A DNA stretch of 64,000 bases from Fervidobacterium sp. (lineage in GTDB: Bacteria; Thermotogota; Thermotogae; Thermotogales; Fervidobacteriaceae): the NCBI GenBank assembly GCA_026419195.1, contig JANZZV010000003.1, forward strand, positions 209,903-273,902. Direction: 5' to 3'. This document shows, one piece after another, positions 1 to 64,000 of the stretch. A program made the position numbers and the translations under genes. A model generated the notes under the pieces. The model worked only from the letters and a program-made list of their open reading frames with translations. It did no database searches and was not told the origin of the DNA. The number at the start of each line of letters is the position of its first letter. The first letter of the stretch is position 1.

Positions 1-2
1 AT

Positions 3-1643
3 GAATTTGCACTTTCTCTCACAGACGAATTCAACCTAATACACCAAGACGGCTTTAACGGCGATGGTAGTGTCACAGGTCTGAAATTTTTCAACGACAT
101 AGAAGCTGAAAGGATAAAGGATTCTGTTCTTTACAGGCTTGCGGGTGCAAAACGAGTAGAAAACGGACCTATTAACTTTATATCTGGTATGAGTGATAGG
201 TTTAATATTTCAGATATTACTACAAAACCCTTTATCGAGAAGGGTGCTATAGTATTTTTCAATGGAATCAACAAGATTTTCTCAGCACGTGTTAATCCTT
301 ACGATGATGTAGAAGACTTCCAAAATACGCTAAACAATATCACAGACAGATGGTTTGATTTAAAGGTAAGTGCACATGGTGATGGTGGTTACAGACTGTA
401 TTTTGAATCGTCTCAAAATCTTAGAAATACATTAGCATTGGATTTTAATGGAAATATGTTCAATACAATGGGTTTTGCAACAAAAAATGTTGACGTATTT
501 GCGATGGATAGAAGAGATTTTAAAATAAAACCAGGTCAGTACAAAATAGCGATTAATGGTACTGAAGAGAATATAATCATAACAAACACAACAACCTTGG
601 AGGATTTAGCAAATCAACTTAACACTCACTTTGGTTCACACATAGTAGCGTATGTACACGATGATAAGTTGCTAATAATACCAACCAAAGCAAATGAATT
701 TGACATAAAGAGGCTGAAAATTAGCGACTCTGGTGGGTTATTTACACAAGCAAACTTACACATAGAAACTTACAAAGCATTGGACACGGGGAAAGAGACA
801 CTTGAGAATATTCTAAACCGTGCACAAGCGTTTTCTATAAGAATAGGCGCAACGGAGATTCGCATAGATCCAACAAAGATGACTATCAGAGACCTTGCTG
901 ATAAAATAAACGAAACGAATACTGGAATAATAGCAGAAGTTACACCACACAGTAAGTTCGTGTTGAGGGGTTCAAGATCCTTGGGATTTGAGTTAAAAAA
1001 AGTTGTACAAGGCCCAGAGGCATTGTGGACAGCACTTGGCTTTATTGATCCGGACGGAATTTCTGCAAACGACTGGGATGAAGGTTTTGTTTTTATCAAT
1101 CCGTTTGAAAAACCAGAAGATCAAAGAATTAGGTATATAAAAGCAGACGCATTGTTTATCGACCGACAACTTCCAAAAGATCCTTACAGATTTGTAGAAA
1201 AATTGGCAGTAAACTCAACAATTAAAAGTAACCCGGAGACCTTAGCTGTAGATATTGGTTATACGGAAGAAAATCCAAACTGGGATGCAAAAGTATTCAA
1301 ACCATCAGGACGTGCAAATACAAAAATTGTTGAACTACTTTCAGCACTAAGAAATAAGAAATTACTCAACGATGGTTTGGAATCTTTTAACGAATATCTC
1401 GGTAGCATCGTTGCAGAGCTTGGTGTCGAGAGTGAGACAGCAATGAAAATAAAGAGTAATACAGATCTAATGAAAAAAGAAATAGATGGTGAAAGAGAAC
1501 GAGTCAAAGGGGTATCACTCGATGAAGAAATGGCAAATATGATTAAATACCAACAAGCATTCAATGCAGCTGCTCGTGTCATGACAGCAGTAGATGATAT
1601 GATATCAAGAGTTATAGACAGACTCGGATTAGTCGGAAGATAG
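3..1643 (+). CDS. flgK: Flagellar hook-associated protein 1 (FlgK), 5' end cut by the window
   Basis: The reading frame is open from the first bases of the window to the TAG at 1641-1643, so about 546 residues of the C-terminal part are present and the start lies upstream. FlgK forms the first of two junction rings between flagellar hook and filament. The final 40 residues carry the conserved amphipathic helix of hook/junction proteins (around MIKYQQAFNAAARVMTAVDD), which pairs with the N-terminal helix in the assembled ring. The immediate downstream gene is flgL, the usual order for the two junction proteins, and the gap of 25 bases suggests one transcript. The middle part is poorly conserved, as is normal for this family. 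Confidence 0.92.
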   Translation, partial: EFALSLTDEFNLIHQDGFNGDGSVTGLKFFNDIEAERIKDSVLYRLAGAKRVENGPINFISGMSDRFNISDITTKPFIEKGAIVFFNGINKIFSARVNPYDDVEDFQNTLNNITDRWFDLKVSAHGDGGYRLYFESSQNLRNTLALDFNGNMFNTMGFATKNVDVFAMDRRDFKIKPGQYKIAINGTEENIIITNTTTLEDLANQLNTHFGSHIVAYVHDDKLLIIPTKANEFDIKRLKISDSGGLFTQANLHIETYKALDTGKETLENILNRAQAFSIRIGATEIRIDPTKMTIRDLADKINETNTGIIAEVTPHSKFVLRGSRSLGFELKKVVQGPEALWTALGFIDPDGISANDWDEGFVFINPFEKPEDQRIRYIKADALFIDRQLPKDPYRFVEKLAVNSTIKSNPETLAVDIGYTEENPNWDAKVFKPSGRANTKIVELLSALRNKKLLNDGLESFNEYLGSIVAELGVESETAMKIKSNTDLMKKEIDGERERVKGVSLDEEMANMIKYQQAFNAAARVMTAVDDMISRVIDRLGLVGR

Positions 1644-1668
1644 TAGGAACAACAATGGAGGGATGATT

Positions 1669-2562
1669 ATGCGTATAACAAATAACATGATAAATGAACG
1701 GTCTTTGTTTAATATACAACAAAGTTTATACAGAATTGCTCGTATGCACGATAAGCTATCGTCAGGTAAGGAAGTTCAATATCCAAGCGATGATGCAGTT
1801 ATCGCAACGCGTGCTTCGAACATATCAAGCCGTTTGAGGGAACTTGAACAATTTAAAAGGAACGTTGATCATATAAACAATTTTGTTCAATCTTACGACA
1901 CAACTTTGCAGGAATTATCTGAGCTTTACCACAGAGTACGCGAACTAATGGTAAGAGGTGCAAATGGAACAAATACAGCAGATGAGAGAAACGCTATCGC
2001 TGCTGAGTTGAAAGCTTTGAAAGAACACCTAATAGAAGTGGCAAACACGAGGGTAGGAGATGAATTTATCTTTGGTGGCGCAAGATCAGAATTAAGACCC
2101 GTAGATGAAAATGGAAATATATCAACACCCATCGAGGCAAATGTTAGAAGAAGGGCAAATGTACTTGGATACAGCATAACTTACGGTGTAACAGTGTACG
2201 ACGTATTCACATTGAGTAATGGAAAGACCGTTTTTTCGACTATCGATGATGCAATTCAAGCCTTAAATGAAGGTAATGAGCAAAAACTTTCTGAGATATC
2301 ACTCAAAGAGATTGGTGTACTTGAAAAATCTGTAATGGAACACTTCGCAAGCGTTGGCTCAACTTCAAGAATGGCAGAGATGGTGTCATCAAGAATAGAT
2401 GACTTAAAACTCTTTAACACCGAATATCTCTCAAAAGAACAAGATGCTGACCTGACAAAAATCTTAACTGATTTATCAATGCAGCAATCAGTCCTTCAAG
2501 CAGCACTTAAATCCGCAGCAATGGCCATTCAAAAATCCTTAGTTGATTTTGTAGGAGGATAG
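1669..2562 (+). CDS. flgL: Flagellar hook-associated protein 3 (FlgL)
   Basis: This encodes the second hook-filament junction protein, 297 residues. The N-terminus (MRITNNMINERSLFNIQ) and the coiled region with LSSGKEVQYPSDD are typical of the flagellin/FlgL D0-D1 domain, and the last 60 residues form the matching C-terminal helix. An ATG at 1663 is in frame but directly abuts the ribosome binding site GGAGGG (1657-1662), so the ATG at 1669, six bases away, is the better start. The next gene begins four bases after the stop with its own AGGAGG inside the end of flgL, so they are likely co-transcribed, at least until the hairpin at 2638. Confidence 0.93.
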   Translation: MRITNNMINERSLFNIQQSLYRIARMHDKLSSGKEVQYPSDDAVIATRASNISSRLRELEQFKRNVDHINNFVQSYDTTLQELSELYHRVRELMVRGANGTNTADERNAIAAELKALKEHLIEVANTRVGDEFIFGGARSELRPVDENGNISTPIEANVRRRANVLGYSITYGVTVYDVFTLSNGKTVFSTIDDAIQALNEGNEQKLSEISLKEIGVLEKSVMEHFASVGSTSRMAEMVSSRIDDLKLFNTEYLSKEQDADLTKILTDLSMQQSVLQAALKSAAMAIQKSLVDFVGG

Positions 2563-2565
2563 TGA

Positions 2566-3234
2566 ATGAGAAAAAATCCAAACAATTTTTCAAGCAGTAT
2601 AATAAAAGATATACTAACCGTTGACATAAAATCACATAAGCCGACGCATGCGTCGGCTTTTTTAGTCTGGTGTTCAAAACCTACAGCAGATGTAAAAAGA
2701 GTAATCGAGCTTGGCAGTGGTACTGGAATAGTTGCGTTTTCCATTGCTAAATTGTATAATCTTACTGTTGATGGAATTGAATTACAAAGTAAACTTTTTG
2801 AACTTGCTGTCAAAGGTATTGAACTCAACAAACTTCAAGAAAAAGTAAATTTCTACAATCTCGATATAAAAGAAGTGAGAAAGTATTTTAAGAGTGAAAG
2901 TTACGATATGGTTGTTTCAAATCTTCCTTTTCATATAGGTAAACATAGTTCTGATGAGATAAGAAAAATATCTAGAAGTGCGGATTTTGGAACAATCGAT
3001 CATTTTGTAAGAGCTGCATTTTATTTGCTAAGAAACAAAGGGACTTTCGTGTTTGTATCGTCACCAAAGATACTTGTTTACCTTTTAGAAAAGCTTTCAC
3101 AACAAAGGTTAATCACTCAAAAAATGGTATTCTTTCACGGAAATATTAATAAACCTGCCAAATTAGTAGCACTCCGCGGTAAGAAAAACGGTGGATACAA
3201 TTTAATTGTTGAGCACGTAACTGAAAATGACTAA
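2566..3234 (+). CDS. Class I SAM-dependent methyltransferase, TrmN6/YfiC-like
   Basis: A 222-residue Rossmann-fold methyltransferase. Motif I is VIELGSGTG near residue 47, followed by an acidic residue at the end of strand 2 (DGIELQ), and the N6-adenine/glutamine type motif IV appears as NLPF near residue 118, a variant of the usual NPPY/NPPF. This resembles the enzymes that methylate N6 of A37 in tRNA1(Val) (TrmN6), but the loop differs enough that the substrate is not certain. The start at 2566 has AGGAGG seven bases upstream, four bases after flgL. Codons 25-33 form a perfect terminator-like palindrome (see 2638-2664), so expression may depend on translation keeping that hairpin open. Alternatives are a protein-glutamine or rRNA methyltransferase. 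Confidence 0.72.
   Translation: MRKNPNNFSSSIIKDILTVDIKSHKPTHASAFLVWCSKPTADVKRVIELGSGTGIVAFSIAKLYNLTVDGIELQSKLFELAVKGIELNKLQEKVNFYNLDIKEVRKYFKSESYDMVVSNLPFHIGKHSSDEIRKISRSADFGTIDHFVRAAFYLLRNKGTFVFVSSPKILVYLLEKLSQQRLITQKMVFFHGNINKPAKLVALRGKKNGGYNLIVEHVTEND
2638..2664 (+). terminator. Terminator-like hairpin inside a coding region
   Basis: AAGCCGACGC and GCGTCGGCTT meet around a central AT as a perfect palindrome, and TTTTTT follows directly. This has all parts of a Rho-independent terminator for the flgK-flgL transcript, but lies about 75 bases inside the next reading frame. The opposite strand lacks an equally long T tract. Function is inferred from the sequence only. Confidence 0.6.
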
Positions 3235-3257
3235 CACTTGAAGTGGGGGATGAGACT

Positions 3258-4547
3258 GTGGTAGAAAGATACGCGTTAGAACCTTTGAAAAGCATTTGGA
3301 CACTGAAAGCTCAATATGAAAGATGGCTCGAGGTTGAATTGGCTGTTGTTGAAGCATACGAAGAAAAAGGAATTGCTCCCCGTGGAACCACACAAAGTAT
3401 TAAGGAAAAGGCAGTTATAGATGTTGATGATATACTTGAAATAGAGAAATCCGTTGACCACGACGTAATTGCTTTTATAAAATCTGTAACCAAAAATATG
3501 AAAGATGAAGCAAGATTTTTTCATTATGGTTTAACTTCTTCTGATGTAGTTGATACAGCAAACTCTCTTGCACTTACCAGATGCTTAGACATTATAACCA
3601 ATGCTGCCGAAAGACTAAAAGACACTTTATACGAAAATGCCTTAAAATACAAAGAGTTACCAACAATAGGCAGAACTCACGGAGTTCACGCCGAACCCAC
3701 TTCATTTGGTTTAAAATTCTTGTCATGGTATGCAGAACTTCTAAGAGATATTGATAGAATAAAAGCTGTGCGCAAAGAAATAGCTGTTGGTAAACTAAGT
3801 GGTGCGGTTGGAAATTATGCAAATATAGATCCGGAGATTGAAGAAATAGCTCTGAAAAAACTAGGGTTAAAACCAACACCCGTGGCTACTCAAGTTATTT
3901 CAAGAGACTATATAGCCCATATGCTTTCAACATTTGCACTTGTAGCGGGTTTAATAGAACGTATAGCAATAGAAATAAGACATCTTCAAAAAACAGAAGT
4001 GTTGGAAGCGATGGAACCATTTAAAGAAGGTCAGAGAGGTTCATCAGCAATGCCTCATAAGAAAAATCCAATACTTTGTGAAAGGCTATCAGGAATGGCA
4101 AGGCTAATGAGAAGTTACGCTCAAGTAGGTTTTGAGAATATGGCACTTTGGCATGAGAGAGACATATCGCATTCTTGCACGGAAAGATATATCCTTCCAG
4201 ATGCTACAATGACTATTTACTATATGATAGAAAAAACAGAATACCTAATTAGAAACCTTAGGATATTTGAAGAAAAAGTGATTGAAAATATGAACTTGAC
4301 AAAAGGTTTAGTATATTCACAAAGAGTTTTATTAGCCTTAATTGATGCCGGGATGAGTCGCGAACAAGCTTACAACATTGTTCAAAAACATGCGTTAAAG
4401 TGTTGGGAAAGTGGTGAAAGTTTTAAAAAATCTTTGGAAAGTGATGAACTTATAATAAAATACTTAGGTAACAAAATTAACGAGCTTTTCAAGCCTGATT
4501 TTTACTTAAGAAACGTTAATTACATATACTCAAGGTTCGATGAATAA
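3258..4547 (+). CDS. purB: Adenylosuccinate lyase
   Basis: This fumarase/aspartase-superfamily enzyme acts twice in purine synthesis: it releases fumarate from SAICAR to give AICAR and from adenylosuccinate to give AMP. The 429-residue length is usual. Visible motifs are TIGRTHGVHAEPT with the catalytic-site histidine and the family signature SAMPHKKNP at residues 263-271, whose flexible loop holds the catalytic serine. A GTG at 3243 is in frame but overlaps the GGGGG ribosome binding site; the GTG at 3258 gives MVERYALEP, the N-terminus expected for Thermotogales PurB, with good spacing. It is followed by a strong terminator and no other purine gene is adjacent. Confidence 0.95.
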   Translation: MVERYALEPLKSIWTLKAQYERWLEVELAVVEAYEEKGIAPRGTTQSIKEKAVIDVDDILEIEKSVDHDVIAFIKSVTKNMKDEARFFHYGLTSSDVVDTANSLALTRCLDIITNAAERLKDTLYENALKYKELPTIGRTHGVHAEPTSFGLKFLSWYAELLRDIDRIKAVRKEIAVGKLSGAVGNYANIDPEIEEIALKKLGLKPTPVATQVISRDYIAHMLSTFALVAGLIERIAIEIRHLQKTEVLEAMEPFKEGQRGSSAMPHKKNPILCERLSGMARLMRSYAQVGFENMALWHERDISHSCTERYILPDATMTIYYMIEKTEYLIRNLRIFEEKVIENMNLTKGLVYSQRVLLALIDAGMSREQAYNIVQKHALKCWESGESFKKSLESDELIIKYLGNKINELFKPDFYLRNVNYIYSRFDE

Positions 4548-4550
4548 ATA

Positions 4551-4584
4551 AAAAACGGGCATCGTAGACGATGCCCATTTATAT
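4551..4584. terminator. Bidirectional terminator between convergent genes
   Basis: The perfect inverted repeat GGGCATCG-TAGA-CGATGCCC (4557-4576) is flanked by A/T tracts on both sides. It can end purB transcription on the plus strand and, with the longer T run, the small gene at 4604 on the minus strand. Confidence 0.85.
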
Positions 4585-4603
4585 TTACCTACCCTTTTAA
4601 AGA

Positions 4604-4888
4604 TTACTGGTTTGGAGTTGCTTCTTGAGTTGGTGTCCCTTCCATTGTTGTTTCCACAGGTGTTGCTTGTTCTGTTGTTGCTGGAGTGGTTTCTTCTGTT
4701 GTCGTTTCTTGCGTTGTAACTTCTTCTGTTGTTGTTTCTACTGGTGTTGCTTCTTCAACTGCTGTACTTGTTGCTTCTTCTGTCGTAGCACTAGCTTTTC
4801 CTCTGTTAGCCGCAACTGCCCAGATGATAGCCACAACGATGATAGCAATAACTATGAGTGTTACTGTAAGACCTTTTTTGGATGCCAT
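4604..4888 (-). CDS. Small membrane-anchored Thr/Glu-rich low-complexity protein
   Basis: No family recognised. The 94-residue product starts MASKKG, has one hydrophobic helix (about residues 8-26, ending AVAANRGK) and then a tail of about 65 residues made almost only of Thr, Glu, Val, Ala, Pro and Gln. The tail holds two imperfect copies of a unit containing ATPVETT. The helix without a cleavage site or lipobox suggests an N-terminal anchor with the acidic, Thr-rich tail outside the cytoplasm, as in stalk or O-glycosylated surface segments; this is inference. The start at 4888 has GGGAGG upstream and a good promoter about 60 bases ahead, so the longer in-frame start at 4942 is unlikely. It is a single-gene transcript. 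Confidence 0.7.
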   Translation of the reverse strand: MASKKGLTVTLIVIAIIVVAIIWAVAANRGKASATTEEATSTAVEEATPVETTTEEVTTQETTTEETTPATTEQATPVETTMEGTPTQEATPNQ

Positions 4889-4951
4889 AACTCCAACCTC
4901 CCTATAGAAATATTGAGTTTTCATCACCTTAGTGTCAAACACTTCGTGCTT

Positions 4952-4979
4952 ATTATACCATTAGACAAGTTACTTTCAA
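4952..4979 (-). promoter_or_regulatory. Sigma70-type promoter for the Thr/Glu-rich protein
   Basis: On the minus strand TTGAAA (4979-4974) and TATAAT (4957-4952) are separated by 16 bases. The predicted start of transcription leaves a leader of about 55 bases before the ATG at 4888. Confidence 0.7.
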
Positions 4980-5226
4980 TGGTCCATTCGTGAAAAATGT
5001 TTGTTACATCCATATTAATCATATTCTGAATCCATGGTTTAATGAAGCATTTAGAAATTTACTTAATTTATTTACAAAGGAATATCCTATCTATATTTTT
5101 TCTTGGACTGAAATTTTAATGGTTTATCAAAGTGAGCATACTTAAGCAAACAAACGAGAAAGCGAGCATAAGATAAGTACAAGATAACATTTATTAATAG
5201 CATTTGAACTCTGTTAACTTGGAAAT
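4980..5226. other. Intergenic region with a 12-base direct repeat
   Basis: No gene is supported here. The only structure seen is AAAGTGAGCATA at 5129-5140 and AAAGCGAGCATA at 5159-5170, 11 of 12 bases identical and exactly 30 bases apart, ending about 57 bases upstream of the -35 box of the ornithine operon. The spacing is close to three helical turns, as for paired operators, but no regulator is known. Confidence 0.3.
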
Positions 5227-5256
5227 TTGAAAAATGGATGTAAAATTCTGTAAAAT
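5227..5256 (+). promoter_or_regulatory. Probable promoter of the ornithine degradation operon
   Basis: TTGAAA (5227-5232) and TAAAAT (5251-5256) are separated by 18 bases. The leader of about 85 bases to the ord start contains a small hairpin, GTATAC-CTTT-GTATAC, near 5297-5314. No B12 riboswitch-like elements were found in it. Confidence 0.5.
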
Positions 5257-5349
5257 ATTAACAAGCAGATTTTTTTGAACACGATTAGCAATCTCGTTGT
5301 ATACCTTTGTATACTTCTAAAATTTGGAAAAAAAAAGGAGGTTTCAAAT

Positions 5350-6360
5350 ATGCGTATAGTAACTTGGGGATTTGGAGCAATGGGCAGGGGCATTGCAAAG
5401 AATATTGTAGATAGCAAATTTATGAAGCTTGTTGGGGTAATTGACAAAAATCCAGAGTTTATTGGTAAAGACGTAGGAGATTTATTGGGAACTGGAAGTT
5501 ACGGTGTAAGAGTTAGAGATTCAATAGATGTTATTGAAGAATCGAATCCCGATCTTGTTGTTATAGCAACAAGTTCTTTCGTCAAAGATGTGTTACCACA
5601 GGTAGAATACGCTGTGAAAAACCACGCAAATGTAATCACTATTGCTGAAGAAATGGCTTTTCCTTTTGATTCACATCCAGAAGAATCATTGTATATGGAT
5701 AGCTTAGCAAAAAGATACGGCGTTACGATCCTTGGTACAGGAGTTAATCCCGGATTTGTATTGGACACCCTCATAATAGCGTTGACAGGTGTATGTACAA
5801 GAATTAACAAGATAGTAGCGAAGAGAATAAACGACCTTTCACCATTTGGCAAGACAGTTATGGAAACACAAGGTGTTGGAACAACTTTAGAACAATTCGA
5901 AGATGGCTTGAAAAAAGGAACTATAGTCGGACATATTGGTTTTCCACAAAGTATATCGATGATTTCAAGAGCACTTGGTTGGAAGATAACAAGAATAGAG
6001 GAGGAAAGGAAACCTATTATATCAAATGTTTATAGAGAAACTCCGGTTGTAAAGGTCCAACCCGGAATGGTTGCAGGTTGTAATCATTCTGCTAAAGCAT
6101 ACATTGGTGATGAATGCGTTATAGAACTCTACCACCCACAGCAAATTCACCCACATCTTGAAGGTGTGGAAACTGGAGACTATATAGAAATCCACGGTGA
6201 TATAAACATAAACCTTGCTATAAAGCCAGAAATTCCTGGTGGAAAAGCAACTATTGCAATAGCTACAAATATGATCCCCATTGTAATAGATGCTCAACCT
6301 GGTTTGAAATGTATGGCTGACTTACCAGTTCCAAGGTCGATTCTCTGTCAGATAAGATGA
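5350..6360 (+). CDS. ord: 2,4-diaminopentanoate dehydrogenase
   Basis: This NAD(P)-dependent enzyme oxidatively deaminates (2R,4S)-2,4-diaminopentanoate to 2-amino-4-oxopentanoate, the third step of oxidative ornithine degradation. The 336-residue protein has an N-terminal dinucleotide-binding motif ([13 protein letters not shown], residues about 6-18) and the dihydrodipicolinate reductase-like fold with [11 protein letters not shown] near residue 137. Identity is strongly supported by context: it leads an operon with both subunits of 2-amino-4-ketopentanoate thiolase and both subunits of D-ornithine 4,5-aminomutase. The ATG at 5350 lies 8 bases after AAAAGGAGG; upstream in-frame codons have no ribosome binding site. 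Confidence 0.92.
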
Positions 6361-6453
6361 AATGGTTAGAAAATAATTGCTTCTTAATATTTAATCTTTT
6401 CGTGCCGGATTTCGGACATTAATTCCGGATTCCGGGGGCTGGAGGTGTGTTTC

Positions 6454-6762
6454 ATGGAAGCAAGAAAAGGTGACTGGGTACAGATTGAGATCATGATACT
6501 TACTCCTCAAGAACGTGCCCCACAGGTACCAGAGGATACAAAAAAGGTACCGTTAATGATGCGCGTAAAGGGATTTCTTATGGACGAAAGTGCTGCAATT
6601 GGTCAAATGGTTACCATTCAAACCATGACAAAACGACTAATCACAGGAAAATTGGTCGCAATAAATCCAAAATACGAACACGATTTTGGTGAACCAGTAC
6701 CAGAATTGATAACTATTGGTATGGAATTACGTGATTTTTTAACAGGTGGTGAGGATAAATGA
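6454..6762 (+). CDS. ortA: 2-amino-4-ketopentanoate thiolase, alpha subunit
   Basis: OrtA is the small partner of OrtB; together they split 2-amino-4-oxopentanoate with CoA into acetyl-CoA and D-alanine. The 102-residue product has the family pattern KKGDWV-type N-terminus (here RKGDWVQIE), ERAPQVPEDTKKVPL and the conserved C-terminal PELITIG segment. The ATG at 6454 is seven bases after GGAGGTG; the GTG at 6445 overlaps that site and is rejected. The stop overlaps the ortB start (ATGA), so the two subunits are translationally coupled. The 90 bases before the gene contain an unusually GC-rich patch with repeated CCGGATT. Confidence 0.9.
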   Translation: MEARKGDWVQIEIMILTPQERAPQVPEDTKKVPLMMRVKGFLMDESAAIGQMVTIQTMTKRLITGKLVAINPKYEHDFGEPVPELITIGMELRDFLTGGEDK

Positions 6763-8180
6763 CTAAGGACAATTCGTACACCGCTGTTATGGCACGTCGT
6801 GCTGAAATAATGAGAAAAGCCGTCGGTATAGACTACGAGAAATTTATAATAAAAGGATTTGCATTTGATTATGAGAAAATGATGAGAGAAGTTGGTTATT
6901 CTATCGAGGAAGTAAAAAAGATTCAAGCAGAGACATGTGTTGGTAACACACCTCTTGTTGAACTCAAGAATATAAATAAGCTCATAAAAAAGCTAGCTCC
7001 TGCAGGAAAAGGTGCAAGAATATTTCTCAAAGATGAAGCAGTAAATCCTTCTGGAAGTTTTAAAGATAGACGGGCTGCGATCAGTGTTTATCACGCTCAA
7101 AAGCTTGGATATAAGGGTGTAATCGCAGCAACAAGCGGTAATTATGGAGCAGCAGTTGCTTCGCAAGCGGCGAAAAGGGGATTAAAATGCATTATAGTTC
7201 AAGAATGTTACGATAGCCAATGGAGGGGTCAACCTGAAATATTAGAGAAAGGAAGGGCCTGTGAAGCTTACGGGGCTGAAGTCGTTCAATTGACAGTAGG
7301 ACCTGAGCTTTTTTATTACACTCTTTTGCTGTTGGAAGAAACCGGTTACTTCAACGCATCACTTTATTCTCCCTATGCAATTGCCGGTATAGAAACACTT
7401 GGTTATGAAATAGCTGAACAGATGAAAGAACTTACCGGTAGATTTCCAGATGCTGTTGTTGTAACACACGCTGGTGGTGGCCTCATCACTGGGACTGCAC
7501 GCGGACTTAAAAAGGCTGGCGCAACTCTGACAAAGATAATAGGTGCAAGCGTTGATTTAAGAGGATTACATATGGCAAGTGACAGCGATTTCAACAAAAA
7601 ATACTTCACCACTGGCCATACAGGATTTGGTATACCATTTGCCGTATTTCCAGACAGATCTGATGTTCCCAAGAATGCGGCAAGACCTCTCAGATATATG
7701 GATAAATATGTTCTTGTAACTCAGGGAGAAGTATTTTATGTAACGGAGATGCTTGCACAACTTGAAGGGTTACAACGTGGACCTGCTGGAAATACTTCGC
7801 TCACTGCTGCCATCGCTCTTGCACTTGAGATGGATGAAGACCAAACCATAGTGGTAAACGAAACTGAATACACAGGCGCTGGTAAATTACCGTCTGCACA
7901 GCTTACTTTTGCGAAAAGAATGGGAATGATTATAAAAAGAGGAGATCCTATCAAAGAAGATAAACCTGGACAGGTAATAGTTATACCTGAGCATCCATCA
8001 CAGATCAGATACATTGAGTATCCTATCGAAGAAATGAAGAAAAGTTATATAAAAGAACTTATAAAACGTGAAGCAAGGAATAATTTTACAAAAGAGGAGA
8101 TAGAATTTCTTAAAGAAGATCTAAGGGCCACAGAAGAAGAAATTAACGAATGGATAAAGACAGTTAGTCTCCAGCAATGA
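6759..8180 (+). CDS. ortB: 2-amino-4-ketopentanoate thiolase, beta subunit (PLP enzyme)
   Basis: OrtB is the catalytic, pyridoxal-phosphate-dependent subunit of the thiolase that yields acetyl-CoA and alanine from 2-amino-4-oxopentanoate. The 473-residue sequence has the fold-type II (threonine synthase/cysteine synthase-like) layout: PLP lysine K102 in SGSFKDRR, and the phosphate-cradle type loops ATSGNYGAA near residue 125 and HAGGGLITG near residue 239. It overlaps ortA by four bases and is followed 57 bases later by oraS. The annotation rests on the operon context, since fold-type II enzymes alone are hard to tell apart. Confidence 0.9.
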   Translation: MTKDNSYTAVMARRAEIMRKAVGIDYEKFIIKGFAFDYEKMMREVGYSIEEVKKIQAETCVGNTPLVELKNINKLIKKLAPAGKGARIFLKDEAVNPSGSFKDRRAAISVYHAQKLGYKGVIAATSGNYGAAVASQAAKRGLKCIIVQECYDSQWRGQPEILEKGRACEAYGAEVVQLTVGPELFYYTLLLLEETGYFNASLYSPYAIAGIETLGYEIAEQMKELTGRFPDAVVVTHAGGGLITGTARGLKKAGATLTKIIGASVDLRGLHMASDSDFNKKYFTTGHTGFGIPFAVFPDRSDVPKNAARPLRYMDKYVLVTQGEVFYVTEMLAQLEGLQRGPAGNTSLTAAIALALEMDEDQTIVVNETEYTGAGKLPSAQLTFAKRMGMIIKRGDPIKEDKPGQVIVIPEHPSQIRYIEYPIEEMKKSYIKELIKREARNNFTKEEIEFLKEDLRATEEEINEWIKTVSLQQ

Positions 8181-8237
8181 TTAAATGCTTTTTCAAATTT
8201 TGCAAATTCATACTAAAACACCAAAGGAGGTATATTT

Positions 8238-8606
8238 GTGAAGCCGAGACCAGATGATTTTTTGGAAAGGTCAAAGCATCTTCAAAAAATGAGCGATGAA
8301 GAATTAAATGCATACTTTTGGCACCTTGTGGAAAAAGTTGTCGATCCGCTTGTAGAGTTAGCACGCACACACACAACACCATCTATCGAACGATCCGTCT
8401 TGCTGAGAATGGGATTCAATAGTCTTGAAGCAAAAAAACTTGTTGACATGATTTTTGAAAGGGGTTTACTCGGAAAAGGCGCTGGTCACATTGTATGGCG
8501 AATTGCAAAAGAACATAGTATTGATTATATTGAAGCAGGCAGAAGGATGATTGATGGTGAATACTGGGACGAAGTTGATAGGATTTTTAAAGGGGTGAGT
8601 AGATGA
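8238..8606 (+). CDS. oraS: D-ornithine 4,5-aminomutase, small subunit
   Basis: OraS is the small subunit of the B12- and PLP-dependent mutase that moves the terminal amino group of D-ornithine from C5 to C4, giving 2,4-diaminopentanoate. The 122-residue, mainly helical protein begins KPRPDDF, the typical opening of this family, and includes LEAKKLVDMIFERGLLGKGA. It starts at GTG 8238 with AAAGGAGG eight bases upstream. Its stop overlaps the oraE start, which fits a fixed one-to-one complex. Without the neighbouring oraE it would be hard to name. Confidence 0.9.
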   Translation: MKPRPDDFLERSKHLQKMSDEELNAYFWHLVEKVVDPLVELARTHTTPSIERSVLLRMGFNSLEAKKLVDMIFERGLLGKGAGHIVWRIAKEHSIDYIEAGRRMIDGEYWDEVDRIFKGVSR

Positions 8607-10816
8607 TGGATAAACTTGATCCAATGCAACCGATAGATATAGAAGAAATATTAAAAGATTTGGATAAATACAGACCAAGGCGTAGAGGTTGGACTTGGAG
8701 AAAGAAGCTACCTGAAGGCACCAAAATTGATAAATACGAATATTACCAGATAAGTGAACCTTTGAAAAAAAGTATACCATTGCCAGCTGCACACTATTTT
8801 AATAATATCGATCCTCAACCTGACGTCGTTATCACGTCAGAAATAGCATCTGGAAGATTTGAAGATGATGTTAGACGTATGCGGATGGCAGCATGGCATG
8901 GTGCAGATCACATAATGGTCATACGTACACTTGGTCAGTCACATTTCGACGGCTTGATAGAAGGAACTCCGGAGGGTGTTGGCGGTATACCAATTACAAG
9001 AAAACAAGTTAGGGCAACGCGTAAAGCATTAGATTTAATAGAAGACGAAGTTGGTCGACCAATAAATTTCCATAGTTACGTTTCTGGTGTCGCAGGTCCG
9101 GAGATAGCTGTCCTGTTCGCAGAAGAAGGAGTTAACGGAGCACATCAGGATCCTCAATATAACGTTCTTTACAGGGGAGTTAACCCTGTTCGGTCATTTG
9201 TAGATGCTGCGGTCGCAAAGAAAATAATGGCATGGGCTGGTATGCTACAAATAGATGGTGCGCACAACGCAAATGCCTCAGCAAAACTTGCTTGGACAGT
9301 CATGCCAGAGCTGCTTGTTCAACACGGTATAAATTGTATGTACTCTGTTAAAGTAGGTATGCCAAAAGAAAATATCGCGCTTTCCACAGTTCCACCAGTT
9401 ATAGCTCCACTACCAGAAATGAGAATTGATTTGCCATATGCTGTTGCACTTAGAGAATTATTCGAAGGTTATAAATTCAGAGCCCAAATGAACACGCGAT
9501 ATATTGAATCCGATCTTTTTGATGCAACGCGTGTACACGTTATTAACGCTATGCTTTCAAGACTTACAAGCGCCGATTTACAATCAACAATAACACCAGA
9601 TGAAGGTAGAAATGTACCTTGGCATATAAACTCTATAAGAGGAGTTGAAACGGCCAAACATACACTATTGGCACTTGATGGCATAAAAAAATACGTTAAG
9701 ATAGATCAAGAAGCAATAAGAGAAAAGGTAAGAGAACTTAAAATGAGAGCCATCCTTATGCTTGAAGAAATAATAAACATGGGTGGATACTTTGAAGCAC
9801 TTGAGGCTGGTATGTTCGTTGACAATGGATATTATCCTGAAAGATTTGGTGACGGAATAGCCAGAAAGAAAGACGGTGAACTTGCGGCTGGCACGGTAGT
9901 ACCGCGGGACCCAGATTACATGGCACCTGTTTGTGAGCATTTTGGATATAACAATTTACCAACTGAAATAGAAAAACCTTGTGATCTCATTGGCGGTTGC
10001 ACATTTCATAATCCGGAAAAGATACAATTCATTGACGAGCTTGACGAAACTGATAATGTTAACCTAAGGCTCGAGCGAATTAAGGATATGAAAAACAGAA
10101 AGGTTGTAAAACCTGAAGTAGAATGGTTCTCAGATGGCTGGATTCAAATAGATATGACATTCTCTTTACCAGAAGAATATGCAGAAGCTGCCGCACTTGC
10201 AGTCTGTGAAAAACTCGGCTTGGAAGAACCAACAATAATTGCAAAGACAGTACTTCATCCAGCCGAAGGAACGTACGTTGAAATAAAGGCAAAAGTACCA
10301 TTTGAAATAAAAATTGACGAACTTCAACTACCCAAAAAACCAGAAGTATTAGCTGAAGAAGAACTATTCAGCTTTGTTGAAAAAAGACCTATAAAAGTTG
10401 TTGCAGCCACTGTTGGAGAAGACGAACATTCGGTTGGATTGAGGGAAATACTTGACATAAAACATGGTGGAATTGAGAAGTATGGTATTAAGTACACATA
10501 CCTTGGCACAAGTGTACCACCTGAGAAACTTATAGATGCAGCTATAGAAACAGGAGCTGATGCAATACTTGCATCTATGATAATTACACACAACGATGTG
10601 CACATAAAGAACATGAGAAGACTTAACGAACTTGCAATTGAAAAAGGTATAAGGGATAGAGTACTTATCATCGTTGGAGGAACACAAATAAACAATGATA
10701 TGGCAGTGGAGAATGGAGTCGACGCAGGATTCGGAAGAGGTACAAAAGGTATACATGTTGCATCGTTTATTGTTAAAAAGCTGAAAGAAAAAGAAAATAC
10801 CCAGCAAAATAAATAA
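8603..10816 (+). CDS. oraE: D-ornithine 4,5-aminomutase, large subunit (B12 and PLP)
   Basis: OraE catalyses the radical 1,2-amino shift on D-ornithine, using adenosylcobalamin and pyridoxal phosphate. The 737-residue protein has an N-terminal TIM-barrel (about residues 60-450), a middle linker domain and a C-terminal Rossmann B12 domain (about 595-737). The B12 motif DxHxxG is present as DEHSVG with H609, and K620 in IKHGG lies 11 residues later; this is the same spacing as the base-on histidine and the PLP-binding lysine of the Clostridium sticklandii enzyme. In the open state the lysine ties the two domains through PLP. Two adjacent ATGs (8603, 8606) are possible starts. It ends the operon just before a strong terminator. 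Confidence 0.94.
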   Translation: MMDKLDPMQPIDIEEILKDLDKYRPRRRGWTWRKKLPEGTKIDKYEYYQISEPLKKSIPLPAAHYFNNIDPQPDVVITSEIASGRFEDDVRRMRMAAWHGADHIMVIRTLGQSHFDGLIEGTPEGVGGIPITRKQVRATRKALDLIEDEVGRPINFHSYVSGVAGPEIAVLFAEEGVNGAHQDPQYNVLYRGVNPVRSFVDAAVAKKIMAWAGMLQIDGAHNANASAKLAWTVMPELLVQHGINCMYSVKVGMPKENIALSTVPPVIAPLPEMRIDLPYAVALRELFEGYKFRAQMNTRYIESDLFDATRVHVINAMLSRLTSADLQSTITPDEGRNVPWHINSIRGVETAKHTLLALDGIKKYVKIDQEAIREKVRELKMRAILMLEEIINMGGYFEALEAGMFVDNGYYPERFGDGIARKKDGELAAGTVVPRDPDYMAPVCEHFGYNNLPTEIEKPCDLIGGCTFHNPEKIQFIDELDETDNVNLRLERIKDMKNRKVVKPEVEWFSDGWIQIDMTFSLPEEYAEAAALAVCEKLGLEEPTIIAKTVLHPAEGTYVEIKAKVPFEIKIDELQLPKKPEVLAEEELFSFVEKRPIKVVAATVGEDEHSVGLREILDIKHGGIEKYGIKYTYLGTSVPPEKLIDAAIETGADAILASMIITHNDVHIKNMRRLNELAIEKGIRDRVLIIVGGTQINNDMAVENGVDAGFGRGTKGIHVASFIVKKLKEKENTQQNK

Positions 10817-10817
10817 A

Positions 10818-10852
10818 CCGAAAAGCTCCTTTCGGAGCTTTTCGGTTTTTTG
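10818..10852. terminator. Bidirectional terminator after oraE
   Basis: ACCGAAAAGCTCC-TTTC-GGAGCTTTTCGGT followed by TTTTTT. It closes the ornithine operon and, read from the other strand, can also serve the convergent gene at 10855. Confidence 0.9.
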
Positions 10853-10854
10853 AA

Positions 10855-11523
10855 TCACTGCAGTTCTTTAAAATTCACTATTTCTAATATATCACCTTTC
10901 ACTACTAATCCATATATCCTTTTCTTTGTCAAAAGTTCTATTGTCTTTTTTTTCATGTCTACCGCTGCATATATTGGTATTATCTCATAACCTGTCAGCT
11001 CTGGTAAAAAGTAATTAAGTTTACTTATCTTCTCTTCAAAATCCTCAATGTATTCTTTCTTATCTGGTTTGGCTTTCACCTCTACAACAAACGCTTTTTT
11101 CTTCTCCCTATTTAACGCAAGAATGTCTATCTCAAGATTGTCTCCTTCTTTCTCCACTTCTTTGTTCTTATCAACAACATCTGGTCTTATACCAAAATGC
11201 TTTTGAATACACATACTTATAGACGGAGCAAATATATCTTCGACAAGTGTACCAAGCCTGTTTGATAACTCTCCCCACTTCTTCTTCATCTCTTGAATTG
11301 TTTTTTCAAGACTTTTTATCATCCCTTTACCCCAATTTTTGTACTCTACCATCTCGTCTTTGAACAATTTCATTTCATCTTTAAATGCTCTCATTTCATT
11401 TTTGAATTCTTCCATCTCTTGTTTAAGTTCTTGTATCTCAATTTGTGTTTGTTGTTGGATATATAACACCCTTTTTATTGCCTCTTCAAGAGTATTTACC
11501 CTATCTTGTATTGTCGCTTTCAT
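10855..11523 (-). CDS. Coiled-coil protein with PD-(D/E)XK nuclease-like domain
   Basis: A 222-residue protein of the kind common in Thermotogales and some archaea, with unknown role. Residues about 5-85 are a long coiled coil with a repeating EMxxFKDEM-like pattern. Residues about 100-222 look like a Holliday-junction-resolvase-like PD-(D/E)XK domain: EIDILAL supplies the acidic residue and FVVEVKAK the ExK motif on the next strand. The ATG has GGGAGG eight bases upstream and an extended -10 box lies before it. It stands alone between convergent and divergent neighbours. A nuclease activity is inferred from the motif; DNA-repair, restriction or mobile-element roles are all open. Confidence 0.65.
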   Translation of the reverse strand: MKATIQDRVNTLEEAIKRVLYIQQQTQIEIQELKQEMEEFKNEMRAFKDEMKLFKDEMVEYKNWGKGMIKSLEKTIQEMKKKWGELSNRLGTLVEDIFAPSISMCIQKHFGIRPDVVDKNKEVEKEGDNLEIDILALNREKKKAFVVEVKAKPDKKEYIEDFEEKISKLNYFLPELTGYEIIPIYAAVDMKKKTIELLTKKRIYGLVVKGDILEIVNFKELQ

Positions 11524-11557
11524 TTTTGATTACCTCCCGGAACTTTTCTACATTTAT

Positions 11558-11566
11558 ATTATAACA
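11558..11566 (-). promoter_or_regulatory. Extended -10 promoter element of the nuclease-like gene
   Basis: The minus strand reads TGTTATAAT (TG-N-TATAAT) about 35 bases upstream of the ATG at 11523. No convincing -35 box is seen, which is common for extended -10 promoters. The remainder of the 301-base gap up to 11824 contains only the promoter at 11696 and no gene. Confidence 0.5.
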
Positions 11567-11695
11567 CATTAATTGTTATTTAATGTTATCTAAGAATATC
11601 CGAAATTTAGCTCAAAAAAGCAAAGCTTCTTTTGTTCTAAACGTTTTCAGATAAAATCAATGCTCAATATAGTTTAAATCCCTATTTCCTAAGCT

Positions 11696-11723
11696 TTGCT
11701 TCAAGAAACCCAAGTGTTATAAT
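11696..11723 (+). promoter_or_regulatory. Promoter of the P5C dehydrogenase gene
   Basis: TTGCTT (11696-11701) and TATAAT (11718-11723) with a 16-base spacer. The leader is about 95 bases long. Confidence 0.55.
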
Positions 11724-11824
11724 TTAAGTGTAAGCTGATCACTTAGGCTTTATTTTTTACTGAAACATCAGCTAAATCTTTCGATCGATTGAAAAAACTA
11801 CGAAACCAGGGGGGGATAGCGTAC

Positions 11825-13402
11825 ATGTCTTACGAAGTAACTGACTGGACAGTTATACCACCTTTTACCAATGAATCGGTCACCGACTTTTCAAGACCTG
11901 ACAATGAAGAAAAGATGAAAGAAGCATTGCAAAAAGTCTCAACCGAATTTGGTAGAGAGTACGACATTTTTATAGCAGGTAAACCTTACAAAACCGAAAG
12001 AAAGATCAAATCTATAAATCCGAGCAAGTTTGACGAAATCGTTGGATATGTTAACAGTGCCAACGAAGAACTCGCTGAAAAAGCGCTTGAGAGCGCATGG
12101 GAAGCCTTTAAATTTTGGAGTAAAACACCTGCACATGTGCGAGCTGAGTATTTATTAAAAGCAGCCAAGAAAATAAGAGAAAGAAAGTTTGAATTTGATG
12201 CTTGGCTTGTATATGAAGTAGGAAAGAATTGGTTAGAAGCTGATGCAGATGTTTCGGAGGCAATTGATTTTCTTGAATTCTACGCGAGAGAAATGTTACG
12301 CTACGCATCTGAACAACCGTTAGTTAGAATTCCCGATGAGAAGAATGAACTCAGATATATTCCGCTTGGCGCTGGTATAATTATCCCACCTTGGAACTTT
12401 CCACTCGCAATATTGGTTGGAATGACAAGTGCAGCCATAGTTACAGGAAATACGGTGGTACTAAAACCAGCAAGTGATAGTCCAGTTATTGCGGCAAAAT
12501 TTTTCGAAGTCTTACAGGAAGTAGGTTTACCAGATGGAGTCGTTAACTTTTTACCTGGAAGTGGCGCACTTGCAGGTGAATTTCTCGTTAAACATCCAAA
12601 AACAAGATTCATTAGCTTCACAGGTTCTAAAGATGTGGGACTAAGAATAAATGAGCTTGCTGCAAAAGCACAGCCTGGACAGATTTGGATAAAAAGAACT
12701 GTATTAGAAATGGGAGGTAAGGATGCAGTCGTTGTTGATGAGACAGCAGACCTTGATGCTGCGGCAGAAGGAATAGTCGTAAGCGCGTTTGGATATCAAG
12801 GTCAGAAGTGCAGTGCAGGTAGCAGAGCAGTGATAGTAAAGGAAGTATATGATTTGGTCATAGAAAAAATTTTGGAACGCATGGCTAAGATAAAAATGGG
12901 AGACGTAAGGTACAAAGAGAATTGGCTCGGACCTGTGATAAATAAGAGTTCGATGGAAAAGATTTTAGCTTATATAGATATAGGGAGAAAAGAAGGCCAA
13001 CTCATTTGGGGTGGAAATGGAAAAGAAGAACTCGGTGGTTACTTCATAGAACCGACTATTTTCAAAGATGTTCCATGGAATGCAAGAATTGCTCAAGAAG
13101 AAATATTTGGACCTGTGCTTGCCATAATAAAAGCAGAAGACTTTGAAGACGCCATGACAATAGCAAATGCAACTGAGTACGGCTTAACAGGATCATTGTA
13201 CAGTAAAGACAGAAAAAGAATCGAAAGAGCAAAGGAAGAATTTCATGTTGGTAATCTTTACTTCAACAGAAAATCAACGGGTGCATTAGTTGGAGTGCAT
13301 CCATTCGGTGGATTTAACATGTCAGGTACTGATAGCAAAGCTGGAGGAAGAGATTACCTTGGATTGTTCCTTCAAGCAAAGGCAATAAGTGAAAAGATAT
13401 AA
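11825..13402 (+). CDS. rocA: 1-pyrroline-5-carboxylate dehydrogenase (aldehyde dehydrogenase family)
   Basis: This 525-residue enzyme oxidises glutamate semialdehyde (from 1-pyrroline-5-carboxylate) to glutamate with NAD, the last step of proline and one route of ornithine/arginine use. It shows the family's IPPWNFPLAI segment, the catalytic glutamate in LEMGGKDA, the catalytic cysteine in GYQGQKCSAGSR and EEIFGPVLA near the C-terminus. The long N-terminal extension (about 35 residues before the conserved core) matches the P5C dehydrogenase subgroup rather than general aldehyde dehydrogenases. The start at ATG 11825 follows GGGGGAT; a longer in-frame start at 11789 lacks a site. No proline dehydrogenase is adjacent, so ornithine could be the source of P5C; that is inference. 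Confidence 0.88.
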   Translation: MSYEVTDWTVIPPFTNESVTDFSRPDNEEKMKEALQKVSTEFGREYDIFIAGKPYKTERKIKSINPSKFDEIVGYVNSANEELAEKALESAWEAFKFWSKTPAHVRAEYLLKAAKKIRERKFEFDAWLVYEVGKNWLEADADVSEAIDFLEFYAREMLRYASEQPLVRIPDEKNELRYIPLGAGIIIPPWNFPLAILVGMTSAAIVTGNTVVLKPASDSPVIAAKFFEVLQEVGLPDGVVNFLPGSGALAGEFLVKHPKTRFISFTGSKDVGLRINELAAKAQPGQIWIKRTVLEMGGKDAVVVDETADLDAAAEGIVVSAFGYQGQKCSAGSRAVIVKEVYDLVIEKILERMAKIKMGDVRYKENWLGPVINKSSMEKILAYIDIGRKEGQLIWGGNGKEELGGYFIEPTIFKDVPWNARIAQEEIFGPVLAIIKAEDFEDAMTIANATEYGLTGSLYSKDRKRIERAKEEFHVGNLYFNRKSTGALVGVHPFGGFNMSGTDSKAGGRDYLGLFLQAKAISEKI

Positions 13403-13428
13403 GCTTTAAAGCTTTTGACCAAACAAAA

Positions 13429-13456
13429 GCGGCTCTTTTTAAGGGAGCCGCGTTTT
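13429..13456 (+). terminator. Terminator after rocA
   Basis: GCGGCTC and GAGCCGC form a stem around a 9-base A/T-rich loop, followed by GTTTTG. The T tract is short. Confidence 0.65.
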
Positions 13457-13494
13457 GTAAGTTATTCCATAATTCCTTAAGAGGTGATTAAATT

Positions 13495-14841
13495 ATGGAT
13501 TTTTTGGAAAATCCAACACCGGAAGACATCAAAATTGAAATTTTACGGGGAAATTTAAAAAAGGCGGAAAACAAAATAAAAGAAAGACTCGAATATAAAA
13601 TACCCCCCGGTCTAAGTAAAAAATTGCATTTTGAGCTTTTTAGAATAAAAACCTTGCGAAAAGTTTACAGTTTAACTGAAAAGGAAGCATATGAAATACT
13701 TAAGAAAAATCTGCGCGGTTTAACAAAAAAAGAGTTTGAAAGATTAACCTACGAAAACGTTTTAGACTGGATGTACGTAGACGGTGTTAAATTTTACGAA
13801 AATCGTTTTGACAGTAACCTGTTTTTTAACCACCATGAATTTAGAGATAGACGGAAAATGACAAAAAACGTTAGACAAACAAAGAAGCGCAAAAGAATAG
13901 TAGACAACTCGATTTCAAAAATAATTAGAAGTGGAAAAGCAACAAAATATGAAGTGCAAGCTAAGATTTCCATAAAAAGAAAAGAACCGATCAGTGAAAA
14001 GGTTCGCGTGTGGTTGCCTTTCCCAAAAGAAGGATTTCAACAACACGATGTAAAACTTATATCAGCAAGTCATGAATTTTTCATTTCACCAAACGATGTC
14101 GGACAGAAAACAATTTATATGGAAGGAAAAGATACTGAGGAATTCTACGTGGAGTTTTCTTACAAAATTTACGAATGGATAGGTACTAAGAGACTTTGCA
14201 CAGATTTGCCGTCTAGTCAAGACTTATCTGAGAAACCTCCACACATAAGATTCACCCCATATCTGTACAACTTGTTAGATATTATATTCCATGGAGAGGA
14301 TTTAAAAAACATGGATGATACAGCAAAAGCAAGACGAATATATGATTTTGTAACACTAAACGTGAATTATTCTTATGTTTTACCATATATTATGTATGAT
14401 AACATACCTGAATATGTGGCTACTGTCTTCAAGGGAGATTGTGGTTTTCAAGCCCTTCTGTTTATAACTCTATGCAGAATGGTAGGAATACCGGCAAAAT
14501 GGCAATCTGGTTGGAGTGTCACTCCTATCAGTGCTTCTCCACATGATTGGGCTCTTGTGCACTTAGAGAAGTATGGATGGGTACCTGTTGATCTCTCGTT
14601 TGGTGGTGGCAGGAGAGATAATGAAAACTTAAGACTATTTTACTTTACTAACCTCGACGGCTTTAGAATGTTTGCTAATACAGATTTTCAGGATGACTTT
14701 ATTCCAAAAAACGTGTCTTGGAGACAAGATCCATACGATAACCAATTAGGTGAAATGGAAATAATAACAAAACAGGAAGATGGATATGTACTTGACACTG
14801 AAAGTACGATAAATGTTCTAAAATTCGAAAAAATTGAATAA
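13495..14841 (+). CDS. Transglutaminase-like domain protein
   Basis: A 448-residue protein with a helical, basic N-terminal half (about residues 1-155) and a transglutaminase-like papain-fold domain (about 270-400). The catalytic triad is visible: C316 in GDCGFQA, H350 in PHDWALVH and D366 in PVDLSFGG. Such domains in bacteria usually act as cysteine proteases or amidases rather than as cross-linkers. There is no signal peptide, so it is probably cytoplasmic. It is followed 16 bases later by a dipeptide epimerase, which suggests a shared role in degrading peptides, perhaps recycled wall peptides; this pairing is the main hint of function. Substrate unknown. Confidence 0.8.
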   Translation: MDFLENPTPEDIKIEILRGNLKKAENKIKERLEYKIPPGLSKKLHFELFRIKTLRKVYSLTEKEAYEILKKNLRGLTKKEFERLTYENVLDWMYVDGVKFYENRFDSNLFFNHHEFRDRRKMTKNVRQTKKRKRIVDNSISKIIRSGKATKYEVQAKISIKRKEPISEKVRVWLPFPKEGFQQHDVKLISASHEFFISPNDVGQKTIYMEGKDTEEFYVEFSYKIYEWIGTKRLCTDLPSSQDLSEKPPHIRFTPYLYNLLDIIFHGEDLKNMDDTAKARRIYDFVTLNVNYSYVLPYIMYDNIPEYVATVFKGDCGFQALLFITLCRMVGIPAKWQSGWSVTPISASPHDWALVHLEKYGWVPVDLSFGGGRRDNENLRLFYFTNLDGFRMFANTDFQDDFIPKNVSWRQDPYDNQLGEMEIITKQEDGYVLDTESTINVLKFEKIE

Positions 14842-14857
14842 AATTAGAGGTGATAGC

Positions 14858-15889
14858 ATGGCAAAGATCAAATCCGTGAAATTCAAACTCAACACATTTG
14901 AATACGTAAAGCCGTTTCACATAACAAACAATATATCATACGACACCCAAAATATCGAAGTTATACTTGAACTCGAAAATGGTGTTGTTGGTTACGGTGA
15001 AGCTTCTCCTTCTTTTAGAGTGAATGGTGAAAAGGTACAAGCTTTGATGGCTCTTGAAGACGTTGTCCGTGAAATGGTAGTAGGTATGGACGTCAGAGAA
15101 TATCGAAAGATATTTGATATAACAGACTCTTTAAAATTTGCAACAAGTATTAAAGCAGCTGTCCAATATGCTGTTCTCGATGCTTTCAGTGAAGAGATAG
15201 GTGTACCGGTGTATCAGATCCTTGGCGGCGCAAAAAGAGAACTGGAAACAGACTACACAATTAGCATAGGTTCTATAGAAGAAAGGTTACAAGATGCAAA
15301 ACAAATTGTTGAGCAGGGATATAAAGTAATAAAGATAAAAGTAGGAGAGAATTTAGAAGAAGATATACAATCTGTTATTGCGATACATAACATTAGTAAA
15401 GGTTGTAAATACATAGTTGATGCAAATACTGGTTACACACCGAAACAAGCTGTGAAGTTTGTGACAGAAATTTACAGGGAAGGTATTGATATATCCGTAT
15501 TCGAACAACCTGTGGCTATGACGGATATTGAGGGATTAAAGTACGTAAGGTGGAACTCACCATTCCCTGTTGCTGCTGATGAAAGTGCTCGCACAAAATA
15601 CGATGTAATGAGACTTATAAAAGAAGAAGCTGTGGATTATGTCAATATAAAACTTATGAAATCTGGTATAAGCGATGCGCTTGCAATTGTTGAAATAGTT
15701 AAGGCGGCAAATTTAAGGTTAATGATCGGTTGTATGGCAGAATCAAGCCTCGGTGTAAACCAAAGCGTACATTTTGCACTCGGAACTGGTGTATTTGATT
15801 TCCATGATCTTGACAGTCCACTGATGTTGAAAGAACCGCAATTTAGAGGGAAATACAAAGTAGAAGGAAGTTTGTACAAAATGGGATGA
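14858..15889 (+). CDS. Dipeptide epimerase (enolase superfamily, Ala-Glu epimerase type)
   Basis: A 343-residue muconate-lactonising subgroup enzyme that inverts the second residue of dipeptides such as L-Ala-D-Glu. The acid/base lysine pair appears as KxK in IKIKVG (about residue 160), the metal ligands in VDANTG, FEQPV and AADES, and the second catalytic lysine in NIKLMKSG. The ATG at 14858 follows GAGGTGA; an in-frame ATG at 14834 lies inside the previous gene and lacks a site. Thermotogales relatives of this enzyme accept several L-Ala dipeptides, so the exact substrate is not fixed by sequence. Its partner is the transglutaminase-like protein upstream. Confidence 0.85.
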   Translation: MAKIKSVKFKLNTFEYVKPFHITNNISYDTQNIEVILELENGVVGYGEASPSFRVNGEKVQALMALEDVVREMVVGMDVREYRKIFDITDSLKFATSIKAAVQYAVLDAFSEEIGVPVYQILGGAKRELETDYTISIGSIEERLQDAKQIVEQGYKVIKIKVGENLEEDIQSVIAIHNISKGCKYIVDANTGYTPKQAVKFVTEIYREGIDISVFEQPVAMTDIEGLKYVRWNSPFPVAADESARTKYDVMRLIKEEAVDYVNIKLMKSGISDALAIVEIVKAANLRLMIGCMAESSLGVNQSVHFALGTGVFDFHDLDSPLMLKEPQFRGKYKVEGSLYKMG

Positions 15890-15909
15890 AAAAATTTATG
15901 CATATACCT

Positions 15910-15937
15910 TTGTATAACATAAAGTTTGTGATATAAT
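15910..15937 (+). promoter_or_regulatory. Promoter upstream of the hydrogenase-like sensor gene
   Basis: TTGTAT (15910-15915) and TATAAT (15932-15937) with a 16-base spacer; about 65 bases before the ribosome binding site at 15995. Confidence 0.55.
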
Positions 15938-16000
15938 TAATATATATCAATATTTTGAATACTGCTTTCAAAAGAATCTTTAATACTTACCTTCTGGGGG

Positions 16001-17938
16001 GTGACTCATGGCTGTTATCAGCTTCCAAAGTTGGTTGATGTTGCTCCAGAAAAATGTGTAAACTGTCAGTCTTGTGTTAGAGTATGTCCAGTAAAGTACT
16101 GCAACGATGCTTCTGGAGATCATGTAAAGATTATTCCCGAGCTATGTATTGGTTGTGGTGAGTGTTTGAATGCATGTACACATGATGCAAGGATTCCTAT
16201 CGATGATTTTGAAAAATTTTTAAGTGATTTAAAACGTGGAGAACAAATCGTAGCAATTGTAGCACCTGGGGTTGCGGCAAATTTTGTTAATTATCTGAAA
16301 CTCAATGGATGACTTAGATCTTTAGGGGTTAAAGCTTTTTTCGACGTTAGTTTTGGAGCGGAATTAACAGTAAAATCATACGTGGAATACATTAAAAAAA
16401 ATAATCCCAAAACAGTTATAGCGCAACCTTGTCCTGCTATAGTTGATTTTGTCCAAATATATCATCCAGAATTAGTAGAGTACTTAGCTCCAGCTGACAG
16501 TCCTATGCTTCACACGATAAAGATGATAAAAGAGTTTTATCCAAACTATAGAAATCACAAAATAGCGATAATATCACCTTGTGTGGCAAAGAAACGTGAA
16601 TTTTTCGAAACTAACTTAGGGGATTACAATGTAACATTTATATCATTATACAAATACATTAAAGAAAACAAGATCAATCTTGATTCTTATCCTGAAGTTG
16701 AGTTTGAAAACCCTCCAGCGGAAAGGGCTGTTGAATTCTCAACACCTGGTGGACTTATGAAAACTGCGTTAAGAGATGCACCGGAACTTGAAGGTAAGAT
16801 TAGAAAAATAGAAGGTCCAACGATAATTTACAGATATCTTTCAAAATACATAGACGCTGTTGAAAACGCTACAGCCCCTCTAATTCTAGATTGTTTAAAC
16901 TGTGAAATGGGTTGCAACGGTGGAACAGCAACAATTGCCAAGAAAGAAAATATGGACGTTGTCGAAAAGCGAGTAGAAGAGAGAAGTAACAGAATGCAAA
17001 ATTTGTGGAAGAAACGCAGTATTTTTGGTAAAAAGAAAGTTAATATAAAAAAGCTTAGAAGAACAATAGATAGATATTGGAAACCAGGGCTGTACAAACG
17101 AACGTATCGTAATTTAAACGACAATTTCAAATCAATAGTAAGATTGCCTTCAAAGCATGATATTGAGCAAGTTTACAAAATGTTGAAAAAAGAGGACGAG
17201 AGAGATATCCTAAACTGTGGTTCTTGTGGCTATGAAACATGCGAAAAATTTGCTATAGTAATATTTAACCAACTAAACAAAGCTGAAAATTGCAAACTTT
17301 ATGAAAAAAAGCTTGTTGAAGAAGAAAACCGTAGACTTCAAGAGCAAACACGTAAGAACGAGGAACTAATAGAAGAACTTCAACAACAACAAGCAACACT
17401 TGAAGAAGTATTCGCAACTTACTCAGAAGTTTCGACAAAGGTAAATGAAAACTTAGAAGAGCTTGACAAAAGTAATAAAGAAATAGTAGGGTTTTTGTCA
17501 AAGCTCGTTCAGTCTTTTGCAAACCAGCTGAAAAGTTTTGAAAATTCAAGGATGGAGCTTAAAGAATCGCTTCAAACAGTTAATCAACTCTGGGGTATAG
17601 CCAAAGCAATTAGTGAAATTTCGTCTCAAACAAATCTACTTGCACTTAATGCTTCAATAGAGGCTGCACGGGCTGGTGAATTTGGCAGAGGTTTTGCCGT
17701 CGTTGCAGATGAGGTGAGAAAGCTGGCTGAATCTACCGTCCAGGAAGTAAAGAAAATAGAACCGTTTGCTAAGGAAACAGAAGAATTGTTCATTAAAATA
17801 GGTTCAAAATTCGACCACGCCTCAAATACATTAAAAGAAGTTGAACTGGAAATAGAAAAAATCGCTCGTATCACCGGAGAAATAGCAGAAAGACTTGAGC
17901 AAGTCTATACTTTATCAAAGTCGATAAAATCGAAATGA
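16001..17938 (+). pseudogene. [FeFe]-hydrogenase-like iron-sulfur sensor fused to a chemoreceptor signalling domain, interrupted
   Basis: One continuous frame encodes, in order, two 4Fe-4S clusters (CVNCQSCVRVCP and CIGCGECLNAC), a hydrogenase-large-subunit-like domain with reduced H-cluster motifs ([28 protein letters not shown]), a further CGSCGYETC iron-sulfur domain, a coiled coil, and a cytoplasmic chemoreceptor tip ([18 protein letters not shown]). There is no membrane segment, so the intact form would be a soluble redox receptor for the chemotaxis kinase. A TGA at 16310-16312 interrupts the frame after LKLNG, and homologous-looking sequence resumes directly ([10 protein letters not shown]). 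The start is also odd: ATG 16008 has the ideal GGGGGG spacing but is out of frame; one extra A near 16027-16029 would join it, giving MAVISFQKLVDVAPEKC. The alternative in-frame GTG at 16001 abuts the ribosome binding site. Confidence 0.8.
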
Positions 17939-17950
17939 AGATTTTTGAAA

Positions 17951-17984
17951 AAACCTACCTCCGCTTTTAAGCGGAGGTAGGTTT
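17951..17984. terminator. Bidirectional terminator between the sensor gene and rpoC
   Basis: AAACCTACCTCCGC-TTTTAA-GCGGAGGTAGGTTT, a 14-base perfect stem with T/A tracts on both sides, placed between convergent transcription units. Confidence 0.9.
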
Positions 17985-18001
17985 TGTTGAACTTACAAAT
18001 A

Positions 18002-21000
18002 TTAAGCAAGTTTTTCTTTTTCCTCTTTTGCCAACCTTGGAGTTTCTTCGTACTGCACAGCAGAGAATATCTCGTAACCTGTACCTGCGGGAATCAGCTG
18101 CCCTACAATGACGTTTTCTTTCAAACCTTTGAGATAATCTATCGCACCTTTTATAGCTGCATCTGTAAGTACTTGTTGTGTTTGTTGGAAACTTGCAGCA
18201 CTAAGCCAGCCTTCGTATTCTAAGGATGCCTGTGTAATTCTCAATAGTCTTCTTTTGTATTTTACTGTTTCTTTTGGCATTATTTGGTAAATCTCCCTTT
18301 CTTTGTCATGATTGAGAGTTACTACTTCTTTAATACCATTTTCTACAAGCTTTTCAAGTAGTTGTTCGGTAATTTCCTCACCTTCTGAAGCCAGTTTCAC
18401 AATTTCTCCGCTTTCATCCTTGATTAAAATATGCTTTGCAAGGGTTCTTCCTATTACTCTTTTTCTGTTCAGTTCTATTTTAGCATTACCTTCCATAATT
18501 TCCTTGTTAATTTTGTTGAGAACACTAATTGGTACAAGATCACCCGGTAAGAAGTCTGTATCACCAGAATCGATTACTTCAGCTTTGTTAAGCATCTGTC
18601 TAATTATGAGTTCAAAGTGTTTATCGTGAATATCGACACCTTGTTGTACATAAACCCTCTTTATTTCTTTCAGTAGGTAAGTAGCTGTCTCTTCGGGTCC
18701 CAGTTCTTCAAGTATTTTTCTGACTTTTAGAGAGCCGCTGGTAAGTGATTGACCAGGTAATACTTTCTGTCCAACAATTACGTTTACCCTTACCCTTGAC
18801 GGAACCTCATATTCGTGGACATTTCCGAGTTCGTCTTGTATGTATATCTTCTTTGGCTCATCTTGAGAAATGTCTATTACAGTCCCCTTAACTTTTGAAA
18901 ACACTCCTTCTGGATCCTTCGTTTTTTTCCTTGCTTCAAATAATTCCTCAACTCTTGGTAAACCTTGGGTAATATCTGCTGTTGTTGCAATACCTCCAGT
19001 ATGGAATGTACGCATGGTAAGTTGTGTACCTGGTTCACCAATAGATTGCGCAGCTATTATACCTACTGATTCACCAACGTTAACTATCTTGTGATTGGAA
19101 AGATCAAGACCGTAACATTTAGCACAAACTCCTACTTCTGATTCACACGTTAACACAGATCTAACATATATTTCCGGTCTAACATATACGCTCTCAATAT
19201 TGTTTTCCTCAAGTAACTTTGCCAATGTAATATCGACTTGCTCTTCTTCAACAGCGATTTGCACTTTCTTATTTTTGTCCCATATCACTTCTTCGGCTAT
19301 GACATTTCCAACGATGGGGTATAATTTTATCTTAACACTCTTTACATTTGCTTCTCTTAATTTTCTAATAACCTCCCAATCTATCTCTGTCTCAGCTGGC
19401 AAAACTTCCACACGAATATCAACATCTTCAGCAAGTTCAGCGTATACATCAGGAATATTACCACTGACAAGCTCAAGTACACCTTCTTCTACAACATTTA
19501 CCCTCTTTTTGTACTTTGAAAGAAATCTTGCATCTTCATCAAGTATAAGTACATCTCTTGTATAAAGTTTTCCGTTCTCTGGGTTCATTAACACATTACC
19601 TGTACCCGGTTCGTAAACGTCTTTTGCAAGTACCCTTCCAAATATAAAATCTTCTATCTTCTCAACGACAAAGTTATCAGAACTTCTGAGTAACGTTGCA
19701 CGAACCCCTTCGTGGGTACCACAATCAGGCTCTGTAATGATTACACTTTGCACAACATCAACAAGTCTTCTTGTAAGATATCCTGCTGAACTTGTTCTAA
19801 GGGCCGTATCGGCTGAACCTTTTCTCGCACCGTGAGTACTTATGAAAAATTCAAGCACTGATAATCCTTCTCGGAAGTTTGAAATAATAGGTATTTCTAT
19901 TGTTCGACCAGAAGGATCAGCCATGAGCCCCCTCATACCCGAGAGTTGCTTGAGTTGGTCTTTGTTACCTCTTGCTCCAGAATCAACCATTATGTAAACT
20001 GGGTTGAACGGATTTTCTCCGAGATACCTATACGTCTCTTCTTGAACAAGGTTCGTGGCTTCCGTCCATATTTTGATCGTTTCTTTGTATTTTTCATCAT
20101 CACTGAGTAAACCCTCATCGTATAACCTTTCAATATGATCAATTTTCTTAAGTGCATCCGATATTATTTCATTCTTTTTCGGCGAAATCATAAAGTCTTT
20201 GAGACTTATCGTAAGTCCGGATATCGTTGCATAATGAAATCCGAGATCTTTGATGTTATCAAGCAGATCAGCTGTCCTATCGATACCATGGTTCTTAAAT
20301 GTTTTGTAAACAACATCTTTAATTCCATTTTTGCCAAATGTTTTGGTATAGTCTCTGAGTTCATCGGGTAATATTGAATTGAATATAACACGTCCAAATG
20401 TTGTTTTCAACACTTGCCCTTTTATATTAACAAGTATTGGTTCGTGTAATTTTATATAACCAAATTCATAAGCAAGTTCAGCTTCCTCCGGACTCGAAAA
20501 TTTCCATCTTATGTCTTCCGGTTGAATATTCTCGTAATTTTTATTCACCATCGTTAGATAGTAAATTCCTGCAACGATGTCTTTTCCTGGCATTGAAATT
20601 GGTTTGCCGTGAGCTGGCGAGATTATGTTATATCGTGAAAGCATCAGCAGTCTTGCTTCTGCTTGTGCAGCTGGTGACAGTGGCAAATGAACAGCCATTT
20701 GGTCACCATCGAAATCTGCATTAAATGGTGGACAAACCAATGGATGTAACTGTATAGCGTTTCCTTCTATCAGCTTCGGTTCAAACGCCTGGATAGACAT
20801 TCTATGGAGTGTTGGTGCCCTATTTAATAATACAACTCTTCCTTGGATTACCTTCTCAAGCTTTTCCCAAGCTTTTGGATCTTCCCTTTGGAGTTCTTTT
20901 CTGTATTTCTTAACCTTTGTTTGCGTTGCTTCGACGTTTTCTTCCTTAGAAAGTTCGGCAATAACGAATGGTTCAAAGAGTTCGAGAGCCATTTTCTTTG

Positions 21001-22954
21001 GAAGACCACATTCGTGTATCTTCAAGTGAGGACCAACAACTATAACTGCGCGTCCTGAATAATCGACACGTTTACCAAGCAGATTCCTTCTGAATCTACC
21101 TTTTTTACCCCTGATAAGATCTGTAAGCGATTTCAACGGTCTTCCGTTCCTATCAACGTAAGCTTTTCCTATCTTTCCATTGTATATGAGATTATCGACA
21201 GCTTCCTGGAGCATTCTTTTCTCGTTCCTTACAATAACTTCTGGTGCATTCATTTCAAGAAGTTTTTTGAGCCTGTTGTTTCTCATTATTACTCTTCTGT
21301 ACAGATCGTTTAAGTCAGTTGTTGCAAACCTTCCACCGTCAATTTGTATCATTGGTCTTATTTCGGGTGGAACGACAGGAAGTGCCTCAAGAACCATCCA
21401 TTCAGGTTTTGTTTCACTGTCTATAAGATCTTTAACTATCTTAAGCTTTTTTAACAGCTTTTTAGCTTTAACACTGCTTTTTGGTATTTTCTTCAATTCG
21501 GCTTCTATTTCTGCTCTAAGTACTTCCAAATCTATCTGTTCGAGCAATTTCCTTATAGCCATTGCACCGGTTTCAGCTTCTATCTTACCCGGGTATATTC
21601 TTATATATGCTTCATAGTCTTGCTGAGTTATGATTTGCCCTTTGGTTATTCCAGTCTCCTCAGTAACTTCTGGATTTACATCCGTAACGACCATTATTGG
21701 TTTATCATTTTCTATTTGCTCTTCAACTATAAACATTCCATGGTAGTATTGGCTGAAAAGTTTGTACTCTTCAACTGTCAACTTTTCTTCTTCAAAAAGA
21801 AATCTATCTGCGAGCACATCCCCTTCTTTCACCACTTCTCCATCTTGTACATAAATCCATGCACCTTCAAAAACTGGGTACTGCTTCACTTGCTGAACAT
21901 TTTCGATGTATACATTACCTGTAGTTAGTACTTCGTAAAGTCCGTTTTCTAAAGGTCTTAAGTTGAGTTGTTTGCTGTATCTTAATGTACCTGAAACAGG
22001 TGCTATCACACTATAAAGAATTGTTTCAGTTGTAAGCTGTTGGCCTTTCTTTATTTTTTCACCGTTTTTTACAAGTGCTCTTACACCGTACGGTAAAGAA
22101 AATGTGATAGGTGTATTCTTACTTGTTGGAAGTGGATTGACCGTTATAGTCTCTGAAAGTTCATCTACTTCAACTGTTCCATCGAATGGAGCAAATATAG
22201 CATCCACTCTCTTTTCCGAAACAATTTCATCACCTTGACTAACCTGATCTCCATCTTTAAAGTTCAATACCATACCAGTGTATACCCTTAACTCTACTTT
22301 TGAAACGTTACGTACAGTTATCCAATACAAATCTCTATCTGTGTGAGTTTTCTCATGTTTTATACGTATTTCTCCATCTATCTCGGATACTAAAGGGGCC
22401 CTCGGCTCTTTAACAATGTACGCCGGAGATACTTCAAAATCCCATTTTTTGGCGTAAATTTCATATTCAGTCTGGTTAAGTATTGAACCTTTAATAAATG
22501 GGGTATTTTTTGGATTCGTAACTATGAAAACACGCTCATTCACTCGCCTACTCCCAAAATACACTATGTTCTCAATATCCTTAACACTCATGTCAAGAAG
22601 TGTAGCAATTATACTTGGAGTATTTTTCAAATACCAAACATGTGTCACAGGAGCTGCAAGTTCTATATGTCCAAATCGTCTTCGCCTTGCATCTTTGGAT
22701 TCTACTCTTACACCACATTTCTCACAAACCGTACCTTCGTATTTTTTCCCACTGTATTTTCCACAAGCACATTCGTAATCTTTTACAGGTCCAAATATCC
22801 TTTCACAGAAAAGTCCTTCCCTTTCAGGTTTAAAGGTACGGTAATTTATAGTTTCCGCTTTCTTAACTTCTCCACTCGACCAATTCCTTATAACTTCAGA
22901 AGACGCTACTCGTACTTTTACACTTGCAATCTTTCTTTTGAAAGAAGAACTCAT
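18002..22954 (-). CDS. rpoC: RNA polymerase beta' subunit
   Basis: The 1650-residue beta' subunit carries the catalytic magnesium-binding motif NADFDGDQ at residues 745-752 and the N-terminal zinc site [19 protein letters not shown] region near residue 64. It is far longer than the roughly 1200-1400 residues of Bacillus or E. coli. The excess lies mainly between about residues 150 and 460, where repeated beta-rich segments (such as APFDGTVEV and APVSGTLRY) look like tandem sandwich-barrel hybrid motifs; Thermotogales and some other phyla are known to carry such an insertion here. The trigger-loop and bridge-helix regions are intact. It follows rpoB after 72 bases with its own GGAGGG. Confidence 0.97.
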
Positions 22955-23026
22955 TTATTTTCCCTCCTCTTAACGTCGGGCACTTATTTAAGTATTCCTT
23001 TCCGTACCAATTATATTTTGGTACTA

Positions 23027-26000
23027 CTATAGTTTTTCTATATCGATTTCATTACCACGTTCATCGTATACCCTTACATCGAGTGCAAGCCCCTTCAATT
23101 CACGTACCAAGACTTTGAAGCTTTCTGGCAAACCAGGTTCAGGTAAATTCTTGCTTTTCATTATTGCTTTGTAAACTTCTGTTCTACCTTTAATATCGTC
23201 ACTTTTAACAGTCAACATTTCATTTAGTGTATAAGAAGCTCCATACGCTTCAAGTGCCCAGACTTCCATCTCTCCAAATCTTTGACCACCGAATTGTGCT
23301 TTACCACCGAGTGGTTGCTGATGGATAAGCGAGTATGGTCCAGTTGCTCGTGCATGAATCTTATCACGTGCTATGTGAATAAGTTTCATAATGTACATGT
23401 AGCCTACGAGTACTGGATAGTCAAATTCTTTACCTGTCCTACCATCCCTCAATACAACCTTGCCAGACGGATTTTCTGGATCATCTCCATAGTGTAGTTT
23501 CAACGACTCTCTTGCTTTGTAAAGTTCTGGTAATATTTCATCTTCCTTTGCACCATCAAAAACAGGAGTAGCAAAATATCTATTTGTCAACTTAGCTAGC
23601 CATCCAAGTGATGTCTCAAGTACCTGACCAATGTTCATACGTGATGGAACACCAAGAGGACTTAACACAACTTGTACAGGCGTACCATCTGGTAAAAATG
23701 GCATATCTTCTTTTGGAAGAATCATTGAAACAACGCCTTTGTTACCATGCCTACCTGCAAGTTTATCTCCAACCTCAAGAGGTTTTCTTGTAGCGAGATA
23801 AACTCTAACAAGTGTGTTAACACCTGGACCTAAATCACCAACTTCTTCTTTATGAAAAACATGTACACCTATAACTCTACCTTCGACACCGTGAGGTACT
23901 CTGAGTGAAGAGTCTTTTACATCTTTACCTTTTTCACCAAAGACAGATCTCATTATTTTTTCTTCAGGACTTGCATCGCTTTCTCCTTTTGGTGTGACTT
24001 TACCAACCAATATATCTTGCGAACTGAAATATTTCTGTTTACCAACGTACGCTCCTATCCGAATGATACCGTTTTCATCAAGATTTCTTAAATTTTCCTT
24101 TGAGACGTTCGGTATCTCAGCGGTTATTTCTTCTGGACCAACACGCGTCTCCCTAGCTGTTGTTTCATACACCTCTATGTGAACAGAAGTGAATGTGTCA
24201 TCTTCAAGAAGCTCTTCACTAACAAGAATTGCATCCTCAAAGTTATATCCTTCCCAAGGTAAGAACGCAACAAGTACATTTTTACCAAGTGCAAGCTCAC
24301 CATTGTCGGTAGCAGGACCGTCGGCTATTGGTGTACCTCTTTTTACAAACTCACCAACATTTACAATTGGTCTTTGGTTAATCGATGTATCTTGGTTTGA
24401 CCTAACATATTTCAAAAGATTGTACTCATCAACGATTGGGTTACCCTTTTTGTCATATAGTAACTCTCCATTTTCATTTGTTCTGTGAACTATAATCTTT
24501 CTACCGTCTACTTTTTTAACTACACCGTCATTTTTTGCAATGACTACATGTCCAGAGTATATAGCCGCATAATATTCCATACCAGTACCCACAAGTGGAG
24601 CCTCGGGTTTGACAAGTGGCACAGCTTGCCTTTGCATATTTGAACCCATCAGCGCACGGTTTGCATCATCATGCTCAAGAAACGGAATTAACGATGTTGT
24701 AACACTCACTATTTGCTTGGGAGAAATGTCGACTAAGTCAACCTCATCTTTATGGACATAAACTATCTTTTCCAAATATCTAACAGGTACCCTTTCTTGA
24801 ACAATATTCCCATATTCATCAAAAGCAATTGTCACAGACGCAATTCTGTAATTTTCTTCCTCATCTGCAGCCAAGTAAACAACTTCATCCGTAAGTTTTC
24901 CATCGACAACTTTCCTATACGGTGTTACCAAAAATCCAAATCTATCAATCGTGGCATAAACAGACAGAGAGGTTATAAGACCTATGTTACCTCCTTCTGG
25001 AGTTTCAATAGGGCACATTCTACCGTAATGTGAATGGTGAACGTCGCGAACCTCGAATCTTGCCCTTTCTCTTTTTAACCCACCTGGTCCTACAGCTGTT
25101 AACCTTCTTTTATGAGTTAATTCCGCTATTGGGTTCACCTGATCCATGAATTGTGATAATGGATTGGTTGCAAAGAAACTATTTAGCGAAGCAATTACAT
25201 TTCTTAAGTTAATCAAACTTGGTATCGAGATTTTGTCAAGGCTAGTGTACGTAGCCAATTTTTCTTGGATTTGGTGAACTGATTTTGAAAATGCCCTCTC
25301 AAACTCAGAGGCAATTAGTTCACCAACGGTTTTAACTCTTTTGTTTGCAAGATGATCTTTTGTGTCAAGTGTTTCTGGATGTTTCTCAGTCTCAAGAAGC
25401 ATTCTAAGAACAAGTATTATATCCATCGGTGTTAAAGCATTAAAGCTTTCTTCATATTCAACGTTCTCAACAATTTTTTGATTCTTACCCTCAATTTCCA
25501 TCAGATATTTCCTATAAGCATTTGTCAATTTCTTATTCATCTTGTAGCGTCCAACCTCAGAAAGTTCAAAACGTTCTTCGTTAAAGTATAGATTATGCCA
25601 ATACGATTTTGCTGCATTGTACCTAAAGACTTCACCGGGTCTGAGTTCTTTGTAAATTTCCATATAAGCTCTCAATTCGCTTATATTCTCTTCCATAGGT
25701 ATCTTGAGCTTTTCTTTTAATTTCGCATATGTTTTAAAAACGTACTTGTTAACAACCTTTATCTTTTCAATTCCATGTTCTCTGAATATATCAACTAAGG
25801 TAGGTGTTAAAACAGACCCCTTTTCGGCTAAAACTTCGCCACTTTTTGAAATAACCTTCTCAAGAATTATTATTCCTTCTGATTGCCTCAAGGTATAATC
25901 GTCTTCAACATCGATGTAAGTTGGAAAAAGCGACAGAATATCTATATCATTTTGAAATCCAAGGGTTTTCAAAACGAGGAAAAGGTTTAATCTCTTTCTT

Positions 26001-26575
26001 CTATCAATTCTTGCGTAAAGTGTTTCATCGTTGAGATTCAACATTATTTCAAGCCAAACACCACGGACGGGTAAAAAGTGAGCCAAATATATTGGTTTTG
26101 CACCTATATTTTTGGTTGGCTCTTCAACAAAATAAACACCGGGGCTTCTGACAAGTTGACTTACAACTACCCGTTCAACACCGTTAATAACAAACGTTTG
26201 ATTTTCTGTCATCACAGGATAATTGCCAAGTGAAACTTCCTCTTCACGCATTTCACCAGTTGAAATATCAGTAACTCTAACTGTTGCGTAAAAAGGAGCA
26301 ACATATGTTAACAACCTCTGCTTACATTCTTCAACAGAGTGCAATGGTTCACCTACTCTGAATTTGACAAACTCAAGGCTAAAACCTTTGTCCCTTCTAC
26401 CTTCGACTTTTGCTGAGGTTATAGGACTGAACTTCTTAAGAATACGCAATATACCACTTTCAAGGAGTTCTTGGAAAGATTTACGCTGAATCTCAACAAG
26501 GTCGGGGACTTCTACAATCTCTTTGACTTTTCCAAAAAGATGCCTTGTTCTCTTACCAATTTGGTAGGTTTTCAT
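23027..26575 (-). CDS. rpoB: RNA polymerase beta subunit
   Basis: The 1182-residue beta subunit forms one side of the active-site cleft. Conserved regions include the rifampicin-pocket segment [34 protein letters not shown], the [16 protein letters not shown] lysine block and the C-terminal clamp connector with [19 protein letters not shown]. The start at 26575 follows AGAGGTGAT. A 211-base gap with a terminator-like hairpin separates it from rplL, so polymerase subunits are probably made at lower level than L10 and L12. It is the third gene of the rplJ-rplL-rpoB-rpoC operon. Confidence 0.97.
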
Positions 26576-26716
26576 ATCATCACCTCTTCCTCATTCATTA
26601 CACATTCGGTTGGAAATTAAACATCTGCGGGGGTTGAGAAAGAAAAAATGGATAGGTATAAACCTAATTTACCGTTCTTGAAAAACGGTTGATAATAGAC
26701 CAATTATATATTAAAC

Positions 26717-26754
26717 CATAAAAACCCCGCATTGTACAGTACCATGCGGGGTTT
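26717..26754 (-). terminator. Attenuator-type hairpin between rplL and rpoB
   Basis: On the minus strand AAACCCCGCAT and ATGCGGGGTTT form an 11-base stem followed by TTTTTATGG. It lies just after rplL and before rpoB in one operon, where partial termination is known in other bacteria. Full versus partial termination cannot be read from the sequence. Confidence 0.75.
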
Positions 26755-26786
26755 GATACACAATATTCTTTGTTTAGAAAAATATG

Positions 26787-27173
26787 TTACTTTATTTCAA
26801 CTTCTCCTCCAACTTCTGTAATCTTTTTCTTGATATCCTCTGCTTCTTCTTTCTTTACACCTTGCTTAATGAATGCATCTGGCGCACCTGCTTTTTCCAC
26901 CAAGTCTTTTGCTTCTTTAAGACCAAGACCTGTGATTTCTCTTACGACTTTAATAACTTCCACTTTCTTTGCACCGAAGCTCTTGAGCAGAACATCAAAT
27001 GTATCTTTTTCTTCTACAGCTGCGGCTGGAGCTGCTGCAGCTGCTACAGGCATAGCTGCCATGACTGGGGCTGCTGCGCTAACACCAAATCTTTCTTCAA
27101 GCATTTTGACAAGTTGGGCAAGTTCTGCAACGGTTAAACTTTCGATCGCTTTTACGAGTTCTTCCAATGTCAT
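26787..27173 (-). CDS. rplL: Ribosomal protein L7/L12 (bL12)
   Basis: The 128-residue stalk protein recruits translation GTPases to the ribosome as dimers bound to L10. It has the N-terminal dimerisation helices ([15 protein letters not shown]), an Ala/Pro/Met-rich hinge near residues 36-58 and the compact C-terminal domain with [17 protein letters not shown]. The ATG at 27173 has GGAGGTG eight bases upstream; a longer frame to 27215 lacks a site. It lies 57 bases downstream of rplJ. Confidence 0.97.
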
Positions 27174-27230
27174 GATATACACCTCCACTTTTTTAGTTAT
27201 ATTTTTCATACACAAGCAAAAGTCAATATC

Positions 27231-27776
27231 TTATTGTTGCTCTTTTTTCTCCTTAATTGCGTTAAGAGCGTACATAACACTTCTAAGCACACCGGCAAGA
27301 GAATTGACCAACCCACGGATGGGTGCTTGGATTCCGCCAACAACCATTGCAATGAGTTGTTCTCTTGATGGAAGCTTCGACAATTCTTCCAGTTGTTCGC
27401 CTGGGAAGAACTTTTTCTCAAGGTACACACCTTTGCAAGTAGGTACTCCTTTGTTTTCTTTGACGAAGTTATAGAAAATTTTTATAGCCTCTACTGGATC
27501 ACCTTCTGTAACGTACAAAACTGCTGTTGGACCAAACAATGCTGTACCGTGGTTTTCAATATCATAGCCTGAGTTTTTAAGAGCCATTTTTAAAAGCGTG
27601 TTTTTGACAACAGTTAACCTTGCGCCGGCTCCAAACTTTTCTCTCAACGACCTTCTCAATTTGGTCATTTGAGCGACTGTTAAACCTTTGAAATCTGCAA
27701 ACAAAACCAACGATGAGTTTTCGAATTCGCCCGTCAACTCCTGGACAAGTTGTTCTTTTTCAGGTCTTCTAAGCAC
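27231..27776 (-). CDS. rplJ: Ribosomal protein L10 (uL10)
   Basis: L10 anchors the L12 stalk to 23S rRNA and, with L12, usually represses its own operon by binding the mRNA leader. The 181-residue protein has the ordinary N-terminal rRNA-binding domain (LVLFADFKGLTVAQMTKLR) and a C-terminal helix rich in charged residues that binds L12 dimers. It starts at GTG 27776, nine bases after GGGAGGTGA. It is the first gene of the operon and sits directly behind an L10-leader structure with a terminator. The usual upstream neighbours rplK and rplA are absent here. Confidence 0.95.
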   Translation of the reverse strand: MLRRPEKEQLVQELTGEFENSSLVLFADFKGLTVAQMTKLRRSLREKFGAGARLTVVKNTLLKMALKNSGYDIENHGTALFGPTAVLYVTEGDPVEAIKIFYNFVKENKGVPTCKGVYLEKKFFPGEQLEELSKLPSREQLIAMVVGGIQAPIRGLVNSLAGVLRSVMYALNAIKEKKEQQ

Positions 27777-27833
27777 ATCTTCACCTCCCGTATATTCATA
27801 AGCTATATCAGTTGACTCTTAATAATACAAAAA

Positions 27834-27941
27834 GAAAAAAGCCTCTCAACGAGGCAAGACAAAAGAGAACACCACTGAGGTTTCTCTTTTGTGCCTCCTG
27901 CAGGCGACCGAAAGGTCTTTGTTGAACCTGCATTCTCAGGC
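27834..27941 (-). ncRNA. L10 leader (autoregulatory RNA) with terminator
   Basis: The transcript begins GCCTGAGAATGCAGG, has a GACC-TTTC-GGTC hairpin, then CCTGCAGGAGGC, giving the nested helices and internal loop of the L10-L12 binding site. A second hairpin (ACAAAAGAGA with TCTCTTTTGT) follows, then the terminator GCCTC-GTTGA-GAGGC-TTTTTT. The GGAGGC end of the first structure could also pair with the terminator's GCCTC arm, so binding of L10-L12 may decide between terminating and reading through. This fits the L10 leader family; the switching detail is inference. Confidence 0.88.
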
Positions 27942-27950
27942 GTTATAGCA
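27942..27950 (-). promoter_or_regulatory. Extended -10 promoter of the rplJ operon
   Basis: TGCTATAAC on the minus strand (TG-N-TATAAC) lies directly ahead of the L10 leader, placing the transcription start near its first bases. No good -35 box is present. Confidence 0.5.
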
Positions 27951-28020
27951 CTGGTATTTTATCATCATGTACGATACGTGTGGTGAATTCAATGTAACAA
28001 TCTGATGAAATATTATAATT

Positions 28021-29784
28021 TCACTTCTGTTGATTTAAAACAGGTTTTTCCGAAAGAATTATATCTAACGTAGTTCCTTCGGGTGTTTCTTTAAATTGAT
28101 AGTCTTTTACATAAAGTCCAAGGTTCAACAGATTAAGCTTTATTTTCTTTGCCTTACTGTACTCATAAATCTGCTCAAGTGTCCATCCTTTAAAATCTCG
28201 ACTTTTTTCAGTCAACTCATTTTTAGATTCTTGTGAATAATACTCTTTTAATTTTTCCACTACACCTTTGAAAAACGGGGCTGCAACAATGCCACTTAAT
28301 TTCCCTTTTTGTGGTGAGTCAACCCACACAAGAATGGTAAATTTCCTATCAAGTTCCACTTGGCCAACAACTAAAGCTGTAATATCCTTTTTGAAATTCT
28401 TTTGTGCTGTACCTGTCTTTCCATAGATTCTTGTGTTTTCTATTTTTGCGTTAATACCTGTTCCTCTTTCCACAACATCTAATAACATTTGCTTTACTAA
28501 CTCCGCTGTTTCTTTTGAGATAATTCTCTTATTCACAACTTTTTTCTTTTCATCTATAGTGGGGGTTACATAAATCCCATCGTTTACAATTGAGTTGAAT
28601 GAAGCTATTAATTGAATAGGAGTAACTCCCAGAGATTGTCCAATAGCAATAAATGCCCAGTTCGCTTTGTACCATTTATCAGGTGTGCTCAATTTTCCAG
28701 AAACCTCTCCAGGAAGTTCGATTCCTGTTGCCATACCTAAACCGAAAGACGTCAAAAGTTCATATAACTTTGCTTGACCATAAGTATCAATGATTTTCTT
28801 TGCAGTTAATATTGAAACAACGTTGCAAGAATGAACCAGTCCATCATGCAAGTTTATGCTCTCGTGTTTCTTTAGATCTTTTATCGTAAGATTAATTCCA
28901 TCAACTGGTTTAATATAACCAGGACAATAGTAATTTGTGTCCGGTTTTACAACACCGAGCTCAAGTGCCCCAGCAAAGATAATTGGTTTTATAGTTGAGC
29001 CAGGTTCGAAATATCCCATATAAAAGGTAGGCCATGTTTGGGTGGTAATTGCTGCGCGAATCTTGCCAGTCTCGCTTTCCATTATTAGTACACCAACTTC
29101 GGCAGCTTTCTCTTCCTCCTGATAATGCAATGCAAGATTGTAAAGTGTTTTTTGTAGTACACTATCAATGGTTAAAGTCACGTTTTTGCCATTTTCCGGT
29201 TTTATTTTAAATGTTTTTATTTTATTACCTACAAAACCAGAATAGCTTACTAATGCTGTACCATCGCGCACAGGTCTAAGGACCTTGTCAAAAAATGCTT
29301 CTGCACCGCTCAGTCCGTACCTTTGCTCAGTTTTTCCAACAATGAAACTTAGAGCAGAATCAGATATGGAAATTCTCTGTTCCTCAGCTTCTATGCTGAT
29401 GAACTTTAAATATTGTGCTGGAATCTTTTTTTGTATATCCTCTCTTTTCGGAAATGAACCTAGCTTTATTATGTACTTTCCATCGAAATCATCTGGATTA
29501 TATAAAACTCCAAAGTTTGAAAGCATCTTTATAAAATCCGGATCACGCTTGTAAGCATTCCCGGCTATTGATTTCAAATATCTTAGATCAAGATAGGCAG
29601 TGTAAACAACCTCACTTGTTGCAAGTAACCTACCTCTGCAGTCGTAAATATTTCCACGTAGTGCAGGAATTTTACTGCTAAAGGCATACTGGTTGTTAGC
29701 TATGTTATACCAGACTTTGAACAGAAAAGTTAACACTAGAACACTTATCAATGTGAAAAGAATTTTGTACCTGACAATCCTCAA
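28021..29784 (-). CDS. Class B penicillin-binding protein (FtsI/SpoVD-like transpeptidase)
   Basis: A 587-residue septal or lateral-wall transpeptidase. It has one N-terminal membrane helix (about residues 8-27), a dimerisation domain opening with ALRGNIYDCRGRLLA, and the transpeptidase motifs S263-TIK, S319-CN and K456-TG. The last 60 residues resemble one PASTA-like module (GWTLEQIYEYSKAKKIKL). The start is TTG at 29784, overlapping the stop of the preceding small gene (TTGA), so translation is coupled. Its place behind rsmH and an FtsL-like gene points to the division enzyme FtsI, but the gene could also be a general elongation class B protein, so no symbol is given. Confidence 0.88.
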   Translation of the reverse strand: MRIVRYKILFTLISVLVLTFLFKVWYNIANNQYAFSSKIPALRGNIYDCRGRLLATSEVVYTAYLDLRYLKSIAGNAYKRDPDFIKMLSNFGVLYNPDDFDGKYIIKLGSFPKREDIQKKIPAQYLKFISIEAEEQRISISDSALSFIVGKTEQRYGLSGAEAFFDKVLRPVRDGTALVSYSGFVGNKIKTFKIKPENGKNVTLTIDSVLQKTLYNLALHYQEEEKAAEVGVLIMESETGKIRAAITTQTWPTFYMGYFEPGSTIKPIIFAGALELGVVKPDTNYYCPGYIKPVDGINLTIKDLKKHESINLHDGLVHSCNVVSILTAKKIIDTYGQAKLYELLTSFGLGMATGIELPGEVSGKLSTPDKWYKANWAFIAIGQSLGVTPIQLIASFNSIVNDGIYVTPTIDEKKKVVNKRIISKETAELVKQMLLDVVERGTGINAKIENTRIYGKTGTAQKNFKKDITALVVGQVELDRKFTILVWVDSPQKGKLSGIVAAPFFKGVVEKLKEYYSQESKNELTEKSRDFKGWTLEQIYEYSKAKKIKLNLLNLGLYVKDYQFKETPEGTTLDIILSEKPVLNQQK

Positions 29785-30041
29785 TTTATCACATCACGCC
29801 CTATAAACAATTTTGTAATCTGTCTGTCCAAGACCTCGTTTTGTTGCTGAATGTTTGACAAGTTTTTTCTAATTTGACTTAGCTCGTAACTAACCTGCGA
29901 TGCCTTAACATTCAACATATACGCTGCAAAAACAAGTAACACGAGAAGAAAACCTGGTAAAAAATATCTTAGCAGTACCAAGAAACTCGAACGTTCCCTT
30001 TCAATGGCAACTTCACTTTGCCTTGATTTTACAAGAGTCAT
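29781..30041 (-). CDS. FtsL-like bitopic cell-division protein
   Basis: An 86-residue protein with a charged cytoplasmic tail, one membrane helix (about residues 28-46) and an extracytoplasmic coiled coil (SQIRKNLSNIQQQNEVLDRQ). This is the architecture of FtsL, which with FtsB activates the septal synthase, and its position between rsmH and the transpeptidase is where ftsL normally sits. Sequence similarity in this family is too low to prove it. It starts at ATG 30041 after AAGGGGGAT, and its end overlaps the next gene by four bases. Confidence 0.7.
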   Translation of the reverse strand: MTLVKSRQSEVAIERERSSFLVLLRYFLPGFLLVLLVFAAYMLNVKASQVSYELSQIRKNLSNIQQQNEVLDRQITKLFIGRDVIN

Positions 30042-30179
30042 ACCTTATCCCCCTTCGCTCCGCTGAATTTTTGAATGCTTTTGACAAAACTTAAAGGTTT
30101 AGCATCAAGTTTAATATCATGCTCCGCTGTCTGATTTTTTCTATATTGAGTGTTACTTTATCCCTATCAGTTTAAGCAT

Positions 30180-31079
<900 letters not shown>

Positions 31080-31199
31080 CTAATTTTAGAAAAAGACTAT
31101 TTACATTGTAGAACAATTAATATGAAATTTGCAATTTTTTCTATTCTAATATATGTTCAAAAAAGCGCTTATTTATTACAATTTCGGAAAACTGAGGCT

Positions 31200-31229
31200 A
31201 TTATACTTCAGTATAGTAAAATTTAACAA
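31200..31229 (-). promoter_or_regulatory. Promoter of the rsmH cluster
   Basis: TTGTTA (31229-31224) and TATAAT (31205-31200) with an 18-base spacer on the minus strand. The leader is about 120 bases long and contains no MraZ-type repeats or reading frame. Confidence 0.5.
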
Positions 31230-31241
31230 TTTTGTATGAAA

Positions 31242-31276
31242 AAAAAACGATGTACAGACATCTGTACATCGTTTTT
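31242..31276. terminator. Terminator after the carbamate kinase gene
   Basis: ACGATGTACAGA-CA-TCTGTACATCGT, a 12-base perfect stem with seven A upstream and six T downstream. It ends the minus-strand operon 34081-31285. Confidence 0.9.
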
Positions 31277-31284
31277 TAGTAAAC

Positions 31285-32220
31285 CTATCTTACAATCTTT
31301 GTACCAGTCTCTCCTCTCAAAGCTTTGTCAAGTACCGCCATGTCTGTAATTATGCATTCTTTTCCGGTTGCACTGACAAAATCAATGGCGGCTTCTATCT
31401 TAGGTCCCATACTACCTGCTGGAAAATGACCTTCGTCCAGATATTTTCTTGCTTCTTCCACTGTCAACTTATCCAATTCAATTTGATCTGGTTTTTTATA
31501 GTTTATACAAACTTTTTCCACACCTGTTAAAATAATTAGAAGATCTGCGGCTATTTCCTTAGCAAGTAAAGCACTTGCTCTGTCTTTATCAATAACTGCT
31601 TCTACCCCTTTAATTTGACCATTTTCTTCTATCACAGGAATTCCGCCTCCACCAGCAGCAATTACTATGACATCTTTTTCAACGAGCATCTTTATAACTT
31701 CTTTTTCTATTATGTCAAGAGGGATAGGTGAAGGAACTACTCTTCTCCATCCCCTTCCCGCATCTTCTTTCATTATCCATCCTTTTTCTTGTGATAACTT
31801 TTCCGCTTCTTCTCTTGAATAAAATGGTCCAACAGGCTTTGATGGTTTCTGAAAAGCAGGGTCGTTCTTATCAACTAAGATTTGAGTTACTATTGCTGAT
31901 ATGTATCTGTTTACATTGCGCCTTTTAAGCTCATTTTCAAGAGTCAGCGCAATCATGTATCCAAGACTACCTTGTGTTTGAGCATCATTCACATCAAGAG
32001 GAAATGGTGGTATAACGTGCTTTGCAAGGTCTTGTTGGACAAGCAAATTTCCTACTTGTGGACCGTTACCATGCGTAATTACAATATCATATTCATCGAG
32101 CATAGAAGCAAGATAATGAGCTGTTTCAGAAAGATTCCTAAGCATGTTCTCAGCCGTTGGTTCTTCTCCTGGCCTGTTAACTGCATTTCCACCTATGGCA
32201 ACAACCGCTAACTTTTTCAT
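31285..32220 (-). CDS. arcC: Carbamate kinase
   Basis: This amino-acid-kinase-family enzyme reversibly transfers phosphate between carbamoyl phosphate and ADP, making ATP in fermentative arginine or agmatine breakdown. The 311-residue protein shows AIGGNAVNRPGE at the N-terminus, THGNGPQVGNLL near residue 50, AAGGGGIPV near residue 200 and the C-terminal AGSMGPKIEAA lysine motif. It is last in an operon with an M55 peptidase and an acyltransferase, not with arginine deiminase or ornithine carbamoyltransferase. Together with the ornithine genes elsewhere in the window it fits arginine or ornithine fermentation, but no direct link is visible. Confidence 0.95.
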   Translation of the reverse strand: MKKLAVVAIGGNAVNRPGEEPTAENMLRNLSETAHYLASMLDEYDIVITHGNGPQVGNLLVQQDLAKHVIPPFPLDVNDAQTQGSLGYMIALTLENELKRRNVNRYISAIVTQILVDKNDPAFQKPSKPVGPFYSREEAEKLSQEKGWIMKEDAGRGWRRVVPSPIPLDIIEKEVIKMLVEKDVIVIAAGGGGIPVIEENGQIKGVEAVIDKDRASALLAKEIAADLLIILTGVEKVCINYKKPDQIELDKLTVEEARKYLDEGHFPAGSMGPKIEAAIDFVSATGKECIITDMAVLDKALRGETGTKIVR

Positions 32221-32331
32221 GTAAACACCTCCACAAATACTGTAAAGTTTTCCTCAAAATTACTGATAGAGTGTTTATTTGTTAAAAAACAAGCATTCTT
32301 CTGCCATTTCTTGGTAAACGATTAGATCTAA

Positions 32332-33213
32332 TCATGTTAATGCTACCGCAAGAGCTATGGATACAAATTTTGAATCGCTTGTGTCGGCTCTTGAAATCAC
32401 TATAACAGGAGCTTTTGCACCAACAATTATTCCTGCTATTCTACCATTGGCAAAGTACACAGCAGATTTTCCAAGAAAGTTACCACTGTGTATATCAGGA
32501 ACAACTAAAATGTCTGCATGTCCTGCAACCTCTCCTTTTACTCCCTTTACTTCAGCTGCGTAAACACTTAGTGCATTGTCTATTCCAAGAGGTCCATCAA
32601 TTTTGCATCCCTTTATTTGTCCACGTTCATTCATCTTTGAAAGTAATGCAGCTTCCATTGTTTCTGGCATATCAGGATTCACAGTTTCAACTGCAGTTAT
32701 TAAACCTACTTTTGGCACTTCATAACCAAGTTTTCTTGCAACATCAACAGCATTCTGGATAATCTGAATTTTTTGTTCAAGTGTAGGTCTTATGACCATA
32801 CCACCGTCTGTGATGAATACCAGTCTGTTGATTCCAGGTACTTCAACTACAGCAACGTGTGATAATAGTCTATCAGTTCTTAATCCGTACTCTTTGTCAA
32901 GAACGGCTTTTAGCAATGTCGATGTTTTCACAAGACCTTTCATAACTATATGTGCCTGACCTTGCATAACGCTTTTTACTGATTCTTTACAGGTTTCTTC
33001 TTCACTCTTGCAATCAACAATTGGATAATCTGTACCTAATTCTTCCAAATTTTTTTCGATAATTTCTTTCTTCCCAAATAATATAGCTGAAATACCAAGC
33101 TCACGTGCTTCGTAAACAGCTTTGATTGCTTCTTTATCTTCCGCTCCCGCAACTGCAATTACTTTCCTTTTACCTCTCGCCATCTCTACAACTTCATCAA
33201 GGCTCCTTAGCAT
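32332..33213 (-). CDS. Phosphate butyryltransferase-type acyl-CoA phosphotransferase
   Basis: A 293-residue member of the phosphate acetyl/butyryltransferase family, which exchanges CoA for phosphate on a short acyl group so that a kinase can make ATP. It shows the family's MKGLVKTSTLLKAVL, FITDGGMVIRPTLEQK and the C-terminal VVPDIHSGNFLGKSA region. Within the family these motifs fit the butyryl-type (Ptb) enzymes better than Pta, but acyl specificity cannot be fixed; branched or amino-acid-derived acyl-CoAs are possible substrates. The ATG at 33213 follows GGAGGTG; an in-frame upstream start at 33276 lies inside the preceding gene. No butyrate kinase is adjacent. Confidence 0.83.
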   Translation of the reverse strand: MLRSLDEVVEMARGKRKVIAVAGAEDKEAIKAVYEARELGISAILFGKKEIIEKNLEELGTDYPIVDCKSEEETCKESVKSVMQGQAHIVMKGLVKTSTLLKAVLDKEYGLRTDRLLSHVAVVEVPGINRLVFITDGGMVIRPTLEQKIQIIQNAVDVARKLGYEVPKVGLITAVETVNPDMPETMEAALLSKMNERGQIKGCKIDGPLGIDNALSVYAAEVKGVKGEVAGHADILVVPDIHSGNFLGKSAVYFANGRIAGIIVGAKAPVIVISRADTSDSKFVSIALAVALT

Positions 33214-33250
33214 ATAAACACCTCCGTTCATTTGTCCATAAATTAAATTT

Positions 33251-34081
33251 TTACAATAAAACCTTTGCGGCAGCACAAATGTAAGTCATCGCAAGTAATG
33301 CTTCAAAAATTACTTTGTAATCTTGATGTATTATACACACTTTCCTTCCATCAATCCTTTCCACAAGCGGCATTGATGCTACCAAATCAGCGCGAAGTGT
33401 ATCTGAAAATTCAACCACCATCTTGATCGGAGGATTAAAACTGAAAATCTCAAAATCTGACTTGTCTTTTTCAAGTAGTCTTCTTGCGCCATTTTCAATT
33501 TCAGAAAGTACCTCTTTCATAGGTTTCATCACGGCACTATGACGCCCTATAGAATTTTTTGTTGAAACGTAAATTGTCTTAGGCAGGTATTGTCTTGTCT
33601 GATTTACGACCTTGTCGTCACCTATTAAATAACCAACGGGAACATTGAATAAACTACCAAATGCAGCGTTAATCAAAGCTTCATTCATTTCTATGTCGTT
33701 TATCCATATGTTGTGGATTGAAGAACTGGAATAGGTATGATCCATATTCGCCTCGAGCGTTCCCACGCCAGCATGATAACCAAAAAATACAATATAATCG
33801 AAAGAGCTATCTATTCCATACATCATGTAGTGTTTTCTTACACCGCCACTAACTATTGTCAAATTTGGGAATTCGTTCGTTATCTCCCATGGAACATTAT
33901 CACCTGCTGCGTGTGAATCAACAAGAAATATTTCTGAGTTGCTCAGTCCATTCAAAAGTGCCTTAAGCTGCAATATCATAGCTTCCTTTTTATAATCGGC
34001 ACTTCCTTTCTCAACATCATGCCAGCTTGTTACCCCAGCCAAACCTTCAAAGTCCAAAGAAACAAAGATTTTCTTTCTCAC
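33251..34081 (-). CDS. M55 family D-aminopeptidase (DppA-like)
   Basis: A 276-residue zinc peptidase of the DppA type, which in Bacillus cleaves D-Ala-D-Ala and other dipeptides starting with a D-residue. The zinc and active-site motifs are visible: DFEGLAG at residues 10-16, DSHAAGDN near residue 55, GYHAG near residue 102 and MDHTYSSS near residue 113. There is no signal peptide, so it is probably a cytoplasmic self-compartmentalising decamer as in relatives. It starts at GTG 34081 after AAGGAGG and is first in the operon with the acyltransferase and carbamate kinase. With the dipeptide epimerase near 15 kb it suggests use of D-amino-acid peptides. Confidence 0.88.
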   Translation of the reverse strand: MRKKIFVSLDFEGLAGVTSWHDVEKGSADYKKEAMILQLKALLNGLSNSEIFLVDSHAAGDNVPWEITNEFPNLTIVSGGVRKHYMMYGIDSSFDYIVFFGYHAGVGTLEANMDHTYSSSSIHNIWINDIEMNEALINAAFGSLFNVPVGYLIGDDKVVNQTRQYLPKTIYVSTKNSIGRHSAVMKPMKEVLSEIENGARRLLEKDKSDFEIFSFNPPIKMVVEFSDTLRADLVASMPLVERIDGRKVCIIHQDYKVIFEALLAMTYICAAAKVLL

Positions 34082-34150
34082 GAATTTGCCTCCTTTGAAC
34101 TACAAAATGTTCAAAAATCAGCAACATCCATCATCGTCTTCACATGAAAA

Positions 34151-34178
34151 ATTATATATTACAATCCTCTAAAGTCAA
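34151..34178 (-). promoter_or_regulatory. Promoter of the M55-acyltransferase-carbamate kinase operon
   Basis: TTGACT (34178-34173) and TATAAT (34156-34151) with a 16-base spacer on the minus strand, about 70 bases before the GTG start. Confidence 0.7.
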
Positions 34179-34423
34179 AACATTGAAAAAAGAAGAAAAA
34201 TTAAGCATGCATATGCATACTCCTGTATGCTGAATTTTGAAGTTGGCAAATAGATTTAAAATAAAAGATCCAAAGTTTTCATTTAAAGAAATTTTCAAAT
34301 TACAATGTTTCTAAGCAAAGATACTTTTAACGTACATTTATCACTTAAATTCAAAAGTAACACAAGTTCACAAATCATTATTCCACGGAAAAATAGCATT
34401 AAAGAGTTAACATAAAGTTTGTC

Positions 34424-34453
34424 TTGATTTTTAACATCACCTTGTGAGATAAT
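34424..34453 (+). promoter_or_regulatory. Promoter of dnaA
   Basis: TTGATT (34424-34429) and GATAAT (34448-34453), 18-base spacer, leading to a short leader of about 35 bases with GAGGTG before the ATG. Confidence 0.55.
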
Positions 34454-34494
34454 ACTGAATGCACTCTACTTGTACATTATTCTGAGGTGTTATT

Positions 34495-35835
34495 ATGAGT
34501 GAAATAAAGGACAAAATCTTAGCCTTACTGAAAGAGAAAGTTAGCCGACAGCAATGGGAACATTGGTTTATTGATTTTTCTATAAAAAGAATAGAAGATA
34601 CCCACGTTGTATTTGAAGTGGGAAATTTGTTTATTAAAGGTTATATAGAGAACAAGTTTGATAAAATTCTAAGAAAGGTACTAAACGAAATCTTAGGACC
34701 GAGTTCATCTTACGAAATTGTCTATGCTCAGATTCCAGAAGAAAGAGATTACGGATCAACTTTTCCAGATAACGTAGCCCTTGTTAGAAAACGTCCTGTA
34801 CTTATAACACCATTAAACCCAAGATACACGTTTGACAACTTTGTTGTCGATGAATTCAACCAATTTGCCTACAACTTACTACTTGAAGCAGCTAAGCGAC
34901 CTGGAAGTTATAACCCAATTTTCATACACAGCGAAGCTGGAATGGGAAAGACGCACCTTGTTCAAGCTTACGGAAATTACTTATTACAAAATAATCCAGA
35001 TCTAAGATTTGCTTATTTAACAAGTGAAACGTTTATGAACGAGTTAATTTCAAAATTAAAATCAAATGCTGTCGAAGAGTTTAGAGAAAAATACAGAAAG
35101 AAAGTAGACGTACTTGTTATCGACGATATACAGTTCTTGGCTGGTAAAAAAGGTGTTCAAATTGAACTTTTCCATACATTTAACACACTGTACGAATCAG
35201 GCAAGCAAATAATAGTTTGCTCAGATAGATCACCAAAAGAATTGAAAGAATTCCAGGATAGGGTTATCTCACGTTTTCAAATGGGGGTAGTTGTTCAGAT
35301 AAAAAGTCCATCAGTTGAGGCTATGTACAAAATAGCTAAAAAGGTAGTAATTGATGAAAAGGCAGATATACCTGATGAAATACTGAATTACGTGGCCAAA
35401 AACTTGAAGGGAAGTATAAGAATTTTGAAAGGTGCGATAGTTAAGCTGATTGCTTACAAAAGTATGTATAATGATATCGATCTAAATACAACAAAGGTCT
35501 TACTCAAAGATGTTTTAACTCAAGAAGATAGTTTAAACAACGATGATGTTATAGGACTAGTGTCTAAATATTTCAAGTGTTCAAAGCAAGATATTATATC
35601 AGACAAAAAAGACAAGAATATAGTTCTTGCAAGACAGATAGCTATGTATCTGCTAAACGTTCATTATCAAGTTTCTGCAAGAAAAATAGCGAGTATATTT
35701 GGAAAAAGCCATCCTACTGTCTTGTCAAGTCTTAAGAATATAGATGAGAAGGTTAAATCTGATCCTGAAATCAAAAAGATCATCGAAAAACTTGAAAGTG
35801 AACTTACAACAAAGATAAATAAGGCTTTTTCTTAG
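34495..35835 (+). CDS. dnaA: Chromosomal replication initiator DnaA
   Basis: The 446-residue AAA+ initiator has domain I (residues 1-80), a short linker, and the ATPase domain with Walker A SEAGMGKTH (146-154), Walker B VLVIDDIQFL and the arginine-finger region VISRFQMG. Domain IV contains ARQIAMYL and the helix-turn-helix ending FGKSHPTV (402-409). In most DnaA proteins the last segment reads GGRDHTTV; here the aspartate is serine and the first threonine is proline, residues that normally touch the DnaA box. The Walker A is also unusual (SEAGMGKT in place of GGVGLGKT). It is divergent from the M55 operon and followed by ferredoxin. Confidence 0.95.
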   Translation: MSEIKDKILALLKEKVSRQQWEHWFIDFSIKRIEDTHVVFEVGNLFIKGYIENKFDKILRKVLNEILGPSSSYEIVYAQIPEERDYGSTFPDNVALVRKRPVLITPLNPRYTFDNFVVDEFNQFAYNLLLEAAKRPGSYNPIFIHSEAGMGKTHLVQAYGNYLLQNNPDLRFAYLTSETFMNELISKLKSNAVEEFREKYRKKVDVLVIDDIQFLAGKKGVQIELFHTFNTLYESGKQIIVCSDRSPKELKEFQDRVISRFQMGVVVQIKSPSVEAMYKIAKKVVIDEKADIPDEILNYVAKNLKGSIRILKGAIVKLIAYKSMYNDIDLNTTKVLLKDVLTQEDSLNNDDVIGLVSKYFKCSKQDIISDKKDKNIVLARQIAMYLLNVHYQVSARKIASIFGKSHPTVLSSLKNIDEKVKSDPEIKKIIEKLESELTTKINKAFS

Positions 35836-35849
35836 CTTTTTTACAAATC

Positions 35850-35878
35850 TTGAGTTATTAAAATCAATATGGTATAAT
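35850..35878 (+). promoter_or_regulatory. Promoter of the ferredoxin gene
   Basis: TTGAGT (35850-35855) and a perfect TATAAT (35873-35878) with a 17-base spacer, directly after the dnaA stop. Confidence 0.75.
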
Positions 35879-35907
35879 AGCATTGAGCTTATATGGGGAG
35901 GTGCTAA

Positions 35908-36093
<186 letters not shown>

Positions 36094-36127
36094 GTTAAGA
36101 GTCTAAATCTGGAGAAAGAGGTCAATT

Positions 36128-36152
36128 AAAGGGGGTAAATCCCCCTTTTATT
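36128..36152 (+). terminator. Terminator after ferredoxin
   Basis: AAAGGGGG-TAAAT-CCCCCTTTT followed by a T-rich stretch. Confidence 0.85.
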
Positions 36153-36272
36153 GATTTTTTAACAAAATTGATGGACATGAAATAAATTAATTTCGTTTTT
36201 GACACCCATGTTTAGTCGTTCTGTTTTTTTCTCATTACTTGACATTAGATATACATTTGATTTGAATTGTTG

Positions 36273-36281
36273 TGGTATAAT
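36273..36281 (+). promoter_or_regulatory. Extended -10 promoter of the membrane protein and nucleoside transporter operon
   Basis: TGGTATAAT (TG-N-TATAAT) about 70 bases before the GTG at 36349. A TTGACA at 36239 is too far away to pair with it. Confidence 0.5.
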
Positions 36282-36348
36282 ATAATTGCTGTGCTCATAT
36301 AATTTTGAAAAGACAAACCCAAACTATTGAAAAGGAAGGTGCTAAGAA

Positions 36349-38196
36349 GTGGCAAAAGAAAGGACAAATAGTACCATCTTTTTAATTTTTTTACTATCTT
36401 TATTGATCTTATCTTCCAGTTATGTTTTTTCCCTTGATCTAAACTCCGCTGAAAAGATTTATAAGTCATATTTTACCTCTTCATCGTCGTTTGGCTCTTA
36501 CGTGAAAAAATCTATCTATGATGATTTACCACTATATCGATTTTTTAAGATATATTTTGTTGGTTCCACAGAAAAGGCAGAAACAACCAAGAAAACTGGA
36601 GACTATCTATTAACGCTCAAACCTTTTGACAATGTCAATTCTGATGAAGAAGCACTTGCACGAGCGGTGTATTTATCTTACTGGGAAGCAAAATTGAATA
36701 ATAGATACTTCGATGAGGAGATAGTTAAAAATTCCCCAGTGTTCAATGAGTTTTTTTCTCAGTATCAGATAAGGGTTTCTGAAGCTTTTGGAAACTTTGT
36801 GCAAGACTTCGTTGCTTACATATTTGGTTTAGATATTCCTATGGAAGACTTACCTAAGGAGCTCGAAAGACTAAGAGATATTGTGATAAGAAATTATAAA
36901 TATGAAAAAATCTACAATGGAGAAGAAAAAGAAGCGATCAGATTGCTTCTTTCTAATCCAGAGGTGGTAAAAATAATCTCTGATACAGTTTCTGAATCAA
37001 AGAAAAACGCTGCCGAGTATGATCCAGAAACACTCATCATGAGAACACGGGCTTCGATATTCAGAAGTGTGTTTGTTTATATAGCAGGTTTAAAAGATAA
37101 GATAGCCGCCCGGTTTGTTATGATTACTCCAAGAGAAATCAACCTCGCATGGTTAAGGTGGTTGATTTATGGTGTACTTTTTGCCATAGGATATGTAGCT
37201 TTTAAAAACATAAGCCTGCCATTCAAACTTTTTATAGCTTCCGAAACAGTTTACATAGCATCGTTTTTCAATATACAATCAACAACTGATGGAATGATTT
37301 ACGGTATAACCTTTGCAATTGCGATTATATCATCGATTTTGTATTTTTTTGTCAAGAAGTTGTATAGTTACCTACTCCTATCGGTTTTTACTCTGATTGT
37401 ACTATTCATTCCATCTTTCTTCACAGAAGATCTAGTGATGAAAGACACTTTTTCAAAATCACCCTTCTTCAATGCTTTAGCGTACGATATTTTTGATGAC
37501 TCGCTTGGAAAAGTCCAAAGAAGTCTAAAGGAATATAACTCGACAATAAATGAATCAATTCAATCTTTTTCAAATCTCATCTCTGAACTCGATATCGATA
37601 CAAATGTTTCTGAAGAATACTTCGAGCCACAAAATTTTTCAATGCGTATAGAACTTGCAAAAAAACTTAGAACGCAGTACAAAGATCATGCCAGAGAGAT
37701 CGAAGACTTCATTTACTTTGAAAGCAACAGGCAAAAAAAAGTTGAAAAAATTGTAGGCACAATCAAGAAAATATTTGCAAGAATTGTATCCATCTCCTCG
37801 AGCAAGTTCAAAAATCAAGTTTTTGATTACGTCAAAATTAATTTCAGTGATAAGATAGCTACACAACTTTTAAACGAGCTAGAAAAAATACCTACGAAAA
37901 GGGTAATAGCACTTCCAACTTACAAAGTTAGCGGAGCACTATCCTCTGTAATCCTTTTAAGTATTGCTCTTTTTCTAACAGCTATGAATTTGAAAGAGGC
38001 TTTCATACCATTAGCAGGCTCTTTAGCTACATCGGTCTTGGCTCTGTTTAAATATCAAACTGTTTTTATTCAAGTTGGTGTACCTTCTACAAGTTTATAT
38101 GTGAATTTCAACATTCCATACACCTTAGTTTTGGTACTTATAGTCGGTTTCATATGGTTTTATCCTAACATCCTTAGAAGGAGGGAAAAAGTATGA
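36349..38196 (+). CDS. Polytopic membrane protein of unknown function, coupled to a nucleoside ABC transporter
   Basis: No family recognised. The 615-residue protein has an N-terminal signal-anchor (about residues 9-29), a helical soluble region to about residue 263, four hydrophobic helices (about 264-365), a second soluble, coiled-coil-rich region (about 370-520) and three C-terminal helices (about 525-610) ending in RRREKV. It starts at GTG 36349 after GGAAGGTG. Its stop overlaps the start of the BMP receptor gene by four bases (ATGA), and no terminator lies between, so it is made in step with the transporter. A role as transporter accessory, regulator or peptide/wall-linked scaffold is possible; nothing in the sequence decides. 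Confidence 0.6.
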   Translation: MAKERTNSTIFLIFLLSLLILSSSYVFSLDLNSAEKIYKSYFTSSSSFGSYVKKSIYDDLPLYRFFKIYFVGSTEKAETTKKTGDYLLTLKPFDNVNSDEEALARAVYLSYWEAKLNNRYFDEEIVKNSPVFNEFFSQYQIRVSEAFGNFVQDFVAYIFGLDIPMEDLPKELERLRDIVIRNYKYEKIYNGEEKEAIRLLLSNPEVVKIISDTVSESKKNAAEYDPETLIMRTRASIFRSVFVYIAGLKDKIAARFVMITPREINLAWLRWLIYGVLFAIGYVAFKNISLPFKLFIASETVYIASFFNIQSTTDGMIYGITFAIAIISSILYFFVKKLYSYLLLSVFTLIVLFIPSFFTEDLVMKDTFSKSPFFNALAYDIFDDSLGKVQRSLKEYNSTINESIQSFSNLISELDIDTNVSEEYFEPQNFSMRIELAKKLRTQYKDHAREIEDFIYFESNRQKKVEKIVGTIKKIFARIVSISSSKFKNQVFDYVKINFSDKIATQLLNELEKIPTKRVIALPTYKVSGALSSVILLSIALFLTAMNLKEAFIPLAGSLATSVLALFKYQTVFIQVGVPSTSLYVNFNIPYTLVLVLIVGFIWFYPNILRRREKV

Positions 38197-39293
38197 AGAA
38201 ACTTTTGGCGGTTGTTCTTTTAGCAGTTGTTTTGACACTCGGTTTTTCTTTTAAGGCCATTATGGTAACGGACACAGGAGGGCTTGGTGACAAGTCTTTC
38301 AACGACGGTACTTGGGCAGGTATCGAAAAGGCAGCGAAGGAACTGAAAGTAGAGGCAAAGGTCATTATGTCACAAGAGCAGTCGGATTACATTCCAAACT
38401 TAACAAAAGCAGCTGAAGAAGTTATGAAAGAAAAAGATGGTGGAATTGTATTTGCAGTTGGATTCATGATGACAGATGCACTCGAAAAAGTAGCAAAACA
38501 ATATCCAACGGTGTATTTTGCAGGTATCGACATTGCATTCGAAAAAGAACTTCCAAACGTTATAAATTTCCTGTTTAAAGAACAAGAATCAGCGTTCTTA
38601 GTCGGTTATATCGCAGCAGCTATGACAAAAACAGGTAAAGTAGGTTTCGTGGGTGGTATTCCGATTCCTCCAGTTGAAAGATTCAGATACGGTTACGAAG
38701 CAGGTATAAAAGCTTACACTGATCTTAAAGGTAAGAAAGTAACAGTAATTAAAGGTTACACAAACGAGTTCAGCGATCCAAAGAAGGGTAAAGACCTTGC
38801 AAATTCACAATTCTCTCAAGGTGTAGATATTATCTTTGCAGCAGCAGGTGCTTGTGGTAACGGTGTTATCGAAGCTGCAAAGGAAAGAAGCGAAAAATTG
38901 GCAGGCAAGGGACTTGAAAATATTAAAAAGTACGCACTATCAGGTAAAGCCCTTTTCTACGCAATTGGTGTCGATGTTGACCAGGACTATATGGCACCTG
39001 GAGTAGTTTTAACAAGCGCAATGAAAGGTATTGATACAGCAGGATACTATGGTGTTAAATGGGCATTCACAGGTCAATTCAAGGGTGGTACAAAGAATCT
39101 CGGTTTGAAAGAACAAGGTGTAAGGATGTCAGAACTCAAATACACAAAAGATATGATCGAAAAACTTGCTCCAAATGCATTGAAAGAACTTGATTACCTC
39201 AAACAATTAGTAATTGAAGGAAAGATAACAATTCCTGATTCGGAAGAATCCTTGAAAGCCTTCACAGTTAAAGGAATAAAACTTCCAAAGTAA
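38193..39293 (+). CDS. BMP/PnrA-family purine nucleoside-binding protein
   Basis: This 366-residue extracytoplasmic receptor belongs to the basic membrane protein (PnrA/TmpC) family, which delivers purine nucleosides to an ABC importer. The conserved opening DTGGLGDKSFNDGTWAG (from about residue 28), the central VGFVGGIPIPPVERF and VDVDQDYMAPGVVLTSAMK near residue 260 are visible. It has a cleavable signal peptide but no lipobox cysteine, unlike most members, so it is probably free in the periplasm under the toga. It precedes one ATPase and two permease genes. Two stacked hairpins follow it, likely to raise its level over the transporter. Confidence 0.9.
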   Translation: MKKLLAVVLLAVVLTLGFSFKAIMVTDTGGLGDKSFNDGTWAGIEKAAKELKVEAKVIMSQEQSDYIPNLTKAAEEVMKEKDGGIVFAVGFMMTDALEKVAKQYPTVYFAGIDIAFEKELPNVINFLFKEQESAFLVGYIAAAMTKTGKVGFVGGIPIPPVERFRYGYEAGIKAYTDLKGKKVTVIKGYTNEFSDPKKGKDLANSQFSQGVDIIFAAAGACGNGVIEAAKERSEKLAGKGLENIKKYALSGKALFYAIGVDVDQDYMAPGVVLTSAMKGIDTAGYYGVKWAFTGQFKGGTKNLGLKEQGVRMSELKYTKDMIEKLAPNALKELDYLKQLVIEGKITIPDSEESLKAFTVKGIKLPK

Positions 39294-39328
39294 TAAAGTC
39301 AAAAGCAGACCTTTTCAAAGATTTCCAC

Positions 39329-39386
39329 TATGGGGGCTCTGGCCCCCCATTTTGATAGATTGCTTAATTTCAAGTAATCTATCAAA
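39329..39386 (+). terminator. Two adjacent hairpins after the BMP receptor gene
   Basis: TATGGGGGC-TCTG-GCCCCCCATTTT (39330-39353) has a GC-rich stem and short T tract. It is followed at once by TTTGATAGATTGCTT-AATTTC-AAGTAATCTATCAAA (39351-39386). Together they could stop part of the transcripts or protect the receptor mRNA end. Confidence 0.65.
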
Positions 39387-39445
39387 GTGGAAGTATCGGT
39401 CTAAATCAATGTGTTTAAGTATGATCATATGGAGGTGGACTTTTA

Positions 39446-41011
39446 GTGAGTTCGAAAGTTCAGCAGAAATCACAAGAACACAAGTATGCAGTAGAGATGA
39501 TAGAAATTACAAAGAGGTTTCCAGGTGTACTGGCAAATGATAGGGTCACGATTCGCATAGAAAAGGGGGAAATCCACGCTATTGTTGGAGAAAACGGTGC
39601 TGGCAAGAGTACTCTCATGAATCAACTATACGGGCTTTACCATCCTGATAGTGGTGAAATTAAGATATTTGGTGAGAAAAAAGTTTTTGTAGGACCACGT
39701 GATGCTATAAAGGCCGGAATCGGAATGGTTCACCAACATTTTATGCTTGTGAACACTCTTACTGTTGCCGAGAATGTGGTACTTGGTAGCGAACCAACAA
39801 AAGGTGTAAATTTTGACTTGGCAAGGGCAAAGAGAGACGTGAAAGAATTATCAGAAAAGTATGGTTTGTATGTAGACGTTGATGCAAAGATAGAAGACAT
39901 ACCAGTTGGTATGCAACAAAGGGTTGAAATTATAAAAACGCTTTACAGGGGTGCAAACATAATCATACTTGACGAACCAACTGCAGTGCTTACACCTCAA
40001 GAAGTTGAAGAATTATTTGTTATTATGCGGAACTTACAAAACGCGGGAAAAACTATTTTATTTATATCCCATAAACTCAATGAAGTAATGGAAATAAGTG
40101 ACAGAATTACTGTCATGCGCGGCGGAAGGGTAACAGCCGAGTTAATTACAAAGCAAACTAACGAAAGAGAGATAGCTAAAGCAATGGTAGGTAGAGATGT
40201 GGTACTAAAGCTTGACAAAACACCACATAAACCAAAAGAAACAATATTTGAAGTCAAAGACATTTGGGTAAAGGATAACAGACATCTTGATGCTGTCAAA
40301 GGCGTATCATTTCAAGTTAGAAGAGGGGAAATTGTTGGTATAGCCGGTGTTGCAGGTAACGGGCAGACAGAGCTTATAGAAGCTATCACTGGTCTGAGAA
40401 AAATAGAAAAGGGAAGCATTTATTTTGATGGAATTGACGTTACAAATACTCATCCAAAGATCCTCAGAGAAATGGGAATGACTCATATTGCAGAAGACAG
40501 ACTCAAGCACGCCTTAATAAAACCTTTCCCAGCATACTATAATTCAATACTTGGTAAGCATTACAAGAAACCATTTTCAAAAAGTGGATTCTTGAACCAC
40601 AGTGAGATTAAGAGATTCACAATGGAATTGATGGAAGAATTTGACGTTAGACCACGCATAATAGATCATCTTGGTGGGAATTTTTCAGGAGGAAACCAGC
40701 AAAAGCTGGTTGTGGGAAGGGAAATAAAAGCTAATCCTAAGTTTATGGTGATAGCTCAACCAACCAGAGGTCTTGACGTTGGTGCTATTGAATTCATACA
40801 TAGGCAGATATTACGTATGAGGGAAAACGATGTTGCTATACTATTAATATCCATGGAGCTTGAAGAAATATTCTCGCTCAGTGATAGAATATTGGTTATG
40901 TACGAAGGTAAGATAATGGGTGAAGTTAAACCTGATGAGACTACTGTAGAAGAAGTGGGATTAATGATGGCTGGGAAAAGACTTGAAGAATTACGAGGTG
41001 GTAAAAAATGA
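39446..41011 (+). CDS. Nucleoside ABC transporter ATP-binding protein, two ATPase domains
   Basis: A 521-residue duplicated ATPase of the carbohydrate/nucleoside uptake class 2 importers. The first half has Walker A GENGAGKST (about residues 53-61), Walker B IIILDEPTA and a variant signature PVGMQQRVE; the second half has Walker A-like VAGNGQTELIEA with GKS/T replaced and a good signature FSGGNQQKL, the usual asymmetry in this class. It starts at GTG 39446 after GGAGGTGG. It overlaps the first permease by four bases. Genes of this type (Bacillus NupO/YufO-like) import purine nucleosides with the BMP receptor. Confidence 0.92.
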   Translation: MSSKVQQKSQEHKYAVEMIEITKRFPGVLANDRVTIRIEKGEIHAIVGENGAGKSTLMNQLYGLYHPDSGEIKIFGEKKVFVGPRDAIKAGIGMVHQHFMLVNTLTVAENVVLGSEPTKGVNFDLARAKRDVKELSEKYGLYVDVDAKIEDIPVGMQQRVEIIKTLYRGANIIILDEPTAVLTPQEVEELFVIMRNLQNAGKTILFISHKLNEVMEISDRITVMRGGRVTAELITKQTNEREIAKAMVGRDVVLKLDKTPHKPKETIFEVKDIWVKDNRHLDAVKGVSFQVRRGEIVGIAGVAGNGQTELIEAITGLRKIEKGSIYFDGIDVTNTHPKILREMGMTHIAEDRLKHALIKPFPAYYNSILGKHYKKPFSKSGFLNHSEIKRFTMELMEEFDVRPRIIDHLGGNFSGGNQQKLVVGREIKANPKFMVIAQPTRGLDVGAIEFIHRQILRMRENDVAILLISMELEEIFSLSDRILVMYEGKIMGEVKPDETTVEEVGLMMAGKRLEELRGGKK

Positions 41012-42042
41012 AGAAATTATTTGAAAGTGTTGCTGTTCCAATAATTTCCGTTCTTATCGCTTTACTTATATCAGCACTTGTCATAATGGCAATTGGAAAA
41101 AACCCCATACAAGCTTACGGGAAGCTTGTACACGGTGCTTTTGGAAACCAACAGGCTATAATAGATACGCTTATAAAAACAACACCACTTATATTAACCG
41201 GTCTTGCTGTTGGTTTTGGATTCAGAGCTGGTGTGTTTAATATAGGCGCAGAAGGACAAATGGCGATGGGTGCACTCATGGCAGCAAGTGTAGCAAGTAA
41301 TTTTGGTGGACTTCCACCTGCAGTTGCAATACCATTAACAATGTTGATAGGTATGGCAGCAGGAGCAGGTTGGGCGGCTATCGCTGGATTTTTGAAAGCA
41401 AAAACAGGGGCACATGAGGTAGTGACAACGATTATGCTCAACTGGACTACAACATACATTGCATCTTTTATGGTTACAGGTCCACTTGCAACAGGCTCAG
41501 GTACACCAAAAAGTCCTGAAATATCACTTTCAGCTCAATTACCTGTTTTGATGAAAGTTGGTGCGATGGAATTGAGTGCAGGTATAATAATTTCGATCGC
41601 TGCAGCAGTGTTCATGTATGTGTTTTTAAATAAAACAACAATAGGTTACGAGATCAAAGCAGTTGGTTTCAATCCTTATGCAGCAGAATACGGAGGTATC
41701 AGCGTAGCGAGAAATGTAGTACTCGCTATGGCAATCAGTGGTGCACTTGCCGGACTCGCTGGCGTTACCGAACTGATGGGAGTGCATCATAGATTTCTAG
41801 GAGAACTCTCTGGAGGAAAGGGTTTTGACGGGATTAGTATTGCATTGATTGGTCAAAATAATCCAATCGGAATAATATTCGCTGCATTGTTAATTGGAGC
41901 ACTGAGAACAGGCAGTAACGAAATGCAGTTTATGGGTGTTTCAAAATACGTTGTGATAATAGTACAAGCGATTGTAATTTTCTTAGTTGCTGCCGATAGA
42001 ATTGTTAGAACAATCTACGCAAAGAAGAGGGTGAAATCATGA
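41008..42042 (+). CDS. Nucleoside ABC transporter permease (first)
   Basis: A 344-residue membrane protein of the class 2 importer permease family, with about nine hydrophobic helices. The conserved GVFNIGAEGQMAMGAL block near residue 78 and GKGFDGISIALIG near residue 271 match the larger of two permeases in BMP-dependent nucleoside systems. It overlaps the ATPase gene upstream and the second permease gene downstream by four bases each, so the three products are translated as a coupled set. Confidence 0.92.
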   Translation: MKKLFESVAVPIISVLIALLISALVIMAIGKNPIQAYGKLVHGAFGNQQAIIDTLIKTTPLILTGLAVGFGFRAGVFNIGAEGQMAMGALMAASVASNFGGLPPAVAIPLTMLIGMAAGAGWAAIAGFLKAKTGAHEVVTTIMLNWTTTYIASFMVTGPLATGSGTPKSPEISLSAQLPVLMKVGAMELSAGIIISIAAAVFMYVFLNKTTIGYEIKAVGFNPYAAEYGGISVARNVVLAMAISGALAGLAGVTELMGVHHRFLGELSGGKGFDGISIALIGQNNPIGIIFAALLIGALRTGSNEMQFMGVSKYVVIIVQAIVIFLVAADRIVRTIYAKKRVKS

Positions 42043-42998
42043 GAGTTTTAAGCGCCATTTTTTCAATATTCCTCAATCCACAATTTTACAAAATAGCACT
42101 AACGGCAGCTACTCCTCTTATCTTTGCCTCTTTGGGCGGGGTTTTCAGTGAAATTACAGGAGTTGTAAACATAGCCCTTGAAGGGATCATTTTGATGGGA
42201 GCTTTCACCTCTATTGTCTTTACTTATCTGACAGGAAACGTATGGTTTGGCGTTCTAATGGCTATTATTAGTGGAATCCTACTTGCATTGCTACATGCGT
42301 GGGGTAGTATAAAGTGGGCTGGTAATCAGGTGGTGCTTGGTACATCTATTATACTTTTATCGCAAGGTTTAACCGGATTCTTGATGGAGCCTATCTTCGG
42401 TCAGCCTGGTCAAACGGACTTCGTTGGAAAGATCGATGAAGTAGTTATACCAGGATTAGTAAACGTTCCGTTCATAGGTCAAATTATAGGAGAAATAAGC
42501 CCGTTTGTTTACATTGCTTTCAGTTGTGTGGTGTTTGGCTGGTGGCTAATTTACAAAACAAAACTCGGTTTGAGGATGAGGGCAGTTGGAGAGAATCCAG
42601 AAGCAGCCGACACACTTGGCGTAAATGTCTTTGCAATAAGGTACTTTGGTGTGATAATGAGTGGTGTTTTCGCTTCGTTAGCCGGTGCGTATTTAAGTGT
42701 CGGTGAAATCGGTCAATTCAAAGAACTTATGTCCGGAGGAAGAGGGTTCATAGGATTAGCCGCAATGATTATAGGAAAATGGAACCCTGTCGGTGCGATG
42801 CTTGCTAGTTTGTTTTTTGGTGTGTTCGGTGCATTTTCAAATCAACTACAAAGCCTACAGCAAATTGCCGTTGCATCTAATGTTAAGTCGCTGTTTGACA
42901 CTATACCATTCATTTTGACCATAATAGTTGTGGCGGGTTTTGTTGGTAGATCAAGACCACCTGCAGCTGATGGTGTACCATATGAAAAGCATGATTGA
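42039..42998 (+). CDS. Nucleoside ABC transporter permease (second)
   Basis: A 319-residue permease, partner of the preceding one. It shows EITGVVNIALEGIILMGA near residue 39 and GGRGFIGLAAMIIGKWNP near residue 230, the paired motifs of the smaller class 2 permeases. It is the last gene of the transporter set; the YjbQ-family gene starts 39 bases later with GGGGTG and may be co-transcribed, since no terminator is seen between them. Confidence 0.92.
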   Translation: MRVLSAIFSIFLNPQFYKIALTAATPLIFASLGGVFSEITGVVNIALEGIILMGAFTSIVFTYLTGNVWFGVLMAIISGILLALLHAWGSIKWAGNQVVLGTSIILLSQGLTGFLMEPIFGQPGQTDFVGKIDEVVIPGLVNVPFIGQIIGEISPFVYIAFSCVVFGWWLIYKTKLGLRMRAVGENPEAADTLGVNVFAIRYFGVIMSGVFASLAGAYLSVGEIGQFKELMSGGRGFIGLAAMIIGKWNPVGAMLASLFFGVFGAFSNQLQSLQQIAVASNVKSLFDTIPFILTIIVVAGFVGRSRPPAADGVPYEKHD

Positions 42999-43037
42999 CA
43001 TATATTCAGTGTTAAGTAATGATAAGGGGTGTAAAAG

Positions 43038-43436
43038 ATGCTCTTTAAACTAGAAATTAACAGTAATAAACGCATTGAATTTATAGATATAACATCTAAA
43101 GTTTCAAATCTTGTTTCTCAATCAGGTATTAAAAATGGCTTATGCGTGATTTTTGTACCTCATACAACTTGTGGTATAACTATAAACGAACACGCCGACC
43201 CTTCGGTTGTAGAAGACTTAATAAATCATACATCAAAATTAGTACCAAGCAGTGAGAGATATAAACATACCGAAGGAAACTCAGATGCCCATATCAAAGC
43301 CTCTTTGTTTGGAAGCAATCTTTCAATTATTGTTGTTGATTCCAAGTTATTACTCGGCACGTGGCAAGGTATATTTTTATGTGAATTCGATGGTCCAAGG
43401 AGAAGAACTGTTTATATAAAACTATTGGAGGGATAA
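43038..43436 (+). CDS. YjbQ/UPF0047 family protein (first paralogue)
   Basis: A 132-residue single-domain protein of the YjbQ family. The conserved HTTCGITINEHAD (from about residue 47) and the C-terminal GTWQGIFLCEFDGPRRR are present; these carry the histidines and glutamates thought to form a metal-binding pocket. Members have been reported to rescue thiamine-phosphate synthase mutants weakly, but the physiological role is not settled. A second copy lies at 51575. The kinase gene follows after two bases, with its ribosome binding site inside the end of this gene. Confidence 0.85.
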   Translation: MLFKLEINSNKRIEFIDITSKVSNLVSQSGIKNGLCVIFVPHTTCGITINEHADPSVVEDLINHTSKLVPSSERYKHTEGNSDAHIKASLFGSNLSIIVVDSKLLLGTWQGIFLCEFDGPRRRTVYIKLLEG

Positions 43437-43438
43437 GC

Positions 43439-43921
43439 CTGAATCTACTTGTGGTGGGACTCCCAGGTAGTGGAAAGGACACTATAGTTAAGATATTATC
43501 TGAAGACTTTGGCTTTAATGTTATAAGAATTGAAGACATCTTTAAAATTGAAACCAAAAAGGATATATGTGATCTTGTAAAAAATAATGGATTTCAAAGT
43601 GTAGGTAAAATGGAAAGAAAAATTCTGAATAGATTTGAAAAAACTCGTGGTAAAATAATAATCGGTTGTGGTATTACGACAGACTTTTCTTCGAATAACT
43701 TTTTGATAATCTATCTAAAATGCTCAAAAGATAAATTTATTGAGAAATTCAAAAAGTGTGGTAGCAGAAACAGCCTTGAGAATCACTATAATACTTTTCA
43801 CAAATACTACAGTTCACAAGCTGATTTGGTAATATCAACAGAACACAAAATGAAATTTGAAATTGCGGCGATTATCAACGATTTTTACAAGAAAAATATC
43901 CTTCATAAGCAAAATGCTTGA
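43439..43921 (+). CDS. P-loop nucleotide kinase-like protein, probable CTG start
   Basis: A roughly 160-residue protein with Walker A GLPGSGKDT near residue 7, the form found in dephospho-CoA kinase-like and other small P-loop kinases. The rest is not clearly assigned: IIIGCGITTDF and the C-terminal helices fit an adenylate/dephospho-CoA-kinase-type fold, but the substrate is unknown. The start needs comment: no ATG, GTG or TTG lies at proper distance from the GGAGGG at 43427-43432, but CTG at 43439 does (six bases) and yields LNLLVVGLPGSG as expected for a first beta strand. The GTG codons at 43451 and 43454 would cut that strand. Confidence 0.65.
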   Translation: MNLLVVGLPGSGKDTIVKILSEDFGFNVIRIEDIFKIETKKDICDLVKNNGFQSVGKMERKILNRFEKTRGKIIIGCGITTDFSSNNFLIIYLKCSKDKFIEKFKKCGSRNSLENHYNTFHKYYSSQADLVISTEHKMKFEIAAIINDFYKKNILHKQNA

Positions 43922-43947
43922 TTTTTTAAAGATCTTTGTGATATAAT
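43918..43947 (+). promoter_or_regulatory. Upstream promoter of the HU gene
   Basis: TTGATT (43918-43923) and TATAAT (43942-43947) with an 18-base spacer. Confidence 0.55.
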
Positions 43948-43981
43948 ATCGTAGAAACCTGTATTTATCATACTCTTGATT

Positions 43982-44010
43982 TTGACACATCAAAAGTGCT
44001 ATTATATAAG
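43982..44010 (+). promoter_or_regulatory. Downstream promoter of the HU gene
   Basis: A perfect TTGACA (43982-43987) and TATAAG (44005-44010) with a 17-base spacer, about 35 bases before the ATG. Tandem promoters suit a highly expressed gene. Confidence 0.6.
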
Positions 44011-44044
44011 TGTATTTTCACCACTTTAAAAGGAGGGGGATTAC

Positions 44045-44320
44045 ATGAACAAAAAGGTACTTGTTAATGCGGTAGCGGAAAAAACGCAACTCAAGAAAAA
44101 AGATGTAAAAGCTGTTGTAGACACTCTCTTTGAAGTTATAGCGGAAGCTCTTGAAAAAGGCGAAAAAGTTCAACTTGTTGATTTCGGAACATTCGAAGTT
44201 AAGAAAATGGAAGGAAGAACAGGTGTAAATCCAAGAACGAAAGCAAAGATTAACATTCCATCGAGAAAGGTACCGAAATTCAAACCTGGAAAAGTTTTGA
44301 AGACAAGAGTCAACAAATAA
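44045..44320 (+). CDS. hup: HU-family DNA-binding protein
   Basis: The 91-residue nucleoid protein binds and bends DNA as a dimer. It begins MNKKVLVNAVAEK and carries the arm signature GRTGVNPRTKAKINIP, including the proline that intercalates at the tip. AGGAGGGGG precedes the ATG. It has tandem promoters and its own strong terminator, so it is a single-gene unit. IHF-like relatives differ in this arm, and here the HU form is clear. Confidence 0.96.
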   Translation: MNKKVLVNAVAEKTQLKKKDVKAVVDTLFEVIAEALEKGEKVQLVDFGTFEVKKMEGRTGVNPRTKAKINIPSRKVPKFKPGKVLKTRVNK

Positions 44321-44355
44321 TCAAGGTACAAAGTCATTGAAAAAATTTGTTCAAA

Positions 44356-44390
44356 AAAACCGGGGATTTGAAATCCCCGGTTGTTTTTTA
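44356..44390. terminator. Bidirectional terminator after HU
   Basis: AACCGGGGATTT-G-AAATCCCCGGTT flanked by seven A and a T-rich run. It lies between the convergent HU gene and the signalling operon. Confidence 0.9.
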
Positions 44391-44395
44391 TAATT

Positions 44396-45649
44396 TTAGT
44401 ACTGTGTATTTTCCTCTTGAATCATCTCCTCCAGACATCTGTATATATTTTCATCAAACTTTCCTTTTTCTACATCCGATTTTATCAAGCTAAGTACATC
44501 AGAAACATCCCACGCCTCTTTGTAAGTCCTTTTCGAAGAAAGCGCATCAAAGACATCAGCAACACCGATTATTCTACCAAATAAGGAAATTTCTCCATTT
44601 TTCTTTCCATATGGATAACCACTTCCATCAAGCCTTTCGTGATGCTCTAAGGCTCCACTTATTATATCCTCGTCTACGTACTTAATTTCTGAAAGTATCT
44701 CTGCACCGTATACTGTGTGATTTTTTATAACTTGGTACTCTTCATTCGTTAGTTTTCCAGGCTTAAGAAGAATACTGTCAGGTATCCCTATTTTTCCGAC
44801 ATCGTGAAGTATAGCGGAAAATTCCAATTTTTCAAGCATCTGTTGATTAAGTTTCATTCTTCTTCCAATTTCTACTGAATACATGGCAACATTTTTTGAA
44901 TGTTGATGTGTATATTTGTCTCTCTTATCTATAGCAATAGCAATTGCAAGTAAAAGTTTTTTGAAGTTCTCAGAAAATTTCTCATACTTCCATGTACTCA
45001 GTAATTTTCTACCAATCAACTTTGCGAATTGATCAACAATCTCAGCATCTTGTTGTACAAAACCTTCATCTTTGTTGAGCACTTCTATAACACCTATCTT
45101 TTGTTCTTCAACCCATATTGGTGCACCAACTATATTTCTTGTTTTGAACTTTGCTGCCTTATCAACTCCTTTGAAGTGGGCGGGATTGTTTTCTAAATCG
45201 TTGAAAATTAGAGCTTTGCCTTCTTGGAAGATCTTTCCTGCTATAGAATCCATGGGAACAGGTATGCTTTCTATCTTACCACTCGCCTTCCCAACTGTCA
45301 CAAGAAAACGCAGATGGTCTTGTTCGTACATGAGTATGGAAGCTGCTTCTGCGTTAATGATAGTGCATATTTCGTTTTGTATATCCTTGAGTAATTCATT
45401 CAACCTAAGATTATTATTTAGTTTCGCAGCTATATATACAACTTGGTCACGAAAGTTAGCAGGATTCACATTAATACCTAGGTTCAGAAGTTTATTCATT
45501 TTCTCTAAAAGCCAGGTAGAATACCCACCAAGTACGTAAAAAACCTTGTCTTGTATACTTACAGAAATCTTTGTTTTTCGACCATAAAGCTTTCCTTTGA
45601 ATTCATATCCACTTAACCATGTAGGAGATTCCACATAATCTTTCTCCAT
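44396..45649 (-). CDS. GAF-HD-GYP protein, probable cyclic-di-GMP phosphodiesterase
   Basis: A 417-residue soluble protein. Residues about 65-225 form a GAF sensor domain (NAEAASILMYEQ, GAPIWVEEQKIGVIEVLN) and about 235-410 an HD-GYP domain. All metal and signature residues are present: H282-D283 in LHDVGKIGIP, H336-H337 and the GYP-type motif in HHERLDGSGYP, and GVADVFDALSSKRTYK. Such domains hydrolyse cyclic di-GMP, or in some cases other cyclic dinucleotides. It has no membrane segment. The ATG at 45649 follows AAGGTGA; a frame reaching to 45667 lacks a site. It is the last gene of the five-gene operon that includes the adenylate cyclase and the FecR-domain protein. Confidence 0.88.
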   Translation of the reverse strand: MEKDYVESPTWLSGYEFKGKLYGRKTKISVSIQDKVFYVLGGYSTWLLEKMNKLLNLGINVNPANFRDQVVYIAAKLNNNLRLNELLKDIQNEICTIINAEAASILMYEQDHLRFLVTVGKASGKIESIPVPMDSIAGKIFQEGKALIFNDLENNPAHFKGVDKAAKFKTRNIVGAPIWVEEQKIGVIEVLNKDEGFVQQDAEIVDQFAKLIGRKLLSTWKYEKFSENFKKLLLAIAIAIDKRDKYTHQHSKNVAMYSVEIGRRMKLNQQMLEKLEFSAILHDVGKIGIPDSILLKPGKLTNEEYQVIKNHTVYGAEILSEIKYVDEDIISGALEHHERLDGSGYPYGKKNGEISLFGRIIGVADVFDALSSKRTYKEAWDVSDVLSLIKSDVEKGKFDENIYRCLEEMIQEENTQY

Positions 45650-45679
45650 TTCGTCACCTTCCTGCACTCAAAAACATCG

Positions 45680-47842
45680 TTACCAGTTTATTTCACTTCC
45701 AATATAAACGCTTTGAATCCATGTTTTCTTTACGTTGTCCCACGTATAAACTATACCTGCTACAAGATTCTTTTCCATTATAGGATAAGTTATTCTTAAG
45801 AAAGCAACTGTATCAGAATCGGCAAATTGTCCCTCTACAAATGGTGTTGCGTCAAAATAATAACCATAAACGAATAGACCAGCAACTGCACCCATTTGTG
45901 GTACAACAACTCTCAATTCACCAAGTGCATCCATATCACCAGAAAAATTACCCAAGAGATAAAATCTTCCCATTGCCAGTTGCGTCTCGAAATTAAATCC
46001 AGCTAAGAATCCAAAAGTTAACTGCTCGTCACTTAAGGTTGGTAATTTATTCGCAACCTTTTGTGAAGTGTAAACCCTTCCAAAATGGAAAGGTCTAAAG
46101 CCATTCCAAGTTCCGTAAGCTCCAGCGATGATATCAAATATGAAAAATCTCCCAGACAACCCTGCAAAAGTTCCAAGACCGAATTTCGAACCGTCCTTTA
46201 AAAATTGCGCGCTCGTTTCAAAACCAAGATAAAATCCTGCCATTAGCGGATATCTTAAATAAACAGATGTGGAAAGGTTTATAGGGGTTGCACTATTCAG
46301 TACGTTGTTATTATTAACATTAAAATCATAAAGTGCAGCAATTCCAAGGTCCATACCCGCAAGTACCGATTTTAATTCTAATTCGGTCGCAAATACACTA
46401 TCAGACTGTGTAAATTCAAAGGGCCAAAGTTTAGTCAATTCATAAGGCAAATGCCCCATCAAACTAAACGCGCCAAATGACAGTTCAAAGTCGAAAGATT
46501 TCGCATATGGCCTGTAATAATCCCTCACAGAAAATCCCATTCCAAGTGACATCAGTTGCATATTACCATATCTAAAGTAAAAGTTTCCAAGGTTCAATGC
46601 AACAGAGTTGATTGTGATCATATTTATGACGTTTGTACTCGGATTTGTTGTAGGTAATCCATAATACAATGTTCCTCCTACTTCTGTAGCATATGCTGTC
46701 AAACCAATACCCAGTGTTACAGGACCTATCGAAAATTCAGGAGATATACTGTACACAATATATCGTTGCCCATCTTTCATGGCAGTTTCAACACCAAGAG
46801 GTGGTATATATGCCTTTGGTTGTGCAAACTCTGTCGCTGTTTTTGCTATACCCTCTTCCTTTTTCTGCTCTTGTGTGGGCATCTGTGTTTGCGGGATTTC
46901 AGGCAACTGGATATCTTCAATGCTCGGCAAAGTTTCACGCAAAGGTTCAAGTTGGATACTATCAAACAGTTGACTCATATCTTCTAAAACACCCTTAAAG
47001 AGTTCATATGCCAGCTTCTGACCTTCATACACAGGCACAACAAAATTATCGTCAAAAAACGCAAGGACTTGTCCTTCCCACACCTTCAACACTGGTTTCT
47101 CATCCATTGTTGATAACTCAAACTTCGTTCCCCTGACTCCAGCCGTTACGCTACCTGCTTTAACTTCAAACGAGGAACCTGCTACCATCTTTTGGACGAC
47201 ATTGTAAGTTCCACCCTTTTTGATAACAATGGATACAAGAATTCTTCCGTCCTTAGACTGTCTTAGTCTTTCGAAAAGTACTTGTGTATTTTCCGAGATC
47301 TTTGTCATAGAACCATCTGGAAATTTGACAACGACGTATGCTTTTTCAAGTGTTAGTATCTCGTCTCCTTCTTGTAAAGTTGTATTCGATTTTATCGGTT
47401 CCCATACCTGCTTTCCTTCTTTCTTGTATGCTACACTACCTTTAAACGAATCTATCGTTGCTTTAAGTTTATCAGTAAACTCACTTTCGTCCCTTTCCGT
47501 TATACGTAAAGTTAATTCTTTTGTGAAAACCTTCTTATCAGCTGTTTCTGCAGTAAATGTTATCTTCGTCTCACCAGCTTTTTTTGGAGCTAAGAAATTG
47601 AGCTCAATCTTTCCGTCCACCTTTATACCTTTGGTTAAGACATCGGGTTTTTCAAATCCACCGAGTGTAACTTTCGCTTTTAACGTAAACGTTTGAAGTT
47701 TTCCAGCTTCATCAACTAAAGAAACTTTTACAGGCAACTTCCCTCCAACAACTACACTATCAGAATCTGTTTTTACATCTAGATTTGCAAACAAAAATAC
47801 AGACATCAATACAACAAACACCATCAATAAATTTCTTCTCAT
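45680..47842 (-). CDS. FecR-domain protein with beta-barrel-like C-terminal half
   Basis: A 720-residue exported protein. It has a signal peptide (about residues 1-19), an Ig-like beta segment (about 22-125), a FecR domain (about 145-290) with the diagnostic SVTAGVRGTKFEL, a Pro/Gln-rich linker (about 325-360), and 360 residues of alternating, aromatic-rich short strands ending in GSEINW, as in outer-membrane beta-barrels. In Thermotogales the barrel could sit in the toga with FecR facing the periplasm. FecR domains elsewhere pass signals from the outer membrane or bind wall. The start at 47842 follows GGAGGTG and overlaps the DUF3307 gene. The barrel assignment is inference from pattern only. 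Confidence 0.75.
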   Translation of the reverse strand: MRRNLLMVFVVLMSVFLFANLDVKTDSDSVVVGGKLPVKVSLVDEAGKLQTFTLKAKVTLGGFEKPDVLTKGIKVDGKIELNFLAPKKAGETKITFTAETADKKVFTKELTLRITERDESEFTDKLKATIDSFKGSVAYKKEGKQVWEPIKSNTTLQEGDEILTLEKAYVVVKFPDGSMTKISENTQVLFERLRQSKDGRILVSIVIKKGGTYNVVQKMVAGSSFEVKAGSVTAGVRGTKFELSTMDEKPVLKVWEGQVLAFFDDNFVVPVYEGQKLAYELFKGVLEDMSQLFDSIQLEPLRETLPSIEDIQLPEIPQTQMPTQEQKKEEGIAKTATEFAQPKAYIPPLGVETAMKDGQRYIVYSISPEFSIGPVTLGIGLTAYATEVGGTLYYGLPTTNPSTNVINMITINSVALNLGNFYFRYGNMQLMSLGMGFSVRDYYRPYAKSFDFELSFGAFSLMGHLPYELTKLWPFEFTQSDSVFATELELKSVLAGMDLGIAALYDFNVNNNNVLNSATPINLSTSVYLRYPLMAGFYLGFETSAQFLKDGSKFGLGTFAGLSGRFFIFDIIAGAYGTWNGFRPFHFGRVYTSQKVANKLPTLSDEQLTFGFLAGFNFETQLAMGRFYLLGNFSGDMDALGELRVVVPQMGAVAGLFVYGYYFDATPFVEGQFADSDTVAFLRITYPIMEKNLVAGIVYTWDNVKKTWIQSVYIGSEINW

Positions 47843-48474
47843 AACATCACCTCCATAAGTATCATTGTTGAAAATACGGTTAATAAATAATTCAACAGAT
47901 TGGATTTGGAAAAGCGCAAGCAAACAACTGTAAAACAAATCCCAGCGTAGATAACAAAAAAGTAAATATTCAAAATGTAAATGAAAGGGGCTAACATTCT
48001 AAGAATATAACCCATGTAATCCCTTTTATAAACCCCATTTGAAAAAATAAAATGAACAAGTATACTGAGAAAATATCCATTGAAAATTGAAGTTGAAAAT
48101 ATAACTGCAATCGTACGACTGAGGAACGGTTGGACATTTACAAACTGCGTTGCTAAAAACAACGTTGTGAGATGAAGTAGTTGGTCGAATACGTAATAAT
48201 ACCAAGTTTTACAAAATTCTGTTTTGCACAGGAATTTTAAGTAATCAATGCCAAAATGCAATAAACTCATCAGAAGAACAACTATAAATTCTTGCAATCC
48301 AAATCCTTTTCCAACAATCACTAACAGCTGAGCTGTAAATACAAGCACTGTATGTAATAAAAGAACTCTGATGTCTTTTCCCTTCTTAGCTGCTATATAA
48401 CTATTCTGAAGTACATAATCACCTACTAAATGACCAAAGAAAAAATATGGAAAATAGTGATTTAACGCGTTCAA
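47839..48474 (-). CDS. DUF3307-like integral membrane protein
   Basis: A 211-residue protein with about six hydrophobic helices. The N-terminal pattern HLVGDYVLQNSYIAAKK, with a histidine and aspartate in the first helix and a lysine-rich loop, is typical of the DUF3307 family, whose function is unknown. It starts at TTG 48474, nine bases after GAGGTGAG, and its stop overlaps the FecR gene start by four bases. The intimate coupling suggests its product is needed in fixed ratio with the FecR protein, for instance as an inner-membrane relay; that is inference. Confidence 0.72.
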   Translation of the reverse strand: MNALNHYFPYFFFGHLVGDYVLQNSYIAAKKGKDIRVLLLHTVLVFTAQLLVIVGKGFGLQEFIVVLLMSLLHFGIDYLKFLCKTEFCKTWYYYVFDQLLHLTTLFLATQFVNVQPFLSRTIAVIFSTSIFNGYFLSILVHFIFSNGVYKRDYMGYILRMLAPFIYILNIYFFVIYAGICFTVVCLRFSKSNLLNYLLTVFSTMILMEVML

Positions 48475-48487
48475 AAAATCTCACCTC

Positions 48488-49468
48488 TTATTTATTATCA
48501 CATTCTATTGTTTCGCTTACAATTTCTAAGTACTCATCTGGGTACTTTCCAAAAAGTTCATGTAACTCATGTCCCAAGAGCACTATATTTTCTGCAATAC
48601 CAATTATCATAGCTAACTTAGGTATCTGAACACCAATTAAGCCCTTTGGACCTGTACCATCAAGGACCTCATGATGATAGAGACAAGCATCCAACAGATC
48701 AATTTGAACATCGAGGTGTTTCAAAATCTCATACCCATAGTCTGTGTGTTTTAAAAACTCTTCCCATTCTTGAGAAGTTATATTTTTCGTCCTTATCTTT
48801 TCAAATAACTCGTCTCGAACACCGATCAAACCAACATTGGCAGTCTTGAGAGCTATTAAACCGAGCTCTATATCTATTCCTTCGTGCTCAGATAACTTTG
48901 TAACTATTCTTTCCATTCCAGAGAGTTCTTGTTTTGTTAACCTTGCCCTCTTGTTGAGAGCTAAATAAAGGGTATTTAAAGCACTCTCAAGCAGCTGGCT
49001 AAGTCTATAACTTAATATTAAACCCTCTATCACTGACACAAAGGAATCGTAAAATGCCAAAAAACCAAGAACTTGGTTAATGAGAAATTCACCAGTTATT
49101 GTCATATGTCCAAGATTACCTGAATTTTTGCTCAATATAGGAATTTTCAACACATCATTTTGAATAAGCAATTCGTTATTTTCCTCTTTGTAAGACACTT
49201 TGACTACTTTTTGATACCTATTTTTGAAAAAGCTCTCAACTTTATTTTTTAATTCTTCTATGTTGTTTGCTGTTAAAAGATAATTTAGAAGGTCAAACAC
49301 CTTCTCATCTATCTGGAGTCTGTATTCCATAGCAAACTCATAAATATCATCCTGCCTTGGTATGTTACCAGTTATTTTAAAAGTTCTCTTATCAAAATTA
49401 ATGTTGTAGTTTGTACCATTTAAGTTCCTCTCTATAAATCCTCTCTCGTTCATCCATTTCAACTCCAT
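48488..49468 (-). CDS. Degenerate HD-GYP/HDOD-like signalling protein
   Basis: A 326-residue soluble protein whose C-terminal half (about residues 165-320) follows the HD-GYP fold but has lost key residues. The second-half motif remains as H265-H266 in YHHEVLDGTGPKG, yet the first HD pair is replaced (ALKTANVGLIG where LHDVGKIGIP is expected) and GYP is missing. It therefore probably binds a ligand or partner without hydrolysing it. The N-terminal half is not recognised. The first ATG (49468) directly abuts the cyclase stop; an ATG at 49453 has GGAG at better distance and is a good alternative. It lies between the cyclase and the DUF3307 gene. Confidence 0.65.
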   Translation of the reverse strand: MELKWMNERGFIERNLNGTNYNINFDKRTFKITGNIPRQDDIYEFAMEYRLQIDEKVFDLLNYLLTANNIEELKNKVESFFKNRYQKVVKVSYKEENNELLIQNDVLKIPILSKNSGNLGHMTITGEFLINQVLGFLAFYDSFVSVIEGLILSYRLSQLLESALNTLYLALNKRARLTKQELSGMERIVTKLSEHEGIDIELGLIALKTANVGLIGVRDELFEKIRTKNITSQEWEEFLKHTDYGYEILKHLDVQIDLLDACLYHHEVLDGTGPKGLIGVQIPKLAMIIGIAENIVLLGHELHELFGKYPDEYLEIVSETIECDNK

Positions 49469-51409
49469 TTATTCTGATAGGTTATCCTTAACCTTTTCAC
49501 CAATCAACTTGTACAATCTCAACTCGTTACTCTTTCCTTTAACAGAAAAACTACCTATGTATTCAAAAGTAAAATTATCCGTTCTTTTCATTACATCTTC
49601 AGAAACTATTATTTCTGCATCAACTTCTCTTGTTAAATGCTCAATTCTTGAAGCAGTATTAACGGTATCTCCTATGCAAGTATAATCCATCCTAAAAGGA
49701 GCACCTATGTTTCCAACGATTGCAGGCCCGTAATGTATACCTATGCCACTGTCCAAATTTAACCCCGTTTCTTTATTCAATTCTTTTAGAGCTGAACGCA
49801 TCTCCAATGCACACTTCAAAGAGCGATCTATATCATTTTCATAAGAAACTGGAGCACCAAAAATAGCCATTATTGCATCACCAATAAATTTATCTATAGT
49901 CCCTTCGTATTTGTATCTTATAATCTCACTCATCTTTGTCAAATATACATTCAAGAAAGAAACAACCTCTTCAGGTGTTAATTTCTCAGACATAGATGTA
50001 AAACCTTTAATATCAGAAAAAAGTACAACCACGTTTCTCGTTTCACCACCAAGTTTTAACTCGCCTTTATTCAAAATTTCCTCGGCAACCTTATCCGGTA
50101 CGTATCTGTACAAATATTCTTTCATCCTTCTTTTTTCCGCACTTTCTCTTAAAAAATCTGAGAGTGTCTTCACAACAGCAACTGTTAAAGTTCCAAAAAA
50201 TGGATGGAATGTTACAATATAAATTCTTTGCAAAAATAAAAAGAAAGAAGTGATAAGAATAATGATAGGCATCATCAACAAAACAGAAGTTACAAACTGA
50301 CTTTTCAAAGAAATCAACATTCCTACGATAATCATTATACATATAAAAATTATAGAATTATAAAATGGTGATATTGGTTTGATGTATTCTTCACTTATCA
50401 GGTTTTGTATAGCATTGGCATGTACAAAGACTCCTGCCTCGTTGTTGGAAAATGGAGTTACCCTTAAATCGTATAATCCTTTGGCTGTGGCAGTATAACC
50501 AATAAGAACTATTTTGTCCTTAAAAGTTCCTTTCTTAAACTCCCCATTCAAGACTTTATAAAAAGGAACCTCTGGAAAAACGTCGCTTCCTTTTCCGTAA
50601 AACCAAATGTGCATATAACCGGAATTATCAAAACTAATATTCTTATTACCGATAATTATTTTTCTTTTGGCAAAGTCGATAAGTAAATTTTGGGGATTAA
50701 TCCCCATGTAGACAGCTGCAGTCAAAACATTCATATGAGGCAATACACCAGATGATATCCCTGTTTCCCTTGCCCATTCTTCTATAACCAACAATGGTAT
50801 TTTCCTAACTATACCATCAGCATCAAGTGCACCTATCTCGTAACTTGCACTGTAAGCGGACACCGCAAATGGTTCATAAACTGGCCTGATTTTATAAATA
50901 GTAAAAGGATTTAGAAGTCCAAATTCTCTAAAATTGGTCATCTTGTATGCATAATCCAAATAACTTGTGTTTTTCTCAATCATTTCTCTTAATCGATTGT
51001 CGTAAGATAAATAAGTAGTCTTTTCATTTATCAAATACGTTCCGAGAATAACATTACCGTAAATCAACAAAGTACTTGCAAAATAACTATCACTATCTTC
51101 CTCCCCAGCTTCTGTAAATGAAATATCAAATGCCGCAACCTTGGCACCATCTTCAAATACCTTCTCAAGTAACTTGCCATACACCTCTCTCTTCCAAGGC
51201 CATGTATCACCTTCGACCTCCAGGGCACTCAATGAGTATTCATCAACACCTACAACTACTACATCGACTTTTTTATATATTCTACCACGTAAGTTATAAA
51301 ACAAATCCATTATTTTCAAATCTAATACTTTGACAAACTTAACATTGAATAATATAGCCCATATGAAGAATATTGAAATCCCAATCACAAGCAGATATAT
51401 TTTGCGCAT
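49469..51409 (-). CDS. CHASE2 domain adenylate cyclase (class III)
   Basis: A 646-residue membrane cyclase. It has one N-terminal helix, an extracytoplasmic CHASE2 sensor (about residues 25-310, with KVDVVVVGVDEYSL and FKDKIVLIGYTA), three more helices (about 325-400) and a class III cyclase domain (about 445-625). The metal-binding aspartates are D466 in FSDIKGFTS and D511 in FIGDAIMAIFG. K507 and the aspartate of MDYTCIGD are the adenine-selective pair, and NTASR supplies the transition-state residues, so cAMP is the expected product. The ATG at 51409 follows GGAGGGG; a longer frame to 51451 lacks a site. It heads the five-gene signalling operon. No strong promoter was recognised upstream. 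Confidence 0.9.
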   Translation of the reverse strand: MRKIYLLVIGISIFFIWAILFNVKFVKVLDLKIMDLFYNLRGRIYKKVDVVVVGVDEYSLSALEVEGDTWPWKREVYGKLLEKVFEDGAKVAAFDISFTEAGEEDSDSYFASTLLIYGNVILGTYLINEKTTYLSYDNRLREMIEKNTSYLDYAYKMTNFREFGLLNPFTIYKIRPVYEPFAVSAYSASYEIGALDADGIVRKIPLLVIEEWARETGISSGVLPHMNVLTAAVYMGINPQNLLIDFAKRKIIIGNKNISFDNSGYMHIWFYGKGSDVFPEVPFYKVLNGEFKKGTFKDKIVLIGYTATAKGLYDLRVTPFSNNEAGVFVHANAIQNLISEEYIKPISPFYNSIIFICIMIIVGMLISLKSQFVTSVLLMMPIIILITSFFLFLQRIYIVTFHPFFGTLTVAVVKTLSDFLRESAEKRRMKEYLYRYVPDKVAEEILNKGELKLGGETRNVVVLFSDIKGFTSMSEKLTPEEVVSFLNVYLTKMSEIIRYKYEGTIDKFIGDAIMAIFGAPVSYENDIDRSLKCALEMRSALKELNKETGLNLDSGIGIHYGPAIVGNIGAPFRMDYTCIGDTVNTASRIEHLTREVDAEIIVSEDVMKRTDNFTFEYIGSFSVKGKSNELRLYKLIGEKVKDNLSE

Positions 51410-51574
51410 AAGCCCCTCCATTTGATTGTATTCAACGTTTTGTATTATCAAAATTTAAGATATAATAAATTATTGAGCTTTCTGTGTAAGATAGGCTCAT
51501 TAGTTTTGACAGACTATACTCATAAAACGTTGAGAGATTTAGAAATTATTAAATAGTCGATGGAGGTGAAAAGA

Positions 51575-51985
51575 ATGAAGTCTTACACAGAGTACCTTTG
51601 GTTTAACACTTCTAAGAGAAAAGAACTAATATTAATAACACCAAAGATAGAAGAAATCGTTAACAAAAGTAACATTAAAGAAGGGATTTGCCTTGTATCT
51701 GCAATGCACATAACAGCCGGAATTATTGTCAACGATAACGAATCAGGTCTTCACAAAGACATATGGAATTGGCTCGAAAAACTCGCACCAGAAGGGAATT
51801 ACCATCATCATTTAACCGGAGAAACAAACGGTGACGCGCATTTAAAACGTATATTAGTACATCATCAAGTTATATTACCCGTTACCAATGGCAAGTTAGA
51901 CTTAGGTCCATGGGAAGAAGTCTTTTATGCTGAATTCGATGGACAAAGAAGGAAAAGGGTTGTGGTGAAAGTAATCGGTGAGTAG
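51575..51985 (+). CDS. YjbQ/UPF0047 family protein (second paralogue)
   Basis: A 136-residue relative of the protein at 43038. It keeps [14 protein letters not shown] in the metal-pocket region, [15 protein letters not shown] in place of the first copy's HTEGNSDAHIK, and [18 protein letters not shown] at the end. The ATG at 51575 lies after GGAGGTGAAA; the in-frame ATG at 51560 is part of that ribosome binding region. It is 30 bases ahead of a sigma54-type activator and may share its transcript. Function unresolved, as for the family. Confidence 0.85.
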
Positions 51986-52015
51986 TTAAATAAAGATATT
52001 GGAGCTGGATACCAG

Positions 52016-53710
52016 ATGGAAAGAATTTTGAAATTTGTTCTTGATTCGATTATAGAAGGTATCATTCTTGTGGATAGTCAAGGTAAAGTAATATACGTTA
52101 ATAAAAACGCCTGCAAATTACTTGGGTTGAGTCCCGAGATTATAGGTAAACCTGTCGAAGAGGTTGTTAAGAACACAAGGTTACACATAGTTGTAAAAAC
52201 TGGAATTCCAGAAATAGATCAAGTTCAGCATACCGAAAATTCCATAATTATCACATCAAGAATTCCACTAAGGGATGAGAACGGTAAATTACTCGGCGCA
52301 GTGGCTGTTTTCAGAGATATAACCAGTTTGAGGAAATTGGCTGAGGAGATAACCAATCTTAAGGAAATCGAAGCTCAACTGAAAGCTATTATAGAATCGA
52401 CAAACGATGCCATAAGCGTAGCAGATGAAAATGGAATTGTGCGGTTAGTGAACAAGGCTTACACAAGGATAACAGGTTACTCACCAGAGGAGGTTATTGG
52501 TAAACCTGCAACTGTTGACATTGCTGAAGGTGAAAGTATCCACATGTTGATAGCTCGGACAAGGCAACCAATATACAATGCTAGACTCAAGGTAGGTCCT
52601 GCAAAAAAGGAAGTTATAGTTAACGCAACTCCTCTTTTTGTAAAGGGACAGTTCAAAGGTAGCGTTGCCGTTGTACACGATGTATCAGAGATATTGCGAC
52701 TTACGAATGAACTCGAAGAAGTAAAAAGAATGATTAGATATATGAAAGCACAATATACATTTGATGATATAATAGGCGACAGTAAATTGCTACAAATAGC
52801 CAAGGAACAGGCAAAGAAAGTAGCTCAAACTCCAGCAACTGTTTTACTTAGAGGCGAGAGTGGTACTGGAAAAGAATTATTTGCACACGCAATACACAAC
52901 TCAAGCCCAAGAAAAAACAAACCTTTTGTGAGTGTCAATTGTGCTGCAATTCCGGAATCGATATTAGAATCTGAGCTTTTTGGATACGAAGAAGGAGCAT
53001 TTACAGGCGCAATTAAAGGTGGAAAGAAAGGACTTGTCGAAGAAGCGGATGGAGGTACACTCTTTCTTGATGAAGTTGGAAAACTTCCACTTTCACTGCA
53101 ACCTAAGTTGCTGAGATTTATAGAAACAAAAGAATTCGTACCTGTCGGTGGGAGAAGTATAAGAAAAGTAGATGTACGGATTATAGCTGCAACAAACGTT
53201 GAGCTTGAAAAGATGGTCAAAAATGGAGAATTTTTACCTGATTTGTACTTCAGACTCAACGTATTTCCAATATATCTGCCTGCTTTAAAGGACAGAAAAG
53301 AAGACATACCCAAGCTTGCGGTACACATAGTAAGAAAATTGAATCAGCAATACGGTAGAATGGTCGAAGGTATTAGTCCACAGGTGGTTAAATATCTTGT
53401 AAACAGGGAATGGATTGGTAACGTAAGAGAACTTGAAAATTTCCTTGGAAGAGTAATGATAAACATGAGCCCGGAAGAGAGAATAATAGAACTAAAACAT
53501 CTGTCTGAAGGAATAGAAATTAGAAAGAACAAAGAACAAATTGAGGTTGAAATAGGACCTTTAAGAGAATTGATAGAAGAATACGAAAAGAAAATAATTA
53601 TCGAAGCTCTCAGAAAAAGCAAAAATGACAAGCAGAAAGTTGCTGAATTGTTAAACATAAGCATTCGAACACTTTATTACAAGATAGAAAAATATGGCAT
53701 CAAAGCTTAA
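52016..53710 (+). CDS. PAS-PAS sigma54-dependent transcriptional activator
   Basis: A 564-residue enhancer-binding protein. Two PAS domains (about residues 5-110 and 120-230) come before a coiled linker, the AAA+ domain (about 245-480) and a Fis-type helix-turn-helix (about 520-562, [20 protein letters not shown]). Walker A is GESGTGKE (280-287) and the sigma54-contact loop GAFTGA lies intact at 327-332, so the protein should remodel sigma54 polymerase. It has no receiver domain, so PAS ligands or cofactors are the likely input. The MFS transporter gene follows at once, overlapping or nearly so, and may be co-transcribed. Confidence 0.9.
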
Positions 53711-53726
53711 GAAAGGAATGAGGATA

Positions 53727-54806
53727 ATGAGTGAAAACATATTACCAATGCTCATAATCTTTTCTTATTCACTTGTACTCAATTCCATGGCTCCGCTTTT
53801 AAAATCCTTTAGAGAGCTGTTTAATATATCAACTGCATTGTCATCACTTCTTCCATTTTTCTCACTTTCTGGAACAGTTATATCGAACATATTTGTTGGT
53901 GTGTACATTAGTAAACTTGGGCTCAAGAGATCTCTTATCATAGGCAGTATACTAACCATAGTTGGTACCTTTGTAGTTGCGTTTGCTACTAATTACTCAT
54001 TAGCACTAATAGGAATTTTGATTTTCGGCCTTTCAACAGGATTTGGGTTCACAGGTGGAACTACTTTACTTACTCTCAGCAAAAATGCAAATTATGGTTT
54101 TTTTCACGGTGCTTATGGATTAGGAGGGATAATAGCACCATTTATAATAACAATAGCCGAAAAAACAACGAGCAATTTTAAAAACGTCTACTACATCTAC
54201 GCAGTTGGGTTTGCGTTTTTGTATATTTACCTCTTGTTTAGAAAAATACCTGAACTCAAAACAACAGAACCGTTTAATTTAAAACAAATTAAAAATGCTT
54301 TTAGAGATAGAAACTTCTCCTTGTTTCTAATATTACTCATCTTGTACTCTTCTGCGGAAATAGGTACAATAACATGGTCAGGTAGCACAATGAGAGAAAC
54401 TAACATAAGCCTGTTTATATCTTACACACTATTTTGGTTAACCTTTACACTGAGTAGATTTCTCGTAAATAATCTTTCTAATTTAGTGAAAAACCTTGTA
54501 AGATTGAATTCATTAATACTTTTATTTTTGGTAGTCATTTTTGTCATAACAAAAAACCCGGTATTTTTCAGTCTATCAGGTTTTTTCTTTGGTCCCATAT
54601 TTCCGTACGTACAAAATATAGCGATAAACTCAATAAATCGTACCTACACCAATCTGTTTAACGGCTCAACGTACGCATTTACTTCTCTTGGTGGAAACAT
54701 TGTGAGTACGTTGATGGGATTATTCTTAGACAAAAGTTTACTTTTATCGTGGAGTATTCCCGTAATTATCATATTTACAATATATTTCATCAGTAAAGAA
54801 CTATAA
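53727..54806 (+). CDS. MFS transporter
   Basis: A 359-residue transporter with about twelve hydrophobic helices and the major-facilitator loop after helix 2 (YISKLGLKRSLIIGS, about residue 62). Loop residues between helices 6 and 7 are basic. The family does not show the substrate. The ATG at 53727 is nine bases after AAAGGA; an ATG at 53718 abuts that site, and an in-frame ATG at 53694 lies inside the end of the activator gene, so the start is uncertain within 33 bases. It follows the sigma54 activator on the same strand and ends at a terminator. Confidence 0.75.
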   Translation: MSENILPMLIIFSYSLVLNSMAPLLKSFRELFNISTALSSLLPFFSLSGTVISNIFVGVYISKLGLKRSLIIGSILTIVGTFVVAFATNYSLALIGILIFGLSTGFGFTGGTTLLTLSKNANYGFFHGAYGLGGIIAPFIITIAEKTTSNFKNVYYIYAVGFAFLYIYLLFRKIPELKTTEPFNLKQIKNAFRDRNFSLFLILLILYSSAEIGTITWSGSTMRETNISLFISYTLFWLTFTLSRFLVNNLSNLVKNLVRLNSLILLFLVVIFVITKNPVFFSLSGFFFGPIFPYVQNIAINSINRTYTNLFNGSTYAFTSLGGNIVSTLMGLFLDKSLLLSWSIPVIIIFTIYFISKEL

Positions 54807-54840
54807 AAAGAAAACTCCCCAACAGGGAGTTTTCTTTTTA
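54805..54840. terminator. Bidirectional terminator between the MFS and lipoprotein genes
   Basis: AAAAAGAAAACTCCC-CAACA-GGGAGTTTTCTTTTT, symmetrical A and T tracts, between convergent units. Confidence 0.9.
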
Positions 54841-54841
54841 A

Positions 54842-55462
54842 TCACTTGAAATTGTTTATTTCTATGCGGCTAATTTCAGGTTTTGTAGAAGTTGGTATTT
54901 TCAGCTCTTCAACAATCTCGTCTTGACCAACTGGAGAAATTTTATTTTTGTCGGGTGGCACCACCGCTATAAGCCAGTTACCTGCGAGTACCATTTGATT
55001 GTTGTTCAATCGCATGTATGTAAATGTACTAAGTTTGTTTTTCAGCCATATTGAAACGTACGGTGTATTTTTGTAGCCGTAAACATACAGTCTCAAATAT
55101 CCATTTGAAGTTCTCAACAGTTGAATCCCTTTTTCCACTGAACGTTCCAATGTTATCGTAACTGACTTATTTGGTTCCACGAATATATCCTTGATTTTGA
55201 AAACGGACAAAGTTTCAGAAAAAACCACATTCACAGACGGTGATTCAATCTTTGCATTAATATAAACACCATTTTTGTCTGCTTTGATCACGTTGTCGTT
55301 TATGTTTCCTTCAATGAACAACTTATTTCCGTACGGATCAATTATGTTAACTTCGGTTCTGTAGTTAGATTCCGCTGGTTTGTTGTTATTACTGAAAGTA
55401 CCGCACGAAGAAACAAAAATAAAAACAAGCAAAATGGAGATAAAAGTAAACAGCTTTCTCAT
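54842..55462 (-). CDS. Putative lipoprotein of unknown function
   Basis: No family recognised. The 206-residue product has a signal peptide ending in the lipobox-like VSSCG, placing the lipidated cysteine at about residue 20, then a beta-rich region with no cysteine or catalytic motif. It begins 11 bases after the large propeller protein gene and shares its transcript. The three genes 59825-54842 encode exported proteins and may form one surface assembly. It ends at the bidirectional terminator at 54805. Confidence 0.7.
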   Translation of the reverse strand: MRKLFTFISILLVFIFVSSCGTFSNNNKPAESNYRTEVNIIDPYGNKLFIEGNINDNVIKADKNGVYINAKIESPSVNVVFSETLSVFKIKDIFVEPNKSVTITLERSVEKGIQLLRTSNGYLRLYVYGYKNTPYVSIWLKNKLSTFTYMRLNNNQMVLAGNWLIAVVPPDKNKISPVGQDEIVEELKIPTSTKPEISRIEINNFK

Positions 55463-55473
55463 AAGAACTCACC

Positions 55474-58182
55474 TCACTTTACTCTTTCACTTTCGGGTAC
55501 AGATATTCCAAACATACTGACAAAAATAAAGAAATCATCGTCGTTAACTTTCTTCGTTGTATCGCTTAAAAATCCTGCATTGAAGCTATTCAAAGATGGA
55601 TAAGGTGGTACAAACCCTTCTCTTGGTCCGATGTTGTAAACCAAGTTACCTTCGGAAACCTCTTGACCAAGGAATGGAGAAAACAATATCCAATCGTTTG
55701 CATCAACATCGTAATCACCATCAAAATCACCAGGAATATATAAAAATTTATTATTCTTGTAAACCGATTTTGCTTTTAGATTGTCCAGATCAACAAGCTG
55801 TCCTTGAATTTGAGAATAACCGTACAGCTCAAAAAACTGTCTGAACACAGAATCATCATTTCCATATAGCCGCGTTTTTTCAGGAAAGTAAAGATTCAAA
55901 GTTACCGTCGCTACTCTTGTTTTTTGAGCAAAAGGCAGAGCATAGTTTGAGAAAACATAATTTAACTCATTGTCCTTGACATAACTAAGAGCATCGACTA
56001 TTGAAACATTCGGTGCAGGGTTATTCTGACCTGTCAAATTAGCTTCTACGATTTTTACCCCACCTTTCGTTTTTAGTTGCAATTTATGTGCTATAGAATT
56101 AGGTGCGGCATCCAAGAAAAGGTATCCTTTGACATTTCCATAAGCAAATTCTGGTAACAGTAAAGTTATGGTAGCAGACAGCTCTGCATAGTAAATCTCT
56201 ATATAGTGAGGTCCGCTCAAAGGTAATGAAACAGAGTCTTTATCATAAACTGTGGATTTCGTGTAACCTCCAGGCACATCAGGATTCCATGAATATATAT
56301 CCCATCTATAAGCGTAAAATTTCTTACCTCCTTGATCAGTTTTCGAACTTATTATCATTTTCGCTTGTGCAGGATTGTTTCTGTAATCATTGTAATCGAA
56401 AATACCTATTTTGCTTTCTGTTGATTCACCTAAATTACCTGACAAAGGATATTTATGGTAAATGTAGTATCTGTATTTCGCATCAGTGTACACTTTAACC
56501 GTTCTGTCGTTGAATCTGTAAGTTAGCACAGCTGGATTATCGCTTTCTGATGGACCCTCGTAGGCATCAGGACCTGATTTATTCCAGAATCTGAACTTAA
56601 AGAGTGAATCGGTTGCTGGAGGAGTACCGCCCTTTACAACAGAGCTTTTAAATGTGCCTCTTAACAAAACTGCTAACTGGGTTCTTTTGCTAAAGGTTAC
56701 CCTAAGTTTTTGAGTACCTGGGATGCCGGCAACAACACGTGCAGGATCTGTAACATTAGTTCTGTAATCTTGAAATGATCCTGCAACACTGTTATCAGCG
56801 TTCAACAACGTTGCATCATATAAAAGACCGTAGTTTGTTTCATCACCGAGTATGTTACTTGAGAGAGGTCTTCCGTAAAATCCTTCAACAGCGTTTATGA
56901 ATATCCTTGTTCTAAATTGCATCGAAGCTGAATCGATAAAGTTGGTTCGATATGCATTTGCCCCATACATACCCCATATACCGTAAGGACCGCGTGCATC
57001 TGTTTTCCAAGCATAAATTGTACCATTGTTATCGGCAGATGCAAAGACATAATATTCTGTCCCCACAGCACCAAGTGGTGCAACTCCAACTGCGGCACTC
57101 ATTGGAAAAGACCTATTTGTGTTAAATTCAACAACTTTTTCCAATCTTCCGAGAGCTGAATCAAATGAAAGTACCGTAATCTTTCCAGAATATTCGCCAC
57201 CGGTAGATGGAACTACAATGTATGTCAGTCCATTACCTTTTTTCAATATAGCTGGAGTAGCTGTTATATTCTGCCCAATAGTATTTTCAGCAACTTTCGT
57301 TAAGCTGTTGTTCAAAACAACGACTTTTCCATTATCTCCAAACAGGTAAATAAAACCTTCTCCATCGATTAAAGGTCCGCAACTGTTTGCTGAATTTAAG
57401 TATTTTACATGTATTTCACTCCCAGAAGGATCGATCTTGTATAAGATTCCGTTTGCACTTAATGCGTACACAAAACCAGCTTCATCCATAGCCATTGGAA
57501 CGGCAAATTCTCCAGATATTGAAATTTTTAATGTTAGTGTTGCAAAGGTACTTGCATCGATTTCATAAAACTTACCGTTTGAAGTCATAACGTATAATCT
57601 AGACCTATCCGGTGTAAGTATTGGAGGAATTTTGATAGGTGAATCAACACTACGCTCTTTTGATTCAGTAGTAATTTCTGTGGGTTGTGAACCACTAACG
57701 TCATAAACAAGCTTATATATCTTACCTGAGAGCGTACCGAAAAACGCGTAAGCCTTATTATTTGTTTTATCTGAATAAGCAACAAGTCCTATGGAAGCAT
57801 TGTCTATATCTTTCGTAACTGAAGAATTAGCCTCAACTTTGTGAATCACGAACTTATTTTGCTGGTTTTGCGCTTGCGCAGTAACGTAAACTACGTAGTT
57901 GTTATTTGAGCCAAACTCTAAATACGCAGGTGGAGCGACTACATTAACTATTGCTGGAGCTTGTCCTCGGGCGGTCACCGCTCCTGTTGGTGTTATTTCA
58001 TACAGCTCTCCAAATTTTGATAAAAACAAAATATTACCACCGTTTTTTACTATTAACCCTGGTCCTTGTTTGCCTATCTGCTTAATGTATCCAGTTTCAG
58101 CCCACAGACCTTCGTAGTAGAATGAAAATATAACACTACTGAGAGCAAAACAAAAAATAACCAAAATGTTTGCAAACTTCAT
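55474..58182 (-). CDS. Exported beta-propeller protein with dockerin-like calcium motif
   Basis: A 902-residue protein with signal peptide (about residues 1-20). Residues about 25-420 hold PQQ/WD-like propeller blades with repeats such as FVYALSANGILYKID and FIYLFGDNGKVVVL. The middle 400 residues are beta-rich and not recognised. Near residues 815-840 lies GDFDGDYDVDANDWILF, a dockerin-type EF-hand calcium loop followed by a helix, and a weaker second copy with VNDDDFFIF near residue 880. Dockerin pairs usually dock to cohesin domains or fold structurally. The ATG at 58182 follows GGAGGG; a frame to 58197 begins within that site. It is between two lipoprotein-like genes. Confidence 0.75.
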   Translation of the reverse strand: MKFANILVIFCFALSSVIFSFYYEGLWAETGYIKQIGKQGPGLIVKNGGNILFLSKFGELYEITPTGAVTARGQAPAIVNVVAPPAYLEFGSNNNYVVYVTAQAQNQQNKFVIHKVEANSSVTKDIDNASIGLVAYSDKTNNKAYAFFGTLSGKIYKLVYDVSGSQPTEITTESKERSVDSPIKIPPILTPDRSRLYVMTSNGKFYEIDASTFATLTLKISISGEFAVPMAMDEAGFVYALSANGILYKIDPSGSEIHVKYLNSANSCGPLIDGEGFIYLFGDNGKVVVLNNSLTKVAENTIGQNITATPAILKKGNGLTYIVVPSTGGEYSGKITVLSFDSALGRLEKVVEFNTNRSFPMSAAVGVAPLGAVGTEYYVFASADNNGTIYAWKTDARGPYGIWGMYGANAYRTNFIDSASMQFRTRIFINAVEGFYGRPLSSNILGDETNYGLLYDATLLNADNSVAGSFQDYRTNVTDPARVVAGIPGTQKLRVTFSKRTQLAVLLRGTFKSSVVKGGTPPATDSLFKFRFWNKSGPDAYEGPSESDNPAVLTYRFNDRTVKVYTDAKYRYYIYHKYPLSGNLGESTESKIGIFDYNDYRNNPAQAKMIISSKTDQGGKKFYAYRWDIYSWNPDVPGGYTKSTVYDKDSVSLPLSGPHYIEIYYAELSATITLLLPEFAYGNVKGYLFLDAAPNSIAHKLQLKTKGGVKIVEANLTGQNNPAPNVSIVDALSYVKDNELNYVFSNYALPFAQKTRVATVTLNLYFPEKTRLYGNDDSVFRQFFELYGYSQIQGQLVDLDNLKAKSVYKNNKFLYIPGDFDGDYDVDANDWILFSPFLGQEVSEGNLVYNIGPREGFVPPYPSLNSFNAGFLSDTTKKVNDDDFFIFVSMFGISVPESERVK

Positions 58183-58262
58183 CTTATATCCCTCCAACTA
58201 AATGTCCTATCATAAGTAATTATCGACACAAGTTAATGGAAAGTTAAGAAAAATCCATTAAT

Positions 58263-59825
58263 TTACTGAACGTAAATTAGAAATCTTCCAATGTCTCGCA
58301 TTAGATTTCCACTTTTATCGGCAACATTCATAATAGATAGGTAATAGTATCCAACAGCAACATATGTTGAAACAGCAAATGTTACCTTTCTAAGATCACT
58401 TGAGACTTCAAAAACCTCCATAACAAGGTCTCTGTAAAATCCTTCGCTTTCATCTTCTTTAATAAGCAACCTTGGTTTTGTCGTTAAGCTTATTCCGCCA
58501 GGATCCTCAACTGTTAACTTAAATGTTATGAGCCCCGGTGAAACAAAATTATCCTGACCAAGTTTTAATTCAACATTATTAGCGTACAAGGAGACAAACT
58601 TTGGTCCATTGTAATCTCTTACAGCGATCGTAGTTTCAGCGATGCCTGCTCTCCCGTCCTCAGATTCCGCATAAATTGTTATGTAATGTTCACCCTCCTC
58701 CACTTCCCAGAGAGTGAACAATTGAGGATTTTTAACATTTTCATTTGGGTATTCAGCAATTCTTTTCCCATCCACAAGATATATTATCTTAGAATATTTT
58801 ACATCCTTTTCCTCAGGTATCATAGCTATCACAGCAGTGCGACCGGCAGTTAGCTCACTAGGACTCAGCTCTACCTTGAACCTTAACGCTGTTCCACCGA
58901 CGTATATTCTTTTTGCAAAGGTGTACATATTTCCTTCTTTATCATAAGCTACAACGTTTATCGCATGAGTTCCTGTATCTTTTTTACCTATGGAGATTTC
59001 TTCCGTATAAATGGTACCACTTATATTTCTTTCAACAACAGCCTCACCATCAAAGGTTAGTCTAAATTTAGAAAGCTCAACATTATCTCTCAAAGTAACC
59101 CTGAGTGTTATATTTGATTCTGGGGAATAAAAAGTATCAGCTGATACTGTTATTTCAGGTGGAATTTTATCATTCTGGTTTACCCGAAGAACTAAGGTAG
59201 TTGAATCTTGCGTATCGTATGCTTTCGTTCTTACAAACAACTGGATTAAACCACTTTTTTGAATTTTTCCAAGCCTAATAAAATTGTAACCAGGAGAAAC
59301 TTGAATATTAGTCGTGTTTGACGAATCAACTAATAGACCATTTGCAGTCAGATCTATCTTTGGATTGCTACTTCCAATTTTTAGCTGTAATAATACTTCA
59401 TCACCTTCGTACAACTTATTTGGTATAACACTTATTTTCTCTATATAAGGTGGTAAAGAATCATAAACAACAATTTGTTTTTGATCTACATAAGTTTTGC
59501 CATCAACAACAGAAAATCCTTTGGCTTCCAATTTATAAATTCCTGGTTTTTCTGGTTTCCAACTAAACTTGTAAGGATAAGATTTCAACAATTCTGTGAT
59601 CTTTGTATCACTACTTTCTATACTCAAAAATATCTTTGGAATACCAGGTTCAAGTGTTTCAATCATCATATCAATAGTTTTCCCAACTTTTCCAACTTGA
59701 CTCACTTTGATGTCCAGAGCTTTGAAAGGTTTGCTAAGTTCTGCTGATTTCATACAGCTTTGGAGCACTACAATCGAAATAACTGCCAAAACAAAAACTC
59801 CAACTGAAATTGCAAATCTTCCCAC
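58263..59825 (-). CDS. Lipoprotein with repeated Ig-like domains
   Basis: A 520-residue exported protein. The N-terminal helix ends in VVLQSC, a fair lipobox, so it is probably lipid-anchored. The rest is a chain of about five beta-sandwich segments with the recurring pattern of proline, DNVE-type loop and aromatic strands (for example PPEITVSADTFY and KFVSLYANNVEL), like bacterial Ig-like or cadherin-type modules. It starts at GTG 59825, five bases after GGGGAGTGA; an in-frame TTG at 59840 overlaps that site. The propeller gene follows 80 bases later on the same strand. Adhesion or toga structure is plausible but not shown. Confidence 0.72.
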   Translation of the reverse strand: MGRFAISVGVFVLAVISIVVLQSCMKSAELSKPFKALDIKVSQVGKVGKTIDMMIETLEPGIPKIFLSIESSDTKITELLKSYPYKFSWKPEKPGIYKLEAKGFSVVDGKTYVDQKQIVVYDSLPPYIEKISVIPNKLYEGDEVLLQLKIGSSNPKIDLTANGLLVDSSNTTNIQVSPGYNFIRLGKIQKSGLIQLFVRTKAYDTQDSTTLVLRVNQNDKIPPEITVSADTFYSPESNITLRVTLRDNVELSKFRLTFDGEAVVERNISGTIYTEEISIGKKDTGTHAINVVAYDKEGNMYTFAKRIYVGGTALRFKVELSPSELTAGRTAVIAMIPEEKDVKYSKIIYLVDGKRIAEYPNENVKNPQLFTLWEVEEGEHYITIYAESEDGRAGIAETTIAVRDYNGPKFVSLYANNVELKLGQDNFVSPGLITFKLTVEDPGGISLTTKPRLLIKEDESEGFYRDLVMEVFEVSSDLRKVTFAVSTYVAVGYYYLSIMNVADKSGNLMRDIGRFLIYVQ

Positions 59826-59899
59826 TTTCTCACTCCCCAAAATACTTCAGTTTTCATATGGATTATTCTTCGTTTTTCGTTTTATCTCCTAAATCCAAC

Positions 59900-59927
59900 T
59901 TGATTTTTCAAAAATGTGTGTTATAAT
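59900..59927 (+). promoter_or_regulatory. Promoter of the tRNA-Ala gene
   Basis: TTGATT (59900-59905) and TATAAT (59922-59927) with a 16-base spacer, 17 bases before the tRNA. Confidence 0.75.
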
Positions 59928-59944
59928 TTTGCTGGATTATGTCC

Positions 59945-60020
59945 GGGGCCGTAGCTCAGGTGGGAGAGCGCTACCATGGCACGGTAGAGGTCGTGGGTTC
60001 AAGTCCCATCGGCTCCACCA
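59945..60020 (+). tRNA. tRNA-Ala (GGC anticodon)
   Basis: The 76-base cloverleaf has acceptor arms GGGGCCG and CGGCTCC, D-arm with GTAGCTCAGGTGGGAGAGC, anticodon stem CTACC/GGTAG with loop ATGGCAC (anticodon GGC, reading GCC and GCU alanine codons), T-arm with GTTCAAGTC and an encoded CCA end. The third acceptor pair is G-U. Confidence 0.96.
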
Positions 60021-60046
60021 AAAAATCAACTTTTTTGTAGATTATT

Positions 60047-60078
60047 AACGTTGGGCATTCGTCCCAACGTTTATTTTT
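60047..60078 (+). terminator. Terminator after tRNA-Ala
   Basis: AACGTTGGG-CATTCGT-CCCAACGTT followed by TATTTTTT. Confidence 0.85.
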
Positions 60079-60215
60079 TATTTTCAAGCAAAAATTTACA
60101 TTGGCTTGGTGCGAAAAAAAGCAAAAACGACATATAAAGATCAATAATTTCATTTAAAACAGATTAGTTGCAATTTTTCAGGATTCACAATTTGCTTTTT
60201 TTTGTTATACTCAAA

Positions 60216-60242
60216 TTAGCACACGAAATATTAGAGTGATAA
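60216..60242 (+). promoter_or_regulatory. CIRCE operator of groES-groEL
   Basis: TTAGCACAC-N9-GAGTGATAA differs from the consensus TTAGCACTC-N9-GAGTGCTAA at one base in each arm, with the exact nine-base spacer. It lies just after a TATACT -10-like box (60206-60211) and before the groES ribosome binding site, the normal place for HrcA repression. Confidence 0.85.
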
Positions 60243-60276
60243 TAAACCAAAACTGTGACAGGAGGGGGTAAAGTGT

Positions 60277-60546
60277 ATGAAAGTGAAACCACTTGGTGAA
60301 AGACTGCTTATAAAGCCTATTGTTGAGGAAAAGAAAACAGCAGGAGGTATTGTACTTCCAGATGCTGCAAAGGAAAAACCTATGAAAGCTGAAATAGTTG
60401 AAATAGGTAAACTTCCCGAAGGTTGCGAGCTTAAAGTTGGAGATAAGGTTATCTTCAACAAATATTCCGGTACGGAAATAAAAATCGAAGAGGAAGACTA
60501 TATCATTATTGATGTAAACGACATTCTTGCAAAAATTGAACAATAA
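60277..60546 (+). CDS. groES: Co-chaperonin GroES
   Basis: The 89-residue GroES forms the seven-fold lid of the GroEL chamber. It has [13 protein letters not shown] at the N-terminus, the mobile loop around [17 protein letters not shown] and the C-terminal [16 protein letters not shown]. It is shorter than some relatives (95-100 residues). GGAGGGGG precedes the ATG. A CIRCE operator upstream implies control by HrcA, and groEL follows after 17 bases. Confidence 0.97.
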
Positions 60547-60563
60547 AGGAGGAGGTGTGAGTT

Positions 60564-62183
60564 ATGGCAAAGTTGTTGAGATACAGTGAAGAAGCAAGAA
60601 GGTCTCTTGAATCAGGTGTTGACGCAGTTGCTAATGCTGTTAAGATAACACTTGGTCCAAAAGGGAGAAATGTTGTTATCGAAAAATCTTGGGGTAGTCC
60701 GACTATTACAAACGATGGTGTTTCTATTGCAAAAGAAATCGAACTTGAAGACAAATTCGCAAATTTAGGTGCTCAGCTTGTAAAAGAGGTTGCAAGTAAG
60801 ACAAACGATGTTGCGGGTGACGGTACAACAACAGCAACAGTACTTGCACAAGCAATGATTAAAGAAGGACTAAAAATGGTAGCAGCAGGTGCAAATCCAA
60901 TACTTGTGAAAAGAGGTATTGATAAAGCTACAGCCAAGGTTGTCGAAGAGATTAAGAAGATTTCTAAGAAACTTTCAAGCACTGAAGATATTGCTCATGT
61001 TGCAGCAATCAGTGCAAACAGCGAGGAAATAGGTAAGCTTATTGCGGAAGCAATGGAAAAAGTTGGAGAAGACGGTGTTATTACAGTTGAAGACAGCAAA
61101 ACGATCGATACTTATGTCGAATTTACAGAAGGTATGCAATTTGATAGGGGTTACATATCGCCATACTTTGTAACAGATCCAGAAAAAATGGAAGTTGTTT
61201 ACAACGAACCATTCATACTTATAACCGACAGAAAGCTTTCGAATGTCAAGCCTCTCATTCCAATTCTTGAGAAAGTTGCTCAAACTGGCAGACCACTCGT
61301 AATTATTGCAGAAGACGTTGAAGGTGAAATGCTTACAACGCTTGTTCTTAACAAACTTAAAGGTACGCTCAACACAGTTGCAGTAAAAGCTCCTGGTTTT
61401 GGTGATAGAAGGAAGGCAATGCTACAAGATATCGCTATCTTAACAGGCGGTATCGTTGCAAGTGAAGAAGTCGGAATTAATCTTGAAGATCTGACATTGC
61501 AAGATCTTGGAAAAGCAGACGTTGTAAGGGTTAAAAAAGACGAAACGATAATCGTAGGTGGTAAAGGTAAACCAGAAGAAATCAAAAAGAGAATTGCTCA
61601 AATCAAAGCTCAGATAGAGCAAACAACAAGTGAGTACGAAAAAGAAACACTCCAAGAGAGAATGGCAAAACTTGCTGGTGGTGTTGCAGTAATTAAAGTT
61701 GGTGCCGCAACAGAAACAGAACTTAAAGAAAAGAAGCACAGAATCGAGGATGCTCTTAGCGCTACTAGGGCAGCAGTCGAAGAAGGTATAGTTCCTGGCG
61801 GAGGAATTACGTTGTTAAGAGCAAGAAAAGTTCTCGAACCACTCCTTGGTGAGCTCACTGGTGATGAAAAACTTGGTGCACAAATTGTTTACAATGCACT
61901 CGAAGCACCTATCAAACAAATTGCTACTAACGCAGGTTACGATGGTGCAATTATTGTACACAATGTGCTTTCAAAAGACGAAGTTGCCTATGGATTTGAT
62001 GCATTGAAAGGTGAATACTGCAACATGTATGAACGTGGTATAATTGACCCGGCAAAGGTCACAAGAAGTGCTCTCCAAAATGCCGCATCAATCGCAGGTA
62101 TGTTGTTGACAACCGAAGTTCTTGTTGTTGAAAAACCTGAAGAGAAAAAGGGTGCATCAACTCCTGAAATGCCAGAATATTAA
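60564..62183 (+). CDS. groL: Chaperonin GroEL
   Basis: The 539-residue chaperonin folds proteins in an ATP-driven cycle with GroES. Conserved parts include the ATP-site [12 protein letters not shown] and [16 protein letters not shown], the equatorial [12 protein letters not shown] and the C-terminal [12 protein letters not shown]. The C-terminus ends PEMPEY without the common GGM repeats, as in several thermophiles. GGAGGAGG precedes the ATG. A strong terminator follows. Confidence 0.97.
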
Positions 62184-62196
62184 TTAACAAAATGAT

Positions 62197-62230
62197 AAAG
62201 CCAGGGTGAATTTCCACCCTGGCTTTTTAT
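62197..62230 (+). terminator. Terminator of the groES-groEL operon
   Basis: AAAGCCAGGGTG-AATTTC-CACCCTGGCTTT followed by TTATTTTTT. Confidence 0.92.
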
Positions 62231-62272
62231 TTTTTGTGGTTCTCAATCTACAGCTCAAAAGGAGTTGTTTTT

Positions 62273-62794
62273 ATGCGTGTGAGGCTTTTGGCCGTAACCG
62301 ATATTCGTGGGACGATTGCTTTGAGCGAATTTGATAAAATAGACTGGTCAAGTAAAGAAGATAAACAATTTTTTAAAAAGATAACGATGCAATCCGGCGT
62401 TGTAATCATGGGACGTAAGACATTCGAAACTATTGGTAAAAAGTTACCTCAAAGAGTTAATGTTGTATTAACTCACAACAGCGAATATGTTTTCGGTGAT
62501 CTGTTACCAGACGTAGTATTATCAGGAAATTGTAAGAAAATTTTACAAGATCTTCTCGAACTTGGCTACAACGATGTTTGTGTTATTGGTGGTCAAAGTG
62601 TTTTTACACAATTCGTACGCGAAGGCGCTGTAACAGACCTCTACTTAAGTATAGAGCCTATCGTACTTCCAAGTGGAATAAATTTGTTTAGCAATGAAAT
62701 ATTGAAAAAGATGGAGTTAAAATTAGAAAATATCTTGAAATTAAACGATAAAGGCACAATAAACGTCCATTACGTGGTAAAAAGAGATGTTTAG
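62273..62794 (+). CDS. folA: Dihydrofolate reductase
   Basis: This NADPH-dependent enzyme of 173 residues reduces dihydrofolate to tetrahydrofolate. It shows AVTDIRGTIAL at the N-terminus, VVIMGRKTFETIG (residues about 43-55), VVLTHN and the cofactor motif VCVIGGQSVF. The catalytic acidic residue is likely in the first helix (FDKIDW). Thermotoga dihydrofolate reductase is a similar, stable dimer. The ATG at 62273 follows AAAGGAG; an earlier in-frame start at 62234 lies before that site. RibD C-terminal-like reductases are an alternative but less likely. Confidence 0.85.
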   Translation: MRVRLLAVTDIRGTIALSEFDKIDWSSKEDKQFFKKITMQSGVVIMGRKTFETIGKKLPQRVNVVLTHNSEYVFGDLLPDVVLSGNCKKILQDLLELGYNDVCVIGGQSVFTQFVREGAVTDLYLSIEPIVLPSGINLFSNEILKKMELKLENILKLNDKGTINVHYVVKRDV

Positions 62795-62830
62795 ACGTAA
62801 TGGGTCACTGTGGATTATAAAAGAGATGAT

Positions 62831-62858
62831 TTGAAAAAAGCAAATATTTTGGTAAAAT
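62831..62858 (+). promoter_or_regulatory. Promoter of the EF-G-like gene
   Basis: TTGAAA (62831-62836) and TAAAAT (62853-62858) with a 16-base spacer; the ATG follows about 46 bases later behind GGAGGTGGGG. Confidence 0.6.
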
Positions 62859-62904
62859 ATACATCAGTGTATCGTTTCCAATAAGCATGCTTGGAGGTGG
62901 GGAA

Positions 62905-64000
62905 ATGGTTTCAAAGGATAAACGAACGGTGGTACTTGTAGGACACAACGGTTCAGGTAAGTCCACTCTCATGGTTGCTGCGTTGAACATGGGTGGATTC
63001 AACGTGACAAGGAAAGAGATCGACTCAGACCCAATTGAGATGCATAGGGGAGCAAGTATAAACTCGCACGTTGGGACATTCAAATTTGAAGGAAAACAGT
63101 ATACGTTTATAGACACTCCTGGTTTCAGTGATTTTATAGGCGAGGTTATAAGCGCTGTATTCGTGTCTGAAAACGTACTTAGTGTGGTTAACGCAACAGC
63201 TGGTGTGGAAATTCAAACAGAAAGAACTTGGTCAATAGCAAACGAAATGGAAAAACCGATAATGGTATTTATCAACCAGATGGATAAAGAAAGGGCAAAC
63301 TTTGAGAATACACTTTCTTCTTTAAAAGAAAGATTTGAAGCAAAGATAGTACCTATCGTCTATCCGATAGGTGAGGAATCAAGTTTTAAAGGTTTTGTTG
63401 ATATACTTTCTGGTAAGGCATACATTTACGATGGAGGAAAATCTAAAGTATCCGAAATACCATCAGAAATAAAAGATAAAATTGACGAATTTAAAATGTC
63501 CATAATGGAAGACATCGTATCACTCGATGATGGCTTGATGGAAAAATACTTTGCAGAAGAACCGATCTCTCCCGCAGAACTAATAAGTGCCCTAAGAAAG
63601 GGGTACATTGAAAGGCAGGTAGTACCAGTACTTGTTGGTTCGGCAGAGAAAAACATAGGTATAGATTTCTTGCTAAGGATAATAAACGACATAGGTGCAA
63701 CACCTCTTGAGGCAAAACCTTACAAAGGTAAACTTGAAAACGGAGACGAAATACAAATAAATCCATCGGAAACAGACCCACTTGTAGGATACACATTCAA
63801 AGCTGTAGTTGATCCATTTGTTGGAAAATTAAGCTTTATAAAGATAATTTCTGGCAATATGAAACCTGGCGATTCGTTTAACAATGTGACAAGAAGCACG
63901 CAAGAAAAAGCTGGACATTTGTATTTTGCCAAAGGTAAAGATACGTACGAAGTAGACGAAGTTTCATGTGGTGACATCGTAGTATTACCAAAACTGAAAG
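62905..64000 (+). CDS. Elongation factor G-like GTPase, 3' end cut by the window
   Basis: The first 365 residues of a translation-factor-family GTPase. Its P-loop is GHNGSGKST (residues 13-21), where canonical EF-G has AHIDAGKTT, and switch II is DTPGFSDF; NQMDKE is the G4 motif. This is the EF-G-like paralogue (EF-G2 type) found beside true EF-G in Thermotogales and other phyla. Its role in translation is not established. The frame stays open to the window's end, so domains III-V lie outside. It has its own promoter. Confidence 0.88.
   Translation, partial: MVSKDKRTVVLVGHNGSGKSTLMVAALNMGGFNVTRKEIDSDPIEMHRGASINSHVGTFKFEGKQYTFIDTPGFSDFIGEVISAVFVSENVLSVVNATAGVEIQTERTWSIANEMEKPIMVFINQMDKERANFENTLSSLKERFEAKIVPIVYPIGEESSFKGFVDILSGKAYIYDGGKSKVSEIPSEIKDKIDEFKMSIMEDIVSLDDGLMEKYFAEEPISPAELISALRKGYIERQVVPVLVGSAEKNIGIDFLLRIINDIGATPLEAKPYKGKLENGDEIQINPSETDPLVGYTFKAVVDPFVGKLSFIKIISGNMKPGDSFNNVTRSTQEKAGHLYFAKGKDTYEVDEVSCGDIVVLPKLK

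Follow-up and report, generated by a model that had tools for sequence, protein, structure and literature searches.

A 64,000-nucleotide stretch of DNA from a Fervidobacterium species, referred to here as the window, encodes a propeller protein (P0001) with a C-terminal module that we class as a dockerin variant, and this module probably clips P0001 onto a lipid-anchored partner in the cell envelope and does not serve the digestion of cellulose. Given that the module is paired elsewhere in Thermotogota with cohesins on neighbouring genes, docking of P0001 to a lipidated neighbour is likely by analogy. In the form of the proposal that we favour, tentatively and with somewhat less than even confidence, the module docks the propeller on the envelope through a lipidated partner from its own cassette, most likely the small lipoprotein P0003 in place of a cohesin.

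The propeller-dockerin gene and its C-terminal module

The initial annotation placed the propeller protein at 55474-58182, and this was borne out exactly: a minus-strand open reading frame for 902 residues opens with ATG at 58182, preceded by a GGAGGG ribosome site, and closes with the stop at 55474-55476. The N-terminus carries a signal-peptide-like stretch with no lipobox cysteine, and the protein is predicted to be exported and non-lipidated. Orthologues from other genera are merely 29-32 percent identical to P0001, and no viral relatives were found. The features discussed below are collected in Table 1.

Table 1. Positions in the window of the cassette genes, the parts of P0001 and the hairpin that follows them
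Feature	Position	Strand	Basis
P0002, upstream lipoprotein, 525 aa, Ig-like domains	58263..59840	(-)	Big_7 at 21.1 bits, below cut-off 24.1
P0001 gene, 902-aa propeller-dockerin protein, predicted exported	55474..58182	(-)	ORF and translation; orthologues
Beta-propeller, PQQ/BamB-like type, residues 30-395	56998..58095	(-)	PDB sequence matches, AF2 model
Beta-rich middle, residues 425-667	56182..56910	(-)	AF2 model
Pre-dockerin beta-sandwich, residues 668-800, possibly cohesin-like	55783..56181	(-)	Low-confidence model
Dockerin-like module, residues 815-894	55501..55740	(-)	Alignments, A7 profile vs PDB
Putative calcium loop 1, DFDGDYDVDAND, residues 819-830	55693..55728	(-)	Ligand positions conserved 15/15
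Putative calcium loop 2, insertion-split, N850-IGPR ... D874-TTKKVNDDD883	55534..55635	(-)	Alignments A2 and A7
P0003, downstream lipoprotein, 206 aa, favoured candidate receptor	54842..55462	(-)	Conserved downstream position; profile relatives
Terminator-like hairpin, 17-pair stem, after cassette	54804..54840	(-)	Terminator-like sites compared with shuffles

A PDB sequence search with the propeller returned designed and natural propellers as its best matches, the top one being designed (E 7.7e-19), and the AF2 model of this region matched YxaL at Z 32.9 and BamB at Z about 30-31. The propeller blades described in the initial annotation are thus evident from sequence and model alike, and the long beta-rich middle that it described is likewise beta-rich in the AF2 model, with pLDDT mostly 50-80 and below 50 over residues 441-450 and 500-550; no Pfam family matched this middle up to E 1. 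P0001 shares its fold with BamB and YxaL, but BamB belongs to the BAM complex and is a lipoprotein, whereas P0001 ends in the dockerin-like module. The assignment of P0001 as a BamB orthologue was rejected, the TIGR03300 score being 12.4 bits against a cut-off of 285.2 and the lipobox being absent.

The C-terminal loop singled out in the initial annotation (GDFDGDYDVDANDWILF, residues 818-834 of P0001) is present, and within it loop 1 has the full set of ligand positions and the form of a dockerin calcium loop, that is, 12 residues with D or N at positions 1, 3, 5 and 9 and D at position 12. Across the window copy and 14 orthologues (the truncated L010 was excluded), 15/15 carry D or N at each of positions 1, 3, 5, 9 and 12: position 1 is D in all 15, position 3 is D in 8 and N in 7, position 5 is D in 12 and N in 3, position 9 is D in 13 and N in 2, and position 12 is again D in all 15, in spite of the low overall identity of the orthologues from other genera. 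The second, weaker loop reported alongside it is real, though split by an insertion. Orthologues carry a YNIGPR or YDIGPR-like box, then the insertion, then a second half ending in [ND]-x-x-D; in the window the two halves, N850-I-G-P-R and the stretch from D874 to D883, lie 19 residues apart, and N replaces D at the first ligand. A second contiguous canonical calcium loop was looked for in the A2 and A7 alignments and is absent from the module, and it is therefore as a dockerin variant ("dockerin-like"), and not as a canonical type I or type II dockerin, that we file it on its sequence. From the conserved ligands the module would be expected to fold with calcium.

The phylum-wide A7 alignment (20 rows) shows the same plan: LLGDFxxDGxVDxxDF, YDIGP, a variable insert and PDGxIDxxDF. 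When the A7 profile was run against the PDB, dockerins came out on top (2y3n_B at 2.1e-8, 2b59_B at 6.6e-5); for the best match the E of 2.1e-8 is that of the whole sequence and the best single stretch gave 4.6e-4 over profile positions 2-39 of 83. The match falls largely in the first half of the profile, so that loop 1 and its helix are securely homologous, whereas the second half is read from the internal logic of the module. There were 25 matches up to E 0.1, at least two of them other EF-hand proteins (7pjd_A, and the parvalbumin 1b8c_A); some of the 25 carry their enzyme's name. The eight-row A2 profile, built from the window's own family, reached 8.4e-4 against the PDB. Pfam Dockerin_1 (PF00404) gave no match to P0001 up to E 1, and matched 2 of the 15 orthologues at a best E of 0.093. 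When the C-terminus of the window family was compared by hhalign with Thermotogota chains in which a cohesin and a dockerin stand in tandem, the probability was 99 and E was 3.7e-18.

Cellulosome dockerins (PF00404; best PDB entries 2y3n_B and 2b59_B) share the ligands of loop 1 and the following helix with the P0001 module, but in the variant loop 2 is interrupted (YDIGP, insert, DGKIDxxD), the carrier is a propeller and not a glycoside hydrolase, and P0001 is not called by Pfam. The full-length AF2 model of P0001 can be used for the propeller and for some of the middle, but not for the C-terminus, where pLDDT is below 50 over residues 807-902, and a C-terminal crop modelled with 4 rows was below 50 over 769-902 and no better in the module; with both models poor over the C-terminus, the fold of the module is argued from sequence. 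A Dockerin_1 search of the genome gave one weak site elsewhere, at 15.2 bits and below the cut-off, in an unrelated ORF.

A conserved cassette with two lipoproteins

The P0001 gene stands in the middle of a cassette, between the gene for the Ig-like lipoprotein P0002 and, after a spacing of 11 bases, that for P0003. Both neighbours are predicted from their motifs to carry lipid anchors. The cassette is followed by a terminator-like hairpin; such sites are not enriched in the region (3 found, with 2.8 expected from shuffles), and the stem of this hairpin is far longer than those of the other two.

Both lipoproteins had been named as candidate partners in the initial annotation, and both are conserved in the cassette. 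Among 16 propeller loci, that of the window included, an upstream ORF is found in 15 and a downstream lipoprotein in 15 (L007 has no upstream ORF that passed the filter, and L010 runs into its contig end). The upstream ORF is cut by the locus end in many loci; L032-L035 have the upstream gene in full, and so do L097-L099, there with lipoboxes too. With the window sequence as query P0003 was found in 15/103 Thermotogota genomes, which are exactly the 15 module-bearing genomes of its family. In the four genomes of genus g3 neither P0003 nor the module was found, and G002 has the propeller alone, truncated by a contig end.

Two other families show the same order, in three genomes (L065, L069 and L066) where the upstream-protein profile matches at 2.3e-55, 1.9e-55 and 2.2e-88, respectively, and the downstream-protein profile, which includes the signal peptide, at 1.2e-5, 1.4e-5 and 0.0011. 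The lipobox cysteine is invariant in 16/16 aligned downstream lipoproteins, two from beside M6 peptidases included.

Those two come from loci in which the module sits on a different protein. A homologous module ends an M6 peptidase in G049 (L067; PF05547 at 6.2e-26) and an M6-resembling fragment without a Pfam match in G059 (L068), and in both the next gene, with a 1-base overlap, encodes a lipoprotein of 208-209 residues. These lipoproteins are just 13-14 percent identical to P0003. When a signal-free profile of the propeller-side lipoproteins was run against 409 sequences, the G049 lipoprotein was the first match outside the propeller cassettes (18.1 bits, E 7.7e-5), and the G059 lipoprotein came lower (11.6 bits, E 0.0079), outranked by three rows of a propeller; L065, L066 and L069 are rows of this profile and their matches are not counted as evidence.

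Cohesins beside dockerins in Thermotogota

Pfam Cohesin (PF00963) has 19 matches in 13/103 genomes, and for 15 of these there is a same-strand A7 dockerin match within 3 kb. As to the other four, one is 1.5 kb from a dockerin match of a separate scan, one (L103) stands ahead of a C1 peptidase with a tail that A7 missed, one has a dockerin 2.3 kb off on the opposite strand, and one has none on its contig. A7 itself gave 69 dockerin matches in 49/103 genomes. The A8 cohesin profile gave 58 matches in 23/103 genomes, 22 of which carry both cohesin and dockerin, and against the PDB it retrieved scaffoldin and cohesin proteins exclusively up to E 0.01 (13 matches, best 3.2e-8). Of the A8 cohesins 55/58 lie within 3 kb of a same-strand dockerin match, a closeness that is partly expected because the seeds came from dockerin neighbourhoods; the Pfam count is free of that bias on the cohesin side.

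Viewed from the dockerin, 34 loci were picked by this module alone (L100-L106, fetched for their cohesin matches, were left out, and L090, a weak match not recovered by A7, was dropped), and the adjacent product ends in a cohesin in 23 of them, with the proviso that the loci are not independent since pairs from one genome are included. The remaining 11 comprise six propeller cassettes, two M6 loci, L070, L079 and L080. Free cohesins are terminal on neighbouring proteins, which are mostly lipoproteins. Other Thermotogota chains hold both modules: all five A5 in-chain tandems match PF00963 with an E of 1 or lower (best 3.1e-6), as exemplified by L073, with residues 134-276 followed directly by 277-359. 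In L076 and L096 three adjacent genes encode, in turn, a cohesin end, a dockerin near the start with a cohesin end, and a dockerin near the start, as would be expected of a daisy chain.

Similar modules end seven C1 peptidases (PF00112 in L084 and L093; also L086, L089, L094, L101 and L103), that of L093 (G015) being from the window's own family. Scanned in two sets, five C1 loci in one and L084 and L093 in the other, the modules of L086 (29.4 bits), L094 (30.4) and L101 (33.2) pass the Dockerin_1 cut-off of 22.9, and those of L084 and L093 fall just under it. Directly upstream of each of the seven is a lipoprotein with a cohesin-like C-terminus: against a Pfam cohesin cut-off of 24.1, L093 scored 20.5 and 23.3 in two scans, L101 (G064) 33.9, which passes, and L103 (G091) 23.1, and a profile of those three finds cohesin ends in L084 (1.4e-12), L094 (8.6e-9), L086 (4.5e-8) and L089 (3.6e-4). 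In L101 both partners are therefore over their Pfam cut-offs. Each non-lipidated dockerin protein with a visible start, whether from a propeller cassette, an M6 locus or a C1 locus, adjoins a lipoprotein; L068 and L079 begin at contig ends, and their signal type is not readable.

Cohesin and dockerin modules outside cellulosomes are already known, as passages of PMC9012536 state, and the P0001 system would be a new variant of such noncellulosomal docking. The same passages describe ANME archaea with dockerins on non-cellulolytic envelope proteins, for example substrate-binding and S-layer proteins, and, in contrast to the window genome, in which none was found, some ANME proteins with several cohesins. 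The noncellulosomal pair of Archaeoglobus fulgidus comes from a hyperthermophile too, but an archaeal one; a passage of PMC9705933 reports that it has served to attach proteins at the surface in E. coli. In Ruminococcus flavefaciens, RflaF_05439 is described in PMC3573020 as having cysteine-peptidase-like modules and a C-terminal X-dockerin dyad. It resembles the Thermotogota C1 proteins in placing a cysteine-peptidase-like module on a dockerin, and has a domain directly before the dockerin, but it is cellulosomal, of NlpC/P60 type and from another phylum. Among the matches listed from the open-access PMC literature we recognised no paper on Thermotogota dockerins, and the word dockerin is absent from the main texts of a paper on the toga (PMC3387000) and of a Fervidobacterium comparison (PMC11673897). 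The features that we regard as new are the splitting of the second loop, the cassette around the propeller gene, the exchange of the propeller for proteases and the arrangement in gene pairs in Thermotogota.

Candidate receptors and alternative explanations

The initial annotation had proposed a search of the genome for cohesin-like domains as a check. In the window genome (2.06 Mb in 118 contigs, 97.66 percent complete) there were 0 matches with each of three profiles, PF00963, A8 and A9. A cellulosome was rejected on this ground, no cohesin-bearing scaffoldin having been found by the three profiles, and the result leaves P0003, P0002 or the sandwich that precedes the module as the receptor. 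Neither lipoprotein is a hidden cohesin by profile similarity: hhalign gave 0.4 and 1.5 percent for P0003 against cohesins and 0.3 percent for the C-terminal domain of P0002, while a positive control with C1-type cohesins gave 52 percent. The earlier proposal of docking to a neighbouring lipoprotein thus stands by analogy, given that the module elsewhere in Thermotogota is usually found beside a cohesin-ending protein, mostly a lipoprotein; on the other side of the balance the genome yielded no cohesin, and neither neighbour is recognisably one.

Could the receptor lie within P0001 itself? The dockerin would then plug a cohesin-like sandwich of the same protein, either by folding back or by joining propellers into head-to-tail chains, which would account for the finding of no other cohesin in the genome, and true cohesins do directly abut the homologous dockerin in the A5 chains described above. 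A Foldseek comparison of the sandwich model with 350,542 chains returned cohesins or cohesin-bearing scaffoldin chains, from five PDB entries, as its top 8, but the best E was 0.038 and the model is poor. A tandem profile run through the sandwich scored 126.3, above 100/100 column shuffles (mean 121.1, sd 0.9, max 125.9), a control that is lenient because column shuffling destroys strand patterns too; beating the shuffles was limited to this dockerin-anchored tandem alignment, and the sandwich alone scored 14.5, a value reached by 7/100 (shuffled mean 15.4, with an sd of 24.3 from outliers). Taken alone the domain is unrecognisable as a cohesin, with Pfam cohesin matching 0/12 members, hhalign giving 2.5 percent or less against Thermotogota cohesins, and its profile finding annexins and EF-Tu in the PDB at E 0.19 or worse. 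By VIA cohesins reached a Z of about 5 that pilins and other unrelated sandwiches equalled, and were not singled out. A free cohesin lies on an adjacent gene in 10/12 tandem loci, and in these an in-chain cohesin is therefore unneeded. A cohesin-like fold of the sandwich is plausible; in-chain plugging in P0001 we regard as unlikely. Alternatively, the dockerin might bind P0002 as its anchor. P0002 has relatives upstream of the propeller gene in L065, L066 and L069 as well as in the window's own family, and in the C1 pairs it is the upstream lipoprotein that carries the cohesin, but the C-terminal domain of P0002 is unlike a cohesin, and L067 has no P0002-like ORF in the 717 bases from the M6 gene to the contig end. 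An anchoring role for P0002 accordingly seems quite improbable.

It is also conceivable that the module docks to nothing, being a calcium-stabilised C-terminal cap, and that the neighbours serve the propeller in some other way. The lack of any cohesin found in its own genome would agree with this, and passages of PMC9012536 note cohesin and dockerin domains in organisms unlinked to cellulose, in which presence by itself does not show what the domains mean. However, the homologous module is genetically paired with cohesins elsewhere in the phylum, and the recurrence of this tail on proteins unrelated to one another (propeller, M6 and C1) fits an exchangeable docking tag better, so that we consider a mere cap rather improbable.

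Docking on a lipidated partner, which we infer from the homology of the module and from gene pairing in other Thermotogota, would work as follows. P0001 would be exported by its signal peptide with no lipid of its own, the dockerin-type plug at its C-terminus would fold around calcium, and this plug would hold the propeller on the cell envelope through a lipidated partner from the same cassette, with P0003 acting as an unrecognised receptor in substitution for a cohesin. The sandwich ahead of the plug, possibly of cohesin fold, might buttress the dockerin or accept another one. Both the partner and the envelope location of P0001 are part of this proposal. In favour of P0003 are its constant presence and the P0003-like lipoprotein beside the M6 peptidase; against it are the lack of a recognisable fold and of any likeness to cohesins. 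Constant neighbours in a cassette may also share a pathway without contact. A docked propeller might serve as a binding platform on the envelope, a role that would fit the fold.

Thermotogota wear a toga. A broader and rather unlikely proposal is that cohesin-dockerin plugs form a general code for envelope assembly in the phylum, with gene order mirroring assembly order: a cohesin-ending protein would be followed by a dockerin protein that may itself end in a cohesin, as in L076 and L096. On this view Fervidobacterium and its relatives would have replaced the cohesin by a new, unrelated small lipoprotein receptor, or moved it into the chain, with propellers polymerising head to tail.

If docking on a lipidated partner is true of P0001, the reach of cohesin-dockerin docking would extend beyond cellulosomes to the envelope of a phylum that is largely thermophilic, and the presence of an orphan dockerin in a cohesin-less genome would have an explanation open to testing. 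Thermotogota would in that case also be a source of heat-stable cohesin-dockerin pairs; a passage of PMC6394049, a paper on designer cellulosomes, states that its thermostable components are restricted to a few species, namely Archaeoglobus fulgidus and selected thermophilic clostridia.

Cohesin lipoproteins paired with C1 peptidases

Three of the Thermotogota loci with dockerin-like modules or cohesin matches (L093, L101 and L103) each hold a cohesin lipoprotein and a C1 peptidase (PF00112 family) as neighbours, and these pairs are ready-made positive controls for binding tests.

Coordinates of the paired genes and of features beside the cassette
Locus	Coordinates	Strand	Feature
L093	4319-7113		lipoprotein with C-terminal cohesin, followed at once by C1 peptidase with C-terminal dockerin
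L101	63-2968		as for L093
L103	5458-8297		as for L093
window	59945-60020	plus	tRNA-Ala (GGC), between cassette and GroEL-like gene
window	60564-62183		GroEL-like gene (name assigned by eye)

Other cohesin and dockerin arrangements

Throughout the loci L076, L092 and L096, neighbouring lipoprotein genes encode a dockerin close to the beginning and finish with a cohesin at the very end, a pattern that resembles a colinear daisy chain; L092 appears to have its middle protein in two separate ORFs. At L073 (G056:C1:926000-945900, on contig C1 of genome G056) the product of one gene ends in a cohesin, and the genes after it encode two large proteins, of 2913 and 1120 aa, in both of which a cohesin directly abuts a dockerin.

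A second propeller-dockerin layout

A further propeller-dockerin protein, found in L071, L072 and L085, is a lipoprotein of different layout in which the dockerin is internal, and it matches the Pfam family PF13570 at 216-244 bits. Its gene overlaps by 1 base that of a cohesin-ending lipoprotein in all three loci.
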